From: Ignavibacteriota bacterium
Lineage (GTDB): Bacteria; Bacteroidota; Ignavibacteria; UBA10030; SZUA-254
Direction of reading: 5' to 3'
DNA length: 64,000 nt
Assembly: GCA_025358305.1 (NCBI GenBank)
Contig: JANYJZ010000013.1
Location: 62,001-126,000 of the forward strand
Positions 1-64,000 of the stretch are shown here, one piece after another (positions within the stretch are counted from its first letter, which is position 1; every line of letters starts with the position of its first letter). The translations under genes and the position numbers were made by a program. Under the pieces are notes generated by a model, which saw only the letters and a list, made by a program, of their open reading frames with translations, was not told the origin of the DNA and did no database searches.

Positions 1-926
1 CCGAATACGCCGCGCTCATCGCCGCGGACTCCGGGTTTACGGCCGCGCGCTATCAACTCGGGCTTCTCCTCTACGACCAGAAGCGGTACACCGAGGCAGC
101 GGACCAGTTCGGAGCCGTCGTCCGGCTCAGCCCGGGAGATTACCTCAGCTATTACTATCTCAGCTCGGCGCTCGTCGGCCTCGCGCAGATCGATTCCGCC
201 CGGCCGTACCTTGCGTCGTGCATCTCCCTCAACCCGCGCTACGCCCCCGCGGTCGTCCTCCTCGCGTCGATCTACTACAGCGGGGGCGAGTACGAGGAGG
301 CCATCCGGCTCTACCGGGCGGGAGCCGCCCTGCGTCCCCGGGAGAACGATCTCTTGTATAAGATAGGCCTCTGTTTCGGGAAGCTCGGAAAGATCGATTC
401 GGCTGTCGCCTACTGCGCGCTCGCGGCGCGGCGCGACACCTCGAACGACACGTACATCGCCCAGACCGGCTACTTCTACTTCGCCCAGGAGAAGTACGAC
501 TCCGCGCTCGCCGCCTACCGCAAGGCGGTGGAGATCGACGGCGACAACTCCCTCTACGGGGTGAACCTCGCCTACGCGTTCATGCGCACGAACCAGAATG
601 ACAGCGCCATCGCCGCCTACGACCGAGCCGTTGCGGCCTGCAAGCCGGAGAACATCGCGGTGATCTACGTCCGGCTCGGCACGCTCTACTACCTCGGCAA
701 GCAGTACCGCAAGGCCCTCGCGTCGTACCAGCAGGCTCTCGACCTCCAGCCCTTGAATACAGAAGCGCAGTTCTACGTCGCGCTCGCCTACGACCAGCTC
801 GCCAATCCGTCGACCGCCCTCCGGCAATACCGCAAGTACCTCGCCCTCGCCAAGGACGACACGACCGCTCCTGAGCGCGAACGGAAGAAGCAGGCGAGCG
901 ACAGGCTCCGGACGCTTCGGCACTGA
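1..926 (+). CDS. TPR-repeat protein, 5' end outside window
   Basis: The reading frame is open from the window edge (first full codon at base 3) to TGA at 924-926, about 307 codons, so the N-terminus is missing. The translation is a chain of roughly eight degenerate 34-residue tetratricopeptide repeats with the usual small residue/aromatic pattern (for example AALAAYRKAVEIDGDNSLYG and ALASYQQALDLQPLNTEAQF). TPR arrays are protein-interaction scaffolds, and nothing here identifies the partner. The next gene begins 8 bp downstream on the same strand, suggesting an operon with the DUF5686 protein. No signal peptide can be judged because the start is absent. Confidence 0.85.
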   Translation, partial: EYAALIAADSGFTAARYQLGLLLYDQKRYTEAADQFGAVVRLSPGDYLSYYYLSSALVGLAQIDSARPYLASCISLNPRYAPAVVLLASIYYSGGEYEEAIRLYRAGAALRPRENDLLYKIGLCFGKLGKIDSAVAYCALAARRDTSNDTYIAQTGYFYFAQEKYDSALAAYRKAVEIDGDNSLYGVNLAYAFMRTNQNDSAIAAYDRAVAACKPENIAVIYVRLGTLYYLGKQYRKALASYQQALDLQPLNTEAQFYVALAYDQLANPSTALRQYRKYLALAKDDTTAPERERKKQASDRLRTLRH

Positions 927-934
927 CCCTCCCT

Positions 935-3271
935 ATGCGCGCCGCTTCGGTCGGAATGATCCTCCTGTTCCTCCTCGCCTCCGGCTCGGCGCGGGGCCAG
1001 GAACTCCACTCCTTGCAGGGAAGCGTCGCGGACGCGGCGAGCGGCGAGCCGCTCCCGGCGGCGACTGTGCGGATCCTCGGCACGGACCGGGGTACGATCA
1101 CGAACGCGCGCGGCGAATATCTCCTGAAGCTCGACCAGACGGAGCAGACGCTCGTCTTCAGCTATCTTTCGTACCAGGCGGAGACGCTTCGGGTCGCGCT
1201 CACGTCCGACAGCGTGCACCAGGTTCGGCTCCAGCCCTCCCCCGTGCGCCTCCCCGAGATGCTCGTCCTGGCCGAGGATCCCGCCCTGGAGATCATCCGC
1301 CAAGCGATCGCCCACAAGCGCTCCTGGATGGACCTGCTGCGTTCCTACCGCTTCGAGGCGTTCACGCGCCAGGTCTTGCGGAAGGACAGCGCCATCGCGA
1401 GCATCAGCGAGGCCTACACGACGGGCTACATGCGCTCGGGCGACACCCTGCGCGAGGTGGTGAGGCAGAAGCGGCACACGGAGAACCTCCCGGCGAACGA
1501 GAACGCGGCCGCAGTTCGCAGAATGGTGAACTTCAACGAGGACCGGATCACGCTGTTCTCGATCAACATCAACCAAAAGGCTTCGTCGTACACGTTCGTC
1601 GGGCCGACGGCCCCCGACGCCCTCGAGCACTACGACTACAAGCTCCTCAGGACGAGCACCATGAACGGCGTGGAGGTCTACACGATCGCGATGACGCCGA
1701 AGTCGAAGCTCACGCCGCTCTTCTCCGGCACGATCATGATCGCCGGCGGGACGTTCGCCGTCATGGGGGTGGACCTGAAGCCGAACGAGACGCTCACGAT
1801 CCCGTTCCTGCGGAACATCGACCTGCGGTACCGGCAGCAGTTCGCCCTCCACGATACGCTCTTCTGGATGCCGGCGGACATCCGCATCGACGGGGGGTTC
1901 ACCGTCAGCATCGTCGGGTTCAACCTCCCGCGCGTCGGCATCGAGCAGACCTCGTCGATCTACGACTACGCGCTCAACGTGCCGATCCCCGACAGCATCG
2001 TCGCTCGGAGGCCGGTGACGCTTGATTCGACGGCCGTCGCGTACGACGACGCGTTCTGGAAGAGCCATGAGGTCCTTCCCCTGACCCCGGAGGAGCACGC
2101 CGCCTACGGCTCCCTCGACAGCACGAAGACGCTCGACAAGCAGTTCGAACCGAAGGGCCCCCTTGCGGCCTTGGGCGGGGAGGGCGCGGGAGCGCTCTTC
2201 GACTTCGCGTCGATGCATTTCAACCGGGCGGAGGGGTTCTTTCTCGGGGCGCACGGCCGGAGTGAGTCGCTCCTGCCGCACACTGCCCTGTACGGCGAGT
2301 TCGGGGTCGGGTTCTCGGACAACCTCGCGAAGTTCCGCGTCGGCGCGACCGTCTACGCGAGCGGAACAAAGGCTCTCGGGATCGGCGCCGAGGTCTACCG
2401 CAGCCTCGATCACCTCCCGGACGGCGGCTACTACGGGGCGCTCATCAATTCCCTTACGGCGCTCATCGACAAGAACGATTACCGCGACTACTTCTACGCG
2501 CACGGATACCGGGCGTACGTCACCGCGCGCCCGTCCCGGCGCGTCACTGCGACCGCGTCGTTCCTGAGCGAGCAGGACTACTCGGCGTTCGCCACGACCG
2601 ACTACAGTCTATTCAGTAACAGCGACCCGTACCGCTACCTGCCGCCGATCACGGAGCGCGCATTGCGCCTCGTCCGGCTGGAGATGCGCTTCGGCCCCGA
2701 AGAGGAGCCGTTCGGGCTCACCTCGCGCAACGCCCTCGAGCTCTCGGTCGAGCATTCCTCCCCTTCCCTCGCCTCGAGCGAGTTCGACTATACGCGCTAT
2801 CACGGTGTGTTGGAGCTGAGCGCGCAGACGTTTGCGAGCGGATTATTGTTCCCCCCGATGTTCCACGCCCAGATCTCGGCCGGGGCCTCCCGGGGAACGC
2901 TGCCGCCGCAGCGCATGTTCAGCATCGATTCCCGGTCGAGCGGGTACGCCCCGTTCGGCGTCCTCCGAGGCTCCCGGGTGAGGGAGTTCGGCGGCGACGC
3001 GTTCGTCCTGGTGACGGTCGAGCATAACTTCCGGAGCCTGCCGTTCCTTGCGCTCGACCTTCCGTTCCTCTACCGCAACAGCATCGAGTTCATCGTCGAA
3101 GCGTCGGCCGCGCAGGCGTGGTCGGGGCCGGTCTCGACCACCGACGGCTGGTACGCGGAGGCCGGGATCGGGTTCGCGAGGATCTTCGACATCCTTCGGA
3201 CCGATCTCACGTGGCGCTTCCGCGACCCGCAGCGCTTCACTGTGAGCGTCGCTGTCTCGACGCTCTTCTAA
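935..3271 (+). CDS. CarboxypepD_reg-like / DUF5686 outer-membrane family protein
   Basis: The 778-residue product starts with a signal peptide (hydrophobic MILLFLLASGSARG stretch, cleavage probably near residue 22). A carboxypeptidase-regulatory-like beta-sandwich follows at about residues 27-105 (GSVADAASGEPLPAATV, then ITNARGEYLLKL). The rest matches the long DUF5686 type, rich in alternating aromatic and polar strands as in outer-membrane barrels. The architecture is typical of Bacteroidota cell-envelope proteins related to TonB-dependent receptor plug/barrel systems, but no TonB box or plug is evident. The start at 935 is 8 bp after the TPR gene, so translation is probably coupled, and no strong Shine-Dalgarno sequence is visible. 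Its substrate is unknown. Confidence 0.8.
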   Translation: MRAASVGMILLFLLASGSARGQELHSLQGSVADAASGEPLPAATVRILGTDRGTITNARGEYLLKLDQTEQTLVFSYLSYQAETLRVALTSDSVHQVRLQPSPVRLPEMLVLAEDPALEIIRQAIAHKRSWMDLLRSYRFEAFTRQVLRKDSAIASISEAYTTGYMRSGDTLREVVRQKRHTENLPANENAAAVRRMVNFNEDRITLFSININQKASSYTFVGPTAPDALEHYDYKLLRTSTMNGVEVYTIAMTPKSKLTPLFSGTIMIAGGTFAVMGVDLKPNETLTIPFLRNIDLRYRQQFALHDTLFWMPADIRIDGGFTVSIVGFNLPRVGIEQTSSIYDYALNVPIPDSIVARRPVTLDSTAVAYDDAFWKSHEVLPLTPEEHAAYGSLDSTKTLDKQFEPKGPLAALGGEGAGALFDFASMHFNRAEGFFLGAHGRSESLLPHTALYGEFGVGFSDNLAKFRVGATVYASGTKALGIGAEVYRSLDHLPDGGYYGALINSLTALIDKNDYRDYFYAHGYRAYVTARPSRRVTATASFLSEQDYSAFATTDYSLFSNSDPYRYLPPITERALRLVRLEMRFGPEEEPFGLTSRNALELSVEHSSPSLASSEFDYTRYHGVLELSAQTFASGLLFPPMFHAQISAGASRGTLPPQRMFSIDSRSSGYAPFGVLRGSRVREFGGDAFVLVTVEHNFRSLPFLALDLPFLYRNSIEFIVEASAAQAWSGPVSTTDGWYAEAGIGFARIFDILRTDLTWRFRDPQRFTVSVAVSTLF

Positions 3272-3298
3272 GAGAGCGGCGAGCCGCGGACGCGCTGT

Positions 3299-3329
3299 TT
3301 GCATCTCTCTCTGATTCTCTGTAATTTTT
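3299..3329 (+). promoter_or_regulatory. Predicted promoter of the GH13 gene
   Basis: TTG at 3299-3301, exactly 20 nt, then TAATTTTT at 3322-3329. This fits the Bacteroidota -33 TTG / -7 TAnnTTTG pattern. Transcription would start near 3336, upstream of the ATG at 3380, which argues against any start codon before about 3336. Confidence 0.55.
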
Positions 3330-3379
3330 CCCATCATGTGCCTCCAACACCCCATTCCACATCGAAACCACCCGAAATC

Positions 3380-5428
3380 ATGGCCACATTCCTCCTCCTG
3401 TTCATGGCAATCGTAGCAACGGCCGGCGGCGCTGCTCAGGGCCAGCCCGTCTCGAAGAAAGAACTTGGCTGCATCGTGAAGAAATCCGGCACGACGTTCC
3501 GGCTCTACGCGCCCAACGCCTCGCACGTCACGCTCCTCCTCTACGACCATTACGACGATGCGAAGGGCCAGCGCATTCCGATGGTCCGCGACAACCGGGG
3601 CGTCTGGGAATACCTCTCCCTCGGCATGCTCTACGGCAAGTATTACGGCTACCAGGTGGGCGGCGCGCCCAGTTCGACCGAGATGTTCGATTCGACGGTC
3701 GTCATCGCCGATCCCTACTCCCGCGCCGTCGCGACCCGGAACACCTACCGCCATGAGGCGAAGACGCTCATATTCGACACGCGCTACGACTGGGGGACCG
3801 ACACGTTCCACACGCCCGAGGACCACTCGAGCCTTGTCATCTACGAAGCGCACATGCGCGACCTCACGATGGACGCCTCCTCGGGCGTCCGGGCGAAGGG
3901 GACCTACCTCGGGATGCTCGAACAGGGGAAGACCGGCGGGCTGTCCTACCTGAAGGACCTCGGGGTCAACGCGGTGGAGTTCCAGCCCTTGCAGAAGTTC
4001 GGCGTCATCGAGACCCCGTACCGGGATTCGAGCGTCGTGGACGACAACGGCGAATTCAACACCTGGAACCCCTACGAGCGGAACCATTGGGGCTACATGA
4101 CGAGCTATTTCTTCGCCCCGGAGTCGTACTACGCGACCGACGGGTCGATCAAACGGGGGGACTACTCCGGCGCCGCGGGGCGCGCGGTCAGGGAGTTCAA
4201 GGACCTCGTCAAGGGGCTTCACAAGGAGAAGATCGCCGTCCTCATGGACGTCGTCTACAACCACGTCTCCCAGTACGACTACAACCCGTTCAAGTACATC
4301 GACAAGGAATACTACTTCCGTCTCGACTCGGCCGGGCGGTTCCTGAAGACCTCCGGCTGCGGGAACGACTTCCGCACCGAGAGCCCGATGGCGCGGCGGC
4401 TGATCATTGAAAGCGTGAAGTACTGGATGAAGGAATACCACATCGACGGGTTCCGGTTCGATCTCGCGACGTTGATCGACAAGGAGACCTGCCGGCAGAT
4501 CCTCGCCGAGGCCAGAAAGATCAATCCGAACGTCATCATCGTCGCCGAGGCGTGGGGCGGCGGCGGATACGACCCGCACGGGTTCAGCGACATCGGCTGG
4601 GCCTCCTGGAACGACAAGATCCGGAACGGCGTGAAGGGCCAGAACCCGAACGACGGGCTCGGGTTCATCTTCGGGAAGTTCCAGGACAAGAACTCCAAGG
4701 CGACGTTCCGGAGCTTCCTCACCGGCACGCTCCGGGAGGACGGCGGGATGTACGTGAAGAAGGAGCACAGCATCAACTACCTCGAGTCCCACGACGACAA
4801 CACGCTCGGCGACTTCATCCGGATGGGCTCGGGCGAGGTGCGCCAAAGTGACGTCATCGCCGACCGGACCAAGAACGCGGCGCTCTCCCCCAAGCAGCTC
4901 GCCCTGAACAAGCTCGCCGCGCTCTACCTCTTCGCGAGCCAGGGCCCCGTCATGATCCACGAAGGCCAAGAGTTCGCCCGGAGCAAGGTCATCGTCGCCA
5001 CTGGCGTCCCGGACCCCCAGGCGGGCACGATCGACCACAACAGCTACAACAAGGACAATGAGACGAATTATCTGAATTACCATCACCGCGACCTCAACCG
5101 GCCGCTCTACGACTACTACCAGGGCCTTATCGCGCTTCGGAAAGCCTATCCCGGCTTGTGCTCCTCGCCGAAGAAATCGGTGAAGTTCCTCGACACCGAG
5201 GACGATTTCTTCATCGCGTACGCGATTGCGAAAGGCACCGGCGCGCAGAAGAAACCGATGCTGGTTCTTCTCAACGGCAACCCCGGAACGCCCGGGACCA
5301 TCACGCTCCCGAAGGGCAAATGGAAGGTCCTCGCCGACGCCCGAGGAGTCTCCGCCAAAGGCCTCGGCTCGAGCCTCTCGGGGAAGATCTCCGTACCGCC
5401 GACCTCCGGCATGATCCTCACGCAGTAA
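3380..5428 (+). CDS. Secreted GH13 alpha-amylase family enzyme, pullulanase-like
   Basis: 682 residues. The ATG at 3380 is preferred because a predicted promoter lies just upstream and a signal peptide follows (MATFLLLFMAIVATAGGAAQ). An N-terminal CBM48-like sandwich (about 35-140) contains TFRLYAPNASHVTLLLYD. The YDWGTD and IYEAHMRDLT motifs are those of type I pullulanases and related debranching enzymes. All four GH13 regions are present: DVVYNHV with D290, GFRFDLA with nucleophile D361, VAEAWG with acid/base E390, and SHDD with D472. It should hydrolyse alpha-glucans, probably alpha-1,6 branches, outside the cytoplasm. Specificity (pullulanase versus isoamylase or amylase) is inference from motifs only. 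The next gene starts 19 bp downstream. Confidence 0.88.
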   Translation: MATFLLLFMAIVATAGGAAQGQPVSKKELGCIVKKSGTTFRLYAPNASHVTLLLYDHYDDAKGQRIPMVRDNRGVWEYLSLGMLYGKYYGYQVGGAPSSTEMFDSTVVIADPYSRAVATRNTYRHEAKTLIFDTRYDWGTDTFHTPEDHSSLVIYEAHMRDLTMDASSGVRAKGTYLGMLEQGKTGGLSYLKDLGVNAVEFQPLQKFGVIETPYRDSSVVDDNGEFNTWNPYERNHWGYMTSYFFAPESYYATDGSIKRGDYSGAAGRAVREFKDLVKGLHKEKIAVLMDVVYNHVSQYDYNPFKYIDKEYYFRLDSAGRFLKTSGCGNDFRTESPMARRLIIESVKYWMKEYHIDGFRFDLATLIDKETCRQILAEARKINPNVIIVAEAWGGGGYDPHGFSDIGWASWNDKIRNGVKGQNPNDGLGFIFGKFQDKNSKATFRSFLTGTLREDGGMYVKKEHSINYLESHDDNTLGDFIRMGSGEVRQSDVIADRTKNAALSPKQLALNKLAALYLFASQGPVMIHEGQEFARSKVIVATGVPDPQAGTIDHNSYNKDNETNYLNYHHRDLNRPLYDYYQGLIALRKAYPGLCSSPKKSVKFLDTEDDFFIAYAIAKGTGAQKKPMLVLLNGNPGTPGTITLPKGKWKVLADARGVSAKGLGSSLSGKISVPPTSGMILTQ

Positions 5429-5447
5429 ACAAAAAAAAGGCATCACC

Positions 5448-6842
5448 ATGAAGATAGAATTCCAGGGCGCGGCGCGCACCGTCACCGGCTCGATGCACCT
5501 CCTCCACGTCAACGGATCGACGGTCCTTCTCGACTGCGGCCTCTTCCAGGGCCGGCGCCAGGAGGCGAACGAACGGAACAAGTCGTTCCCCTTCGACCCC
5601 AAGTCGATCGACGTCCTCGTCCTCTCCCACGCCCATATCGACCACAGCGGGAACATCCCCCAGCTCGTGAAGAAGGGGTTCGTCGGGCCGATCTACTCCA
5701 CGCCCGCGACGCGCGACCTCTGCAGCATCATGCTCGCCGACAGCGGGTTCATTCAGGAAAAAGACGCGGAGTTCCTGAATAAACGGCTCGCGAAGCGGGG
5801 CGAACCGCCGATCGAGCCGATCTACACCTCCCAGGACGTGGCCGCAGCGATGAAGCTCTTCCGGACCGTCCCCTACGACAAGGACTTCGCGGTCCTGCCG
5901 AACGTCACCGGACGCTACTCCGACGCGGGGCACATCCTCGGGTCGGCGTCGGTGAAGGTGTCCGTCCAGGAGAACGGCGCGACGAAGACGCTCGGGTTCA
6001 CCGGCGACATCGGCCCGGCGAACCTCCCGATCGTCCGGGATCCGGTCTTCCTGGGCCAGGTCGAAACGCTCATCTCGGAGAGCACGTACGGCGGCAAGGT
6101 CCACACGGAGACCGGCCAGAAGGAGGACCTCCTCCGGGCGGACATCCAGAAGACGATCGACCGCGGGGGCAAGGTCATCATCCCCGCCTTCTCCATCGGC
6201 AGGACCCAGGACATCGTCTTCGCGCTCCACAAGCTCTTCGACGAGGGGAAGCTTCCCCGGATCCCGATCTTCGTCGACAGCCCGCTGGCGGTGAACGCGA
6301 CCGAGATCTTCCGGCTCCACCAGGAGTGCTTCGACGAGGAGACCCTCAGCCACGTCCTGAAGAACCACGACCCGTTCGGGTTCAACCAGCTCCAGTACAT
6401 CCGCGACGTCGCCGAGTCGAAGAAGCTCAACGACAAGAAAGGCCCCTGCGTCATCATCTCGGCCTCCGGCATGTGCGAAGCGGGGAGGATCCTCCACCAC
6501 CTCGCGAACAACATCCAGGACGACCGAAATACGATCCTCATCGTCGGGTTCCAGGCGGAGCACACCCTCGGACGGAAGCTCGTCAACAAGGAGCCGGAAG
6601 TGAACATCCTCGGATCGGTCTATCAGCTCAAGGCCGAGGTCGTCGTCCACGACTCCTTCAGCGCCCACGCCGACGGGAACGATCTCTTGCGGTACGCCGG
6701 CCAGTGCGACAAGCAGCAGCTCCAGCGCGTGTTCCTCGTCCACGGCGAATACGACCGCCAGCTCGATTTCCAGAAAGGGCTCAAGGACCAAGGACGCACG
6801 TCGGTGGACATCCCGGAACGCGGCACGATCGTGACGGTCTGA
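5448..6842 (+). CDS. Beta-CASP metallo-beta-lactamase fold RNase-like protein
   Basis: 464 residues, no signal peptide, cytoplasmic. The metal-binding HxHxDH signature lies at H61, H63, D65 and H66 (SHAHIDHSG). The later ESTYGG, SGMCEAGRILHHL and DSFSAHADGNDLL segments are the beta-CASP and RMMBL (RNA-specificity) motifs of the CPSF73/RNase J/YsxC-type superfamily. Members cut RNA with two zinc ions. This length (about 460) matches the bacterial 'MBL fold metallo-hydrolase RNA specificity domain' group rather than RNase J (about 550), so the exact substrate is unknown. It begins after an A-rich leader with AAGG in front of ATG 5448. The SDR gene starts 6 bp after its stop, so the two are probably co-translated. 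Confidence 0.88.
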   Translation: MKIEFQGAARTVTGSMHLLHVNGSTVLLDCGLFQGRRQEANERNKSFPFDPKSIDVLVLSHAHIDHSGNIPQLVKKGFVGPIYSTPATRDLCSIMLADSGFIQEKDAEFLNKRLAKRGEPPIEPIYTSQDVAAAMKLFRTVPYDKDFAVLPNVTGRYSDAGHILGSASVKVSVQENGATKTLGFTGDIGPANLPIVRDPVFLGQVETLISESTYGGKVHTETGQKEDLLRADIQKTIDRGGKVIIPAFSIGRTQDIVFALHKLFDEGKLPRIPIFVDSPLAVNATEIFRLHQECFDEETLSHVLKNHDPFGFNQLQYIRDVAESKKLNDKKGPCVIISASGMCEAGRILHHLANNIQDDRNTILIVGFQAEHTLGRKLVNKEPEVNILGSVYQLKAEVVVHDSFSAHADGNDLLRYAGQCDKQQLQRVFLVHGEYDRQLDFQKGLKDQGRTSVDIPERGTIVTV

Positions 6843-6848
6843 GCGCGC

Positions 6849-7646
6849 ATGGCTGCCCCTCACGATCTCCAGGGGAAGGTCGCCCTTATCACCGGGGCGA
6901 GCCGCGGCATCGGCAGGGCCGTCGCAGAACGGTTCGCGCGCGAAGGGGTCCGGCTCGCGATCTGCGCCCGGACGGAGGAGGAGCTCGCGCACGCCGCGGA
7001 CGAGCTCCGGGCCCACCACCACGCCGACGTCCTCGCCGTGAAGGCGAATATGACCCGGTTGAACGACATCCGCCGATTCGTCGCGAGCGCCGTGAAGAAG
7101 TTCGCGCGCATCGACATTCTTGTCAATAACGCCGGCGGCGCCCACGTCGGCGGCATCCTCTCCACCGGCGACGACGCGTGGGAGTACCACATCAACGTGA
7201 AGCTCCTCGGGTACATCCGCATGGCGAGAGAGGTCGTCCCCCACATGAAAGCGGGCGGCGGGGGGCGGATCATTCACATCATCGGCATGGCGGGGAAAGA
7301 CCCGAGCCCGCTCTTCATGGTCCCCGGCGTCACGAACGCGGCGCTCATCAATTTCACGAAGTCGCTCTCCCGGGAGCTCGAACCCGACCGCATCGCCGTG
7401 AACGCCGTCCACCCGGGAACGACCGACACGCCCTTGACCGTGGAGACCTTTGCCGCCACGGCCGCCGCGCTTGGGAAGACCCCTGCGGACATCCGGCGCG
7501 CCGCCGAAGGAGCGACCGGCCATGGACGCCTTGCGACGGGGGAGGACATCGCCGGCGTCGTCGCGTTCCTCGCTTCAAACGCCGCAGAGTTCATCAACGG
7601 CACATCCATCAACGTCGACGCGGGCCGATCGTCCGGGCTATGGTGA
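6849..7646 (+). CDS. Short-chain dehydrogenase/reductase family protein with altered active site
   Basis: 265 residues with the SDR Rossmann dinucleotide motif TGASRGIG (residues 15-22) and the NNAG structural motif. The usual catalytic YxxxK is replaced: the aligned segment VPGVTNAALINFTK has Pro159 at the Tyr position and Asn163 at the Lys position, while the downstream AALINFTKSL helix is normal. The catalytic Ser strand (IIHIIGMAG) also lacks Ser. It therefore binds NAD(P) by inference but cannot use the standard SDR chemistry. Divergent SDRs with Asn at this Lys position are known, so this is not necessarily a broken gene. Its TGA overlaps the next gene's ATG (ATGGTGA, 7640-7646), suggesting tight co-expression. 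Confidence 0.85.
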   Translation: MAAPHDLQGKVALITGASRGIGRAVAERFAREGVRLAICARTEEELAHAADELRAHHHADVLAVKANMTRLNDIRRFVASAVKKFARIDILVNNAGGAHVGGILSTGDDAWEYHINVKLLGYIRMAREVVPHMKAGGGGRIIHIIGMAGKDPSPLFMVPGVTNAALINFTKSLSRELEPDRIAVNAVHPGTTDTPLTVETFAATAAALGKTPADIRRAAEGATGHGRLATGEDIAGVVAFLASNAAEFINGTSINVDAGRSSGLW

Positions 7647-9544
7647 GAGCCTTCGCCGTTGCGGTCCTCGCCGCCGCGCTCGCGTGCCCCGCGGCCGCTC
7701 AGATCTACGCCGACAGCACGGCCTCGGCCCGGGCGGACTCCTCCGGGAGGTTCGCCGCGCTTCTATTTGACAAGCTCCTGACGACCTATCGGTGGAACGC
7801 GAGGCTCCTCTACCGGGCCGACGCCGGTCCGCTCTCGTACAACCTCAGCGAACGCTTCACCTCGACGCTCATCCGGCTCGACCGCGCGCTCATCACCGAC
7901 GAGCAGCATTTCAACCTCGACATGAAGTACCGCCTCGCGGAGCGCCTCCGAGCCACCTCCGAGGTCTCGTCGTTCCTTCTCTCGGACGACCGGGGGATCG
8001 GCATCAGCAACGCGTCGTCCCACGCACTCTACGGCGGCGTGGAGTACCTCCCCCTCGACAAGATCACGATCGAGCCGCTCGTCGGCATACGGTCCGACAA
8101 CCAGATCGACCAGCATGACCGCGGCGCGTCGTATGTGTTGCGGGCGTCGGCGGACGACCTCGAGTACTACGGCTACGACGCGCTCGTGCGCGGCCGGCTC
8201 CAGCTCGACCGGCTCGACCCCCGGACGCTCGAATCGGACAGCGTTCTGGTCGCCGTCCGGAAGAACTTCTTCCAGGAGACGCGCAACGCGATGCAGTTCC
8301 TTTTTACGCGCAACCGCCGGGACTTCTACTTCACCCCCGACAGCGCCGTGCGTCGAGCCTACGGCGTCTCGCAGAACATCGAATCTCGCACCGAGAACGA
8401 CTTCAGCGCGGGGGATTCGCTGGCGTACTCGGTGGCCGACGGGGCGCTCCTGACGCTCCAGGGGAACATGCTCACCAGGCACATCGGCCGGGAGACCCGC
8501 TACCGGACGAGCGCGGACAACCGCCTCCCGACCGACATCGACGAGCTCCGGATCGAGGGGAGCGTCGAGGCGAGCGTGGCGCGGTGGGGGTGGTTTACGG
8601 GATCCGCGCGGTTCCTCTACCAGGAGCGCGACGAGCGCCACCGGGCTCTGGACAACCCGGTCTACGATCAGTTCAAGAACATCGACGTCCTGACCGGCGT
8701 GGAGGCGGAGAAGAACAACCACTCCCGGCGCACCTCCCTCTCGTCGTCCCTCGGCGCCATCCTCTCTCGTTCGGACACCCTCGCGTTCACGGCCTCGGGG
8801 TCGATCCTCCGGTACGACACGCCGAGCGAAACGAACCTCGACGACCGGGACGAGCTCTGGTATATCCTGAATTTTACGGCTGTGCACCGGTTCAACCGGT
8901 ATCTCCATGTGAGCCTCTCGGCCGATGCGAATTTGACGCACATCGTCTACATCGGGTCCTCCCGAAGCGCCGACAACACCTGGAACCGTATCTTCCGGCT
9001 CTCCCCCCGGGCGCAGTACAACCCATCGGACGACCTCTCGACGATCAACCGGTTCGAGGTCCTCGCGAACTACACGGTGTACGACTTCGAATACCTCTCT
9101 TCGGACACCCGGAGCTTCGCGTTCCGGCAGTTCGCCTGGGTCGATTCGACGCAGTACCGCCTTTCCCGGCGGTTTTCAGCGGAATGGTACAATTATCTCA
9201 GGTTCTACGAGCGGGGGGATTTCCGGTGGAACGACTTCACGGAGCGCCCCGTCAATGCGTTCGAGGACAAGACCTACCAGGGGAGCGTTTCATACATTTT
9301 GCATGAAGGCTTGCTTTTTTCCGTAGGTATTCGTTATTTTAGTCAGTATCGATTTGGGTATATTGGTTCGGAGCGCGTTTTGGAACGGTTTTTCAAGAGC
9401 GTCGGGCCCACCTGTCTCGTCCGGTGGACGGCCGGCCGGAGAACGGAGTTCTCGCTCAGCGGCTGGTTCGAACATCAGACAATGAGCGACCAACCCGCAA
9501 GTCGCTCAGCAAATATGACCATCTCGCTCTTTGTTCGCATTTAA
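7640..9544 (+). CDS. Exported protein of unknown function, possible outer-membrane barrel
   Basis: 634 residues. The ATG at 7640 is chosen because it overlaps the SDR stop codon and opens a good signal peptide (MVRAFAVAVLAAALACPAAA, cleavage after AAAQ). I do not recognise a named family. The mature part is rich in alternating hydrophobic and polar strands, Arg/Asp/Ser/Tyr, and ends in an aromatic or hydrophobic residue pattern (MTISLFVRI), as outer-membrane beta-barrels do. The last 90 codons (about 9290-9400) use far more A/T-ending codons than the rest of the gene. That patch holds a possible promoter for the next gene. Function cannot be inferred beyond an envelope location. Confidence 0.7.
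   Translation: MVRAFAVAVLAAALACPAAAQIYADSTASARADSSGRFAALLFDKLLTTYRWNARLLYRADAGPLSYNLSERFTSTLIRLDRALITDEQHFNLDMKYRLAERLRATSEVSSFLLSDDRGIGISNASSHALYGGVEYLPLDKITIEPLVGIRSDNQIDQHDRGASYVLRASADDLEYYGYDALVRGRLQLDRLDPRTLESDSVLVAVRKNFFQETRNAMQFLFTRNRRDFYFTPDSAVRRAYGVSQNIESRTENDFSAGDSLAYSVADGALLTLQGNMLTRHIGRETRYRTSADNRLPTDIDELRIEGSVEASVARWGWFTGSARFLYQERDERHRALDNPVYDQFKNIDVLTGVEAEKNNHSRRTSLSSSLGAILSRSDTLAFTASGSILRYDTPSETNLDDRDELWYILNFTAVHRFNRYLHVSLSADANLTHIVYIGSSRSADNTWNRIFRLSPRAQYNPSDDLSTINRFEVLANYTVYDFEYLSSDTRSFAFRQFAWVDSTQYRLSRRFSAEWYNYLRFYERGDFRWNDFTERPVNAFEDKTYQGSVSYILHEGLLFSVGIRYFSQYRFGYIGSERVLERFFKSVGPTCLVRWTAGRRTEFSLSGWFEHQTMSDQPASRSANMTISLFVRI
9311..9342 (+). promoter_or_regulatory. Possible promoter inside the 3' end of the upstream gene
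   Basis: TTG at 9311-9313, 21 nt, then TATTTTAG at 9335-9342, in an AT-rich patch within the coding region ending at 9544. It would give the anti-sigma-type ATPase gene at 9558 its own transcript. The spacing is one base longer than the other promoters here, so the call is tentative. Confidence 0.3.
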
Positions 9545-9557
9545 TCAAAGGATTTTT

Positions 9558-9980
9558 GTGCCCCAGAAGAAGACACTGTTCGAACTCGAGCTGGCCAGCA
9601 ACCCGAAGGAGATCATCAAGGTGGAGAAGTTCCTCGAGAAGCTCAACGAGAACCTTCATCTTGAAGAGGGGAAGTACAACAAGCTCCTCGTTGCGGTCAC
9701 TGAGGCGGTGAACAACGGGATGATCCACGGGAACAAGCGCGACCCCAAGAAGAAGGTGCTCCTGCGCTGCGAAGTGATCGAGGGCATCCTCTGGGTCCAC
9801 GTCCACGACGAGGGTCCGGGCGTCGACCCCGACTCCCTCCCCGATCCGCTCGCCGAAGAGAACCTCCTCCGGGAGAACGGCCGCGGGGTCTTCCTCATGC
9901 GCTCCCTCATGGACAAGGTCTCCTATAACCAGAACGAGACCGGCTGCAGCGTCACGATGCAGATCGCGCTGGAAGCGTAG
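9558..9980 (+). CDS. Anti-sigma regulatory factor-type ATP-binding protein (HATPase, RsbW/SpoIIAB-like)
   Basis: 140 residues starting at GTG 9558, preceded by AAAGGA at 9547-9552 with suitable spacing. The GHKL ATPase motifs are present: N box EAVNNGMIHGN, G1 box DEGPGVDP and G2 box NGRGVFLM. This single-domain form is the serine kinase/anti-sigma-factor type (HATPase_c_2), which normally phosphorylates a STAS anti-anti-sigma protein or sequesters a sigma factor. No STAS protein, PP2C phosphatase or sigma gene lies nearby, so its partners are elsewhere. It sits 13 bp after the exported-protein gene and may be read through or started from a promoter within that gene. Confidence 0.87.
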   Translation: MPQKKTLFELELASNPKEIIKVEKFLEKLNENLHLEEGKYNKLLVAVTEAVNNGMIHGNKRDPKKKVLLRCEVIEGILWVHVHDEGPGVDPDSLPDPLAEENLLRENGRGVFLMRSLMDKVSYNQNETGCSVTMQIALEA

Positions 9981-9991
9981 CGCAATACCAA

Positions 9992-10015
9992 TGGGGCCTT
10001 TCCTCGGGGCCCCCA
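9992..10015. terminator. GC-rich hairpin between convergent genes
   Basis: TGGGGCC pairs with GGCCCCCA (one bulged C) across a short loop. It lies between the convergent genes ending at 9980 and 10052, where a terminator is expected. There is no clear U tract on either side, so the call is weak. Confidence 0.3.
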
Positions 10016-10051
10016 TCGATCTAACATCACTCGCGTTCCCTCCTCCCGTTC

Positions 10052-11530
10052 CTACCGGCTCAGTCTCCCCAGCTTCTCAACGATCTTCACCATCGCAAGC
10101 GTGTCCTGTGCGCAGTACTCTTCGAGCGCCTTTCTCACCTTTGACCGGTCTCCCTCTTCGGCATCCCCGAATGTGACGCGCAGATATTCTCCGCTCGCCG
10201 TCGCGCCGTCACCGATCTCCAGCCCCTCGTAACTCATATGCGTCAGCACCGGCAGCACCGCCTTGATCGATGCGCTCCCGTGCTGTGCGGGGTGGTAATA
10301 CGCGAAATCCCGAAACGGCCTGAGGAGATCCAGCGTCCGCCTTTTGACCTGGTTGTACCAGCCGCGCGACGCCGGGAAGAGCGCGGTCAATTCATCGAGA
10401 CGGCTCAGTTCGAAGGACTCGTTGTAGATGACGATCGATCCTTTCTCCCCCAGGAGGGCTTTGAGCCGGTCGAGGAACTCTCTTCTCGGGTCGAGCCTTC
10501 CTTGGGCCAGGAAGCCCTCCTGACGCACGGCAGAACCGGGCGCCTCTTGAATATGAAGCGAGAACTGAAACGTAATGTGCCCGAACGGCGAGGAATCGTC
10601 AAAGAGCGGAACGCCCGGGGAGATCGTCTCGAAGTCAAGGTAATACAAGGGATACACCAGCTGCTTCAGGAACTCGCGCAGGTATTTCTTGTCGACGAAC
10701 GGCTCGCCGTTCTGCGCGCTCCCCACCTGGATCGACTGCTTGTCGTTCAAGACCACGTCACGGGGGAGCTTTTTGACCGAGGTCACCCCGCGATGAATGA
10801 GATCGAAGGCCTTGTCTTTGCGCAGCCGGTAGAGCGTCAGCGGGCTGTCCTCCGGCAGAAACGCCCAGCACTTGTCGATGAGCGCGCATCCGTAGGGTGC
10901 GTTGCACTGCGGCCCGATCTCAACCTTCGGCGAGGATTTCAACGCGATTACCTCGGACATGACGGCGAGGTCCGGCTCGATCTTCGGGGAGAGCATCTGA
11001 ACGTCCTTCGTGACATCCTCCTGCTTCAGCAGCCCTCGCGGATCCACATCACCTTTGCGCACATATGCACTGTCGATGTGCATCAGAAGGCAGTTGCGGA
11101 TCCGGAGTCCGGCGCCTTCGTAGACGTAGCGCTGAAGCGCCAGATCGAAGAGGTTCACCTCTTTGACGGACGTGGAGCTCTTCACTTCAATGATGTCCCA
11201 CTGATCCTGGGCGACCGGGTTCAGTATGTCGGCCCGAGCGAAGGCGTTCTTGTACTGAAAGGCCGGTTCGAAGAGCGGCAGCCTCTTGGCAAGCTCGTCC
11301 TGCGTGGCTTGGAGCGCCTGGCGGAACTCCTTGGGATCGCCGCCGATCTCGATGCCGCCGGGGAAGAGGGACTGGGCGAGCTTGCCGATAACGTGGCCCT
11401 GGTCGAAGACGGCCTGGGTGGCAACGTCCGGAGGAGGGATCTCGTCCTTGGCGTTGTAGTGATGCCAGAGGAGCTTGTGGCACTGAAGTCCGGCGAGATA
11501 CTTGGACTTGGAGAGAAATGCGGGGGACAT
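10052..11530 (-). CDS. DUF2779 protein: Cas4-like nuclease joined to a DEDD-type exonuclease domain
   Basis: 492 residues, cytoplasmic. The N-terminal half has a PD-(D/E)xK nuclease core (D101 in ARADILNP, then E115 and K117 in DIIEVKSS). It also has C17 in LAGLQCHKL plus a CNAPYGCALIDKC cluster, the four-cysteine iron-sulphur arrangement of Cas4/AddB-like nucleases. The C-terminal half begins with YYLDFETI and is the DUF2779 part with an RNase H-like (DEDD) exonuclease signature. No cas gene, CRISPR repeat or other defence gene is near, so its role (DNA repair or defence) is unknown. It is a stand-alone transcript: a strong promoter lies upstream and the neighbours face away or converge. Confidence 0.82.
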   Translation of the reverse strand: MSPAFLSKSKYLAGLQCHKLLWHHYNAKDEIPPPDVATQAVFDQGHVIGKLAQSLFPGGIEIGGDPKEFRQALQATQDELAKRLPLFEPAFQYKNAFARADILNPVAQDQWDIIEVKSSTSVKEVNLFDLALQRYVYEGAGLRIRNCLLMHIDSAYVRKGDVDPRGLLKQEDVTKDVQMLSPKIEPDLAVMSEVIALKSSPKVEIGPQCNAPYGCALIDKCWAFLPEDSPLTLYRLRKDKAFDLIHRGVTSVKKLPRDVVLNDKQSIQVGSAQNGEPFVDKKYLREFLKQLVYPLYYLDFETISPGVPLFDDSSPFGHITFQFSLHIQEAPGSAVRQEGFLAQGRLDPRREFLDRLKALLGEKGSIVIYNESFELSRLDELTALFPASRGWYNQVKRRTLDLLRPFRDFAYYHPAQHGSASIKAVLPVLTHMSYEGLEIGDGATASGEYLRVTFGDAEEGDRSKVRKALEEYCAQDTLAMVKIVEKLGRLSR

Positions 11531-11575
11531 CGTCTGGAGTGCCTGATAATCGAGTGATGAACGATCGGTGACGAT

Positions 11576-11606
11576 TCAATATATCCCATTCCCGGCGGCT
11601 TGTCAA
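11576..11606 (-). promoter_or_regulatory. Predicted promoter of the DUF2779 gene
   Basis: Read on the minus strand: TTGACA (TTG at 11606-11604), then TATATTGA at 11583-11576. The TTG to TAnnTT gap is 20 nt, equal to a perfect TTGACA-17-TATATT sigma-70 promoter. It lies about 45 bp upstream of the start codon and is one of the strongest promoters in the window. Confidence 0.7.
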
Positions 11607-11634
11607 CAAGCCGATGAGCGTGAGATCCATCCGT

Positions 11635-11667
11635 AAAAAAGGCCATCCCGGCGGACCGGGATGGCCT
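11635..11667 (-). terminator. Intrinsic terminator of mdh
   Basis: An 11-bp perfect stem (GGCCATCCCGG, loop CGGA, CCGGGATGGCC; 11641-11666). On the minus strand it is followed by six T (A tract at 11635-11640). It lies 24 bp after the mdh stop codon. Confidence 0.85.
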
Positions 11668-11689
11668 TTGCATGACTGATCGTTTCTCC

Positions 11690-12709
<1,020 letters not shown>

Positions 12710-12724
12710 TCATGCGGGAGCCTG

Positions 12725-12982
12725 CTATGCTGCAGGAATGATGCTGACGACGCTGTTGGCTTTTCCGAACCGCTGGAACTTCACGATGCCGCCGGTGAGG
12801 GCGAAGAGCGTGTCGTCGCTGCCCAGGCCGACGTTCGTGCCGGGGGAGAATTTCGTGCCGCGCTGACGGACGATGATCGCGCCCGCGTTGACGGTCTCGC
12901 CGCCGAAGCGCTTCACGCCGAGACGCTGCGCATTGCTGTCGCGTCCGTTCCTTGAACTGCCGCCGCCTTTTTTATGTGCCAT
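12725..12982 (-). CDS. rpmA: 50S ribosomal protein L27
   Basis: 85 residues, the full family length. The N-terminal [16 protein letters not shown], with the Gly-rich tail that reaches the peptidyl-transferase centre, is intact, followed by [20 protein letters not shown] and FSPGTNVG. No Firmicutes-type cleaved leader precedes it. It follows rplU by 12 bp in the universal L21-L27 order and shares its promoter and terminator. Confidence 0.97.
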
Positions 12983-12994
12983 TGCGAGTGCTCC

Positions 12995-13303
12995 TTATCC
13001 GATATTCGTAATTTCAACTTCCGTGTACTGCTGGCGATGTCCGCGGCGCAATCGGTAACCCTTGCGGCGCTTCTTCTTGAACACGATCACCGTGTCGTCC
13101 TTCACGTGGTCGAGGACTTTGGCCGAGACGCTGACGTTCTTCACGTACGGATTGCCGACGGAGACCTTCTTGTCGTCGGAAACGAGTAAGACGTGTTCGA
13201 ATTTGACGCTCGTTCCGACCTTTTCGTCCAGACGGGGGACAAAGACCCTCTCGGCAGGGCTAACTTTCAGCTGCTGCCCTGCGACATCTACGACTGCAAA
13301 CAT
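12995..13303 (-). CDS. rplU: 50S ribosomal protein L21
   Basis: 102 residues, the family length. [14 protein letters not shown], the [19 protein letters not shown]-binding stretch and the EVEITNI end are diagnostic. L21 binds 23S rRNA in the large subunit. It is the first gene of an rplU-rpmA operon with a clear promoter about 45 bp upstream. Confidence 0.97.
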
Positions 13304-13348
13304 GGTGATTGTACCTCGATTTGATGAATTTCATGGAAAAATGCGAAT

Positions 13349-13379
13349 TCAAGTTACGCAAATTTCCGCTCAAAGTCAA
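13349..13379 (-). promoter_or_regulatory. Predicted promoter of rplU-rpmA
   Basis: On the minus strand: TTGACT (TTG at 13379-13377), 20 nt, TAACTTGA at 13356-13349. It drives the two ribosomal protein genes and lies back to back with the promoter at 13434-13464. Confidence 0.6.
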
Positions 13380-13433
13380 CGAAAAAACTTCTCGCGCGCG
13401 CCGGAGGCGCGAATGACTTTTCCCCGTGTTGGT

Positions 13434-13464
13434 TTGACTTTTAATCCAAATCTCTCTATGTTAT
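13434..13464 (+). promoter_or_regulatory. Predicted promoter of the receiver-domain gene
   Basis: TTG at 13434-13436, 20 nt, TATGTTAT at 13457-13464, leaving a leader of about 65 nt before ATG 13537. Confidence 0.55.
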
Positions 13465-13536
13465 GGCTGCAATTCCACTCAATAACCGGGAGTCTCCACG
13501 TCCGGAGAGTCCCCTCTTCCGCGAGACTTGTGATCC

Positions 13537-13920
13537 ATGAAGAAGAAGACCGTCCTTATTGTTGAAGATAGCCCGGGTTTTTCCGAGCTCATGAAATACG
13601 TCGTCGAAGACGAAGGCTTCAAGGGCACCGTCTTCCCCTTGGAAGAGAACTTCCTCTCCTGGGTCGACAAGGAAAAGCCTTCGGCCATCATCATGGACCT
13701 GGCCCTGAACCGCCTGAGCGGTTTTGACCTCATCCATGACCTCAAAGCGAACGCGAAGCACAAGAACATCCCCATCATCGTCATCACCGGCCGCGACCTC
13801 GACACGAAGGACATCACCGAGCTCAAGATGCACGGCATCCCCTACTTGCGGAAGGGCCGAGTCGACATGCACGAGATCCACCAGGCCATCCGCAACATCG
13901 TCGCGAAGACCGAAGCGTAG
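13537..13920 (+). CDS. Single-domain response regulator (receiver only)
   Basis: 127 residues that are only a CheY-like receiver. The acidic pair is E10-D11 (VLIVEDS), the phosphoacceptor is D54 (AIIMDLALN), the switch Thr is in IIVITGRD, and the conserved Lys is in YLRKGRV. There is no output domain, so it acts by protein contact (CheY- or Spo0F-like) or in a phosphorelay. No kinase is adjacent. The ATG at 13537 is favoured by the promoter upstream and by the receiver beginning immediately (MKKKTVLIVEDS). A short 5-bp hairpin (CGGGA/TCCCG, 13934-13946 region) with a few T follows the gene but is not convincing as a terminator. Confidence 0.9.
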   Translation: MKKKTVLIVEDSPGFSELMKYVVEDEGFKGTVFPLEENFLSWVDKEKPSAIIMDLALNRLSGFDLIHDLKANAKHKNIPIIVITGRDLDTKDITELKMHGIPYLRKGRVDMHEIHQAIRNIVAKTEA

Positions 13921-14013
13921 ATCTTCTCGGGACCTTCCCGTCCGTTTTACCTGATTACCTTCCTCGGCAACCCCTTCATTTTGCGTCGTTTCCCGCTTCA
14001 GGCCAAAATCGTC

Positions 14014-14044
14014 TTGCTATTAAGCATTGACTCGATTATATTTT
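14014..14044 (+). promoter_or_regulatory. Predicted promoter of the 38-residue membrane peptide gene
   Basis: TTG at 14014-14016, 20 nt, TATATTTT at 14037-14044, in a local AT-rich patch. It is followed by GAAGGAGA (14051-14058), a strong ribosome-binding site, and ATG 14070. Confidence 0.6.
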
Positions 14045-14069
14045 TAGAGAGAAGGAGACCTGTGTAACC

Positions 14070-14186
14070 ATGGTCACAACGTTTGAAGATAAGATTTCGC
14101 TCGCGTTCTGGTGGATGGTCGGGGTGGGTATTACACTGTACCTGTTCGTCGGCGTGATACGCACGTTCTTGATCGTGTACAATTAG
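14070..14186 (+). CDS. 38-residue single-span membrane peptide
   Basis: A small open frame, ATG 14070 to TAG 14184-14186. It begins MVTTFEDKISLAFWWMVGVG and continues as a hydrophobic helix to IVYN. It has all the parts of a real gene: a good promoter 26 bp upstream, GAAGGAGA as ribosome-binding site about 11 bp before ATG, an acidic/basic N-terminus and one predicted transmembrane helix (about residues 11-36). No homologue is recognised. Peptides of this kind often regulate or assemble membrane complexes, but no partner is indicated. It stands alone between the receiver gene and the convergent cysteine-cluster gene. Confidence 0.6.
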   Translation: MVTTFEDKISLAFWWMVGVGITLYLFVGVIRTFLIVYN

Positions 14187-14279
14187 GGGTATCGGCACTC
14201 CCCCTCCTCCCTGCTTCGCCTGCTCGAACTCTCTGATCCCCGCCGTCCAAGAGATCTACCTCCACCCGCCTGCCGACAT

Positions 14280-14939
14280 TCACGCTGGTTTCGATCGTCC
14301 AAGTTCCTGCAGTTCCTTCCATCCTTTCGACCCCAGCATGTACTCCAGTTCCTCGCCACAGACGTCGACGAGACTGAGCGTCCCTCCCTTGACCGAATTG
14401 CAGCACTCCGGCCGTTCCGTATAGTCGTCGTGGAGCGTCAGTTCGTGCTGCGTCAGAACGACGGGATACGCGACGCAGAAAAAGGGCTTCAGCGCGAACT
14501 TCCCCATCCCCGCCGCGGTCGCCGCAACCTGGAGGACGCAGTAACCGTTGTCCCTCAGGAAGATGCATCCGCGGTCGTTCGTCTGTGTCCCGACCGCTTT
14601 CCCGGAAGGAAAGTCGATGTCGTCGACGATCTCCGTGTCGAACCACTTGGCGGTGTCGTGCTCCTGGTGCGGCTCCATGTGGCCCCGGATGAGCTCCGCG
14701 TGGGCGAGGATCCGGTCGCGTTCGGCCGGGTCGGCATAGACGCCCCCGTGGCAGCACTTCGCGTTGCAGTGCATCATCGAACAGCTCGCGGCGTAGCGCT
14801 TCTCGAAGATCGCCGGGTCGACGCGCATTTCGGGGATGTGCTTGATCGTGTGGGTGCGCAGGATCGGAAAGGCGCGACGGTCGGGAGAAGCGGTGGAACC
14901 GAAGGGGCCCAGCGGGCCGGAAGCGTCAGGGATCGTCAT
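14280..14939 (-). CDS. Cysteine-cluster protein, DUF3109/YkgJ-like
   Basis: 219 residues, no signal peptide. The core CSMMHCNAKCCHGGVYADP, followed by further cysteines in GCIFLRDNGYCVLQ, FFCVAYP and PECCN, is the metal or iron-sulphur cluster-binding pattern of the DUF3109/YkgJ families, whose biochemical role is not established. Start at 14939 gives a 50-residue N-terminal extension before the cysteine core. An internal ATG at the MRVDPAIFEK position could be the true start. It is a solitary gene, and no ribosome-binding site stands out. Confidence 0.7.
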   Translation of the reverse strand: MTIPDASGPLGPFGSTASPDRRAFPILRTHTIKHIPEMRVDPAIFEKRYAASCSMMHCNAKCCHGGVYADPAERDRILAHAELIRGHMEPHQEHDTAKWFDTEIVDDIDFPSGKAVGTQTNDRGCIFLRDNGYCVLQVAATAAGMGKFALKPFFCVAYPVVLTQHELTLHDDYTERPECCNSVKGGTLSLVDVCGEELEYMLGSKGWKELQELGRSKPA

Positions 14940-14976
14940 GGATGCCGAATGATTGGGAGAAGACGGCTTGTGAGCG

Positions 14977-15004
14977 AAAAGGGGGCGTCCGACAGGACGC
15001 CCCC
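14977..15004 (-). terminator. Intrinsic terminator of the amidohydrolase operon
   Basis: A 10-bp perfect GC-rich stem GGGGGCGTCC / GGACGCCCCC with a GACA loop (14981-15004). On the minus strand it is followed by TTTT. It lies 28 bp after the stop of the gene ending at 15033. Confidence 0.8.
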
Positions 15005-15032
15005 TCCCGCTTGCGATGCCGTGAAACGTATG

Positions 15033-16346
15033 TCAGTGTCCGCCGAGGCGGCGGTATTTTTCCAGGTACTTGTCGTCGAGCCGCGTGTGGCGGCTCGTCA
15101 AGGAGATCTGCTTCCCTTCGATGAACTCCATTTCGACCGCCGTGGAGGTCTCGAGGGGATCGCCGTTGGTAACGATCAAGGTCGCGTCCTTGCCGGGCTC
15201 GAGGGATCCGAGGCGGTCGGCGAGGTTGAGGATCTGCGCCGGGTAGAGCGTCACCGCCTTCAGGGCTTCGCCCTTCGGCAGGCCGTACGCCGCGGCCGTG
15301 GCCGCGTGGTACGGGAGGTTCCGCTCGTTCGAGGCGCCCCCCTCGCCCGCGATGCAGAACCGCACGCCGGCGTCCCAGAGCTTTTTCGGGAGCGTCGCGG
15401 GATCGTCGTAGGCTTCCCACCGTCGCGTCGGAGTCCGGTAGACCGGCATCACGATGACGGGGATGTTCTTCGCGCGCAGGAGGTCCGCCGCCCGCCACGA
15501 GTCGTACCCCCCGACGATGATGATATGGATGTTCTCCTGATCCGCCCAGGCGACCGCCGTCTCGATCTGCTGCACCTCGTCCGCGCTCACCAGGACGGGG
15601 ATCTTCCCTTCGAGGACGGGAATGATCGCTTCCCACCGAAGGTCCGTCTTGTGGTACGGGATCCCGGACTGGGATTCGGACTTCTTCGCCTGCATGTAGG
15701 CCCGGGCGTCGCGGAAGGCGCCGCGGATCTCGTTGAGCTGCTTGTCGCGCGCCTTCTTCTGGTCCTCTTCGCTGCGCCGTTCCCACCACGCGTGGTTGAT
15801 CGTCATATTGGGCCAGTTGACGACGAGCCCGATGGGGGCCCGCAAGGTCATCTCTTCCCACGTCCAGCCGTCGAGTTCGATCGCGGCCGCCGTGCCGGAA
15901 ATCGCGCCGCCGTCGGGCGACGTGATGACCACCGGGATGCCGTTCGCGCGGGTCACCGGGATGATCTCGCTCTCCGGGTTCACGGCGACCTCGGCACGGA
16001 TGTTCGGGTTGACGGTGCCGGTCTCCGTGATGTCGTTCGTCGCGCGGACCGCGCCGATCTCCGTCAGGCCGACGGTCGTGCGGCTGTCGATCATGCCGGG
16101 GTAGATCTGCTTCCCTGCGGCGTCGATGCGTGTGGCGCCCGCGGGGATGTCGACCTGAGAGCCGAGGGCGACGATCTTCCCCTTGTCGAAGAGGATCGTG
16201 CCGTTCTCGATCGTTGCGCCGCTCACGGTGTGGATCGTTCCGCCCACGATCGCGATCGGGCCGGATTGTTTCTTCGCCGGGATCTCCGCGGCCGTCGCCA
16301 AGGCGGCGAGGAGAACTGCTGCAAGTATCATAGGAGTCTGTTTCAT
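15033..16346 (-). CDS. Exported amidohydrolase-like protein lacking metal ligands
   Basis: 437 residues. The start at 16346 (MKQTPMILAAVLLAALATAA) gives a signal peptide and follows GGAGAG by 5 bp, one base after the stop of the upstream gene. The fold is the amidohydrolase (imidazolonepropionase-like) composite: an N-terminal small beta domain, a long TIM barrel, then GSLEPGKDATLIVTNGDP. The barrel motifs are altered. YPGMIDSRTTVG replaces the HxH metal site, and VLVSADEVQQI has Ser where a His ligand is expected. It is therefore probably not a classical metal hydrolase on its own and may partner the larger protein encoded just upstream. This paired arrangement is common in Bacteroidota, but its substrate is unknown. 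Confidence 0.8.
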   Translation of the reverse strand: MKQTPMILAAVLLAALATAAEIPAKKQSGPIAIVGGTIHTVSGATIENGTILFDKGKIVALGSQVDIPAGATRIDAAGKQIYPGMIDSRTTVGLTEIGAVRATNDITETGTVNPNIRAEVAVNPESEIIPVTRANGIPVVITSPDGGAISGTAAAIELDGWTWEEMTLRAPIGLVVNWPNMTINHAWWERRSEEDQKKARDKQLNEIRGAFRDARAYMQAKKSESQSGIPYHKTDLRWEAIIPVLEGKIPVLVSADEVQQIETAVAWADQENIHIIIVGGYDSWRAADLLRAKNIPVIVMPVYRTPTRRWEAYDDPATLPKKLWDAGVRFCIAGEGGASNERNLPYHAATAAAYGLPKGEALKAVTLYPAQILNLADRLGSLEPGKDATLIVTNGDPLETSTAVEMEFIEGKQISLTSRHTRLDDKYLEKYRRLGGH

Positions 16347-16347
16347 C

Positions 16348-19300
16348 TTACTCTCCGTCCTTTCCTGAATAGTCTTCCTCGCTCCATGAGCGCGGTTTGT
16401 CGCTCTTCGAGGTCGGGGGCGTCTTGTCGTCGCCGCCCTTCTTCGCACCGAGAGCCTTTTGAATGAGCACGGCGCGCTCGTGCGCGATCTCCGCGTTCAT
16501 AAGGCGGTCCTCCGCCCGGTCGAAGTACTTTCGGCCGTCGATCCAGGTCTGTTCGCAGGCGCTGTACGTCGAGAGCGGGCTGCCGCTCCAGACGACGAGG
16601 TCTGCGTCCTTGCCGGTCTCGATCGAGCCGACCTTCTTGTCGATCCGGAGCTGCTTCGCCGGATTGAGCGTCACGAACTTGAGCGCTTCTTCCGGAGAGA
16701 TGCCGCCGTACTTCACTGCCTTCGCGGCCTCCGTGTTCAGGTGCCTGGCGAGCTCGTCGCTGTCCGAGTTGAACGAGACGACGACGCCCGCGTCGTGCAT
16801 GAGCGCGCCGTTGTACGGGATCGCGTCGATGACCTCGTACTTGTAGGCCCACCAGTCGCTGAAGGTCGAACCGCCGGCGCCGTGCTTCGCCATGACGTCC
16901 GCGACCTTGTACCCTTCGAGAACGTGCTGGAATGTCGCGACGCGGAACCCAAACTCCTCGGCGAGCCGCATTAACATTAAGATCTCGTCTTGGCGGTACG
17001 AATGCGAGTGGACGAGGCGCTTGCCGCGCAGGATCTCGAGGATCGCCTCGGTCTGCAGGTCGCGCCTGGGCGCGATCTTCGTCTTGCCCGACTGATAGTC
17101 CTTCGTCGCGCGCTCGTAGTCGAGCGCGCTACGGAACTCGTCGCGGATGATCTCCTCGACGCCTTCGCGGGTCTGGGGATAGCGCGAGGTGTACCGGTCG
17201 CCCCAGTTGCTTTGCTTCGGGTTCTCCCCGAGAGCGAACTTGATGCCGGGCATCGCCCCCTCGAACTTCATCTCCTCGGGCAGCGCGCCCCAGCGCAGTT
17301 TGATGACCTGGTTCTGGCCGCCGATGGCGTTCGCCGAACCGTGAAGGACGTTCGCGACGGTGAGCCCGCCGGCAAGTTCCCGGTAGATGGCGATGTCGTC
17401 GGCGTCGATGATGTCGCCGATCCGTACTTCGGCCGTGATCGCGTCGCCGGTCTCATTGACGCTCCCGGCCGCTGCGCTGTGCGAATGACAGTCGATGAGC
17501 CCCGACGAAATGTGCTTGCCGGTCGCGTCGATGACGAGCGCGCCCGAAGGGACGCTCAGGCCTTTGCCGACCCTTGAGATCCTGCCGCGCTCGACGAGCA
17601 CGTCGCCGTGCTCGATGATGCCTTGGGGTCCGCTCGTCCAGACCGTCGCGTCGCGGAAGAAGACGCTCGCGGGCTGGTCGGGAAGCTTCGCCCGGCCGAA
17701 CTCCGCCGGAGGATAGACGGGGGTGAACGACGCCATCACTGGCGGCTTCAGCTTCGAGGTATCGGGTTCCGCCTTGAAAGGCGCGGTCCGGGCGGCCGAG
17801 AAGCTGAACACGTTGCCGTCGGAAAGTTCGCCGGAGCCGACGAGCGATCCGCCCGCCAAGGTGCCGGTCATCCGAACGATGCCCGGCATGCCGATCGAAT
17901 CGCCGTTAAAGACGAGTCCGAGCCGCAAGTCATTGAACGACGCCGTCGTCGCCTTCGAGTCCTTACCATGAGAAGAAACGGTGCCCGCGAGGCTCTCGAC
18001 CTCGCCTTTCAGCGCGATCGAGAGGGTGTCGACCGACGCCTGGGTGAGCGTCGCCTTCCATGTGCCGCGCGGATCGATCTCCGCCTTCGGCTTCACTTCA
18101 TAGCGTTTGCCGTCGACCCAGGTCTCGCGGATCTTCGTTTTCTCCGCGAAGAGGTCGCCGTCGGCGACGACGATGTTCGCGATCTTGCCGGTCTCGAGGG
18201 ACCCGACCTTGTGCGCGATGCCGAAGAGCTGCGCGGGGGTCGTCGTCAGGGCCGCCAAGGCCGCGTCGGCCGAGAGGCCGCGGTCGATCGCTTTGCGCAG
18301 GTTCGCACTGAACGTGCCCGGGTCTTTCAGCGTCGCGGTCGTCAGGGCGAACCGCACGCCGGCCTTCTGGAGCCGGGCCGGGTTCTCCGGCGCCTCGTCC
18401 CAGTACCGCAGGTCGTTGAGGCTGACGTTCAGGGCGTCCTCGGGAAGCTGGACGGCCGGTACGTCGGGGAAGTTGATCGGCAGGATGATCGGCGCGCCGG
18501 CCTGCTTCACCGCGTCGAGGCGGCGGTATTCCGAGCCGCTGCCGCGAACCCAGAGTTTCCAGGAGAATTCCTTCGCGATCTTCGCCGCACGCAGGAGGCT
18601 CAGCTCGTCGGTCGATTCGAAGACGACCGGCTCCTTCGCCGTGAGTACGTCCTCCAAGGCCGCAAGGTCTGCCACGAACTCGGGTCGGGGTTCGCTCGGG
18701 TTGGACGCCGCCACTTTCATGGCGTCGCGGTGCCACTGTGCGTCCAGGGCCGTTTGGCGTATCAATGCGATCGCCCCCATGAGAGAGTTCGGATAGTCGT
18801 CGCCGCCGCCCGTCTCGAACGTGACGTGTTGTGCAATGTCGCTCTTGACGAGGAGCTGGTTCGCCGTTCCGTCTCCCAGGTCGACGACCGCACTCGAGCC
18901 GCGGAAGATCCCCTTCTGCGGGACGACGAGCGCCGTGGTGAAGCCCATGCCGCGGAGCTTCTCGGCCGCTTTCGCGTCGGGAGCGAATAGGTCGGCGGCG
19001 CGCTGCGCCGCGTTGACGTTGCCGTTCCAGTGCTTCATGCCGCGCACTTCCGCCGCGGGCTGCGCAGGAGGACCATCCCCGCCACGGCCGCCTTCTGGCT
19101 TCTTCGGCATCCCGAGATCGGAGTAGCTGTCGATGAGGCCCGGGTAGAGCGTCATGCCGGTCATGTCCCAGACGCGTGCGTCCGCAGGGATCGCCGCGTT
19201 CTTGCCGACGGCCGTGATGACGCCGTCGCGCATAACGAGCGTTCCCTTATCGATGACGACGCCGGGAGAGACGACAATCCGAGCGTTCGTGAAGGCGTGG

Positions 19301-19419
19301 ACCGCCGGCGTGTTCTGCCGGATGCCGATCGCGGGTTTGATCTGCGCCTGCAAGAGCGCCGCGATGCCGACGAGGAGCGCGATGAGCGCCAGACGCCGGA
19401 GCGTAATGAGAGTTGCCAT
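16348..19419 (-). CDS. Exported tandem amidohydrolase, two modules, second active-looking
   Basis: 1023 residues, about twice the usual amidohydrolase length. The signal peptide covers residues 1-25. AGGGG precedes ATG 19419 by 8 bp. Module 1 (about 30-440) has lost its metal site (YPGLIDSYSDLG instead of HxH), and its later His position reads VFESTDEL. A linker domain (about 445-560) precedes module 2 (about 575-970). Module 2 keeps the HxH site in GLIDCHSHSA, further His in LVHSHSY and ATFQHVLEG, and an Asp in NSDSDELARH. Only module 2 should bind zinc. A charged, Lys/Ser-rich tail follows. It is translated with the smaller amidohydrolase (1-bp gap). Peptidase or other cyclic-amide activity is possible but unproven. 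Confidence 0.82.
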   Translation of the reverse strand: MATLITLRRLALIALLVGIAALLQAQIKPAIGIRQNTPAVHAFTNARIVVSPGVVIDKGTLVMRDGVITAVGKNAAIPADARVWDMTGMTLYPGLIDSYSDLGMPKKPEGGRGGDGPPAQPAAEVRGMKHWNGNVNAAQRAADLFAPDAKAAEKLRGMGFTTALVVPQKGIFRGSSAVVDLGDGTANQLLVKSDIAQHVTFETGGGDDYPNSLMGAIALIRQTALDAQWHRDAMKVAASNPSEPRPEFVADLAALEDVLTAKEPVVFESTDELSLLRAAKIAKEFSWKLWVRGSGSEYRRLDAVKQAGAPIILPINFPDVPAVQLPEDALNVSLNDLRYWDEAPENPARLQKAGVRFALTTATLKDPGTFSANLRKAIDRGLSADAALAALTTTPAQLFGIAHKVGSLETGKIANIVVADGDLFAEKTKIRETWVDGKRYEVKPKAEIDPRGTWKATLTQASVDTLSIALKGEVESLAGTVSSHGKDSKATTASFNDLRLGLVFNGDSIGMPGIVRMTGTLAGGSLVGSGELSDGNVFSFSAARTAPFKAEPDTSKLKPPVMASFTPVYPPAEFGRAKLPDQPASVFFRDATVWTSGPQGIIEHGDVLVERGRISRVGKGLSVPSGALVIDATGKHISSGLIDCHSHSAAAGSVNETGDAITAEVRIGDIIDADDIAIYRELAGGLTVANVLHGSANAIGGQNQVIKLRWGALPEEMKFEGAMPGIKFALGENPKQSNWGDRYTSRYPQTREGVEEIIRDEFRSALDYERATKDYQSGKTKIAPRRDLQTEAILEILRGKRLVHSHSYRQDEILMLMRLAEEFGFRVATFQHVLEGYKVADVMAKHGAGGSTFSDWWAYKYEVIDAIPYNGALMHDAGVVVSFNSDSDELARHLNTEAAKAVKYGGISPEEALKFVTLNPAKQLRIDKKVGSIETGKDADLVVWSGSPLSTYSACEQTWIDGRKYFDRAEDRLMNAEIAHERAVLIQKALGAKKGGDDKTPPTSKSDKPRSWSEEDYSGKDGE

Positions 19420-19991
19420 TGGACGTACCCCTGTATGGTGAACGAACTGTGCACACGAAGACGAAGGAGAACTCGAAGATTCGGTCGTGCGGGAGGACGG
19501 CTCTAAAAGAGCCTATCCCTTGGACTCGCCGGGCAGCCCGATGGTTGGCGTGCCAGAGGCGGAAAGAGCATCGATGAAAATAGGGTTTTATCGACGGAAA
19601 AGCAAGACTTCCGGCTCCTACTTCTGCGATCCGGAGATGGCCATTCCAGCAAGGAATCAAGCGAACCCACACGTGGTACGTCAAACGCGGCGTGTAGTTT
19701 CACGGGAGGAGTTGGATTTTCGAGAGATAGAGAGCTGATCGGGCTGCCCCGGCAGGGGTGCGAGGCGGCGCTGGCAAGCGGTGCGAAACTTGCGGAGACC
19801 GATCTTCGTCCCGGCGGCGAAGACCAATTCGACGTGTGCGAACGGCGGCACATCATGTTAGAACGAGCCGCGATGAACAAGCGCGGGGATCTCGTCGTCC
19901 ATTCTGAGGGAGCAGCAGGTGACCGACAGCGGTCGGGAGGCTGGTAGTCAACGACACGAGAGCATTCACACCACGATGAGGCAGTTCAACG
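19420..19991. other. Gene-poor 572-bp stretch beside the scarred locus
   Basis: No supportable gene. Small frames exist on both strands but have no recognisable protein signature or ribosome-binding site. One plus-strand frame is open from about 19700 to 19932 without a recognisable start. The stretch contains an imperfect inverted repeat described separately. It also carries the leader of the truncated cysteine-synthase gene, with GAGG about 14 bp before ATG 19992. No clear promoter of the TTG-N20-TAnnTT form was found for the amidohydrolases transcribed away from it. Confidence 0.5.
19528..19753. repeat. Imperfect inverted repeat pair flanking about 195 bp
   Basis: GCCGGGCAGCCCGAT at 19528-19542 is the reverse complement of ATCGGGCTGCCCCGGC at 19738-19753 except for one extra C. 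Ends of 14-15 bp about 225 bp apart could be the termini of a small non-autonomous element or an old insertion remnant next to the deleted genes. No flanking target duplication was identified, so this may be chance in GC-rich DNA. Confidence 0.3.
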
Positions 19992-20166
19992 ATGATCGCC
20001 ATAGGAAGAACACCGCTGCTGAAGCTCGAACGCCTGGCTGAACCCGGCTGCGCCGACATCTACGTCAAGTACGAAGGCGCAAACCCCACCGGAAGCATGA
20101 AGGACCGGATGGCGTTCTCCATGATCGAAGGCGCAGAACGAAGGGGCCAGCTCAGGCCGGGGGGAG
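19992..20166 (+). pseudogene. Cysteine synthase family gene, 5' fragment only
   Basis: The first about 58 codons are a good N-terminus of a PLP-dependent cysteine synthase/beta-replacing enzyme. IGRTPLLKLERLAEPGC comes first, then VKYEGANPTGSMKDRMA with the PLP-binding Lys in the SMKDR motif, then IEGAERRGQLRPGG. The family continues with a V-E-x-T-S-G-N-T-G motif, but here the match stops at 20160-20167. The frame then reads unrelated residues to a stop at 20271-20273. About 80 percent of the gene is missing. ATG 19992 and a GAGG upstream show that the original 5' end is preserved. Confidence 0.7.
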
Positions 20167-20778
20167 CGGTACGTCCTCGGCGGATTGTGTGCGACGCTGA
20201 GCTGGATCGAGGGCCCGGGGCGCATTCGCAACATCGGAGGCTCCAATTTTATCGCGTTTGGCAGGTTGGATGACCGACCGAGCGGTGTGGTCGAGCAGCT
20301 CCGGCTCGCGTTCGACCGGGCCGGTGTGAACGTCGAGGTACCCTCCGACATCCGCGCCGCGCTCTGGAAGAAGTTTCTCTTCGTGACCTCCATGGGCGGC
20401 GTCGGCGCACTGAGACGCGCTCCGGTCGGCGTCCTACGCACGGTCCCCGAGTCCCGCGAGATGCTCCTGCGGTGCATGGAGGAAGTGGCGGCCATCGCCC
20501 GCGCAAAGAAGATCGTGCTCCCCGGCGATGTCGTGGAAACCTCGATGGCGTTGATCGATTCGCTCCCCGAGAGCGGCACGACATCGCTGCACCGGGACAT
20601 CGTGGAGGGCAAGCCATCTGAGCTCGACGCCTGGAACGGGGCCGTCGTCCGGCTCGCCCGCGAGGCAGGCATCGACGCCCCGACGCATCGATCCATCTAT
20701 GAGAGCTTGTTGCCCATGGAGATGCAAGCACGCCACACTGGAAGATCAACGAATCAACTCCACGAAGGCGGATCTTGA
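20164..20778 (+). pseudogene. Ketopantoate reductase family gene, 3' fragment
   Basis: From about 20164 the frame one base over from the cysteine synthase reading encodes about 204 residues of an ApbA/PanE-type 2-dehydropantoate 2-reductase. YVLGGLCATLSWIEGPG is the end of the Rossmann half. The C-terminal ApbA_C helical domain follows, with RAALWKKFLFVTSMGGVGAL and RDIVEGKPSELDAWNGAVVR. The N-terminal about 100 residues with the GxGxxG NADPH motif are missing and there is no plausible start codon or ribosome-binding site. It is joined directly to the cysteine-synthase fragment and out of frame with it. The intact enzyme reduces ketopantoate for CoA synthesis, although many family members act on other substrates. 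Confidence 0.72.
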
Positions 20779-20781
20779 ACC

Positions 20782-21153
20782 ATGGAACAGAAATTCAGCT
20801 ACGTCACGAAGCTCGACGTGAAGTACGACCACTTGCAGCTCATCGATGTTCCTGAGATGGTGAAGAGCTGTTCCGACAAGTGGTTCAATCAGACCCTGAC
20901 GCGGGTGAATGACAGCGTCGTGCGGCTCGGCATCGTCGAGGGCGAGTATCACTGGCACAAGCATGACAACGACGATGAGCTCTTTTTCGTGCTGGAGGGG
21001 CAGCTTCTCATTGATCTGGGGGGCCGAATCGTGACGCTGAACCCGAACCAGGGGATGACGATCTCGAAAGGGGTCCTGCATCGCCCACGGGCTCCCCGGA
21101 AGACCGTCATGCTCATGGTGGAGACGAGCTCCATAGCGCCGACGGGGGACTGA
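20782..21153 (+). CDS. Cupin-domain protein
   Basis: 123 residues, one small conserved beta-barrel. Cupin motif 1 is GEYHWHKHDNDDELFFVLEG, with two His, Asp and Glu at metal-ligand positions. Motif 2 (GMTISKGVLHRPRAP) carries the last His. Single-domain cupins of this kind range from isomerases to sugar-binding proteins, and nothing specifies the substrate. It begins 3 bp after the ketopantoate-reductase fragment, so it was probably the downstream gene of that operon. Its expression after the rearrangement is uncertain. Confidence 0.85.
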   Translation: MEQKFSYVTKLDVKYDHLQLIDVPEMVKSCSDKWFNQTLTRVNDSVVRLGIVEGEYHWHKHDNDDELFFVLEGQLLIDLGGRIVTLNPNQGMTISKGVLHRPRAPRKTVMLMVETSSIAPTGD

Positions 21154-21167
21154 CGCTCCCGACGGCG

Positions 21168-21198
21168 TTGAGTTTCATGCCGATATTGGTTACATTTT
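21168..21198 (+). promoter_or_regulatory. Predicted promoter of the DUF1801-EamA operon, related to the one at 22804
   Basis: TTG at 21168-21170, 20 nt, TACATTTT at 21191-21198. The flanking sequence (TTGAGTTTCA, TGGTTAC, GCGCAC) recurs at 22804 with almost the same spacing, suggesting shared control. Confidence 0.6.
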
Positions 21199-21269
21199 CC
21201 CCGGCGCACCACAATCAGGCCGTCCAAATTCGTTCGTAAGAACCACAGGTCAACAGAGGAAACTACGCC

Positions 21270-21650
21270 GTGAACTCAGCAGCAAGCCGCCCGACGACCG
21301 TCGCCGAATACATCGATGCCGCCCCCAGGGAGGCGCGGCAGAAACTGCGCCAAATGCGCGCGGCCGTCCGCGCCGCCGCTCCGGGCGCCGTCGAGAGCAT
21401 CAAGTGGCAGATGCCGTCCTATTCGTACAAGCGGATCCTCGTCATCTTCGCCGCGCATAAGCATCACATCGGCTTCTATCCGACGCCCTCGGCAGTGAAG
21501 TCCTTCTCGAAGGAATTATCGAAGTTCAACACGGCCAAAGGGTCGATCCAGTTCCCGATGGAGAAGCCGCTCCCCCTCCCGCTCATCCGGAAGATCACTG
21601 CGTTTCGGGTTCGGGAGAGCGTCGAACGGGACGGAAAGTGGAAATCATGA
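21270..21650 (+). CDS. DUF1801 family protein (YdhG-like)
   Basis: 126 residues, cytoplasmic. The VAEYIDAAPREARQKLRQMR opening, the AVESIKWQMPSY motif and HIGFYPTPSAVKSF are the hallmarks of DUF1801/YdhG. Some members are described as possible iron chaperones (frataxin-like fold), but the function here is unproven. ATG 21270 has AGAGGAAA about 8 bp upstream. The EamA transporter gene starts 13 bp after its stop, and both lie behind the promoter at 21168. Confidence 0.85.
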   Translation: MNSAASRPTTVAEYIDAAPREARQKLRQMRAAVRAAAPGAVESIKWQMPSYSYKRILVIFAAHKHHIGFYPTPSAVKSFSKELSKFNTAKGSIQFPMEKPLPLPLIRKITAFRVRESVERDGKWKS

Positions 21651-21663
21651 CCGGGCGCTTCGC

Positions 21664-22548
21664 ATGAAGCCAAAACACTGGGCAGCATTCATCCTCCTTG
21701 GCGCGATCTGGAGCTCGTCGTTCATGTGGATCAAGATCGCCCTGCAGGACGTCGGGCCGTTCACGCTCGTGGGGTTCCGGACGCTCTTCGGGCTTCTCTT
21801 CAGCCTTGCGGTCATCTTCATTCAACGCGTCCCGTGGCCGAAGGGGTTCAAGGAGTGGTTCCCGCTCCTTCTCTTGGGCATCACGAACGTCGCCGCCCCG
21901 TTCTTCCTCATCTCGTGGGGAGAGAAACACATCGACTCGAGCATGGCCTCCATCCTCGACGCCACGGTGCCGCTGTTCACGATCCTCATCGCGCACTATC
22001 TCCTCCACGACGACAAGATCACGCTCCCGAAGGTCATCGGCCTCCTCCTTGGGTTCGCCGGCGTCGTCGTCCTCATGAGCAAAGACCTCGGCGTCTCGCA
22101 GAACTCCATGCTGGGACAGCTCGCCGTCATCGTCGCTTCGATGTTTTACGCAGGGAGCGGGGTCTACCTGCGCAAGACGACGGAGGATACGCCGGCCGTC
22201 TTCCGGAGCGCAGGCCCTCTCATCTCGGCGAGCGTGGCCATGTGGCTGGCAACCGCCGCGTTCGAGCGGCCGATGAAGATGCCGGAGCTCGCCGTCACCT
22301 GGGTGGCGCTTCTCTGGCTTGGACTCGTCGGATCGGGGTTCGCGTTCATCGTCTGCTACTGGCTCATCCATGAGATCGGCCCGACGAAGACGAGCATGGT
22401 GACGTTCCTCTTCCCCGTGGGCGGCGTGACCCTGGGGGTCATCTTCCTCCACGAGGAGCTCACATGGCAGCTCCTCACCGGCACCCTGCTCATCATCGCG
22501 AGCCTCGTCGTGGCCAACTGGAGACCGAGTCCGGATGCGTCGCCCTGA
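21664..22548 (+). CDS. EamA/DMT-family transporter
   Basis: 294 residues with about ten hydrophobic helices in two EamA repeats. The first is at about 5-138, beginning with the family motif AAFILLGAIWSSSFMWIKIA. The second is at about 150-285 and ends with LTWQLLTGTLLIIASLVVA. It is an inner-membrane drug/metabolite transporter, most often an exporter of metabolites or amino acids, and the substrate cannot be read from sequence. It is co-transcribed with the DUF1801 gene. The start at 21664 gives the normal N-terminus immediately before helix 1. Confidence 0.9.
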   Translation: MKPKHWAAFILLGAIWSSSFMWIKIALQDVGPFTLVGFRTLFGLLFSLAVIFIQRVPWPKGFKEWFPLLLLGITNVAAPFFLISWGEKHIDSSMASILDATVPLFTILIAHYLLHDDKITLPKVIGLLLGFAGVVVLMSKDLGVSQNSMLGQLAVIVASMFYAGSGVYLRKTTEDTPAVFRSAGPLISASVAMWLATAAFERPMKMPELAVTWVALLWLGLVGSGFAFIVCYWLIHEIGPTKTSMVTFLFPVGGVTLGVIFLHEELTWQLLTGTLLIIASLVVANWRPSPDASP

Positions 22549-22900
22549 GGATGATCCTCGAGATCGTCCGGAGCCCAGATGTGCGAGTCGTGATGCGCGG
22601 GAGGCACCTCGAACGGGAGGACCCACCTCCCTTCCCGTCGACTGACGGACGCCCGTGCGCCAACTACTACTTTAGTAGCAATGAGTAGTTCATTATACAC
22701 CTCCCTCCATCGGCTCGCTCTACCCTGGATAACAGTCAGCGCATCAACGGGTTAGCTTGTGGTTCCTCTGCACCGGGAGTGATTTCGACCAAAAAATCCT
22801 GCTTTGAGTTTCACACCGGATATGGTTACCTTCTCCTTCAGCGCACGATGCACATGCTCCGATGCGCGCCCCATTCACGAACTTGAAAGGAACCTCCTCC
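22549..22900. other. Intergenic region with a dyad and a promoter
   Basis: No gene is supportable in these 352 bases. They hold an AT-rich dyad, AACTACT at 22662-22668 and AGTAGTT at 22684-22690, that could be an operator or weak hairpin. They also contain the promoter at 22804-22834 and a GAAAGGA ribosome-binding site at 22885-22891. Confidence 0.5.
22804..22834 (+). promoter_or_regulatory. Predicted promoter of the SPFH-DUF3224 operon, related to the one at 21168
   Basis: TTG at 22804-22806, 20 nt, TACCTTCT at 22827-22834. It shares TTGAGTTTCA, TGGTTAC and GCGCAC with the promoter at 21168 at nearly the same offsets. Confidence 0.6.
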
Positions 22901-23767
22901 ATGGAAGCTCTTACGATCAGCTGGACACTCATCGCGGCCGTCGCCGCCATTTTCACCTTCCTCGTGGGCATCCGGATCGTCCGGCCCACCCACCGGGGCC
23001 TCGTCGAGCGGCTCGGCAAGTACCACCGCTACGCGAACCAGGGGTTCAACTGGGTCATCCCCGTCATCGACAAGATGTACCTCGTCAACGTGACGGAGCA
23101 GCTCGTCAACGCCGACCCGCAGGAGATCATCACGAACGACAACCTCAACGCGGTCGTCGACGCCCAGATCTACTTCAAGGTGAAGGCGGACGAGGAGAGC
23201 GTGAAGAACTCCATCTATAACGTGAAGAGCGTCAACTTCCAGATCGTCAATCTCTCCCGCAGCACCTTGAGGAACATCATCGGAACGATGTCCCTCAAGT
23301 CGGCGAACAGCGAGCGGGGCAAGATCAACAACGACCTCCACGAGATCCTCATCAAGGAGACGACGCACTGGGGCATCGACATCGTCCGCGCCGAACTGAA
23401 GGAGATCGATCCGCCGAAGGACGTCCAGGACACGATGAACAAGATCGTGAAGGCGGAGAACGAGAAGATCGCGGCGGTCGATTTCGCGACAGCGGCAGAG
23501 ACCACGGCCGACGGCGTGAAGCGCGCGGCAATCAAACAGGCCGAAGGGGTTCGTCAGGCGAGGATCCTTCAGGCGCAGGGAGAGGCCGAGGCGATACAGC
23601 TCGTCAATGAAGCGGCCGAGAAGTACTTCATCGGCAACGCCCAGCTCCTGAAGCGGCTCGAGACCACCCAGTTCGCTCTGCAGAACAACGCGAAGATCGT
23701 CGTTGGGGCGAACCAGCAGCTCGTCAACGTCATCGGCGATCTCGCCGGTGTCGTGAACAAGCAGTAA
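22901..23767 (+). CDS. SPFH/band-7 (stomatin/paraslipin) membrane protein
   Basis: 288 residues. ATG 22901 is preferred over an in-frame start 39 bp upstream because GAAAGGA sits 9 bp before it and the membrane helix then begins at once (SWTLIAAVAAIFTFLVG). The SPFH domain follows at about 25-200 (VRPTHRGLVERLGKY, IPVIDKMYLVNVTEQ). A coiled-coil, Ala/Glu-rich segment (ENEKIAAVDFATAAETTADG) precedes the C-terminus. Paraslipins form large oligomeric cages on the membrane and often sit with NfeD proteases. No NfeD gene is adjacent here. It lies in an operon with the DUF3224 gene. Confidence 0.92.
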   Translation: MEALTISWTLIAAVAAIFTFLVGIRIVRPTHRGLVERLGKYHRYANQGFNWVIPVIDKMYLVNVTEQLVNADPQEIITNDNLNAVVDAQIYFKVKADEESVKNSIYNVKSVNFQIVNLSRSTLRNIIGTMSLKSANSERGKINNDLHEILIKETTHWGIDIVRAELKEIDPPKDVQDTMNKIVKAENEKIAAVDFATAAETTADGVKRAAIKQAEGVRQARILQAQGEAEAIQLVNEAAEKYFIGNAQLLKRLETTQFALQNNAKIVVGANQQLVNVIGDLAGVVNKQ

Positions 23768-23801
23768 CGCTCACGATAGAGGAATCAACGAACGAAGGCA
23801 T

Positions 23802-24215
23802 ATGACGACACACGCAAGCGGCACATTTGAGATCACGATGACGCCTCAGGCGCAGGAAGAAGGGGTCGGGGACACGACGATCGGCAGGCTTGCGATCGCG
23901 AAGAAGTACCACGGGGATCTCGAGGGAACAGGCGTGGGCCAGATGCTCGGCGTGCGGACCGATGTGAACGGCTCCGCCGGCTACGTCGCCATGGAGCGCG
24001 TCACCGGGCTCCTTGCGGGCCGCAGTGGGACGTTCACGCTGCAGCATTCCGGAACGATGCCAAGGGGGGCGCCAAAGCTCTTCATCACGGTCATTCCGGA
24101 CTCGGGGACGGGAGAATTTGCCGGCCTTTCCGGCTCGATGGTCATCAACATCGTCGACGGGAAGCATTTCTACGAGTTCGACTACCAGATCGCCCCGGAG
24201 GCGTCGCTCGTCTAG
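23802..24215 (+). CDS. DUF3224 family protein
   Basis: 137 residues, no signal peptide. ASGTFEITMTPQ at the N-terminus, YVAMERVTGLLAGRSGTFTLQHSG in the middle and the acidic HFYEFDYQI end identify the DUF3224 small beta-barrel family (allene-oxide-cyclase-like fold), which has no assigned activity. It begins 34 bp after the SPFH gene and ends 3 bp before the convergent VWA gene. Confidence 0.88.
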   Translation: MTTHASGTFEITMTPQAQEEGVGDTTIGRLAIAKKYHGDLEGTGVGQMLGVRTDVNGSAGYVAMERVTGLLAGRSGTFTLQHSGTMPRGAPKLFITVIPDSGTGEFAGLSGSMVINIVDGKHFYEFDYQIAPEASLV

Positions 24216-24218
24216 CGG

Positions 24219-26390
24219 TCAGACCATGCCGCTTTTCTTGCGGAGGAACCACTCGATCGCGAACAAGAGGACGATCGCTCCGGCAAGGTACTGCCAGTTC
24301 CAGAGTTCGAGCTCGCTCGCTTTGACGATCTCCTTCGCCGTGAAGGCCGGCCCTGCGGCCGCCGCGGCCGGACCCCCGCGCGCCGATGCTATAGAGGCGA
24401 ACGTCCCGCCGGTCCTGTAGGCGATCTGCTCGAGGAGATCCTTGTTCATCTTCGTTTCAAGAAACTCCACGTTCATCTGGCCGACGGAGAACTTCCCCGC
24501 GTCGGTCCCGTATTCTTTGGCGCCGCCCGCCGCCTTCGCAGCAAACGTATAGTCCCCTTCCGCAAGGCCCGTGACCGACCCCTCGTACCGCCCGTTGCCG
24601 ATCGGCGTCAGGGGAACGCGTGCCACCTGGCCTTCCCTGTTGACGTCCACGATGAGTTCCGCGTCGTCCACCGGACGGAGCTGTTCGTCGTACACCTGGC
24701 CGGTGAACTCGACCGGCTCCGCCGTCGTCGAGGCCTCCTTGACGGGCGTGACGCGGACGTTCTTGCTCTCCTCCTTCGTCGTCAGCCACCGGATGGCGTT
24801 CGTCAGGAGGAGCGGAAGGAACCGCCCCGCATCAAGGTCCCCCTGCGTCAGGAGGCGCCAGCGCCAGACGCCGTAGCACGTGAGCGCGAACGACTTCTGG
24901 CGGCCGACGTTCCGCACGGAAGCGAGCGGCTCGTTCGTGACGATGTTCTGGATCTTCACCGACGCGAGAAGCTCCGCCTCCGCCTTCAGGTGGAACGGGG
25001 TCTGCGGCTTGAAGACCGGGGGGAGCTGCTGCCAGGCCTCGGCCGGCATCGTGCCGCCGAGCCGAACGAGCTGATGGTTCTTCTGGCGCTCGGCGACCGA
25101 CGCGGAGACCATCGTCTCGACGTTCGAGGCGGTACTCCAGGCGAACGGGAGGAACGGCTCGAGCGTCTGCAGCTTCCCGCCGTCCACCGACGACCCGTGA
25201 ATATAGAGCAGCGGCTTCTTGGATTCCGCGGCGGCCTTCCGCACTGCCTCCAGGACGTCGCTTCCGGCGGCGGCAGAGGGGTATCCGATCAGGACGATGC
25301 AGTCAGCACTGTCGACGAGCGATCGGGAGAACGCGCCGCCGTAGAACTCTCCCGATCTCTTCTGCACGAGCGCCGTGACGCCGAGCTGCGGATCTTCGGC
25401 GAGCGCCTGCCGCACCGCCGCGACGTCGGGCGAGGGCGCTCCGGCCAGGAGCAGGACCCGAAGCTTGCTCCTGAGGACTTTCACGAAGAATGATCTGCTG
25501 TTGTTCTTTGCCGTAAGCTCCTGTTGGAGGCCGGAGACAGTCACTGTGTACTTCCGAACCCCTTCTTCGTGCGCCTCGAACGCGAGCGCCACTGGATATT
25601 CGACCGTGCCGTTCTTCAGCGCGACGACCTTCCGGTCGAGGACCGTCGAACCTTCAAGGAGCCGGACCTCGACATTCTCTCCGCCGTAGCCGGAACTCTT
25701 GATCGTGGCGTCCACGGGGACGCGCGTCTCCGCGTATGCGAGCGTGTTCGTGACGACCCGTTCCACGAGAAGGTCCTTCTGTTCGGCGGTGTCCCCAACG
25801 CCGACCGTCGAGACGGGGAGGTGGAGCGCCTCGGCGTCGTAGAGCGGGTTCTTCCCTTCCGTGTAATTGCCGTCGGTGACGAGGACGACCGCCTGAATGT
25901 TCTCCCGCGCGGTCTGTTCCTTCAGCGCAGCCAGGGCGGCAGAGAGGTTCGTCGTCTCCCCGTTGAAGGTGAGGCTGTCGGGCGCCGACTGGAGCGTCGA
26001 TTGGAGCCGGCCGGCGAATGGGATGTAGCGGATAGCGGCATCCGAACGCGCGCCGGCGCCCGCGAGGAACGAACGCACCGCGGCAGCGCGGTCCCCGGCC
26101 GCGTCGCGGATCGTCATGCTTTGGGTGTTGTCGACGAGGACGGCGATGACGGGATCCTGGCGCGTCGTCGTCGTGAAGCGGGCCACCGGTTCGAAGAGCA
26201 AGAGAAGTAGCAGCGCAAGGGAGAGCCCGCGCAGCCCTGAGAGCGTCAGGCGCGTCCGCTGCGGAAGCGGAGGAAGCGTGTACCGATAGAAGAAGAACGC
26301 GGCCGCCAGGGCAACGGCGGCGCAGAGGAAGAACAGGAAGATGTTCCCGCCGAACGATATCGAGAGCGCGCCAAGGATCATGAGGGGCAT
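24219..26390 (-). CDS. Membrane-anchored VWA-domain protein
   Basis: 723 residues. The start at 26390 is set by the TGATG overlap with the upstream peptidase stop. Two N-terminal helices (about 5-50, then LRGLSLALLLLLLFEPVARF) precede a von Willebrand A domain with a MIDAS-like DNTQS (AVLVDNTQSMTIRD). Then come Ig-like strands, a glutamine-amidotransferase-like Rossmann domain (VLLLAGAPSPDVAAV) and a C-terminal helix (WNWQYLAGAIVLLFAIEWFL). This architecture is the Bacteroidota/Planctomycetes VWA membrane protein that usually accompanies MoxR ATPases. A MoxR gene lies two genes upstream, which supports a chaperone-type complex. The exact client is unknown. Confidence 0.82.
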   Translation of the reverse strand: MPLMILGALSISFGGNIFLFFLCAAVALAAAFFFYRYTLPPLPQRTRLTLSGLRGLSLALLLLLLFEPVARFTTTTRQDPVIAVLVDNTQSMTIRDAAGDRAAAVRSFLAGAGARSDAAIRYIPFAGRLQSTLQSAPDSLTFNGETTNLSAALAALKEQTARENIQAVVLVTDGNYTEGKNPLYDAEALHLPVSTVGVGDTAEQKDLLVERVVTNTLAYAETRVPVDATIKSSGYGGENVEVRLLEGSTVLDRKVVALKNGTVEYPVALAFEAHEEGVRKYTVTVSGLQQELTAKNNSRSFFVKVLRSKLRVLLLAGAPSPDVAAVRQALAEDPQLGVTALVQKRSGEFYGGAFSRSLVDSADCIVLIGYPSAAAGSDVLEAVRKAAAESKKPLLYIHGSSVDGGKLQTLEPFLPFAWSTASNVETMVSASVAERQKNHQLVRLGGTMPAEAWQQLPPVFKPQTPFHLKAEAELLASVKIQNIVTNEPLASVRNVGRQKSFALTCYGVWRWRLLTQGDLDAGRFLPLLLTNAIRWLTTKEESKNVRVTPVKEASTTAEPVEFTGQVYDEQLRPVDDAELIVDVNREGQVARVPLTPIGNGRYEGSVTGLAEGDYTFAAKAAGGAKEYGTDAGKFSVGQMNVEFLETKMNKDLLEQIAYRTGGTFASIASARGGPAAAAAGPAFTAKEIVKASELELWNWQYLAGAIVLLFAIEWFLRKKSGMV

Positions 26391-28453
26391 CAGCGGAGGA
26401 GGACCATCTTCCGCGAGAGCACCGGCGACGACCCGCTCGTCAGCCGGTAGAAATAGACGCCGGTCGGCAGCCCGGCCGCATTCCACACGGCCGTGTAGAA
26501 GCCCGCAGGCTGATCTCCGCTCACGAGCGTCGCGACCTCCTCTCCCAGGAGGTTGTAGACCTTCAACGTCACGTACCCCGGACCAGCGATCCGGTAATCG
26601 ATCTTCGTCCCCGGGTTGAAGGGGTTCGGATAGTTCTGGAGAAGCTTCGTGGCGGCGGGGAGCGGGGGCTCGGTTCCGGCCCCCTCGAGGCCGTAGTGGA
26701 GCTGCCAGGTGGAGTTCCTCACCGGCGCGGGGCTTGCGTAGGTGCGGCCGCTGTCATCGGACGCTTCGATCGTGAACTTGACGAGCGTTCCTTCGGCCAT
26801 CAAGGGAAGCGTCGCGCTGTACCGGCCGGAGTTCGGGAAGTCCATCGGAATAGTGAGCGTCATCGGAATGGTCGTTACGTCAGTGAGCGTGCCGACGGTG
26901 TACCGGACGACGACGCTGCCCGGCGTGATGCCGAACTTCGAGACCACAGTCGTTGCGACGACGCTCTGGCTCGCCGAAACGGTCACCGTCGGCTCGTTGC
27001 TGAAGATCGGCCCGAACGAGACCGCCGCGTTGAAGGCGTTCACGAGCCCCCATCCGGTGAAGTTGTTCGGCCGCTCCGGAAAGTGCTCCACGTCGATCGT
27101 ATCGGCCGTCTCCCGGAGGATGTCCCGGACCTGGAACGGGGTGAGCTCGGGACGTGCAGAAAGAACGAGCGTCGCAGCGCCCGCCGTGAGCGGCGTGGCG
27201 AGCGACGTGCCGTTCGTCGTCGCGTACCCCGACGTCCCGGTGGCGGTCGCGAACAAGACGCCGACGCCGGGAGCGACGACGTCGGGCTTGATGCGGCCGT
27301 CGTTCGTCGGTCCCGTCGAACTGAACCCGGCGAGCCGGCGCCCGAAGGAGACCGCGCCCACCGAGATGATGGTGTCGGCGTCGGCCGGCGTGAGCATCGT
27401 GCCGGTGACGCCGTCGCCGTTATTCTCATTCCCCATCGCGTCGCAGACGACGACGCCGAGGCGCGCGGCCTGGATCGCGGCGCGGGCCGTGACGGAGGTC
27501 CTGCCATTGAAATCGCCGTTCGCCCAGAAATACCCCGTGCCGTCGTCGAAGACGTTGTAGCCGAGCGAGCTGCTCACGACGTCGACGCCGTACCCTTCCA
27601 TCCACTCGATCCCCGCGGCCCAATGGTCCTCTTCGATCGCGAGCTCGGCCGGAAGATATTCCGTCTTCGCGAACAGGTACTGCGCGCCGTAGGCGGGCCC
27701 GATGAGCTTTCCCGGCATATATCCCGCGATGACGGAGAACGTGAGCGTCCCGTGGTTCTGCTGCGCCGGGGAGTCCCCGGTCTGGTTCTCGGTGACGCTG
27801 TCCCCCTGGATGAAGTCGTATTCAGCGAGGACGTCGCGGGTCTTCAAGGCCTCGTGGACGCGCCACTTGACGCCGGTATCGAGCATGCCGACGAGGATCC
27901 CTTTGCCGTTGATGCCGAGGTCGTGGAGGCCCGTCGCATTGATCATCCCGACCTGGCCGAGGGACGATCCGTAGTCGAACGAGGTGACCTTCGCCGCACT
28001 CGGCGGCGCCGGTCCCGGCTCGGGCTCCTTGGGGACTCGGAGCCGGAGGACGGGGAACGCCTGCGCGACGAACGGGAGCTGCCGCACGGCGGCGAGTGCG
28101 TTGTCAGAGAGGAACGCACTCACGGCGTTCATCCAGCGGAGCCTGTGCACGATGCGGCCGCCGAGCTGTTCAACGCGGGCGACATACGGCGGGTTGACGG
28201 GAAGATCGTCGGCGGTGACGAGTTCGCCGGGGGGAAGGACCTTCGCTCTGCGCTCGAGGGCCCGGGGGGAGAGCAATGCGCGTGCCGCCTCGTAGGCGGC
28301 GGAACCGGACGGGAGCGCGCCCGCATGGGGGGCGGACGGGCCTTTGTCGGTGAAGACGATCCAGAACTTTTGCTCTAGGGCGCCGGCGCCGGAACTGGCG
28401 GCGCCGAGGACGGCGAGTATGACCGCAGACCGCAACAACATCGTGCGCTTCAT
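26390..28453 (-). CDS. Secreted S8 (subtilisin) peptidase with T9SS C-terminal signal
   Basis: 687 residues starting at ATG 28453 with a signal peptide (MLLRSAVILAVLGAASSGAG). A propeptide-like segment is followed by the S8 catalytic domain: Asp192 in GMLDTGV, His234 in NHGTLTFS, oxyanion Asn342 in AMGNENNG and Ser417 in GTSLATP. A beta-sandwich precedes the C-terminal LLQNYPNPFNPGTK module, a type A T9SS sorting signal, so the protease should cross the outer membrane and be anchored or released at the surface. It is translationally coupled to the VWA gene and downstream of MoxR and the foldases. Confidence 0.92.
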   Translation of the reverse strand: MKRTMLLRSAVILAVLGAASSGAGALEQKFWIVFTDKGPSAPHAGALPSGSAAYEAARALLSPRALERRAKVLPPGELVTADDLPVNPPYVARVEQLGGRIVHRLRWMNAVSAFLSDNALAAVRQLPFVAQAFPVLRLRVPKEPEPGPAPPSAAKVTSFDYGSSLGQVGMINATGLHDLGINGKGILVGMLDTGVKWRVHEALKTRDVLAEYDFIQGDSVTENQTGDSPAQQNHGTLTFSVIAGYMPGKLIGPAYGAQYLFAKTEYLPAELAIEEDHWAAGIEWMEGYGVDVVSSSLGYNVFDDGTGYFWANGDFNGRTSVTARAAIQAARLGVVVCDAMGNENNGDGVTGTMLTPADADTIISVGAVSFGRRLAGFSSTGPTNDGRIKPDVVAPGVGVLFATATGTSGYATTNGTSLATPLTAGAATLVLSARPELTPFQVRDILRETADTIDVEHFPERPNNFTGWGLVNAFNAAVSFGPIFSNEPTVTVSASQSVVATTVVSKFGITPGSVVVRYTVGTLTDVTTIPMTLTIPMDFPNSGRYSATLPLMAEGTLVKFTIEASDDSGRTYASPAPVRNSTWQLHYGLEGAGTEPPLPAATKLLQNYPNPFNPGTKIDYRIAGPGYVTLKVYNLLGEEVATLVSGDQPAGFYTAVWNAAGLPTGVYFYRLTSGSSPVLSRKMVLLR

Positions 28454-28472
28454 GACGGTTCCTTCCGTACGC

Positions 28473-29450
28473 TCAGTTGGCTGTAAGGAGCTTCTCGACA
28501 ATCTGCATGGTGGTGACGCCGTCCGCTTCCGCGTTGAAGTTCGGGACGATGCGGTGCCGGAGGACGGGGCCGACGACCTTCCGGACGTCTTCGATGTCGG
28601 GCGAGAACCGCCCGTCGAGGATCGCCCTGGTCTTCGCGCCGAGGATGAGGTACTGCGACGCGCGCGGCCCGGCGCCCCAGCTGAGCCAGTCACGGATGAA
28701 CTGCGGCGCCGCGGGAGACTTGGGCCGCGTCCGGGTGACGAGGTTCACGGCGTAGGCGATGACGTTGTCCGCCACGGGAACCTTTCGCACGAGGTCCTGA
28801 TAGAGGAGGATCTCCTTCTTGCCGAGGACGTGGGACGGCTTCGGGGAATACATGCTCGTCGTCGACTTGACGATCTCGATCTCCTCCTTCTCGCTCGGGT
28901 ACTCGAGCCAGAGGTTGAACATGAACCGGTCGAGCTGCGCTTCGGGGAGGGGGTACGTCCCCTCCTGTTCGATGGGGTTCTGCGTGGCGAGCGTGAAGAA
29001 CGGCGCCTCGAGGACGTACGTCCGGCCTGCGGCCGTCACGCGGTGCTCCTGCATCGCTTCGAGGAGCGCCGCCTGGGTCTTGGGGGGCGTGCGGTTGATC
29101 TCGTCGGCCAGAAGGATGTTCGCGAAGACGGGGCCTTTGATGAACTTGAACGTCTTGCTTCCCGTCGCCCGGTCGTCCTCGATGATCTCCGTGCCGGTGA
29201 TGTCGCTCGGCATGAGGTCGGGGGTGAACTGGATTCGGCTGAACTGCAGGTCGAGCACTTCGGCGAGCGTCTTGATCAGCAGCGTCTTCGCTAGGCCCGG
29301 GACGCCCACCAAGAGGCAGTGTCCGCGGGCGAGGAGGCAGATGAGGAGATGGTCGACGATCTCCTCCTGTCCCACGATGACCTTGCCGATCTCCTTCTTC
29401 ATCGCATCGACGTTCGCCTTGAGCGATCGTACTGCTTCCACTTCGTTCAT
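28473..29450 (-). CDS. MoxR-family AAA+ ATPase
   Basis: 325 residues. Walker A GVPGLAKT (residues 49-56), Walker B ILLADEINR (D116, E117), then the MoxR signature TQNPIEQEGTYPLPEAQLDR and a lid domain with DWLSWGAGPRASQ. MoxR ATPases are chaperones that activate VWA-domain partners, matching the VWA gene of the same cluster. The ATG at 29450 gives the normal N-terminus. A GTG 18 bp upstream, behind GCGAGGGA, is an alternative start. It lies between the SurA-like gene (33 bp upstream) and the subtilisin gene. Confidence 0.93.
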   Translation of the reverse strand: MNEVEAVRSLKANVDAMKKEIGKVIVGQEEIVDHLLICLLARGHCLLVGVPGLAKTLLIKTLAEVLDLQFSRIQFTPDLMPSDITGTEIIEDDRATGSKTFKFIKGPVFANILLADEINRTPPKTQAALLEAMQEHRVTAAGRTYVLEAPFFTLATQNPIEQEGTYPLPEAQLDRFMFNLWLEYPSEKEEIEIVKSTTSMYSPKPSHVLGKKEILLYQDLVRKVPVADNVIAYAVNLVTRTRPKSPAAPQFIRDWLSWGAGPRASQYLILGAKTRAILDGRFSPDIEDVRKVVGPVLRHRIVPNFNAEADGVTTMQIVEKLLTAN

Positions 29451-29482
29451 GTTGTCTTCTGTCGCCACGGTCCCTCGCTTCG

Positions 29483-30778
29483 TTAAAGTCGCACGTTCCA
29501 GTAGATCTGCGTGCGGAGTTCCTTCAGCCACTTCTGATACTCCGCGTTCCGCTTGTAGCCTGTCGAGAGCTGTTCGAGCCGCTTCCAGTCGTCCTGGAGG
29601 TTCATCGCGTGTCCCGGGACGCGCTGCCGGACCTGGATGATGTGGTATCCGGTGCCGGAGCCGAGGGCGACCTCGACGGGATCGCAGATCTCGCCCGCCT
29701 TGAGCGTCCCGACGGCGCTCATGACCGACGCGTCGAACTGGTCGACGGTGAACTTGCCGATGAGGCCGCCCAACGGGCCCGACTCCTTGTCGTTGGAGTG
29801 CCGCTTTGCCAGCTCGGAGAAGTCCTTCCCGGCGAGCGCGCTGTCCTTCAGGCCCTTGAGGAACGCGATCGTCTCGCGGATGCCCGCGCTGTCGACGCCG
29901 ACCCGGAAGAGGATGTGCCGCGCGTGGACGAGGTCGCCCTTGCGCTCCATGAGCTGGATGATGTGGTAGCCTCTCGAGGTCTCGACGATGTCGGAGATCT
30001 GCTTCTCCTTCAGCGTGAAGACGATCTCCTCGAACTCCTTCACGAACTGGCCGCGGTGCCACGAACCGAGGTCGCCGCCGTCGGCGGCCGTGCCTTTGTC
30101 CTCCGAGTAACGCTTCGCGAACTCCGCGAAGTCGCCGCCGGTTTTGATCGAGTCGAGGACCTTTTGGGCCCGTACATAGACGAGCTGCTTCGAGGCCGAG
30201 CCGATCTTCGGCAGACGGACGATGTGGTAGAGCTCGAGCTCTTCCGGCACCGAGGGGAGGCTGTCCTTGAACGTCGCGAAGAATTCCTCCACTTCCCGCC
30301 GGGAGACGGCAAGGGAGCCGAACCGGGACTGCTGGAGCTTCTGCACGAGGAGCTGCTTGCGCATGTCGTCGCGGAACTCCCGCTTCATCTTGCTGATCGG
30401 CATGCCGTACATCTCCTCGAGCTTCTTCTCGGAGCCCACCTGCGGCAGGGCGACACGCTGCGCGATGAGGGCGTCAAGCTGCTGGCTGATCTCCTCGTCG
30501 GTGACGACGAGGTTCGTGTCGAGAAGCGCCTCGCTCAGGACAAGTTTCTCGTTCACCATCGCGTCGAGAACCTGTTCCTTGAGGCCCGGGGTCGTCAGCT
30601 CCACCTTGTTGTTGAAGGCGAAGAACTCCGCTTGGGCGTTGAGGTCGGAGAGAAGGATGTACTCCTTCCCCACCACCGCGACGACGCGGTCGAGCACTTC
30701 CTGCTGGGCGACGAGCGCGCCCGCGCCGGAGAGCGCGAGGCAGCAGATGACGAAAAGGCGGGCCTGGATCTTATTCAT
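29483..30778 (-). CDS. SurA-type periplasmic peptidyl-prolyl isomerase/chaperone
   Basis: 431 residues with a signal peptide (FVICCLALSGAGALVAQ), close to E. coli SurA in length. The SurA N-terminal chaperone domain (VLDRVVAVVGKEYILLSDL) covers about 25-165. Two parvulin PPIase domains follow: about 175-280 (YHIVRLPKIG to GYHIIQLMERK) and about 285-390 (HARHILFRVGV to GYHIIQVRQRVPG). It should fold outer-membrane barrels in the periplasm. It overlaps the preceding gene by 8 bp, so the two are co-translated. Confidence 0.9.
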   Translation of the reverse strand: MNKIQARLFVICCLALSGAGALVAQQEVLDRVVAVVGKEYILLSDLNAQAEFFAFNNKVELTTPGLKEQVLDAMVNEKLVLSEALLDTNLVVTDEEISQQLDALIAQRVALPQVGSEKKLEEMYGMPISKMKREFRDDMRKQLLVQKLQQSRFGSLAVSRREVEEFFATFKDSLPSVPEELELYHIVRLPKIGSASKQLVYVRAQKVLDSIKTGGDFAEFAKRYSEDKGTAADGGDLGSWHRGQFVKEFEEIVFTLKEKQISDIVETSRGYHIIQLMERKGDLVHARHILFRVGVDSAGIRETIAFLKGLKDSALAGKDFSELAKRHSNDKESGPLGGLIGKFTVDQFDASVMSAVGTLKAGEICDPVEVALGSGTGYHIIQVRQRVPGHAMNLQDDWKRLEQLSTGYKRNAEYQKWLKELRTQIYWNVRL

Positions 30779-31628
30779 GAGGGAGCTGTTGTGTGGTATC
30801 GGATGCGGATGCCGGGGAGAGCATCACCTGGATCTTCACGGAACTGCGCAGCGAAGCGAGGAGCGCGTCGTACCGCGTCCGGCGGCGCTCCACCATGACG
30901 CGCTGGTACACCTCGTCGCGGACAAAATCGAACTCCGCGGGGCGGCCTTCGCCGAGGCGGGAAATGAGCTGGAGCACTGCGAACCCGTCGGAGATCTTCA
31001 CGGGAAACGAGACCTCGCCGGCGCTGAGAGTGGAGGCGACCTTCCAAAGATCGGGCGGCGTGAGCGTGCGGCGCGAGTAAAGCTCGCCGGCCGCGGCGAA
31101 ACGGATGGACGGCGCGACCGCGGTGTCGGACGAGAGCTTCCCTGCGGCGCTTTTCCAGGAGGTCCCCTGGGAAACGGCCGCGGCGAAGGAGCTCGCCTCT
31201 TCCCTGCCGGCAAGTACGATGATGTTCAGCCGCACCATGTCCTCGCGGAGGAAGAACTCCGGGGCGTGGGCGTCAAAGTAGGCCTTGAGCGTGTCGTCGC
31301 CGACGGCCGTCGTGTCTGCGAGCTCTTCCGCCTCGATGAGGGCCTGTACCGCGAGTTGTCGTTTCACATCCTCGACCTGCTGCACGAATTTCTCCGACTT
31401 CTCGATGCCGCGCTTCAACGCCTCCTGATGGAGGAGTTCGGTGTTCACCCACGAGACGACGTACGCCCGGATCTGCCGGTCGACGGAGCCGCGCGTGGTA
31501 TCGACGGCCCGCAATGCCTCTTCCCTGGTCAGGACGGCGTCGCCCACCCGGGCGATGACGGCCCCCTGGGGCTCACGGCAGGAGCCGAAGGCGAGAACAA
31601 GGAACGCGGCGGCGGCGTACAGCTTCAT
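30771..31628 (-). CDS. SurA/PrsA-like lipoprotein with degenerate parvulin domain
   Basis: 285 residues. The start at 31628 gives a short lipoprotein signal with Cys17 (LVLAFGSC). The N-terminal SurA-like helical chaperone region runs to about residue 150. The C-terminal parvulin-like region (about 150-250) keeps the strand pattern but lacks the family's usual His-rich and GYHI core, so isomerase activity is doubtful. It stands between two clearer foldases, 20 bp after the stop of one and overlapping the start of the other, which suggests a set of related periplasmic chaperones expressed together. Confidence 0.75.
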   Translation of the reverse strand: MKLYAAAAFLVLAFGSCREPQGAVIARVGDAVLTREEALRAVDTTRGSVDRQIRAYVVSWVNTELLHQEALKRGIEKSEKFVQQVEDVKRQLAVQALIEAEELADTTAVGDDTLKAYFDAHAPEFFLREDMVRLNIIVLAGREEASSFAAAVSQGTSWKSAAGKLSSDTAVAPSIRFAAAGELYSRRTLTPPDLWKVASTLSAGEVSFPVKISDGFAVLQLISRLGEGRPAEFDFVRDEVYQRVMVERRRTRYDALLASLRSSVKIQVMLSPASASDTTQQLPHE

Positions 31629-31647
31629 CAGGTCATGCGACCGCGCG

Positions 31648-33660
31648 TCAGTGCGCGGACCCGGACGAGGAGAACGCGTTCGGAAGAAGTTCACGGTTCT
31701 GCTTCACGGGATGGCGTTCGCGGATGCGGGAGAGCCAGTCCTGTTCCAGCCGCTTCGATTCGGACTCCTGGTAGGCGTTGGACACTTCCGCGCCCGCTTC
31801 CTCGAACGTCTTCTCGCGTGCGGGCTCCTTCGCGAAGAGCTTGATGAGGGCGTAGGCGCCGCCCTCGACCGCCAGAGGCTCGGACAGGTCGCCGACCTTC
31901 ATCGTGGCGGCCTTCTGCGTCAGCTCGTTCTCCGATACCGGCTGGAAGCCGCGGACGCCCGACTTCGCCTTGAGGTCCGGGTCCACGTCGTAGCGCTCGG
32001 CGAACTTCTTGAAGTCGCCGCCGTGGGAGAGGGAATCGTAGACCATGAGCGCGAGCGTGTCGGTGTCGAAGTAGATCTCGCCGATGTTCACTTTTTCCGG
32101 CATCATGAACTTCGCGTGGTTCTGGGCGTAGTAGTTCTGGAGCGCTGTGTCGGTGACGACGGTCTTGTTCCAGACCTCGAGCTGCTCGGCCTTGTACAAG
32201 AGGATCCCGTCGTAATAGTCGTTCATGAGCGTCTTGAACTCGGGGCTGCGCTCTTCAAGGCCGACCGACTTGCGGTCGAGGAGCATCCCCTCCGCTATCC
32301 GGTCCACCTGCTGCTTCAGCGCGGGGCGCCGAAGCGACGTGTTGCGGAGCTCCGGGCGGGTCCTGAGGACGGCAAGGACCGAGTCGACGCGGACCGCTTT
32401 GGCGCCGATCGTCATGATCGTCAGGCCGTTCACTGAAGGCGTGATGCCCGCGTCCCAGGCGCTGTCCTCCGTCGTCTGGGTGGAGTCAAGGACCGCCAGG
32501 AGCGCTGTGAACGCGTCATCGTGGAAGGAGTACTGAAACTCGTTCTTCAGGCCGGCGATGTACCCTTGATACTCCTCGTTGAAGCGCGTCTGCTGGTACT
32601 GCTTCTTCAGGTCGGCGTGGGCGGAATCGTACGACGGCATCGGACGGATGCTGTCGCAGCGGATGAGGTGGAACCCGAACGGCGTCTGGACGATGCCGGA
32701 GAGCTCTCCCGGCTTGAGGGAGAAGGCGGCTTCGTCGAACGGCTGCACGAAGCGCTTGCGCTCGAACCAGCCGAGATCTCCGCCGCGAGAGGCCGTGCCC
32801 TGATCTTCCGAATACTTCGTCGCGACCTGCGCGAACGGCATGCCCGCCCGGAGGCTGTCCTGGAGCGCCTTGATGCGCGCCAGGGCGCCGGCAGTGTCGG
32901 GCGCCGAGGCTCCCTGCGGCCGGTAGAGCGTCATGATGTGCCGAACCTTCATCGTGCCGGGGGACGGATGCCGCTCGTCGATCATGAGGACGTGATAGCC
33001 GAACGGGGACCGGACGGGGGTGGAGCTCACCTCCCCCTTCTTCATGCCGTACGCCGCATTCTCGAACGATGCGACCATCTGGCCGCTGGAAAAGTAGTAA
33101 ACGTCGCCGTGGTTGTTCTTCACCGACGGGTCTTCGGAGAACTTGAGGGCGAGCGAATCGAACCGTTCGCCCGCTTTGGCCCGGCGGATGATGTCCATCG
33201 CCTTCTCGTAGGCCTTGAGCGTGTCGGCCGGAGGGGCGTCGGGCTTCACGGTGAACAAGATATGCCGCGCGCGGAGCTCTTCTTGGCGCCGGTTGTAGAG
33301 CCGGCGGACGCCCGGCTCGGTGATCTCCTTGTCGACGATGTAGGTCGAGGCGAGGGTCTGGCGGTATTCCTTCATCTCGGCGACGATATCGGAATCGTTC
33401 ACGAGGTTCCGGTCGCGCGCGTCTTCGAGCTTCAGCTTGTAGTTCGTGAGGAGGTCGAGAAAGTGGTTGCGTTCTTCGAGGGAGCTCTGCTTGACCGGGT
33501 CGCCGCCACTGTTCTTGACGAAGAAGTTTTCATATTCGCCGAGCGTGACCTTCCGGGCGCCCACTTCCAGGACGACCGATTCGCTTGCCTTCGGAGAGCA
33601 TCCGTGCAACAAGAGCATAGTCACCACTCCTGTGGCGAGAATTCCACAAAACGCCTTCAT
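31648..33660 (-). CDS. Large PPIase lipoprotein with several parvulin domains
   Basis: 670 residues. ATG 33660 is chosen because AAAGGAAG stands 7 bp before it. It opens a lipoprotein signal with Cys21 (LLLHGC). After an N-terminal SurA-like region come two clear parvulin domains (about 130-230, ARHILFTVKPD to GYHVLMIDERH; and about 235-335, RHIMTLYRPQG to FHLIRCDS). A third, divergent one lies near the C-terminus (about 510-610, VNIGEIYFDTD to GAYALIKLFAK). It leads the operon of three foldases, MoxR, subtilisin and VWA protein. Confidence 0.85.
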   Translation of the reverse strand: MKAFCGILATGVVTMLLLHGCSPKASESVVLEVGARKVTLGEYENFFVKNSGGDPVKQSSLEERNHFLDLLTNYKLKLEDARDRNLVNDSDIVAEMKEYRQTLASTYIVDKEITEPGVRRLYNRRQEELRARHILFTVKPDAPPADTLKAYEKAMDIIRRAKAGERFDSLALKFSEDPSVKNNHGDVYYFSSGQMVASFENAAYGMKKGEVSSTPVRSPFGYHVLMIDERHPSPGTMKVRHIMTLYRPQGASAPDTAGALARIKALQDSLRAGMPFAQVATKYSEDQGTASRGGDLGWFERKRFVQPFDEAAFSLKPGELSGIVQTPFGFHLIRCDSIRPMPSYDSAHADLKKQYQQTRFNEEYQGYIAGLKNEFQYSFHDDAFTALLAVLDSTQTTEDSAWDAGITPSVNGLTIMTIGAKAVRVDSVLAVLRTRPELRNTSLRRPALKQQVDRIAEGMLLDRKSVGLEERSPEFKTLMNDYYDGILLYKAEQLEVWNKTVVTDTALQNYYAQNHAKFMMPEKVNIGEIYFDTDTLALMVYDSLSHGGDFKKFAERYDVDPDLKAKSGVRGFQPVSENELTQKAATMKVGDLSEPLAVEGGAYALIKLFAKEPAREKTFEEAGAEVSNAYQESESKRLEQDWLSRIRERHPVKQNRELLPNAFSSSGSAH

Positions 33661-33715
33661 TCGACAACTTCCTTTCATGTGATAAAATCGGCTGGATAAC
33701 GGGGTATTTGAGCAT

Positions 33716-33746
33716 GAAGTATAACCAAAAGTTGGGACATATTCAA
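33716..33746 (-). promoter_or_regulatory. Predicted promoter of the foldase-MoxR-subtilisin operon
   Basis: On the minus strand: TTG (33746-33744), 20 nt, TATACTTC (33723-33716). Transcription would start about 50 bp before ATG 33660. It is back to back with the menaquinone promoter at 33827. Confidence 0.6.
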
Positions 33747-33826
33747 ACCATGGAACCGCGTGAGGGCATGCGTTTCACGCGCAGAATGCGCGCATTGCCC
33801 CTGGTCCGCGGCCCCCGGCGCTCACC

Positions 33827-33857
33827 TTGATTGGAACTCAATTTTTGCCTATATTTT
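33827..33857 (+). promoter_or_regulatory. Predicted promoter of the menaquinone cluster
   Basis: TTG at 33827-33829, 20 nt, TATATTTT at 33850-33857. It implies that the prenyltransferase starts downstream, at GTG 33890, not at the TTG inside the promoter. Confidence 0.65.
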
Positions 33858-33889
33858 CCCGTCACTTCCGCAAAATCCATGGTCTCTTT

Positions 33890-34723
33890 GTGAAGAAATT
33901 CTTCAGCTTCGTCAAGATCGAGCATACGCTGTTCACCCTTCCGCTCATCTACAGCGGCCTCATCCTCGGACTCCGGGAGACGCCGTCACTCGCGCTCGTC
34001 CTTCTCGTCCTGACCACGGCCGTCGGCGCACGGACCGCCGCCTTCGCGCTCAATAGGATCATCGACCGGCACATCGACGTCCGGAACCCCCGCACGGCGG
34101 TACGGGAACTCCCGAGCGGCCGGATGACCCTCGGACAGGGCCTCGGCGTCCTTGCGGCGGGCTGCGCCGTCTACTTCGGGTCGGCCGCCCTCATCTCGAC
34201 CTTCTGCCTCATGCTCTCCCCGATCCCGCTCCTCATCTTTGTCATCTATCCCTACATGAAGCGCTTCACCGCGTTCGCGCATTTCGGCGTGGGGCTCGGG
34301 ATGTCGATGGCCCCTCTCGGGGGATACTTCGCCGCGTCGCCCTCGTTCGACAACCTTCTCCCCGCGGTCCTCTTGTGCCTCTTCACGATCTTCTGGGGCG
34401 CGGGATTCGACATCATCTATGCGACCCTCGACGAGGACTTCGACCGCCAGGAGCGGCTCTTTTCCTTCGTATCGCGCTTCGGGAGGGGAAAAGCCCTCTT
34501 CTGGTCCTCGGTCTTCCATGTCGTCGCCTTCGGATGCCTCACCGGACTCTTCTTCACGACCGTCCGGACCTGGTACGCGGCGCCGTTCTTGTTCCTCACG
34601 GGCGCCATGCTCTGGTTTGAGCAGCGCAAAGCCTCCAATATCGAGCTCTCGTTCTTCCGGATCAACGCCGGCCTCGGGTTCGTCGTCTTCGCGATGATCG
34701 TGACGGGAGCGGTCTTGAGGTGA
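33890..34723 (+). CDS. mqnP: UbiA-family prenyltransferase (MqnP type)
   Basis: 277 residues from GTG 33890, placed so because a promoter occupies the earlier in-frame start and the UbiA N-terminus begins here (KKFFSFVKIEHTLFTLPL). Eight or nine membrane helices carry the two Asp-rich motifs, NRIIDRHIDVRNPRT (about 50-70) and DIIYATLDEDFDRQ (about 180), which bind Mg-prenyl diphosphate. Next to UbiX, UbiD and the futalosine genes it is best read as the enzyme that prenylates the 6-hydroxynaphthoate intermediate in futalosine-route menaquinone synthesis. The mqnP symbol rests on this context. Its TGA overlaps the next start (GTGA). Confidence 0.85.
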   Translation: MKKFFSFVKIEHTLFTLPLIYSGLILGLRETPSLALVLLVLTTAVGARTAAFALNRIIDRHIDVRNPRTAVRELPSGRMTLGQGLGVLAAGCAVYFGSAALISTFCLMLSPIPLLIFVIYPYMKRFTAFAHFGVGLGMSMAPLGGYFAASPSFDNLLPAVLLCLFTIFWGAGFDIIYATLDEDFDRQERLFSFVSRFGRGKALFWSSVFHVVAFGCLTGLFFTTVRTWYAAPFLFLTGAMLWFEQRKASNIELSFFRINAGLGFVVFAMIVTGAVLR

Positions 34724-35271
34724 GGATCATCCTCGGCATCACCGGATCCTCCGGCGCGATCTACGCCGTCGACTTCCTCAAGAAGTCGACCGCCGACAAC
34801 TTCCTCATCGTGAGCAAGTGGGGGAAGATCCTCCTGAAGGACGAGATGAATATGACGGAAGCGGACCTGCAGCCCTACGTGAAGCGCCAGTTCTCGAACG
34901 GCGACCTCGCGGCGCCCATCGCCTCCGGCTCGAACCGGTTCGACGCGTACATCATCCTCCCCTGCTCCACCTCGACGCTCGGGAAGATCGCCTCCGGGAT
35001 CGGCGACACCCTCATCACCCGCACGGCCCAGGTCGCCTTGAAGGAGCGCTACAAGCTCATCCTCTGCGTCCGCGAGACGCCGCTCTCCACGCTCCACCTC
35101 GAACAGTGCGCGAGGCTCTCGCGCGACGGCGTCATCATCATGCCGGTGAGCCCGCCGCTCTACTATGTCCCGAAGACGGTCGACGAATACGTCGGCGGGT
35201 TCGTCGACAAACTCTTGGGCGTCGCCGGGATCCGCGCGTCCCGCGGCTGGCGCGCGGAAGAGCTGGAGTGA
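34720..35271 (+). CDS. mqnM: UbiX-family flavin prenyltransferase (MqnM type)
   Basis: 183 residues from GTG 34720, overlapping the prenyltransferase stop by 4 bp. The UbiX opening ITGSSGAIYAVDFL, the CSTSTLGKIASGIGD loop and PPLYYVPKTVDEYVGGFVDK are characteristic. UbiX makes prenylated FMN, the cofactor required by the UbiD enzyme encoded next. The symbol is by context. It is cytoplasmic. Confidence 0.9.
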   Translation: MRIILGITGSSGAIYAVDFLKKSTADNFLIVSKWGKILLKDEMNMTEADLQPYVKRQFSNGDLAAPIASGSNRFDAYIILPCSTSTLGKIASGIGDTLITRTAQVALKERYKLILCVRETPLSTLHLEQCARLSRDGVIIMPVSPPLYYVPKTVDEYVGGFVDKLLGVAGIRASRGWRAEELE

Positions 35272-35275
35272 CCCT

Positions 35276-37066
35276 CTGGCCCTGCGCGAATTTCTCAACG
35301 TCCTCGAACGCTCGGGCGAGCTCCACCGCACCGCCGTCCCGATCGACCCCGCACTCGAACTGACCGAGGTCTCCACCCGCGCCCTGCGCGAGGGGAAGCC
35401 CGCCCTCCTCGTCGAACACCCCGGATCGTCGCGCTTTCCCCTCGTCGTGAACCAGTACGCGAGCGCCCGGAGGATCTCCCTCGCCCTCGGCCGCGACCCC
35501 GACGAGATCGGCAGCGAGCTCATCGCGTTCCTCGAACGCGCCATGCCCCCCACGTTCCGCACCTTGCTTGACAATCGGCCGATCCTCGGCCGGTTCCTCA
35601 AGTCACGGCCCCAGACGGTCTCCGCAGCAGCGAGCCAACAGAACGTCCTCGCGCCCGACCTCGACGCGCTCCCGGTCCAGACCTGCTGGCCCGGCGACGG
35701 CGGACGATTCATCACGTACGGCCAGGTCTGTACGTACGACCCGCGCGACGGCAAGCGGAACATCGGCCTCTACCGCATGCACGTCTTCGATCAACGCACG
35801 ACCGGCATGCACTGGCAGATCCAGAAAGGGGGCGGGTTCCATTATTTTCAGGCCGAGAAGCTCAACCGCGACCTCGAGATCGCGGTAGCGATCGGCACGA
35901 GTCCCGCGCTGCTCTTCGCGACGATCGCCGCGCTCCCCGAAGGGATCGACGAGGCGATGTTCGCCGGGTTCCTCGCGAACTCCCGCACGGCGTTCGCCCG
36001 CGGGAAGACCATCACGATCGACGTGCCGGCCGACGCGGAGTTCGTCCTCGAAGGGATCGTTCCCGCCAGAGAGCGGCGGATGGAGGGGCCCTTCGGCGAC
36101 CACTTCGGCCACTACTCGGCGGCCGCGGAGTTTCCCGTCTTCCACGTCAAGGCGATGACGCACCGCCGCAACCCCATTTACCCTGCGATCGTCGTCGGCA
36201 AGCCGCCGATGGAGGACAAGTTCCTCGGCGACGCAACGCAGCAGATCCTCGCACCCCTCGCGAAACTCGTCCACAAGGAGATCACAAGCCTCTGGGCCTA
36301 CTACGAGGCGGGGTTCCACAATCTTCTTGTCGTCGCGATCGAGCAGCGCTACCAGAAAGAAGCGGTGAAGGCCGCCCTTGGGCTCATGGGGACCGACCAG
36401 CTCTCCTTGACGAAGTGCATCGTTACCGTCTCCTCCGGCGTCGACGTCCGCGACTGGCACGCGGTCGTCCGGGAGCTCCGCGCGAACTTCGATCCGCACC
36501 GCGACTTCATCATGATCCCGAAGGTCCCCTTGGATACGCTCGACTTCACGAGCTACAGGATGAACCTCGGGAGCAAGATGATCTTGGACGCGACGCGCAA
36601 ACCGCTTCGCGGCGCTCCCTTGGAGCGCGCCGCGACGGATATCGGCGGCGTCCGTTCGATCGACAGCCGCGTCCTCGACATGGCGATCGTCGACGACGCG
36701 ATCTTGTTGGTGAAGCTCGGCGGCACGCTCGCAGAGGAACCCGGCGGCATGGGCACGACTGCCGGGATGGAGATCGTCCGGAAACTCGTCGCGCGTCCGG
36801 AGCTCTCCGGCCTCACGATGATCGCCTGCGTGTCGGAGGATGTGGATATTCACGACAAAGAGAGTTATATTTGGGGGGTGTTCACGCGCTTCGACTGCGA
36901 ACGCGACGTCGTTTTCACGGAAACGACCCTTCGCGGCATCAGCCCCTCGTACCGGGGCGTCATGGGCGTGGACGCCACCTGGAAACCCGGCTACCCCAAG
37001 CCGCTCGTCATGCCGGAGGAGATCGTTCGCCGCGTCGACGAGAAGTGGGGCGCCATCTGGAAATGA
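35276..37066 (+). CDS. mqnL: UbiD-family prenyl-FMN decarboxylase (MqnL type)
   Basis: About 596 residues. UbiD features are clear: the N-terminal ALREFLNVLERSGELHR, GMHWQIQKGGGFHYF, the prFMN/metal region EGPFGDHFGHYS, and the C-terminal VDATWKPGYPKP. It should decarboxylate the naphthoate ring of the prenylated intermediate. The start is unusual. The family N-terminus begins at about 35276, but no ATG, GTG or TTG exists in frame until ATG 35165, deep inside ubiX. CTG 35276 lies 7 nt after GGAG (35265-35268) and is my best start. The gene follows ubiX by 4 bp. Confidence 0.82.
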   Translation: MALREFLNVLERSGELHRTAVPIDPALELTEVSTRALREGKPALLVEHPGSSRFPLVVNQYASARRISLALGRDPDEIGSELIAFLERAMPPTFRTLLDNRPILGRFLKSRPQTVSAAASQQNVLAPDLDALPVQTCWPGDGGRFITYGQVCTYDPRDGKRNIGLYRMHVFDQRTTGMHWQIQKGGGFHYFQAEKLNRDLEIAVAIGTSPALLFATIAALPEGIDEAMFAGFLANSRTAFARGKTITIDVPADAEFVLEGIVPARERRMEGPFGDHFGHYSAAAEFPVFHVKAMTHRRNPIYPAIVVGKPPMEDKFLGDATQQILAPLAKLVHKEITSLWAYYEAGFHNLLVVAIEQRYQKEAVKAALGLMGTDQLSLTKCIVTVSSGVDVRDWHAVVRELRANFDPHRDFIMIPKVPLDTLDFTSYRMNLGSKMILDATRKPLRGAPLERAATDIGGVRSIDSRVLDMAIVDDAILLVKLGGTLAEEPGGMGTTAGMEIVRKLVARPELSGLTMIACVSEDVDIHDKESYIWGVFTRFDCERDVVFTETTLRGISPSYRGVMGVDATWKPGYPKPLVMPEEIVRRVDEKWGAIWK

Positions 37067-37118
37067 ACATGACCGCGCGCGGACCGCGCTTCGCGCTGCG
37101 CGCTTGAAGGATATCACC

Positions 37119-38978
37119 ATGATAGAGTTCCGCGACACGCTTCTCACGCCGATCTGGGACAAGGTCCGGCGCGGAGAACGCCTCTCACTCGAGGACGGCA
37201 TCGCGCTCTACGCGACCGGCGACCTCATCGGGCTCGGCAAGATGGCCCACTTCGTCCAGCAGCAGAAGAGCGGGGACGCCGTCTACTACGTCCTCAACCA
37301 GAAGATCGAGCACACGAACATCTGCGTCCTGTCGTGCAAGTTCTGCGACTTCGCCGTCAAGAAGGGCGACGCGGACGCGTACGAGATGACGACCGAGGAC
37401 ATTCTTTCCAAATTGACCCCCGACATCCACGAGGTCCACATCACGGGCGGCATGCCCGCCGACTGGCCGTGGGAGCGCTACCTCGACATCGTGCGCTCCA
37501 TCCACGAGCGCTTCCCTGCGATCGACGTCAAGGCGTTCACCGCCGTCGAGATCGATTTCTTCCACAAGAAGTTCAAGCTCTCCATCGAGGAGGTCCTCCG
37601 GCAGCTCAAGGCGGCGGGCCTCAGGACGATGCCGGGCGGCGGCGCGGAGGTCTTCTCCGAGCGGGTCCGCAAGCTTCTGTTCAATCAGAAGATCGGCGCA
37701 AAGGCATGGTTCGAGGTTCACACGACCGCCCACCGATTGGGCATCCCGACGAACAGCACGATGCTTTACGGCCACATCGAGACGATCGAGGAGCGCCTCA
37801 TTCACATGATGAAGCTCCGCGAGGCCCAGGACGAGACGGGCGGGTTCCTTACGTTCATCCCCTTGGCGTTCCAGCCCGGCGACACCGGCATCAAGCCGCG
37901 CGACCGGTTCACGAGCGCGATCGACGACCTGAAGACGATCGCGGTCTCGCGCCTCATGCTCGACAACTTCCCGCACATCAAGGCGTACTGGGTCATGCTC
38001 ACCGAGGAGGTCGCCTCCGTCGCGCTCCACTTCGGGGCGGACGACATGGACGGCACGGTCGGCGAGGAGCGCATCGCGCACGACGCCGGCGCCGTCAGCC
38101 CGATGAAGCTCGCGAAGGACCAGATCATCAAGATCATCCGCGACGCCGGAAAGATCCCCGTCGAGCGGGACGTCTACTACAACCCCTTGCGGATCTCCGC
38201 GGACAACGTCATCGGCAAGATCCCCTACCTGAATTCCGTGCCGTTCTACCACGCGTTCGAAAAACGGCAGTTCCGGATCCTCCCGGTGGCGCCGCGGCGC
38301 ATGGGACTCCTCCAGGAGAAGGACCAGATCATCGCGGGCCCCTTCTCGCTCATGGACTACTTCCGGCACGAGGAGAGACTCGACCTCCTCGAATGGTGCA
38401 TCGCGACCCGGGACCAGGTGAAGAGCGTCATGCTCTTCTCGAACCACGGATGGGCGGACCTCGACGGGAAGAAGATCGGCATCACCGACGACACCGCGAC
38501 CTCCGTGCGCCTCCTGCAGGTGCTCCTGGAAAAGAAGTACCAGGTGAAGGCGACGTTCGAGCGACTCCACGCCGGGATCAACGACCTCGGCGGGTTCGAC
38601 GCCGTGCTGTTGATCGGCGACGAGGCCCTGCGCCGCAATAAGTTCGGACTCGAGGGATTTGAGATCATCTACGACCTCGCGGAGGAATGGTACGAATGGA
38701 AGAAGATGCCGTTCGTGTTCGCGGTCTGGGCGGCATCGAAGTCGCTCACGAAGGAGACGCAGATGGAGCTCAACGTCGCGATCGAACGATCGCTCGCCGA
38801 TGCGGAAGGATCGTACGGCGCGATCGGAGCCCTCCACGGCCGGCGCATCGGACTGACCCAAGCCGACGTCGAGGCTTATCTCGAAGGGTTCAACTACCGC
38901 CTCGGGGAGCGCGAACGCGACGCGATGAAGGAATTCCGGAAGCTCGTCTTTGAACTTGAAAACGTCTCGATACACTAG
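37119..38978 (+). CDS. mqnE-mqnA: Fused aminofutalosine synthase (MqnE) and chorismate dehydratase (MqnA)
   Basis: 619 residues from ATG 37119, with GAAGGA 8 bp upstream. Residues 1-360 form a radical SAM aminofutalosine synthase: the cluster cysteines C69, C73 and C76 in NICVLSCKFCDF, then HITGGMPADW, the TMPGGGAEVFSERVR motif and GADDMDGTVGEERIAH. Residues 363-619 form a complete MqnA-type domain, beginning IGKIPYLNSVPFYHAFE, with IAAGPFS-like IIAGPFSLMDYF, ITDDTATSVRLLQ and LIGDEALR. MqnA converts chorismate to 3-enolpyruvylbenzoate and MqnE consumes it with SAM, so the fusion joins consecutive steps. No stop or frameshift separates them. The usual form is two separate genes. mqnC follows 7 bp later. 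Confidence 0.92.
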   Translation: MIEFRDTLLTPIWDKVRRGERLSLEDGIALYATGDLIGLGKMAHFVQQQKSGDAVYYVLNQKIEHTNICVLSCKFCDFAVKKGDADAYEMTTEDILSKLTPDIHEVHITGGMPADWPWERYLDIVRSIHERFPAIDVKAFTAVEIDFFHKKFKLSIEEVLRQLKAAGLRTMPGGGAEVFSERVRKLLFNQKIGAKAWFEVHTTAHRLGIPTNSTMLYGHIETIEERLIHMMKLREAQDETGGFLTFIPLAFQPGDTGIKPRDRFTSAIDDLKTIAVSRLMLDNFPHIKAYWVMLTEEVASVALHFGADDMDGTVGEERIAHDAGAVSPMKLAKDQIIKIIRDAGKIPVERDVYYNPLRISADNVIGKIPYLNSVPFYHAFEKRQFRILPVAPRRMGLLQEKDQIIAGPFSLMDYFRHEERLDLLEWCIATRDQVKSVMLFSNHGWADLDGKKIGITDDTATSVRLLQVLLEKKYQVKATFERLHAGINDLGGFDAVLLIGDEALRRNKFGLEGFEIIYDLAEEWYEWKKMPFVFAVWAASKSLTKETQMELNVAIERSLADAEGSYGAIGALHGRRIGLTQADVEAYLEGFNYRLGERERDAMKEFRKLVFELENVSIH

Positions 38979-38985
38979 GGGGAGT

Positions 38986-40080
38986 ATGCAGCTCTCAACG
39001 ATCACCGACAAGGTCCGCAACGCCGAACGCCTCACGCGCGAGGAGGGGCTCTTCCTCCTGACGCACGGCGAGCTCCTTGACCTGGGGGAGTGCGCGAACA
39101 TCGTGCGCTACCGCAAGAACCCCGACCCGAGGATCACGTTCGTCGTCGACACGAACCCCAACTACACGAATATCTGCAACATCGACTGCATCTTCTGTGC
39201 GTTCTACCGGCATTCGGGGGAAGAAGGCGCCTACACCCATACGGTCGACGAGATGATCCGGAAGTTCAAGGAGTCCGCCGCATCGGGCGTCACGACGATC
39301 CTCCTCCAGGGGGGCGTCAACCCGGCCCTTCCCTTCGAGTACTACGTCGAGATGGTCGAGCGGACGGTCAAAGAGGTCCCCGGGGTCACGCCGCACTTCT
39401 GGTCGACCTCCGAGATCATCGGCATGGCCGCGGTCTCCGGTCTGACCGTCCCGAAGGTCCTCCAGCGCTTGTGGGACGCGGGACAGCGCACCATTCCCGG
39501 CGGCGGCGCGGAGATCCTGTCGGACCGCGTGAAAAAGAAGATCAGCCACCTCAAGGGGTCCTCCGCTGATTGGCTCAGCGTCATGCGCGAGGCGCACGCC
39601 ATCGGGTTCACCTCCACGGCGACGATGATGTACGGACACCTCGAGACGAACGACGACATCGTCGAGCACCTCGAATCGATCCGCGCGCTCCAGGACGAGC
39701 ACCACGGGTTCACCGCGTTCGTCCCCTGGAGCTTCAAGCCGGGCAATACGCCCCTCGAGAAGATCATCCCGCACTACGCCACGCCGATGCGGTACCTCCA
39801 GATGATCGCGATCTCGAGGATCTACCTCGACAACTTCGATCACGTCCAGGCGTCGTGGTTCTCCGAAGGGAAGAAGACGGGTCAGATCGCGGTGCATTTC
39901 GGGGCGGATGATTTCGGGGGGACGCTGTTCGAGGAGAACGTGCATGCAGCGGCGAACTTCGTGAACAAGTCGAACACCGAGGAGGTGATCAACCTCATCC
40001 GAGATGCCGGGTTCACCCCGGCGCAGCGTTCGACGACCTACGAGATCTTGAGGATCTGCGAGGAGCCGCAGGCCGCGTAG
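38986..40080 (+). CDS. mqnC: Cyclic dehypoxanthine futalosine synthase
   Basis: 364 residues from ATG 38986 with GGGGGAG (38978-38984) immediately before it. The start is certain because the ribosome-binding site overlaps the stop of the preceding gene. Radical SAM cysteines C64, C68 and C71 lie in TNICNIDCIFCAFYR. IPGGGAEILSDRVKKKISHLK and HFGADDFGGTLFEENVHAAA are MqnC/CofH-family signatures. The enzyme cyclises dehypoxanthine futalosine in menaquinone synthesis. It is related to MqnE but is distinguished by the ACWSA-type motifs and the CNIDCIFC loop. It converges with mqnD, 13 bp apart. Confidence 0.92.
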   Translation: MQLSTITDKVRNAERLTREEGLFLLTHGELLDLGECANIVRYRKNPDPRITFVVDTNPNYTNICNIDCIFCAFYRHSGEEGAYTHTVDEMIRKFKESAASGVTTILLQGGVNPALPFEYYVEMVERTVKEVPGVTPHFWSTSEIIGMAAVSGLTVPKVLQRLWDAGQRTIPGGGAEILSDRVKKKISHLKGSSADWLSVMREAHAIGFTSTATMMYGHLETNDDIVEHLESIRALQDEHHGFTAFVPWSFKPGNTPLEKIIPHYATPMRYLQMIAISRIYLDNFDHVQASWFSEGKKTGQIAVHFGADDFGGTLFEENVHAAANFVNKSNTEEVINLIRDAGFTPAQRSTTYEILRICEEPQAA

Positions 40081-40093
40081 CGGCCCCCATCAA

Positions 40094-40930
40094 CTAGAAG
40101 AGTTCAAGCGGGCCGACCTTCGGGATGAGTCCGCGTTCATGCCCCACCTTGAAGAGGAGCTCTAAGGCCTTCTTCCCGTCCGGTCCCATGTCGATCGTCA
40201 GCTGACTCACGTACATCTTCACGAACTTCTCCCCGAGCGCCCGGTCGATCCCTCTCCCCCATTGCAGCGCGTACGGGATCGCCTCGTCCTGATGGTCGTA
40301 TCCGTAGGCGATGCTCTCCTTGAGGCCGCGCGAAAGTACGCGCGCCGCCTCCTCACCGAGGTCCTTCCGCACGACGTCGAGCCCTAACGGCAGCGGCAGC
40401 CCGTCGGCGGCGTTTTCCCAGAGCTCTCCGAAGTCGAGGACCTTGTGGTAGCCCAAGGATTGATAGGTGATCTGCCCTTCGTGGATGAGAAGTCCCGCAT
40501 CGACGGCGCCGGAGTCGACGGCGTCCATGATCGCGTCGAACGGCATGTCGACGTTCGTGATACCGTCGGTGAAGATCTTGAAGAGCAGCGTCGCGGTCGT
40601 CAACGGCCCCGGGGTCGCGACGGTCTTTCCGCGCAAGTCGTCGAGGGTGCGCCACTTCCGGGAAATGATGACCGGCCCGTACCCTTCCCCCATGCTCGCG
40701 CCGGTGCGCATGATCCAGTATTTGTCGGCAACGTACGGGAACGCGTGCGCGGAGATCGCGGTGACCTCAAGCTCGCCTGTCCGCGCCCGCTCGTTGAGCG
40801 ATTGTATGTCCTCAAGACGGTGTTCGATCGCCATGCCGGGGAGCTTCACTTTGCCGCTCGCCAGGCCGTAAAACATGAACGCGTCGTCAGGATCGGGACT
40901 GTGGCCGACGCGTATCAATCTGTCTGTCAT
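40094..40930 (-). CDS. mqnD: 1,4-dihydroxy-6-naphthoate synthase
   Basis: 278 residues. The opening IRVGHSPDPDDAFMFYGLAS is diagnostic of MqnD, followed by AISAHAFPYVADKYW, VATPGPLTTATLLFKIF and DAGLLIHEGQITYQSLG. The fold is a periplasmic-binding-protein type, related to MqnA, but it acts in the cytoplasm on cyclic dehypoxanthine futalosine. It completes the set MqnA-E-C-D in this locus. It is transcribed toward mqnC with its own promoter candidate at 40955-40985. Confidence 0.94.
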   Translation of the reverse strand: MTDRLIRVGHSPDPDDAFMFYGLASGKVKLPGMAIEHRLEDIQSLNERARTGELEVTAISAHAFPYVADKYWIMRTGASMGEGYGPVIISRKWRTLDDLRGKTVATPGPLTTATLLFKIFTDGITNVDMPFDAIMDAVDSGAVDAGLLIHEGQITYQSLGYHKVLDFGELWENAADGLPLPLGLDVVRKDLGEEAARVLSRGLKESIAYGYDHQDEAIPYALQWGRGIDRALGEKFVKMYVSQLTIDMGPDGKKALELLFKVGHERGLIPKVGPLELF

Positions 40931-40954
40931 GCACCCTTTTGAAATGGTCCGCCG

Positions 40955-40985
40955 GGAAGATACGGATTTCAGCGCTGATTTGAAA
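40955..40985 (-). promoter_or_regulatory. Possible promoter of mqnD
   Basis: On the minus strand: TTT in place of TTG (40985-40983), 20 nt, TATCTTCC (40962-40955). It overlaps an 8-bp inverted repeat, AGCGCTGA 40971-40978 and TCAGCGCT 40987-40994, at the stop codon of tag. Confidence 0.4.
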
Positions 40986-40986
40986 G

Positions 40987-41553
40987 TCAGCGCTTCGCGC
41001 GGAAGCAGCCGGCAACGTGGTCGTGGACCATGCCGGTCGCCTGCATGAACGCGTAGCAGATCGTCGACCCGACGAACGTGAACCCGCGCGCCTTCAGGTC
41101 CTTGCTCATCGCATCGGACTCTGGCGTCGTCGCCGGGACGTGCGTCACCGGCCGGAGCCGTCGTTTCTGGCGGCCTCCGACGAACCGCCAGATGTACGCG
41201 TCGAAACTCCCGAACTCTTTCTGTACGGCGAGGAACGCCCGTGCGTTCTTGACTGCGCCCGCGACCTTCAGGCGGTTCCGGACGATGCCCTCATTTTGCA
41301 AGAGCGCTTGGATCTTCGGCGTGCGGTACCGAGCGATCTTCTTCGCGTCGAAGTTATCGAAGGCTTTCCGGTAGTTCTCGCGTTTCCGCAAGATCGTGAT
41401 CCAACTCAGCCCCGCTTGGGCGCCTTCTAAGAGAAGCATCTCAAAGAATTTCCGGTCGTCGTGGAGAGGCACACCCCACTCCTTGTCGTGGTACTTCTGA
41501 TAGAGCGGATCGGTGCCGGCCCAGGTGCAGCGGACTTTTTCACGTTTCTTCAT
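40987..41553 (-). CDS. tag: DNA-3-methyladenine glycosylase I
   Basis: 188 residues starting at ATG 41553, which overlaps the preceding stop (ATGA). The zinc ligands of E. coli Tag (C4, H17, H175, C179) map here to C9, H22, H179 and C183 with identical spacing. The catalytic Glu is E43 in LLLEGAQAGLSW. It removes 3-methyladenine from DNA during base-excision repair. It shares an operon with the hypothetical gene upstream. A hairpin of AGCGCTGA/TCAGCGCT overlaps its stop codon, without a U tract. Confidence 0.95.
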   Translation of the reverse strand: MKKREKVRCTWAGTDPLYQKYHDKEWGVPLHDDRKFFEMLLLEGAQAGLSWITILRKRENYRKAFDNFDAKKIARYRTPKIQALLQNEGIVRNRLKVAGAVKNARAFLAVQKEFGSFDAYIWRFVGGRQKRRLRPVTHVPATTPESDAMSKDLKARGFTFVGSTICYAFMQATGMVHDHVAGCFRAKR

Positions 41554-42122
41554 GCTTCTTCCTTGTTGTTCTCTCTTTCGTTCTCCTGCGTCGCTTTCCG
41601 GTAGCACCAATCGAACAGCAGCCTCCATTCGGCCTGCGCGATCCGGCGGCAGGCGTCCGCGTCGCACCGTCCGTCGAGCGCGCTCCGACAGCACTCGACG
41701 AAGAGTACCGGGTTCCATGTACGTTGCGCAGCGACGCGTGCGATCATGGGATCGTTCGCAGCGATCGGGGCCGCTGCCGCAAGGAGTGCGGGGTACACGG
41801 CATGTTCCCCCGTCCGTCGATACCAGTAGATGCTATTCGAAAAGTCCCCTTCGCCGCGGTGGACGATCGCGTGCCAGAGGCTGCCGTCGGGAGTACCGAC
41901 CGACTGCGCGATCTCATGACACTTTTCGAGATGCCCGGCGAGGAGCCAGAGACCCGCCTGGCAGAGCCGCGCCGGCGTCTTCTCGCGTATAAGCGCGCCG
42001 CCGAAGAGGCGTTCGAGCATCGCATCCTCAAGCTCTTCGAAGACCGACGGATCGGGCGTACCCGCGCCTAAGGGCATCATCGGCAGCCGGTCGACGAGCG
42101 ACTGTATGTGTCGGGTGTACAT
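41550..42122 (-). CDS. Conserved hypothetical protein
   Basis: 190 residues from ATG 42122; an in-frame TTG at 42143 would add seven residues. I do not recognise a named domain. It looks like a soluble, helical cytoplasmic protein. Its most distinctive part is LWHAIVHRGEGDFSNSIYWY followed by RRTGEH, a His/Arg/Trp-rich block that looks like a conserved active or binding site. Cysteines CC and C-A-C (RSALDGRCDADACRR) occur later. It is translationally coupled to tag, which may be only a matter of position. Confidence 0.6.
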   Translation of the reverse strand: MYTRHIQSLVDRLPMMPLGAGTPDPSVFEELEDAMLERLFGGALIREKTPARLCQAGLWLLAGHLEKCHEIAQSVGTPDGSLWHAIVHRGEGDFSNSIYWYRRTGEHAVYPALLAAAAPIAANDPMIARVAAQRTWNPVLFVECCRSALDGRCDADACRRIAQAEWRLLFDWCYRKATQENERENNKEEA

Positions 42123-42321
42123 GGCCGGGTGTAATGAAAACAATGAGTTAAGATACGATTATTCCCCCGCATGCAAAAACACCGGAGGGAATTTCCGCTT
42201 GCACATCTGGCCGATTTTGACGTTCTTATAGTGGCTCGTCCACGAGCCGATGTGAGGCTTGCTGCGGTAGGGAACAACCTCTCCCCGAGCTCTCTTCTGA
42301 TCATCATCCTTTGACAGGCCA

Positions 42322-43890
42322 ATGTACCGATCGTGTATTCTGTGTGTGTGTATCCTTATGGCCGGCATGCTCGTTACGGCCTCCGGCCAGGAGCAGCCGT
42401 CGAGCCCCGACAGCGCCCTTGTCTCGATCCTCAAGACGCTCGAAGGGACGCCCCTGACGCTCCAGCAGGCGTTCGATGCGGCTCTTGAAAACGCGACCAG
42501 CGTCCGCAAGGCTCAAGCGGTGGCGCTCGCCGCCCACGGCGCGGTGCGGCGCGAATCCGGACTCTTCGACCCGCAACTCTTCTTCAACATAAATTACATC
42601 GACCAGCAGACGCCCACCGCCTCGTTCTTCTCCGGCGCACCGGACCTGCTGACGACGGAGACCGATTCCCGCACGGGCATCCGCATGGACCTCCCTATCG
42701 GCACCAAACTTGAGGCCGCGATGAACACCGTCAGGCTGAAGACGAACTCCTCGTTCGCGAACCTCAATCCGCAAATCACCGCGTTCGGCAGTCTGAGCAT
42801 CCGGCAGCCCCTCCTCGGAGGGTTCGGCGCGTCCGGCCGCAAAGCGCTCAACCGCTCGGAGCACGAGGCAGACGCCGCGCAGGCACGGTACGACCAGGAA
42901 GTGGTCACGACGACCTCGGAGGTGGAACGCAGGTACTGGGACCTCTACGCCGCCGAACGAAACTTCGCCGTACAGAAGCTCATCGTCGGCCAGTCCGAAT
43001 CGTTCCTCACGGAGACGCAAGTTCGCGCGAACACCGGGCTCATCGGCCCGAACCAGGTCGCAAGCGCTAAGACGTTCCTCGCCGAACAGAAGCTCCAGCT
43101 CCTCGACAAACGCGAACAGCTCGACCTCCTCTCCGACCAATTCTCGTCGTACATCGGCGTACGACCGTCCGGGGCGGAAGGGCGGTACATCACCACGGAC
43201 GCTCCGCCGGAGAACATTCCCGTGGAGTCGGCGGACACGTTGATCGGTCGCGCTCTGCGCGCGAACCTCGAGCTCAACGCGGCGAACGCGGATGTGGACG
43301 CGGCGCGCGCATCGGCCTCGGCCGCGAAATGGGGCGTCCTGCCGACGCTCGACGTCATCGGCTCGCTGGGCGGGAACGGGATCTCCGGCACGGCGCAGGA
43401 CGTTATCTTCAACGGCGACACGCTCACCACAGACCGGGGCGGAAGCCTCACTGATGCGCTCCACCAGGTCACGAACCGCAACTTCCCGACCTGGAGCGTC
43501 GGCCTGGAGCTGAAGATCCCGATCGGGCTCAGGAACGGACTCGGGGAGAAGGACCGCCTCGACGCGGAGGTCATCGGCGCGGAGGCGCGCGCGCTCGAAC
43601 GCTCGCGCATGCTCGCGGACCAGGTCCGTTCGACGTACCGCGAACTCCTCCACGGCAAGGATCGCCTGGACGCGTCCCGGGAAGGGGTCGCCGCGGCCCA
43701 AGAACAGGTCCGCATCGGACTCATCGAGTTCCACAACGGCCGCTCGACCGCATTCGAACTCGTCCGGCTCGGCGCCGACTACGCGTCGGCGCAGCAGCGC
43801 TATTCGGAAGCACTCGTACGGACGGCGAAAGCCGCCGCGACATTACGGCAATTAACATCGGGCGGACGCCAGCCGGCGTCGAACCCATAA
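42322..43890 (+). CDS. TolC-family outer-membrane efflux channel
   Basis: 522 residues with a signal peptide (MYRSCILCVCILMAGMLVTASG). Two long TolC-type helical hairpin repeats alternate with barrel segments, for example PLTLQQAFDAALENATSVRK, LDPQLFF-like strands and a C-terminal EFHNGRSTAFELVRLGADYA helix. It should form the outer-membrane duct for the RND pump encoded next. A perfect TTGACA at 42312-42317 lies right before the ATG, so a start at ATG 42358 is conceivable if that is a promoter. The longer form is favoured because it has the signal peptide. It leads a four-gene run to 49493. Confidence 0.9.
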   Translation: MYRSCILCVCILMAGMLVTASGQEQPSSPDSALVSILKTLEGTPLTLQQAFDAALENATSVRKAQAVALAAHGAVRRESGLFDPQLFFNINYIDQQTPTASFFSGAPDLLTTETDSRTGIRMDLPIGTKLEAAMNTVRLKTNSSFANLNPQITAFGSLSIRQPLLGGFGASGRKALNRSEHEADAAQARYDQEVVTTTSEVERRYWDLYAAERNFAVQKLIVGQSESFLTETQVRANTGLIGPNQVASAKTFLAEQKLQLLDKREQLDLLSDQFSSYIGVRPSGAEGRYITTDAPPENIPVESADTLIGRALRANLELNAANADVDAARASASAAKWGVLPTLDVIGSLGGNGISGTAQDVIFNGDTLTTDRGGSLTDALHQVTNRNFPTWSVGLELKIPIGLRNGLGEKDRLDAEVIGAEARALERSRMLADQVRSTYRELLHGKDRLDASREGVAAAQEQVRIGLIEFHNGRSTAFELVRLGADYASAQQRYSEALVRTAKAAATLRQLTSGGRQPASNP

Positions 43891-43908
43891 GAAAGGAATG
43901 ACTCGATC

Positions 43909-44967
43909 ATGCGAATGAAGATCATGTTGTTGGTTCTGCTTCTCGTCGTGCTGGCGCTCGCCGGCGTGGGCTGCTCGAAACAATCGGGCGGAAGGTTCTC
44001 TATGCCCCCGATGCCGGTCGAGGTTGCAAAAGTGCGCGTCGAGAAGGTGAGCGACACGTTCGACGCCGTCGGCAGCATCGAGGCGTCCGAGGCCGTGACG
44101 ATCGTTTCCGAGATCGACGCCGCCGTGAAACAGATCCCATTCCAGGAGGGAGCACCCATCCGGCACGGGGACCTCATCGTCCAGCTCGACGACGCGCAGC
44201 TCGCCGGTGAGGCGACGCGCGCCGAAGCGCTCTACTCCCAGAGCAAGGAGAACTACGAGCGGGTGAAATCGGTCGTCGACCAAAAGGCCGGCGCTCAGCA
44301 GGACCTCGACGACGCGGGCGCAAGCCTGAAGGTCGCCGAAGCGAACCTCGACGTTGCGAAGGCGCGCCTCGCGAAGACGCGCATCGTCGCCCCGTTCGAC
44401 GGAAACATCGGCGCACGCCGCGTGAGCATTGGGACGTTCCTCCGGGCCGGCCAGATCATCACCGAACTTGCGAATCTCGACGCCATCCGCGTGAATTTCT
44501 CCGCCCCGGAACGCTATCTCGCCCGGCTCACGCGCGGCGCGGAGGTCTCCGTCTCCACGACGGCCTATCCGGGCTACGCGATCAAGGGGTCGATCATCTC
44601 CATCGAACCGATCCTCGACGCGTCGACGAGGAACGTCCGCATCGTCGCGCAGCTCTCGAACCCCGGCCGCAAGTTCCGGGCCGGCATGTCCGCGAACGTC
44701 GCGGCCGTCCTCGGGGAGCGCCCCTCGGCCATGACGATCCCGAACGAAGCGGTCTTTGCCACGGGGAACCAGTCGTTCGTCTTCGCGGTCAAGGCCGACA
44801 GTACCGTCACGAAAGTACCGCTGACGCTCGGCACGCGCACCGACCGGGACGTCGAGGTGCTCCACGGCCTCACCCCCGGCATGAGCGTTGTCCGCGCCGG
44901 CCACCAGAAACTCTTTGAGGGCGCGAAGGTCATTCCGGTGATCTCCGCCCCCGACTCCACACGCTAA
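43909..44967 (+). CDS. RND efflux periplasmic adaptor (membrane-fusion lipoprotein)
   Basis: 352 residues with a lipoprotein signal, Cys22 in LALAGVGCSK. The lipoyl/barrel-sandwich hybrid (AVGSIEASEAVTIVSEIDAAV) and its return half (IVAPFDGNIGARRVSIGTFL) flank a coiled-coil hairpin (about 95-140). A beta-barrel and membrane-proximal domain follow. It links the inner-membrane pump to TolC. It lies 18 bp after the TolC gene and 12 bp before the pump gene. Confidence 0.93.
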   Translation: MRMKIMLLVLLLVVLALAGVGCSKQSGGRFSMPPMPVEVAKVRVEKVSDTFDAVGSIEASEAVTIVSEIDAAVKQIPFQEGAPIRHGDLIVQLDDAQLAGEATRAEALYSQSKENYERVKSVVDQKAGAQQDLDDAGASLKVAEANLDVAKARLAKTRIVAPFDGNIGARRVSIGTFLRAGQIITELANLDAIRVNFSAPERYLARLTRGAEVSVSTTAYPGYAIKGSIISIEPILDASTRNVRIVAQLSNPGRKFRAGMSANVAAVLGERPSAMTIPNEAVFATGNQSFVFAVKADSTVTKVPLTLGTRTDRDVEVLHGLTPGMSVVRAGHQKLFEGAKVIPVISAPDSTR

Positions 44968-44979
44968 GGAACCACGCCC

Positions 44980-47900
44980 ATGAAACTCAGCACCATGTCC
45001 ATACGGCGCCCGGTGTTCGCCACCGTGATGAGCGTGACGATCCTCCTGTTCGGGATCATCTCGTTCTTGCGGCTCCCCGTCCGGGAATACCCCGACATCG
45101 ATCCGCCGATCATTTCGGTCGTGACGACGTACCGCGGCGCGAGCCCGAGCGTCGTCGAGACGGAGATCACAAACATCCTCGAGGAGCAGTTCGCGACGCT
45201 CGAAGGCGTCAAGACGATGAGCTCTTCGAGCCGCGAGCAGGGCTCGGTCATCACCATCGAGTTCGAGCTCAGCCGCGACGTCAACGAAGCCGCGAACGAC
45301 ATCCGCGACCGCGTCTCGCGCGTCCGCGGGTCGCTGCCCCGCGAGGTGGACGACCCGATCATCTCGAAGGTCGACGTGAACGCCCAAGCGATCGTCTGGA
45401 TCGCGCTCTACAGCCAGCAGCACGACGGCCTCGAGCTCACCGACGTCGCCGACCGCATCCTGAAGGAAAAGATCCAGCGTCTCCCCGGCGTCGGCTCGGT
45501 CATCATTGGCGGCGAGCGCAAGTACGCCATGCGCGTCTGGCTCGATCCGCAGCGCATGGCCGCGCACGGCCTGACGACGCTCGACGTCGAACAGGCGATC
45601 CGGAGCGAGAACGCAGAGATCCCCGGCGGCCGCGTCGAGGGTAAAGAACGCGAGTTTGCGGTCCGGACCCGCGGAGAACTTGATACGCCCGAGGAATTCG
45701 GCGCGATCACCGTCTCGACGCGGGAGAACGACGTCGTGCGCCTGCGCGACATCGCGGAGGTGAAGGTCGGTGCCGAGGACGAGCGGACGCTCGCCCGGTA
45801 CAACGGGGAGTCCGCCGTCGGACTCGGCATCGTGAAGCAGTCTAAGGCGAGCACCGTCGATGTCGCCGCCGCGGTGCGCGCGGCCCTGCCGGAGCTCGTC
45901 ACGGCGCTGCCAGCCGGGATGAAACTCGACATCGCGTACGACTCTTCGACGTTCATCACCGACTCGATCGACGAGGTGAAGGAAACGCTCCTCATCGCGA
46001 TGTGCCTCGTCATCCTCGTCGTGTACGTGTTTCTCAAGAGCATGCGGGCGACGATGATCCCCACCGTCGCCATCCCGATCTCGATCATCGGCGCATTGGC
46101 CGCGGCGTACTTCGCCGGCTTCACGCTCAATATTCTCACGCTTCTCGCTCTCGTACTCGCCATTGGCATCGTCGTCGACGACGCTATCGTCATGCTCGAG
46201 AACGTGTATCGCCACATGGAAATGGGCAAGAGCCGCTGGCAGGCGGCTTTGGACGGCAGCACGGAGATCGGGTTCGCCATCGTCGCCACGACGATCGCGC
46301 TGGTCGCGGTGTTCGTGCCCTTGGCGTTCCTCACCGGTTCGGTCGGTAGGCTCTTCAACGAGTTCGGCCTGTCGCTCGCAGTGGCCATCCTCATCTCCGG
46401 GTTCGTCGCGCTCACCTTGACGCCGATGCTCTGCTCGAAGATCCTCAAGCCGCTCCACGGCACGAGCACGAGCTGGGCCTCGCGCTCCTTCGACGCATTC
46501 TTCGAAGGCCTCAACCGGTTCTACGACCGCACGCTCCGGTGGGCGGTATCCCACCGGAAGCTCGTGATCGGCGGCGCCCTCCTCTTGGTCGTCCTGAGCG
46601 GGTTCGTGTTCCGGCTCCTCCCGAGCGAGCTCGTGCCGACCGAGGACCGGAGTATCGCGTTCGGCATCGTCCTCGCCCCCGAAGGGGCGACGCTCGACTA
46701 TACCGACCGCTATATGAAGGAGGTCGAGAAGCGCTTGCTCGCGGTCCCCGAGGGACGCGCGCTCTTCACGGCCATTGGTCTCGGCTTCGGCGGCCCGGGA
46801 AGCGTCACCAACGGGATCGTCTTTCTCCAGCTCAAGCCCCGCGGCGAGCGGGGGAAGTCGCAGCAGCAAATCGTCCAGGAGCTTTTTCCCCAGCTTATCT
46901 CGATCCCCGGCGTGCTCGCGTTCGTCATCAATCCGCCAAGCCTTGGCGGCGGGTTCAGTTCGAGTCCGGTGAGTTACGTTCTCGAAGCGGAGACGTACGA
47001 CGAGCTCAACACGGCGGTCGGCGCCGCGATGGGGGAAGCCTCGAAGCTCGGCTACATGATCAACCTCGACAGCGACCTCCGCCTGAACAAGCCGCAGCTT
47101 GACATCAATATCGACCGCGAGCGCGCCTCGAACCTCGGCGTCTCGGTGACCGACATCGGCACGACCCTCGAGACGTTCCTCGGCGGCCGCGTCGTGACGA
47201 ACTTCAAGCGCGGCACGAAGCAGTACGACGTCATCCTTCAGATGAACTCGGCGTCACGGGCGACGCCCGACGCCATCGACGGCATCTACTTGCGTGCCCC
47301 GGGCGGGCTCGTCCAGCTCGCAAACGTCGTGAAGGTGAACGAGACGGTCGCGCCGAAGGAACTTAACCACTACAACCGCGTGCGCGCGGCGACGATCACC
47401 GCCAGTCTCGCCCCCGGCAGGACGCTCGGCGAGGCCCTGGACGACCTCGACAAGATCGCGCTGGAAAGACTTCCTGCTGGCGTTAAACATGATTATTCCG
47501 GGCAGTCGCTAGAATACAAATCCTCGAGCTCGAGCCTCTACCTCCTGTTCCTCCTGGCGCTCGTGTTCATCTATCTTGTCCTTTCGGCGCAGTTCGAGAG
47601 CTTCATCCACCCGTTCACGATCCTCCTGTCGGTCCCCTTGGCGGTGTTCGGAGCCCTCCTCACGCTCTACCTCTTCCGGCAGAGCCTGAACATCTATTCG
47701 CAGATCGGGCTCATCATGCTCATCGGACTCGTGACGAAGAACGCCATTCTCATCGTGGAGTTCGCGAACCAGCTTCGGGCCAGTGGCAAGAGCGTCGTCG
47801 ACGCAGTCATCGAGTCGGCGACCATCCGCCTTCGTCCGATCCTCATGACGTCGTTCGCGACGATCCTCGGCATTCTGCCGATCGCCATCGGCCTCGGTGC

Positions 47901-48099
47901 CGGCGCCGAATCACGCCGTCCCTTGGGCCTCGCGGTCGTCGGGGGCATGCTCTTTTCGACGTTTCTGACCCTCATCATCGTTCCGGTGGTCTACGCCATG
48001 CTCTCGCGGTTCGTCAAGGATGCGCACGTGGAAGAACCCGCCGCCGCTCTCGCGCCCGTTCACACTCCGGCCGCTGCGGTGGAAAGCGTCGCACACTAG
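44980..48099 (+). CDS. RND efflux pump, inner-membrane transporter (HAE1/AcrB-type)
   Basis: 1039 residues, typical of the AcrB family, with twelve membrane helices and two large periplasmic loops. Helix 4 carries the proton-relay acidic pair D400-D401 in GIVVDDAIVML, and the helix 10 Lys/Thr region is present. The start SIRRPVFATVMSVTILLFG is the canonical N-terminus. It exports hydrophobic compounds using the proton-motive force through the adaptor and TolC encoded upstream. The substrate is unknown, and no TetR or MarR regulator is adjacent. Confidence 0.95.
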   Translation: MKLSTMSIRRPVFATVMSVTILLFGIISFLRLPVREYPDIDPPIISVVTTYRGASPSVVETEITNILEEQFATLEGVKTMSSSSREQGSVITIEFELSRDVNEAANDIRDRVSRVRGSLPREVDDPIISKVDVNAQAIVWIALYSQQHDGLELTDVADRILKEKIQRLPGVGSVIIGGERKYAMRVWLDPQRMAAHGLTTLDVEQAIRSENAEIPGGRVEGKEREFAVRTRGELDTPEEFGAITVSTRENDVVRLRDIAEVKVGAEDERTLARYNGESAVGLGIVKQSKASTVDVAAAVRAALPELVTALPAGMKLDIAYDSSTFITDSIDEVKETLLIAMCLVILVVYVFLKSMRATMIPTVAIPISIIGALAAAYFAGFTLNILTLLALVLAIGIVVDDAIVMLENVYRHMEMGKSRWQAALDGSTEIGFAIVATTIALVAVFVPLAFLTGSVGRLFNEFGLSLAVAILISGFVALTLTPMLCSKILKPLHGTSTSWASRSFDAFFEGLNRFYDRTLRWAVSHRKLVIGGALLLVVLSGFVFRLLPSELVPTEDRSIAFGIVLAPEGATLDYTDRYMKEVEKRLLAVPEGRALFTAIGLGFGGPGSVTNGIVFLQLKPRGERGKSQQQIVQELFPQLISIPGVLAFVINPPSLGGGFSSSPVSYVLEAETYDELNTAVGAAMGEASKLGYMINLDSDLRLNKPQLDINIDRERASNLGVSVTDIGTTLETFLGGRVVTNFKRGTKQYDVILQMNSASRATPDAIDGIYLRAPGGLVQLANVVKVNETVAPKELNHYNRVRAATITASLAPGRTLGEALDDLDKIALERLPAGVKHDYSGQSLEYKSSSSSLYLLFLLALVFIYLVLSAQFESFIHPFTILLSVPLAVFGALLTLYLFRQSLNIYSQIGLIMLIGLVTKNAILIVEFANQLRASGKSVVDAVIESATIRLRPILMTSFATILGILPIAIGLGAGAESRRPLGLAVVGGMLFSTFLTLIIVPVVYAMLSRFVKDAHVEEPAAALAPVHTPAAAVESVAH

Positions 48100-48125
48100 A
48101 CCGATTGGTTGAGAGAAAGGGCGTC

Positions 48126-49493
48126 ATGCCTATCGCCACCATCGATCCGTCGACGAACGTCCTCCTGAAGACGTTCGCACCGCACTCACCCGCGGAGGTG
48201 GCCTCGAAGATCGAACATGCCGACGCGGCGTTCCGCGCGTACCGCAACACGTCGTTCGCCGAACGGTCGCGGTGGATGATGCGCGCCGCGGAGATCCTCG
48301 AATCCGAAAAAGCGGAACTCGGCCGCCTCATGACGACCGAGATGGGAAAGACGCTTCGGTCCGCTTCGGAAGAGGCACTGAAATGCGCCTGGGCGTGCCG
48401 GTACTACGCAGAACACGCCGCAGCGTTCCTCGCCGACGCGGATGTCCCGACAAGTGCGGGGAAGAGCTTTATCTCCTACCAGTCGTTGGGCATCGTCCTC
48501 GCCGTCATGCCCTGGAACTTTCCGTTCTGGCAGGTCTTCCGGTTCATCGCACCCTCCCTCATGGCCGGCAACGTCGGCCTCCTCAAGCATGCGTCGAACG
48601 TCCCGCAATGCGCCCTCGCCATCGAATCGATCGTCCGACGCGCGGGATTTCCGGAAGGGGTATTCCAGACGCTTCTCATCGGTTCCGATGCCGTCGAAGG
48701 GGTCTTGACCGATCCGCGCATCAAGGCGGCCACCCTCACCGGAAGCGAGCCTGCCGGGATGAGCGTCGCCTCCATCGCCGGACGCTCGATCAAGAAGACG
48801 CTTCTCGAACTCGGAGGAAGCGACCCGTTCATCGTCATGCCTTCCGCCGACGTCGCCGAGGCGGCTTCGGTCGCTGCTAAGGCGCGATGCGTCAACAACG
48901 GCCAATCGTGTGTCGCCGCCAAGCGGTTCATCATCCATGAAGAGGTCTACGAGAGGTTCGCGTCGCGCTTCACCCAGGCGATGGGCGCTTTGGTCGTCGG
49001 CGATCCGATGCAGGAACGTACCGACGTCGGTCCGCTTGCGACCGCGGACCTCTTGGGGGAACTCGTGCGTCAGGTAGAGGCGTCGGTCGCGCTGGGGGCG
49101 AAGGTCTTGACGGGAGGGAAACGGGTCAACGGGCCCGGGAACTTCTACATGCCGACGGTATTGGCGGATATACCGAAGAACTCACCGGCCTACCGGGAGG
49201 AAATCTTCGGACCCGTGGCGATGCTTTTCAAGGTCAAGGACATCGACGAGGCGATCCGGCTGGCGAATGACACGCCGTTCGGCCTCGGGAGCTGCGCGTG
49301 GACGCGCGACGGATCGGAACAGCAGCGGTTCATCGCAGAACTGGAAGCGGGGATGGTCTTTCTCAACAGCATGGTCGTCTCTGATCCGCGCCTCCCCTTT
49401 GGCGGGGTGAAGCGCTCAGGCTACGGCCGCGAACTCGGGGAGGTCGGCATTCGGGAGTTCGTGAACATCAAGACGGTCTGGATCAAAGCGTAA
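48126..49493 (+). CDS. NAD(P)-dependent aldehyde dehydrogenase, succinate-semialdehyde type
   Basis: 455 residues from ATG 48126, with GAGAAAGG about 6 bp upstream. The catalytic Cys262 lies in NNGQSCVAAKRF and the base Glu228 in LELGGSDPF. The MPWNFPFWQVFR and TGSEPAG motifs are those of the succinate-semialdehyde dehydrogenase (GabD/Sad) subgroup, about 455 long. It oxidises succinate semialdehyde or similar aldehydes in the cytoplasm. It follows the RND pump by 26 bp but is probably functionally separate. It converges on the ABC exporter gene 4 bp away. Confidence 0.92.
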   Translation: MPIATIDPSTNVLLKTFAPHSPAEVASKIEHADAAFRAYRNTSFAERSRWMMRAAEILESEKAELGRLMTTEMGKTLRSASEEALKCAWACRYYAEHAAAFLADADVPTSAGKSFISYQSLGIVLAVMPWNFPFWQVFRFIAPSLMAGNVGLLKHASNVPQCALAIESIVRRAGFPEGVFQTLLIGSDAVEGVLTDPRIKAATLTGSEPAGMSVASIAGRSIKKTLLELGGSDPFIVMPSADVAEAASVAAKARCVNNGQSCVAAKRFIIHEEVYERFASRFTQAMGALVVGDPMQERTDVGPLATADLLGELVRQVEASVALGAKVLTGGKRVNGPGNFYMPTVLADIPKNSPAYREEIFGPVAMLFKVKDIDEAIRLANDTPFGLGSCAWTRDGSEQQRFIAELEAGMVFLNSMVVSDPRLPFGGVKRSGYGRELGEVGIREFVNIKTVWIKA

Positions 49494-49497
49494 TCTA

Positions 49498-51288
49498 TTA
49501 CTGGACGTTCGCCCGCGCCCCGGCGATCATCGCCGCCGGCACGGCGGTTGTCCTCTCTCCGATCTGCTGGCGCCACATCGCGTAGTACAATCCCTTCAGG
49601 TCCAAGAGCTCCTGGTGCTTCCCCGATTCGATGATATGTCCCCGTTCGAGGACGTAGATCGTGTCGGCGTGGAGGATCGTCGAAAGCCTGTGCGCGATAA
49701 GAATGGTGATGAGATCCTTGCGCATCGAGACGTCGCGGATCGTCTCGCTGATCTCCTCCTCGGTGAGGGAGTCGAGCGAGGAGGTCGCTTCGTCGAACAC
49801 GAGGAAGTTCGGCCGGCGTAGGAGCGCTCGGGCGATCGACAAGCGCTGCTTCTCTCCTCCGGAGACCTTCACTCCCCCTTCCCCGATGACCGTATCGAGA
49901 CCCTTGTCCGCGCGGGCCAAGAGACCCTGGCAGGCCGCCTTCTCAAGCACGCTGAGGCATTCGGCGTCGGTCGCGTTCGGGTTGACGAACCGCAGGTTCT
50001 CCCGGATGCTGCCGGAGAAGAGCTGCGTGTCCTGGGTGACGAACCCGATCCGCTCCCGCAACTTGTCGAGGTCGACCTTCCCCGCGGAGACGTTGTTGTA
50101 GAGCACCGATCCCGTCTGCGGGTAATAGAGTCCCACGAGCAGCTTCACGAGCGTCGTCTTGCCGGAGCCCGACGGGCCGACGAATGCGATCGTCTCGCCG
50201 CGCCGCGTCGTGAACGAGATGTCGTTCAGGGCATTGGTCGACGCCGACTGGTGCTTGAAGCTCACGTTCTGGAACGAGAGCGTCTCGATGGGGCCGATCG
50301 CCTCGGGGTGGGCCGGTTTCGGCTCTTTCGGCGTATCGAGGATGTCCTGGAAGTTTTTCAGGGACACTTCCGCTTCTCTATAGACATTGATGACGTTCCC
50401 GAGTTCCTGCAAGGGCCCGAAGATGAAGAATGAATAGATCCAGAGCGAGAAGAACTGCCCGAAGGAGATCTCCTGAGCGAAGATCAAATAGAGCATGAGT
50501 CCGAGGATGCCTGTCCGGAGAGCGTTGACGGCCGTCCCCTGGATGAAGCTGAGGCTCCGCAAGTATTTTACCTTCTTCAGTTCGAGCTTCAGGATCTTCC
50601 CGGTGGTGGAGTTCAGCCGTTCGATCTCCTGCTGGGCCAGGCCGAGGCTCTTCACGAGTTCGATGTTCCTCAAGGATTCGGTCGTCGCGCCGGCCAAGGC
50701 GGTGGTCTCCTTGACGATCGTCTTCTGAATGACCTTGATCTTCTTGCTGATGACGGAACTCAGCGTCGCCAGGAGCGGCACCGTCAGGAGATAGATCGGC
50801 GCGATGATCCAGTGGACGGTGAACGCGTAGATCATGACGAAGAGCACGCCGACGATCGTCGTGAAGACGATATTGATGAACGCGGCGATGAGGCGCTCGA
50901 CGTCGGAGCGGACCTTCTGGAGCTTGCCGAGCGTCTCGCCGCTCCGCTGGTCCTCGAAGACCTGGTACGGCAGCTCGAGGGAATGCCGGAGGCCGTCGGC
51001 GTAGATCTGCGCGCCGAGCTTCTGCGTCACGGTGTTGATGTAGTAGTCTTGGAAGTTCTTTGCGACGCGCGAGACGAACGCGACGCCGACGGCCATCGCG
51101 AGATAGCCACCGACGCCTTTGAAGAACTGGGAAGAAGTGTACTCCTTGAACCGCGTCACGTACTCATCGATGACGTGCCGGAAGATGAGCGGGTCCAGGA
51201 GCGAGAATGTCTGGTTGATCGCCGCGAGCACGAGCGCCAGGAGCACGAGCTTCCAGTACTGTTTCAGATATGAGAGGAGGAGTTTCAT
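49498..51288 (-). CDS. ABC exporter, fused membrane and ATPase domains
   Basis: 596 residues from ATG 51288. An in-frame TTG 39 bp upstream is an alternative but has no better ribosome-binding site. Six membrane helices (about 1-310) are followed by an ATPase domain with Walker A GPSGSGKTT, Q-loop GFVTQDTQLF, signature KVSGGEKQRLS, Walker B FLVFDEATSSLD and H-loop IAHRLST. It is a half-transporter that should dimerise, of the MsbA/multidrug type. The substrate is not readable. It is a single-gene transcript with its own promoter at 51401-51431. Confidence 0.92.
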   Translation of the reverse strand: MKLLLSYLKQYWKLVLLALVLAAINQTFSLLDPLIFRHVIDEYVTRFKEYTSSQFFKGVGGYLAMAVGVAFVSRVAKNFQDYYINTVTQKLGAQIYADGLRHSLELPYQVFEDQRSGETLGKLQKVRSDVERLIAAFINIVFTTIVGVLFVMIYAFTVHWIIAPIYLLTVPLLATLSSVISKKIKVIQKTIVKETTALAGATTESLRNIELVKSLGLAQQEIERLNSTTGKILKLELKKVKYLRSLSFIQGTAVNALRTGILGLMLYLIFAQEISFGQFFSLWIYSFFIFGPLQELGNVINVYREAEVSLKNFQDILDTPKEPKPAHPEAIGPIETLSFQNVSFKHQSASTNALNDISFTTRRGETIAFVGPSGSGKTTLVKLLVGLYYPQTGSVLYNNVSAGKVDLDKLRERIGFVTQDTQLFSGSIRENLRFVNPNATDAECLSVLEKAACQGLLARADKGLDTVIGEGGVKVSGGEKQRLSIARALLRRPNFLVFDEATSSLDSLTEEEISETIRDVSMRKDLITILIAHRLSTILHADTIYVLERGHIIESGKHQELLDLKGLYYAMWRQQIGERTTAVPAAMIAGARANVQ

Positions 51289-51400
51289 AGGGTCTTGTTG
51301 GTCCGTAAAAAAAGCCACAGCGCTCAAAAATCAGGCATTGTGGCGAAAATGACGATGAACGATGTGCCCGGCTGACGTTCTTGTACGGCGGGCAATGGTT

Positions 51401-51431
51401 CAAAGATACATAAAAGGGATGTCATTTGCAG
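51401..51431 (-). promoter_or_regulatory. Predicted promoter of the ABC exporter gene
   Basis: On the minus strand: CTG (51431-51429), 20 nt, then TATCTTTG (51408-51401), the only perfect match in the window to the full TAnnTTTG -7 consensus. Confidence 0.6.
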
Positions 51432-51464
51432 ACTGGGAGGTCTTGGTTTGACCCAACCGGTGAC

Positions 51465-51495
51465 TTGACAGTGCGGATTTTGAGCGGTACCTTAC
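51465..51495 (+). promoter_or_regulatory. Predicted promoter of the secreted-protein cluster
   Basis: TTGACA (TTG 51465-51467), 20 nt from TTG, TACCTTAC at 51488-51495. It leaves a leader of about 95 nt before ATG 51599. Confidence 0.6.
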
Positions 51496-51598
51496 GGAGA
51501 TCAGTTGCTGGGAGGACGCGTCGGTGTTGGCGGGAACGAACCCTCTCAGCTCTTGCAGGACCGACATCTAACATGAGGTGCCTTTGCCACATCGCAAT

Positions 51599-52363
51599 AT
51601 GACATGTCGTTCCCTCTTTCCGATCCTCTGCTTGCTCATCCTTGCCGGGTCATCATCGTCGTCTGCCCAATCGTTCACCTATCGAGGTGTGCTCCGTTTC
51701 GGTGGATCTTCCTGTTCCTGCTTTATGACCTATATGGAACCAGATTCCGGCTTTGACAGGGTGAACCTCGATTCGCTTTCTCTCCCTCTAGTCGGTCAGC
51801 ACGTTCAAGTCACGGGGGAGTTCCGCTCATGTTCTGGGGACCCGGAATGCCCGGCGGGAACGGTCGCACTGCACCCCTCACGCATCGATCCACTTCAGAC
51901 GCTGGATCTGTCTCACTCCGGCGACTGGAATATGGTGTCGTTGCCGTTGTTCCTTGATGATCCACGCTACCAATCACTCTTCGCCCACTTTGCATCGATG
52001 CCGTTTGCGTATGACCGAGGATACGTCGAGGCCGACTCCCTTCTGCCTGGTCGCGGCTATTGGTTGAAAAGTATGGACTCAGTGAAGTACTCGATCACCG
52101 GGATTCCTATCGATATTGAAACGGTGGCGGTCGAGCAGGGCTGGAATATTGTGGGCTCCATCTCGGTCCCGGTTCCCGTCTCCGAAATCATCACGACAGA
52201 TTCAAACCTGACGCTCTCCGCGTTCTACGCCTTTGTCCCAGCGCTCGGTGACTATGTGGCCGCGAGCCCGATCCAACCCGGAGCAGCCTACTGGGTGAAG
52301 GCGAGCCAGAGCGGGGCGCTCATTTTGAGAAACCCCGCGCTCTTTATTAGACGGCAGCGATAG
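51599..52363 (+). CDS. Secreted protein with two WNxVSxPL-type modules, function unknown
   Basis: 254 residues from ATG 51599, with a signal peptide (SLFPILCLLILAGSSSSSAQ). A Cys-rich OB-like N-terminal segment (FTYRGVLRFGGSSCSCFM) precedes two copies of a short module: DWNMVSLPLFLDD to LPGRGYWLKSMDS, and GWNIVGSISVPV to QPGAAYWVKASQSG. This module is common in Ignavibacteria-type surface proteins as a spacer or binding unit. No T9SS signal is present, so it is probably periplasmic or exported by another route. It heads a run of four exported proteins. Confidence 0.7.
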   Translation: MTCRSLFPILCLLILAGSSSSSAQSFTYRGVLRFGGSSCSCFMTYMEPDSGFDRVNLDSLSLPLVGQHVQVTGEFRSCSGDPECPAGTVALHPSRIDPLQTLDLSHSGDWNMVSLPLFLDDPRYQSLFAHFASMPFAYDRGYVEADSLLPGRGYWLKSMDSVKYSITGIPIDIETVAVEQGWNIVGSISVPVPVSEIITTDSNLTLSAFYAFVPALGDYVAASPIQPGAAYWVKASQSGALILRNPALFIRRQR

Positions 52364-52413
52364 AGCAAGCGAGAATGGACGTGAACTCGACCAAGAACCT
52401 TTCCGGGGATCCG

Positions 52414-53247
52414 ATGAAACATTCCTTCTTCACCTTGGCTGTGGCGTCTCTTTGCTTCTTCTCTCTCTCTTGCAATGAGACCTCTGTAGGGGTTGCGGTT
52501 CCCCAAGGCGCGGCGGAACTCATTCGCAGCTTTCAAAACGTACCCTGGAGACTCACCTACGCGCAGGTGGCAGGCTCTGCCATCAACTTCTCCACCTACC
52601 GCCCCTTTGAGCTCTTCATCCGGGATGACTCGACGCTGTTCGCTAATGACGACTGCAATTATTATTATATCGGATTCCGGATCTCCGGGGATTCCCTTGC
52701 GGTCACCAGCATCTCCGCGACCGAGGCCGCATGTCCTGATTGGACGACGTTTGATGGCTACACCTTAAGAAAGACCTGGAAGGTCATCATCTCGCCCCAC
52801 CTGTTGATGTTCGCGAGCGGCTCAACCTTCCTGCAGTTGATGTGCGACTTCACCGCACCCGTCGACAAGAACCCCCTCGTCGGCAAGACCTGGCTTCTTC
52901 ACGCATCGAATGATACCGCGTTCCATGTTCTTCAGGAAGTCGGATACCTGCCAACCCTGCAATTGACGCCGAACAGAGAGTACCGCCTCTGGTGGCGATC
53001 GGACTGTGGGCCCGGAACGGATGGCCGGATTGGATTCGGGGGGTACTTTGGCTGCAACGCCGATTCCGGGATACTGTTTCGAGAGTACAACGGGGGCATA
53101 TGCGGGTTTACCCCTGTGCCCTACCAAGATATGCGCACTTTGTCGCGAGGATTTGAACTCTCCAGCGGGTATAGGGTCGCTGATTCCACGGCCACATTTA
53201 CGGATTCTTCGGCCGGCACATTTTATCAATTCGTTAGGTCAGAGTAG
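52414..53247 (+). CDS. META-domain-like lipoprotein, function unknown
   Basis: 277 residues from ATG 52414, which opens a lipoprotein signal with Cys20 (CFFSLSCNET). Two repeats of a META/HslJ-like fold are suggested. The first is ELIRSFQNVPWRLTYAQV with a later DDCNYYYIGFRISGDSLAV. The second is LVGKTWLLHASND with LTPNREYRLWWRSDCGPG and IGFGGYFGCNADSG, each with a Cys in the same place. META domains are associated with surface or heat-induced lipoproteins, but no activity is known. It follows the WNxVSxPL protein by 50 bp in the same orientation. Confidence 0.68.
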   Translation: MKHSFFTLAVASLCFFSLSCNETSVGVAVPQGAAELIRSFQNVPWRLTYAQVAGSAINFSTYRPFELFIRDDSTLFANDDCNYYYIGFRISGDSLAVTSISATEAACPDWTTFDGYTLRKTWKVIISPHLLMFASGSTFLQLMCDFTAPVDKNPLVGKTWLLHASNDTAFHVLQEVGYLPTLQLTPNREYRLWWRSDCGPGTDGRIGFGGYFGCNADSGILFREYNGGICGFTPVPYQDMRTLSRGFELSSGYRVADSTATFTDSSAGTFYQFVRSE

Positions 53248-53382
53248 ATCCCGGACTCTCCTTGTGCGCGAATGGGGGCTCGTGTGATGCTCAATCGCTC
53301 TCGCTTCAAGTTCTTGAACAACTGCACCATCACCAGTGACGATCTTCCAACGCTTCAACCATGACAACAGGAGCACCACAAC

Positions 53383-53862
53383 ATGACCCGATCAGCGGCC
53401 CTCATCTGCACACTCTTCCTTATCATCACCGCGGCCCACTCTCAGACGGCGGGGAAGGACACCCTCTCCATTCATGACGGATTCTTCGGCATGTCGTTCC
53501 AACAGGGAGACCGCGACGTCTCATCGAGCGAGTTCAAGAACCTCTTGAAATCAAGCCCGGACACCACGATCTATCCGCTCTTCAGTAGTGGAGGCACCAT
53601 CAGCACGATGGGCGATGTCCTCGGGGGGATAGGGGGGTTCGGGCTGGGATATGGCATCACGTCGAAACCCTCCAGGACCGCCTTGACCGTCGCAGGCGGG
53701 GTCGTCGCAGTCGTTGGTATCTTCCTGAACGTCGAGGGTGGGCGCAAGATGCAGAAGGCAGTCCTTCAATATAACCGGATGACGCAGGGAATGAGCCCGC
53801 ATGGTTCTCTCATAGAGCTCGACCGGAGAAGTACGCTGGTCGCTTTCTCGGCCCGATTCTGA
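53383..53862 (+). CDS. Small exported membrane-associated protein, unknown
   Basis: 159 residues with a signal peptide (SAALICTLFLIITAAHS). The Gly-rich hydrophobic stretch (GDVLGGIGGFGLGYGI, about 77-94) and a second helix (ALTVAGGVVAVVGIFLNV, about 99-117) suggest a paired membrane hairpin. The N-terminal IHDGFFGMSFQQGDRDVSSS and the Arg-rich C-terminus are polar. I recognise no family with confidence. Similar small Gly-hairpin proteins occur in Bacteroidota surface clusters. No ribosome-binding site stronger than a weak ACAGGAG is seen, about 17 bp before ATG. Confidence 0.6.
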   Translation: MTRSAALICTLFLIITAAHSQTAGKDTLSIHDGFFGMSFQQGDRDVSSSEFKNLLKSSPDTTIYPLFSSGGTISTMGDVLGGIGGFGLGYGITSKPSRTALTVAGGVVAVVGIFLNVEGGRKMQKAVLQYNRMTQGMSPHGSLIELDRRSTLVAFSARF

Positions 53863-53876
53863 TCGCCTGTCGGGAC

Positions 53877-53984
53877 ATGACCATGAACTTCCATCGCCTT
53901 CTGCGGCCTCTCTCCTGCATCGTCGTGATCTTGGCAGGACTCATTTCCACGTGGAGCGTGGGACGGCAAGTGAGCGTCCCATGA
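53877..53984 (+). CDS. 35-residue hydrophobic leader-like peptide
   Basis: ATG 53877 to TGA 53982-53984 encodes MTMNFHRLLRPLSCIVVILA and a further 15 residues. It is a basic N-terminus plus a hydrophobic core, as in a signal peptide, with no mature protein. Its stop overlaps the start of the T9SS protein at 53981 (ATGA). It could be a coupling leader peptide, a remnant of a larger gene, or chance, and no ribosome-binding site is obvious. Confidence 0.3.
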   Translation: MTMNFHRLLRPLSCIVVILAGLISTWSVGRQVSVP

Positions 53985-54874
53985 GAGTAATGAATCCCTC
54001 CCGAAAACCCCTTGACGCGTTCTCCCGTCGCCGATCCAGATCGAGGTTCTCACTGCTCATTCCGATCTCGTTCGGCATCCTGGGCCTTGCGCTCTCCTGC
54101 CCGTCCATGTCGAGCTCCCAGGCGAAGTTCATCTTGCCGTTGACGATAACGAACGGCACAATGACCGCGCTGGACACGTTCGGATTGTTCGAACATGCGA
54201 CGCACTGTATCGACGGACAGCTCGAGCCGAACCTCACGGAAGTGGAATTGCCCCCTCCGCCCCCGTCGATCCTCCATGCGCGGTTCGTCAATCCCAACGA
54301 CTCGACCGCGTGCCTCGGTATGGGGCTTCGGCTCAACCTTCAGGACTTCTGGGTGCCCGACACGTTCCTCCTCCAGATCTCCCAGCCTCCCCAAGGTGCG
54401 TATCCGATCACGGTGAGCTGGACGAAGATCCAGACCGGCGGGGCGGCCCCCTTTGAATTCGACCTTTCCGACGTCCATGGCGGCACATCCATCCACCAGG
54501 AGATGCTCACGACCTCCTCGGTGCAGATCGAGAACGATTCGTCGCTTGTACTGCGCATGGTGGGGTACGGGATCGTCGGAGCTGTCGGGGATCCGCCGCC
54601 GAATGTCCCTCAGAGAATCGCGCTCTTCCAAAACTACCCCAATCCGTTCAACGGCTCAACTACGATCCGGTATGAACTACCGACAAGCGGACACGTAACG
54701 CTCAGCGTTACCGACGAACTCGGGCGCACCCTCCGGACGCTTGTGGATGACGTAGAACAGGCGGGGTATCATGTGGCGAGCTTCGACGCGGCGCTCCTTG
54801 CGAGCGGAGAATACTACTATACGCTGCGGTCGGGGGAGGTTGTTCTCACGAAGAAACTTCTGCTTCTCAAGTAG
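53981..54874 (+). CDS. Surface protein with C-terminal T9SS sorting signal
   Basis: 297 residues from ATG 53981; ATG 53990 is also possible. An Arg-rich N-terminus (DAFSRRRSRSRF) leads into the hydrophobic LLIPISFGILGLALSCPSM, a signal peptide set about 28 residues in. The middle part resembles a beta-sandwich and has no named domain. The end LFQNYPNPFNGSTTIRYEL, then SVTDELGRTLRTLVDD and YYYTLRSGEVVLTKKLLLLK, is the type A T9SS sorting signal, so the protein is exported across the outer membrane. It is convergent with the DUF1501 gene, 21 bp away. Confidence 0.8.
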   Translation: MRVMNPSRKPLDAFSRRRSRSRFSLLIPISFGILGLALSCPSMSSSQAKFILPLTITNGTMTALDTFGLFEHATHCIDGQLEPNLTEVELPPPPPSILHARFVNPNDSTACLGMGLRLNLQDFWVPDTFLLQISQPPQGAYPITVSWTKIQTGGAAPFEFDLSDVHGGTSIHQEMLTTSSVQIENDSSLVLRMVGYGIVGAVGDPPPNVPQRIALFQNYPNPFNGSTTIRYELPTSGHVTLSVTDELGRTLRTLVDDVEQAGYHVASFDAALLASGEYYYTLRSGEVVLTKKLLLLK

Positions 54875-54895
54875 AAGAGAGAGACCAGACGGAGA

Positions 54896-56491
54896 TTATT
54901 TCACGAGCATGAGAGGCTTCACCTCGTTCACCGCCCCGCTCTGAAATCGGCAGTAGTAGACGCCGGCCGGAAGTTCCCCGGCGTCGAACGTCACCTCGTG
55001 GCGCCCCGCCGGAAACACCCCCTGCACAAGCACACGCACCTCGCGTCCCAGCGTGTCGTAGACCTTGATCTCGACGCTGGATCCATTCGTGACAAACGGA
55101 ATGACCGTCGACGGATTAAAGGGGTTGGGATAGTTCTGCAGCAGCCCGGGCGCTGCGGGTAGATCCACTCCGGAGACCTTCGGCAATTTGTTGTCGAGGA
55201 GCGGCTTCCAGATCAAGGGGAGCATCGGAAAGTCCTTTAAAAGCACCGACTCCATTTCCGTTTGTGACACCCGGAACCAGTCCCGGAGAAGTGTCGCGTA
55301 GACCGCGCGGAAATCATTCGACATCGGAACGTTGTCGTTCACCGTCGCCGCGGCCGGGATCACGGGATTCGGCCCGACGATGCCGCCACGCACCGGCCGT
55401 CCGAAGACGAACACCGGGGCGGCGGTGCCGTGGTCGGTCCCGAAGCTCGCGTTCGACTTGATGCGCCGGCCGAACTCCGAGAAGGTCATGCCGACGACGC
55501 GCTTGTCGGCGCCGAGGAGGTGAAGGTCGTCCTGGAACGCGAGGATCGCATCGTTGAGCTTCTTTAAAAGGTTCGCGTGGTTCCCGGTCTCCGTACCGCC
55601 CGTTTGGCTCACCTGAGCCGAGTGAGTATCAAATCCCCCCAGGTTGACGACATAGATGCGCGTCTTGAGGCCGCCGGCGATGAGCTGCGCCACGATCTTC
55701 AACTGGTCGGCAAGAGCGTTCTGCCCGGCGGCCGGATAGAGCTGTGACAGGTTCGTCGCCTTCCCGGCCGCAGCGGTGATGACTGTCGCGTAGAGCTCGG
55801 TCTGCTGCCCCACCTGCCGGATAAAGGTCAATTCGTGACCGGCGGGAGTGTTCGGAGCCTGGTCGACGGCCCCGGCAACGAGCTGATAGAACGAGGTCGG
55901 GCTCGTGAGCGCCATCCCCATCGACACTTCCGGCCCCTGGAGTCCGAGGGACACGACGCTCCCGATCTGGATCGCAAGAGGGTCGGGCGCGACAGCGTTC
56001 GGGTAGCCGACGGGATAGTCGGCATATTCGTCGTCAAGGTAACGCCCCATCCAGCCGCTCGAGAGCGTCACGTTGGAATCCGTCGCGGTGAGCCAGATGT
56101 CGGTCGCGCGAAAGTGCGAGAAGTTCGGGTTCGGATACCCGACGCTCTGGACGACGGCGAGTTTTCCCGTGCCGTAGTACTGCTGGAGACCGGTGAGCGC
56201 CGGGTGCAGCCCCGTCTGGTCTGTGAGCTTTGCGACAAGGGCCTCCGTGATCGCGATGTTGCCGCGCGCGGCCATGAGCGAGGGATACTCGTCCAAGGGG
56301 ATGACGGTGTTCAATCCGTCGTTGCCGCCATTGAGCTGGATGAGGACGAGGACATGGTCGGTCTCCGCCGCCGCGCCGATGAGCGACTCGAGAACCGGGC
56401 CACGGCCGTACGCCTTGAACGTAAATCCCCCCAGGAGCATCGGAAGGATCGACACGGGCACGGTACGCTGCAGGAATGTTCGTCTTTTCAT
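54896..56491 (-). CDS. DUF1501 protein with T9SS sorting signal
   Basis: 531 residues. The N-terminus MKRRTFLQRTVPVSILPMLL is a Tat-like signal (RRTFLQ). The DUF1501 (sulfatase/alkaline-phosphatase-like) fold follows, with LIQLNGGNDGLNTVIPL, NLGGFDTHSAQVSQ, MTFSEFGRRI and TDHGTAAPVFVFG. The C-terminal LLQNYPNPFNPSTVIPF module is a T9SS signal. DUF1501 proteins nearly always pair with DUF1800 proteins and are thought to be secreted, but neither has a known activity. It follows the DUF1800 gene by 9 bp. Confidence 0.92.
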   Translation of the reverse strand: MKRRTFLQRTVPVSILPMLLGGFTFKAYGRGPVLESLIGAAAETDHVLVLIQLNGGNDGLNTVIPLDEYPSLMAARGNIAITEALVAKLTDQTGLHPALTGLQQYYGTGKLAVVQSVGYPNPNFSHFRATDIWLTATDSNVTLSSGWMGRYLDDEYADYPVGYPNAVAPDPLAIQIGSVVSLGLQGPEVSMGMALTSPTSFYQLVAGAVDQAPNTPAGHELTFIRQVGQQTELYATVITAAAGKATNLSQLYPAAGQNALADQLKIVAQLIAGGLKTRIYVVNLGGFDTHSAQVSQTGGTETGNHANLLKKLNDAILAFQDDLHLLGADKRVVGMTFSEFGRRIKSNASFGTDHGTAAPVFVFGRPVRGGIVGPNPVIPAAATVNDNVPMSNDFRAVYATLLRDWFRVSQTEMESVLLKDFPMLPLIWKPLLDNKLPKVSGVDLPAAPGLLQNYPNPFNPSTVIPFVTNGSSVEIKVYDTLGREVRVLVQGVFPAGRHEVTFDAGELPAGVYYCRFQSGAVNEVKPLMLVK

Positions 56492-56500
56492 CGTCGGGGC

Positions 56501-58204
56501 CTACATCAGCTGGTATTCTGCCATGCTCATCATGAGCCGCAGGAGCGACTGGAGCTTCGAGCTCACAGCGGCCTTTTTCGTCGGATCGTTGGGCGTGAGG
56601 AGGTAGTCGTTCCACTCCATCGTCCACTCGTAGTCAGGGAGGCCCGGGATGAGCGTCTCTTTGAGGAACGCCTTCTGGTTGTCGGTGATCGCGACGGGAA
56701 ACAGGTACTGCGAGAACTCGGCGATGAGCACGTTCGGGTCCGATGGGTCCGAGACCTGCAGCAGGAACGCGATCGGATCGATGACGAGCGTGAAGCTCGT
56801 CACCCTGTATCCCGTCGACCCCATCGTGTCGGTGAAGGTCTTGCGCTTCGGCAGCGTGTCCGAGTTGATCCAAAGCTCATGGAACTGGGGCGTCTGGTAG
56901 TACGCCGGCCAGCCAGCGACGTTTGGCGGATCGTGGAGGAGCTGCTGGAGCGTTTCAGCCTGCGACCAGATGTACTTCCAGTGGTTGTACTCCGCGGCAA
57001 GAGTTGATGCGGGCGGGAACTGCACGCCGCATGTCCGCATGTTCCCGACGGTGAGGTCGATCGGGTTCTTGATGAGACAGCCGATGTTCACAGGATCGAA
57101 GAAATGGGCGCTTTTGAAGAGCGCCTGGAGCACCGGGACGATCTCGTAGTTGTTCGACCGGAGAATGTTCGCCAGAGGGACGATCACGTTCGCCTCGGTC
57201 GTGTCGTCGATAAGGTAGTAGACGAACCAGCGGTAGAGCTTCCGGCAGAAGTATTTCGCCGTCTCCTGCTGAATGAAGATCATATCGAGGAGCGCATCGA
57301 CCTCGTTCGCGCCGGCCGTACCGGCCTGGCCAGCGATGAGTGTCGATCCGTACGCGGAGGAGAACTGCTTGTTCGTCGCGTCGTGGCGGCTCGCCGTGAA
57401 ATACGACTGAAGCGTCGTGCCGTTGTCCCGCCAGCCCGAAAGGACACGCGCCGCCGCCTTGACGTCCTGTTCGGTATAGTTCGTATAGTTGCCGGGGGCG
57501 ATCTCCGGACCCTTGCCGACGGTGAAGAGCTCCTGGAGCTCTCGGCCGTAGTTCTCGTTCGGGCTCGCGCCGGTGTTCGTGTTGCCGTTGAGATACCGGA
57601 GCATCGCGCAGTCGATCGTGATGAGCTTTGCGAGCGTCCTGACGTTGCCGAGCGCGTTCGCGCGCAGGAGCGCGTTGTACATGTACACCATCCGAGCGTC
57701 GCCGACGACGTCCGATTCCGTGACGAAATGGTTCTGCCAAAAAAGCGTCATCTTTTCCAGGAGCGAGACGCCCTGGTTGAGCATGAGACCGGTCCACCAG
57801 CACCGCAGGGAGGTGAGCCGCACCGAATTAAAATCGGACGTCGCCGCATTGACCCACGTCTGACCGATGACGGAACCCGTATCGCTCGCGCTCGTCGTAA
57901 GAGGAAATCCTGGATCGGGCTGGGTGGAGAGAAGCTCGGTCACCGCAGCGTCGAGGCTCCCTGCAAGGAGCGACTCGACGTCGGCGCGCCGCACGCCGAA
58001 GGTCGTCCGGCGCAGGAGATGCGCGGCCTGATCTACGCCCCAGGGACCGGTGTACGGTTCGATGCCTGCAAGGCTCCGAGCGACGTGCGGGAGGGCTTTG
58101 TTCGCGAACTTGCTCGGCGCACTGACACTCTTGCCGGAATGTTGTTCGAGGTCCACGCTGGACGGAGAAAGAAGCGATGTTGGAAGCAGGTCTCTGCGTT
58201 TCAT
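56501..58204 (-). CDS. DUF1800 protein, partner of DUF1501
   Basis: 567 residues from ATG 58204 (MKRRDLLPTSLLSPSSVDLE). DUF1800 signatures are clear: HLLRRTTFGVRRADVESLL, MTLFWQNHFVTESDVV, LRYLNGNTNTGASPNENYGRELQELF, DPPNVAGWP and the C-terminal QSLLRLMMSMAEYQLM. The function is unknown. The basic opening may be a Tat-type export leader, though without the usual hydrophobic stretch. It leads the two-gene operon with DUF1501. Confidence 0.9.
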   Translation of the reverse strand: MKRRDLLPTSLLSPSSVDLEQHSGKSVSAPSKFANKALPHVARSLAGIEPYTGPWGVDQAAHLLRRTTFGVRRADVESLLAGSLDAAVTELLSTQPDPGFPLTTSASDTGSVIGQTWVNAATSDFNSVRLTSLRCWWTGLMLNQGVSLLEKMTLFWQNHFVTESDVVGDARMVYMYNALLRANALGNVRTLAKLITIDCAMLRYLNGNTNTGASPNENYGRELQELFTVGKGPEIAPGNYTNYTEQDVKAAARVLSGWRDNGTTLQSYFTASRHDATNKQFSSAYGSTLIAGQAGTAGANEVDALLDMIFIQQETAKYFCRKLYRWFVYYLIDDTTEANVIVPLANILRSNNYEIVPVLQALFKSAHFFDPVNIGCLIKNPIDLTVGNMRTCGVQFPPASTLAAEYNHWKYIWSQAETLQQLLHDPPNVAGWPAYYQTPQFHELWINSDTLPKRKTFTDTMGSTGYRVTSFTLVIDPIAFLLQVSDPSDPNVLIAEFSQYLFPVAITDNQKAFLKETLIPGLPDYEWTMEWNDYLLTPNDPTKKAAVSSKLQSLLRLMMSMAEYQLM

Positions 58205-58360
58205 ATCATGCGTGTGGGGGTGTTCCGCCCCCGTGCGGGTGCAGGGGCGACGAAGAATGAACTCCCCTAGGGTAAGAAGAATCCGGATAAGTATCAAGAC
58301 CCGACCGTCTTAATTGTCTCATTTGTGAAAATAAGGCCATTCTGCACCCGTAGCAGCCCC

Positions 58361-58391
58361 TTTTCTTTTCCCCGCGACATTTCTATATTAC
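58361..58391 (+). promoter_or_regulatory. Possible promoter of the membrane-protein/phosphatase pair
   Basis: TTT in place of TTG (58361-58363), 20 nt, TATATTAC at 58384-58391, followed by GGAAGGAA before ATG 58449. Confidence 0.4.
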
Positions 58392-58448
58392 GGCAATCGT
58401 ACCGCTGGTTGACGCGGGGGTCAAGGACCACTTTGGAAGGAACGGGTC

Positions 58449-59045
58449 ATGAAGAACATCATCATCGGAGGTGTCGTCGGAGGGATCATCTTGTTTTTCT
58501 GGGGCTGGATGGCGTGGGCGGTCTTGCCTCTTCATAAGGCGAGCCTGCGCCCGATCGAGAACGAGGAGCGCGTGGTCGAGGTCCTCTCGACCAACCTCGG
58601 CGTCCGGGGCGTGTACATCTATCCGGGCATGCCGGTCGAGGGCGACGTCTCCGCCGAAGAGCAGCACAGCGCGAGGGAGGAATGGACCAAGAAGTTTCAG
58701 CACGGTCCGATCGGCATGATCATTTACGACCCGCGCGGAAGCGACCCGTTGATGGCGAGCCAGATGATGAGCGGGTTCGTCATCGATCTCGTCTCGGCGC
58801 TTCTCGCCGTCTGGCTCCTGAGCAGAAGCACTGCGTTCTCCGCGTCGTTCATCTCGCGCGTCGCCTACTGCGGCGTGCTCGGCATCCTCATCAGCGTCTT
58901 CTCGCATCTTTCGAACTGGAACTGGCTCGGGTTTCCGCCCGACTACACCACCGCCATGTTCACTGATACCGTCATCGGCTGGCTCCTTGCGGGTCTCGGC
59001 ATCGCCGCGATCGTGAAGGCCCCTGCGGCAAAGGTGGCCGCATGA
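58449..59045 (+). CDS. Integral membrane protein, unknown function
   Basis: 198 residues from ATG 58449 with GGAAGGAA 9 bp upstream. One N-terminal helix (IIIGGVVGGIILFFWGWMAW) is followed by an extracytoplasmic loop (about 28-110) that contains YIYPGMP and MIIYDPRGSDP. Three further helices follow (about 113-135, 140-162, 170-192). The same architecture is seen in widespread uncharacterised bacterial proteins. It overlaps the histidine phosphatase gene by 4 bp (ATGA), so the two are co-translated. Confidence 0.7.
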   Translation: MKNIIIGGVVGGIILFFWGWMAWAVLPLHKASLRPIENEERVVEVLSTNLGVRGVYIYPGMPVEGDVSAEEQHSAREEWTKKFQHGPIGMIIYDPRGSDPLMASQMMSGFVIDLVSALLAVWLLSRSTAFSASFISRVAYCGVLGILISVFSHLSNWNWLGFPPDYTTAMFTDTVIGWLLAGLGIAAIVKAPAAKVAA

Positions 59046-59575
59046 GGACGTTCATCGCCGCCGCTCTGACGGTCCTCATTCTCCTGGCGGCTCCGCCGCT
59101 CCAGGCACAGGGAAATGGTGTCCGGACGACGATCGTTCTCGTCCGGCACGCGGAGAAGGACACGATGAAGACCGATCCGCCTCTCACCATGCAGGGCCGA
59201 GCGCGTGCGCAGCTTCTCGCGCGCATACTGAAACTCTCGGGCGTCCATTCGACGCACTCCACGCAATACAAGCGCACGGTTGATACCGTCGCACCGCTCG
59301 ACTCTGCGCTCGGCATCACGAACGAGGTCTACCCCTCCAACCCGGAGAGCCTCGCATCGAATGTTGCAACGCTCGTCCGGCATATCCTCGCTGAGCACAA
59401 AGGGGAGACCACCGTCATCTCAAGCCACAGCAATATCCTGCCGATGCTCATCCGGGCGTTCGGCGTAGCATCGTCGGTGGAGATCGGCGATCACGACTAC
59501 GACAACCTGTTTATCGTCACCGTCGGGGGCGGGGGAAAGGCGACGCTCGTACGGCTCCAGATGGGGATGGAGTGA
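59042..59575 (+). CDS. Exported histidine phosphatase family protein (SixA/PGAM-like)
   Basis: 177 residues. A signal peptide (TFIAAALTVLILLAAPPLQA) precedes the phosphatase core. The RHG motif is LVRHAEK (Arg35-His36) and the second His lies in ISSHSN, both needed for phosphohistidine catalysis. The SixA-like compact form lacks the longer insertions of phosphoglycerate mutase. Being exported, it probably acts on a small phosphate ester in the periplasm. It is convergent with prfC, 19 bp away. Confidence 0.85.
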   Translation: MRTFIAAALTVLILLAAPPLQAQGNGVRTTIVLVRHAEKDTMKTDPPLTMQGRARAQLLARILKLSGVHSTHSTQYKRTVDTVAPLDSALGITNEVYPSNPESLASNVATLVRHILAEHKGETTVISSHSNILPMLIRAFGVASSVEIGDHDYDNLFIVTVGGGGKATLVRLQMGME

Positions 59576-59594
59576 CGGCAGCGGGGACGGCGCG

Positions 59595-61199
59595 TTAGAG
59601 CGTCGTTCCGTTCCGGAAAGGCATTTCAGAGAGGTTGTAGGAGGGGTTCTTCTCGACGAAGTAGTTGAGGCCCCACTCTCCCGTGAAGAGGATGGCGATC
59701 TGGCCCTCTGCATTCCGGACGAAGGCTGCGCCCGTGGGGAGGATGTTCTCGTTGAGGTCCTCGATCCGCAGGGATGGATCGAGCCACCGGAGAAGCTTCC
59801 ATTCTGTCGGTTCGAGGCGCGACTCCGCCCCGTACTCGCTTTCCAGCCGGTACTGCACGACCTCGAACTGCAGGGGTCCCACCGCCGCGAGGATCGGCAC
59901 GCGCTGCGCCGCGTTCGTCCTCTGGAGTCCCTGGACCACGCCTTCCTGGAGCAGCTGGTCCAACCCTTCGCGGAACTTCTTGAACTTCGACGGGTTCGGA
60001 TTGTTCAGGAGTGCGAACACCTCCGGCGGAAAATGCGGGATCTCGCTGTACACGATCGAGTCATCCTCCGTCACCGTGTCGCCGATCCCGAAATCCGCTT
60101 GGCCCACAAAACCGACGATGTCGCCCGGATAGGCCTCTTCGACGGTCTCCCTCGTTTGTCCAAAGAGTTTGCTCGCGTTGGAGAGACGCACCTTCTTGCC
60201 TGTCCGGACGAGCGTCGCTGCCATGTCGCGCTCGAACTTCCCGGAGCAGACCCGTAAGAACGCGATCCGGTCGCGGTGGCGCGGGTCCATGTTCGCCTGG
60301 ATCTTGAAGATGAATCCCGAAAAGGCCTTCTGGTCCAAGGGCACCGGAACGCCGTTGCTCAGGCGCGGACGCGGCGTGCCCGCGTAGCGCATGAACTGGT
60401 CGAGGAGCAGCTGCACGCCGAAGTTGTTGCGCGCGCTTCCGAAGAAGACGGGCGTGATCTCTCCGTGGAGCACCGCCTCTGCGTCGAACGTCGAACCAGC
60501 CTGATCGAGGATCTCGAGTTCCTCGGAGACCTTCGCGAAGACGTTGCCCGGGAGCCGGTCGAGGATCACCGGATCGTTGAGGTCGCCGATGCTCACCGGA
60601 GCGCGGTACGCGCCGCCTGTCGTCAGTTCGAAGAGATGGACGTGCTTGTCCTGGCGGTCGAAGACGCCGCGGAAGTCGAACCCCGTCCCGAGCGGCCAGT
60701 TCATCGGGACGTTGCGGATCCCCAGGACGTTCTCGAGTTCGTCGAGGAGCTCCAATGGGTCCTTCGTCGGCCGGTCGAGCTTGTTCATGAAGGTGAAGAT
60801 CGGGATCTTGCGGCGCCGGCAGACCTCGAAGAGCTTCCGGGTCTGCTTTTCGATGCCTTTTGCCGCGTCAATGACCATGACGACCGAGTCGACCGCCGTG
60901 AGGACGCGGTAGGTGTCCTCGGAGAAGTCCTGGTGGCCCGGCGTATCAAGGAGGTTCACGCGGTAGCCGTCGTAATCGAACTGGAGGACCGTGGAACTGA
61001 TCGAAATGCCGCGCTTCCGCTCGAGTTCCATCCAGTCCGAGGTCGACTGGCGTTGGTTCTTCCGTGCGGTGACAGATCCGGCGAGCTGAACCGCCCCGCC
61101 GTAGAGGAGGAACTTCTCCGTCAGGGTTGTCTTCCCCGCGTCGGGGTGCGAAATGATCGCAAACGTTCTGCGGCGCTCTATTTCTTCCTTCAATCCCAT
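59595..61199 (-). CDS. prfC: Peptide chain release factor 3
   Basis: 534 residues. The start ATG 61199 (MGLKEEIERRRTFAIISHPD) fits the family better than an upstream in-frame codon. GTPase motifs are G1 SHPDAGKTT, G2 RGISISSTVLQF, G3 DTPGHQDF and G4 NKLDR. RF3 recycles RF1/RF2 after translation termination. The family length (about 530) is intact. It is a single-gene transcript, divergent from the bacilliredoxin gene. Confidence 0.97.
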   Translation of the reverse strand: MGLKEEIERRRTFAIISHPDAGKTTLTEKFLLYGGAVQLAGSVTARKNQRQSTSDWMELERKRGISISSTVLQFDYDGYRVNLLDTPGHQDFSEDTYRVLTAVDSVVMVIDAAKGIEKQTRKLFEVCRRRKIPIFTFMNKLDRPTKDPLELLDELENVLGIRNVPMNWPLGTGFDFRGVFDRQDKHVHLFELTTGGAYRAPVSIGDLNDPVILDRLPGNVFAKVSEELEILDQAGSTFDAEAVLHGEITPVFFGSARNNFGVQLLLDQFMRYAGTPRPRLSNGVPVPLDQKAFSGFIFKIQANMDPRHRDRIAFLRVCSGKFERDMAATLVRTGKKVRLSNASKLFGQTRETVEEAYPGDIVGFVGQADFGIGDTVTEDDSIVYSEIPHFPPEVFALLNNPNPSKFKKFREGLDQLLQEGVVQGLQRTNAAQRVPILAAVGPLQFEVVQYRLESEYGAESRLEPTEWKLLRWLDPSLRIEDLNENILPTGAAFVRNAEGQIAILFTGEWGLNYFVEKNPSYNLSEMPFRNGTTL

Positions 61200-61277
61200 G
61201 GGGTCGAGTAATAATGAGGGACCAATATACGGAATTGCGCGAACTTTTGTCGTTTCGGGCACCGCAACGTGGCGGCG

Positions 61278-61308
61278 TTCCTCTTCAGTGGAAAATTTCG
61301 TATATTAG
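61278..61308 (+). promoter_or_regulatory. Predicted promoter of the bacilliredoxin gene
   Basis: TTC (61278-61280), 20 nt, TATATTAG at 61301-61308. GGAG lies about 10 bp before ATG 61344. Confidence 0.45.
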
Positions 61309-61343
61309 GGGAGATTCGATATCCTTTCACTTTGGAGATCCTT

Positions 61344-61772
61344 ATGTACGACATACTGACACAACAGATCAAGAATGAAGTGACGAAACTCGGCGTCACG
61401 GAGCTCACCACCCCCGAAGCGGTCGACGCGTTCATCGCGGGCCAGAAGGGGACCGTCCTCGTGTTCGTCAATTCCGTCTGCGGCTGCGCGGGCGGCGTGG
61501 CTCGGCCGGCCCTCGGCCTCTCCATGAAGCACACCGTCCGTCCGGACGCCTTCGCGACCGTCTTTGCGAGCAGCGACCGGGAAGCGACGATGCGCATGCG
61601 CTCGTATTTCACCGGCATGCCCCCCTCCTCCCCCTCGTTCGCACTCCTGAGAGACAGCAAGCTCGTGGCGATGGTCCACCGGTCCGACATCGAGATCCGG
61701 GACGCGCATGATGTCGCGCAGATCCTCACCGGGCTCTTCGACAAGTACTGCGCAAAGGTCGGGCAGAACTGA
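61344..61772 (+). CDS. BrxA/BrxB-type bacilliredoxin (DUF1094)
   Basis: 142 residues from ATG 61344. It is a thioredoxin-like fold with the CGC active site, Cys46 and Cys48 in NSVCGCAGG, and the RPALG and MPPSSPSFALLRD motifs of the YphP/YqiW family. In Bacillus, these reduce bacillithiol mixed disulphides. Whether this organism makes bacillithiol cannot be seen here. An earlier in-frame codon at 61269 would add an unlikely N-terminal tail and lies before the predicted promoter. It ends 70 bp before a hairpin with a U tract. Confidence 0.9.
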   Translation: MYDILTQQIKNEVTKLGVTELTTPEAVDAFIAGQKGTVLVFVNSVCGCAGGVARPALGLSMKHTVRPDAFATVFASSDREATMRMRSYFTGMPPSSPSFALLRDSKLVAMVHRSDIEIRDAHDVAQILTGLFDKYCAKVGQN

Positions 61773-61804
61773 CCTTTCGCCCTTCCGGCTCGCCCGAGAG
61801 CGAG

Positions 61805-61835
61805 TTGGAATTTTCCGGTAATCTTCGTATCTTTA
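61805..61835 (+). promoter_or_regulatory. Predicted promoter of typA
   Basis: TTG (61805-61807), 20 nt, TATCTTTA at 61828-61835, nearly the full consensus. The predicted transcription start (about 61842) coincides with the 5' edge of the hairpin at 61842-61871. Confidence 0.5.
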
Positions 61836-61841
61836 CAACAC

Positions 61842-61875
61842 ACGCCTCGAGCGATTAACTGCTTGAGGCGTTTTT
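61842..61875 (+). terminator. Hairpin with U tract between the bacilliredoxin gene and typA
   Basis: ACGCCTCGAGC pairs with GCTTGAGGCGT (one G-U pair) around an 8-nt loop, followed by TTTTT at 61871-61875. It has the form of an intrinsic terminator for the bacilliredoxin transcript. Because a promoter lies just upstream, it may also sit at the 5' end of typA mRNA. Confidence 0.6.
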
Positions 61876-61932
61876 GTTCAATACCACCCCTTTTCCGGGG
61901 GTCCTCCCCGGTGCGGGATTCAAGGAGATTTC

Positions 61933-63783
61933 ATGCAGCGACGAGCAGACGTACGAAATATCGCCATTATCGCCCATGTCGATCATGGCAAGACAACGCT
62001 TGTGGACTATATGCTTCGCCAAACGGGCACGTTCCGCGAGAACCAGGAGATGGTGAAGCGGGTCATGGATTCCAACGACCTCGAAAAGGAACGCGGGATC
62101 ACGATCCTCGCCAAGAACACCGCCGTCTTCTATAAGGCCCCGGGAAGCAAGGAGACGATCAAGATCAACATCGTCGACACCCCCGGCCACTCCGATTTTG
62201 CCGGCGAAGTGGAGCGGACGTTGAAGATGGTCGACGGCGTCCTTCTCCTTGTCGACGCCGCGGAAGGCCCCCTTCCCGGCACGAAATTCGTCCTGAAGAA
62301 GTCGCTCGAACTCAACCTCCAGCCGATCGTCGTCATCAACAAGATCGACCGCAAGGACGCGCGCGCGCACGTCGTCCTCGACGAGGTCTTCGAGCTGTTC
62401 CTCTCCTTGGGAGCACACGACCACCAGCTCGACTTCCCGACGATCTACTGCATCGCGAAGCAGGGCATCGCGAAGCGGGAACTCGAGGATGAGGGCGTCA
62501 ATCTTGAGCCGCTCTTCGAAGCGATCGTCAGCAAGATCCCTGGACCTCCGGGCGACGCCGTCTCCCCCTTCCAGATGCTCATCAGCGCCATCGATTACAG
62601 CGATTATCTCGGGCGTCTCGGCATCGGCCGCGTCGAGCGCGGGACGATCAAACTCGGCTCGCCCATGAAGGTCGTCCGCCGCGACGGCACGGTCGACGAC
62701 GCGCGTGTGACGAAGATCTACTCGTTCGAAGGCCTCAAGCGCACGGAAGTGAACCAGGCCGCCGCCGGCGACATCATCGCCCTGGCCGGGATGGAAGACG
62801 TCGACATCGGCGAAACGGTCGCCGACGCGGCTGATCCGCGCCCGCTCCCGTTCGTCACCATCGAAGAGCCGACGCTCTCCATGAACTTCGTCGTCAACAA
62901 CTCCCCGTTCGCCGGAACGGAAGGAAAATACGTCACTACAAGGAACCTCGGTGAACGCCTCGCCCGGGAACTCCGGTCGAACGTCAGTCTGCGCGTGGAA
63001 CTCACCGACAGCCCCGACGTCTTCAAGGTGAGCGGACGCGGCGAACTGCACCTGGGCATCCTCATCGAGACGATGCGGCGCGAAGGGTTCGAGTTCCAGG
63101 TCTCCGCCCCGGAAGTGATCTACAAGCGGATCGACGATGTCCTCTGCGAACCGATGGAACACGTCATCATCGACGTGCCGGACGAACATGCCGGCGTCGT
63201 CATCCAGAACCTCGGATCCCGGAAGGCCCTCATGCGGAACATGCTCCAGTCTCAGGGAAGCACCCGGCTCGAGTTCATCATGCCGGCCCGGGGCCTGTTG
63301 GGGTTCCGGTCGGAGTTCATGACCGAAACGAAGGGCACAGGCCTGCTTCATCATAATTTCCACGGTTACGAGCCGTACAAGGGCGATCTTTCGACGCGGC
63401 ACAAGGGCGCCGTCGTCCAGCTCGAGGACGGCCAGTCGACCGCGTACGCCATGTTCAAGCTCCAGGAACGCATCGTGTTCTTCATCGAGCCCGGAACAAA
63501 GGTCTACGGCGGCATGGTCGTGGGCGAGAGCTCGCGCGAAGACGATATCATCGTCAACGTCTGCAAGCTCAAGCAGCTCTCGAACATGCGTTCGAGCGGC
63601 GCCGACGAGGCGATCCGCCTCGAGCCGCCGCTGCTCCATTCGCTCGAACAGGCCATTGAATGGATCGCGACCGACGAGTACATCGAAGTGACGCCGAAGT
63701 CGCTCCGGCTCCGGAAGAAGGTCCTCGACCACAACGAGCGCCAGCGCTCTGGCAAGAAGAAGGTTGAAGCAGTCGAGGGGTAG
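61933..63783 (+). CDS. typA: Ribosome-associated GTPase TypA/BipA
   Basis: 616 residues, the family length. Start MQRRADVRNIAIIAHVDHGK, with G1 AHVDHGKTT (residues 14-22). Further motifs are G2 RGITILAKN, G3 DTPGHSDF and G4 NKIDR. EF-G-like domains follow, ending with the TypA-specific C-terminal RLRKKVLDHNERQRSGKKKV. It binds ribosomes under stress and in subunit assembly. AAGGAG stands 8 bp before ATG. The aminotransferase gene begins 41 bp later. Confidence 0.97.
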   Translation: MQRRADVRNIAIIAHVDHGKTTLVDYMLRQTGTFRENQEMVKRVMDSNDLEKERGITILAKNTAVFYKAPGSKETIKINIVDTPGHSDFAGEVERTLKMVDGVLLLVDAAEGPLPGTKFVLKKSLELNLQPIVVINKIDRKDARAHVVLDEVFELFLSLGAHDHQLDFPTIYCIAKQGIAKRELEDEGVNLEPLFEAIVSKIPGPPGDAVSPFQMLISAIDYSDYLGRLGIGRVERGTIKLGSPMKVVRRDGTVDDARVTKIYSFEGLKRTEVNQAAAGDIIALAGMEDVDIGETVADAADPRPLPFVTIEEPTLSMNFVVNNSPFAGTEGKYVTTRNLGERLARELRSNVSLRVELTDSPDVFKVSGRGELHLGILIETMRREGFEFQVSAPEVIYKRIDDVLCEPMEHVIIDVPDEHAGVVIQNLGSRKALMRNMLQSQGSTRLEFIMPARGLLGFRSEFMTETKGTGLLHHNFHGYEPYKGDLSTRHKGAVVQLEDGQSTAYAMFKLQERIVFFIEPGTKVYGGMVVGESSREDDIIVNVCKLKQLSNMRSSGADEAIRLEPPLLHSLEQAIEWIATDEYIEVTPKSLRLRKKVLDHNERQRSGKKKVEAVEG

Positions 63784-63824
63784 CCCTCGACCGCCGTTCG
63801 TTCCAAGTTTTCCAAGGAACCCAT

Positions 63825-64000
63825 GTGCAGTTCTCCCAGCGCACAGATTGGCCCCTCCGCCATAACCGCCTGACCGAGCTTCTCGATCGCCGGCGCCGGG
63901 AGGGGCTTCCGGTCCTCGACCTGACGATCTCCAACCCGACATCTCTGGGCTTTTCATACCCGGAGAAGGATCTTCTCAGCGCCTTCTCGCAACCCTCGAT
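63825..64000 (+). CDS. Class I/II aminotransferase, 3' end outside window
   Basis: 58 codons are visible from GTG 63825, preceded by AAGGAA (63814-63819). The translation reads RTDWPLRHNRLTELLDRRRR and DLTISNPTSLGFSYP, the N-terminal pattern of a PLP-dependent class I/II aminotransferase subgroup in which DLTxSNPTxxGxxYP is conserved. The catalytic Lys lies beyond the window, so activity and substrate are unknown. It probably follows typA in an operon. Confidence 0.65.
   Translation, partial: MQFSQRTDWPLRHNRLTELLDRRRREGLPVLDLTISNPTSLGFSYPEKDLLSAFSQPS

Follow-up and report, generated by a model that had tools for sequence, protein, structure and literature searches.

The window analysed here, a stretch of 64,000 nucleotides, contains a single open frame (37119-38978, + strand) of 619 amino acids in which an MqnE half is followed by an MqnA half, and, as judged from its sequence, this fusion is with high confidence a bifunctional enzyme that catalyses both opening steps of menaquinone synthesis by the futalosine route, and it probably derives from the joining of adjacent genes. 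In these steps, MqnA converts chorismate to 3-[(1-carboxyvinyl)oxy]benzoate by dehydration, and MqnE combines the adenosyl radical of SAM with the MqnA product to give aminofutalosine, after a rearrangement and the loss of CO2. The fusion itself is real and is conserved across a large set of bacteria, most of them uncultured, namely the Ignavibacteria and their relatives. A first-pass annotation of the same DNA had described an uninterrupted frame of 619 codons with a full MqnE followed, from about residue 363, by a full MqnA-type domain; the frame is indeed open over this length, and both domains are recovered by Pfam and NCBIfam profiles. In particular, Pfam places Radical_SAM at residues 63-227, CofH_C at 242-359 and VitK2_biosynth (PF02621) at 365-611. 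A Shine-Dalgarno-like word, AAGGA, lies just upstream of the ATG of the frame. Both halves also exceed the cut-offs of the profiles against which that annotation had proposed to check them, as TIGR03700 scores 473.1 on the first half (cut-off 434.55) and PF02621 scores 171.8 bits on the second (cut-off 26).

The first half (residues 1-358; 37119..38192, + strand) corresponds to a radical SAM aminofutalosine synthase. TIGR03700, the NCBIfam equivalog model of MqnE, matches all of the 50 aligned fusions, while the first half falls below the cut-offs for both MqnC (TIGR03699, 350.5 vs 428.1) and CofH (307 vs 374.1). The cluster motif CX3CX2C is intact, with C69, C73 and C76 at the positions first proposed for them, and these cysteines are invariant in 50/50 fusions. 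The nearest solved structure, by sequence as well as by fold, is MqnE of P. heparinus (6xi9, 6xig), which is also the only close one by sequence. The assignment of the first half as an MqnE with predicted catalytic activity is thus well supported. The likeness to known MqnE includes the full-length family match, the cluster motif and the best sequence and fold match, whereas the fusion differs in that a further complete enzyme follows at the C-terminus.

The second half (residues 363-619; 38205..38975, + strand) corresponds to a chorismate dehydratase domain and is covered by PF02621 from profile position 3 to 251 of 252. When solved structures are searched by sequence, it retrieves the chorismate dehydratases of S. 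coelicolor (SCO4506, 7ahr) and D. radiodurans (2i6e), and MqnD (2czl) stands far lower than MqnA in the fold ranking. Within PF02621, the C-terminal half is therefore predicted to be MqnA and not MqnD, on the basis of the sequence matches, the fold ranking and the presence of a separate MqnD-type gene in the neighbourhood. The catalytic positions of MqnA were taken from the residues mutated in solved S. coelicolor structures, namely Asn18 (numbered by chain position; Asp in 7ywc, Ser in 7an7), Ser87 (Ala in 7an8) and Tyr243 (Phe in 7an9). Their equivalents in the fusion are N372, S436 and Y587, of which the first two are invariant in 50/50 fusions and the third is kept in 49/50; T461, S462 and D501 are likewise invariant across the 50. 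The C-terminal half thus resembles known MqnA in its near-full domain, its fold and the probed positions, but it is not a stand-alone protein and shares only about 24% identity with MqnA proteins of solved structure. That it is a complete, catalytically equipped MqnA domain is a well-supported prediction.

A different role for the C-terminal half would require chorismate dehydratase to be supplied from elsewhere. The first-pass annotation had noted that no other mqnA is present in the locus, which holds for the locus but not genome-wide. Indeed, PF02621 has three matches in the genome of the window (G000; 42 contigs, rated 100% complete), namely the MqnD-type gene, the fusion and a stand-alone MqnA-like gene on contig 39 (G000:C39:6797-7363; L003:1300-2076, - strand). 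A similar third gene is found in most genomes of the family, with relatives in L018 and L020-L030, and it could be argued from this recurrence that the MqnA of the fusion has a regulatory role or has degenerated, while the paralogue provides the dehydratase. Such a division of labour is highly improbable, as Asn, Ser, Thr-Ser, Asp and Tyr are kept in essentially all fusion MqnA halves, whereas in all 12 distinct family proteins of the paralogue the catalytic Asn is replaced by Tyr or Phe and Thr-Ser by Ser-Glu or Ala-Glu, and in relatives the paralogue is located away from mqn genes. The paralogue is thus unlikely to be a chorismate dehydratase, judging from these substitutions, and a separate active mqnA elsewhere in the genome was rejected on the same grounds. 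The first-pass annotation had also named a separate mqnA together with a degenerate C-terminal half as evidence that would speak against it; since the fusion keeps the Asn and the Thr-Ser that the paralogue lacks, this is not what was found. In the relatives examined, the neighbours of the paralogue are rplS and a RecF-type gene, with no mqn genes.

The fusion lies in a cluster of menaquinone genes. Upstream on the + strand are an MqnP-like UbiA-family prenyltransferase (33827..34723, start codon approximate), which is matched by TIGR01475 above cut-off (243.7 bits) and by MqnP models below theirs; a UbiX-family flavin prenyltransferase, the partner of UbiD-type decarboxylases (34720..35271; TIGR00421, 166 bits, above cut-off); and a UbiD-family menaquinone biosynthesis decarboxylase of the MqnL type (35288..37066). 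The last of these scores 495.3 bits with TIGR03701 against a cut-off of 495.9 and is well above cut-off with TIGR00148; the listed frame begins at 35165 and the start is approximate. Seven bases downstream of the fusion begins MqnC, the cyclic dehypoxanthinyl futalosine synthase (38986..40080, + strand; TIGR03699, 450.6 bits vs cut-off 428.1), and the MqnD-type gene (40094..40930, - strand; PF02621, 248.6 bits) closes the conserved cluster. The order MqnP-UbiX-UbiD-[MqnE-MqnA]-MqnC, often with MqnD reversed, is conserved in many of the loci that are long enough, and elsewhere among the compared loci only [MqnE-MqnA]-MqnC stays together. PF01048 nucleosidases, possible MqnB, are present in the genome, and nothing there scores above the cut-off for menB of the classical route.

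A survey of architectures in Ignavibacteria and Bacteroidota genomes, as first suggested, recovered the same fusion in dozens of separate assemblies. Of the 15 genomes of the family, 14 carry it: in 12 the MqnA half is wholly or mostly present, in two the fusion is cut short by a contig end, and the one genome without it is an incomplete assembly. Across a sample of 294 genomes from the class, matches occur in 91, and these comprise, by row count, about 67 fused frames, 20 stand-alone proteins and four fragments or frameshifts. The stand-alone proteins of the class are restricted to two families (f12 and f20), and in the rest of the phylum, outside the class, the matches are stand-alone. At E 1e-10, the MqnA half finds no counterpart in eleven genomes of the same order (among them G067, G076, G102 and G127), several of which are rated 100% complete. 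Beyond Bacteroidota, the fusion was sampled through the best 80 loci of named genomes, which are mainly Ignavibacteria, Bacteroidota and Kapaibacterium MAGs. It is found in 77 of these, 73 by frame length, three cut by contig ends and one (L156) with a frameshift; in one of the 73 (L160), a frameshift breaks the MqnA half. The remaining three loci, from Elusimicrobia (L164), Dehalococcoidia (L165) and Rokubacteria (L167), have mqnE directly followed by a separate mqnA.

The first-pass annotation had considered that an assembly error might have deleted a stop codon between two genes. This reading is vanishingly improbable and was ruled out, because the uninterrupted fusion recurs in dozens of independently assembled genomes, with a constant linker length. 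The statement that the two enzymes are normally separate applies to bacteria at large, but in Ignavibacteria and their relatives the fused form is the rule. Two genomes labelled as Syntrophaceae (L134) and Deltaproteobacteria (L140) carry fusions that pair as sisters within the Ignavibacteria part of the tree, which may reflect transfer, binning error or mislabelling. In L080 and L160, apparently one contig, an 898-residue frame comprises MqnE, a partial MqnA and MqnC, with the remainder of MqnA in a different frame; this looks like a frameshift, either real or from sequencing.

As for the origin of the fusion, the unfused forms in f12, f20 and three other phyla have mqnA directly after mqnE, and this adjacency in unfused relatives would explain the fusion by the joining of neighbouring genes, which is probably how it was made. 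In such a path, the stop codon and spacer between adjacent mqnE and mqnA would have been lost to give one frame, and the simplest history would have this happen a single time, close to the root of the Ignavibacteria-Kapaibacteria lineage. The MqnA tree places the fusions on one strongly supported branch (99/98) together with three stand-alone proteins, from Elusimicrobia, Dehalococcoidia and Rokubacteria MAGs, a further difference from known MqnA. These three MqnAs, encoded by separate adjacent genes, thus group with the fusion type and not with the stand-alone type of Bacteroidota. The branching order inside the fusion branch, including its base, is without resolution in the MqnA tree; the best tree requires two state changes, and the data do not reject a single fusion clade (p-AU 0.38). 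The simplest reading would be a single origin, whether or not splitting or transfer followed. The second MqnA tree omits L129_sep and L114_sep (long branches that looked spurious), the truncated fusion L133, duplicates and distant Bacteroidota rows, and the exclusion of these rows was decided after the first tree had been seen.

Fusions of enzymes for neighbouring steps are common, and a precedent is offered by the bifunctional CofGH/FbiC of coenzyme F420 synthesis, in which enzymes of consecutive steps are fused and one belongs to the CofH/MqnE radical SAM group. Both halves of FbiC are radical SAM enzymes, whereas the MqnE-MqnA fusion pairs a radical SAM enzyme with a dehydratase of periplasmic-binding-protein-like fold. 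NCBIfam has a model, NF006687, for bifunctional CofGH/FbiC, and no curated family for the MqnE-MqnA fusion was found there. No description of this fusion was found in the openly licensed literature, although such proteins may already carry a multifunctional label in automatic annotation such as that of UniProt. Thus, the fusion is apparently undescribed, while its component enzymes and their chemistry are already known. It may serve as a mark of Ignavibacteria and Kapaibacteria as a clade, and it matters for annotation since genomes of the clade can appear to be without mqnA under whole-protein search rules.

Within the protein, the C-terminal MqnA domain would dehydrate chorismate to 3-[(1-carboxyvinyl)oxy]benzoate, and the N-terminal MqnE domain would add the SAM-derived adenosyl radical to this product to yield aminofutalosine. 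The presence of both activities in one protein is very likely, given the features of the two halves. The idea that the MqnA half is also translated on its own, starting within the frame, was rejected, as start signals are scarce among the 73 fusions: an in-frame ATG near the junction occurs in only eight, and any start codon near the junction with an upstream Shine-Dalgarno-like word in only five. The linker, of about 4-5 residues near residues 358-362 (38193..38204, + strand) according to the alignment of fusions and AlphaFold, measures five residues from the last MqnE to the first MqnA position in 65 of the 73, eight in seven and 20 in one. AlphaFold, run on the 50-row fusion alignment, gives a mean pLDDT of 87.3 and a pTM of 0.87, with confidence high through the junction and above 90 in the blocks around it. 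A fold search with the model retrieves MqnE (6xi9, 6xig) for one part and MqnA (7an7, 7ahr) for the other, with TM-scores of about 0.8 by target length. The short fixed linker and the confident whole-chain model point to a constrained arrangement of the domains.

How far the two sites cooperate is a distinct question within the bifunctional reading. The first-pass annotation had joined two claims, of which the union of two complete enzymes for consecutive steps stands, on the combined account of profiles, residues, fold, operon and conservation, while channelling is possible only. Its premise of an unstable intermediate is not established, as 3-[(1-carboxyvinyl)oxy]benzoate has been synthesised and supplied to MqnE as a free substrate. 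It is fairly probable that the fusion comprises two independent enzymes on one chain, with their ratio and co-regulation fixed and the intermediate diffusing freely: the intermediate is not known to require protection, separate proteins serve many relatives well, and unfused relatives have the two genes adjacent in the same order, so that the fusion can be neutral read-through. A hint of constrained geometry, against this independence, comes from the near-constancy of the linker across deep divergence and from the confident whole-chain model. The same features, namely a short linker nearly invariant at five residues and a pTM of 0.87 over the whole chain, together with the placement of consecutive steps on a single chain, would favour channelling, in which the MqnA site hands 3-[(1-carboxyvinyl)oxy]benzoate on to the site of MqnE, with the linker fixing both active sites for direct transfer of the enol ether; this is a tentative and rather unlikely proposal. 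More generally, a fixed geometry might aid coupling either by equal supply or by local transfer of the intermediate. Direct transfer, if true, would represent a channelled step in the futalosine pathway, and the fusion makes such channelling directly testable, as it allows a radical SAM enzyme to be studied together with the supplier of its substrate on one natural chain.
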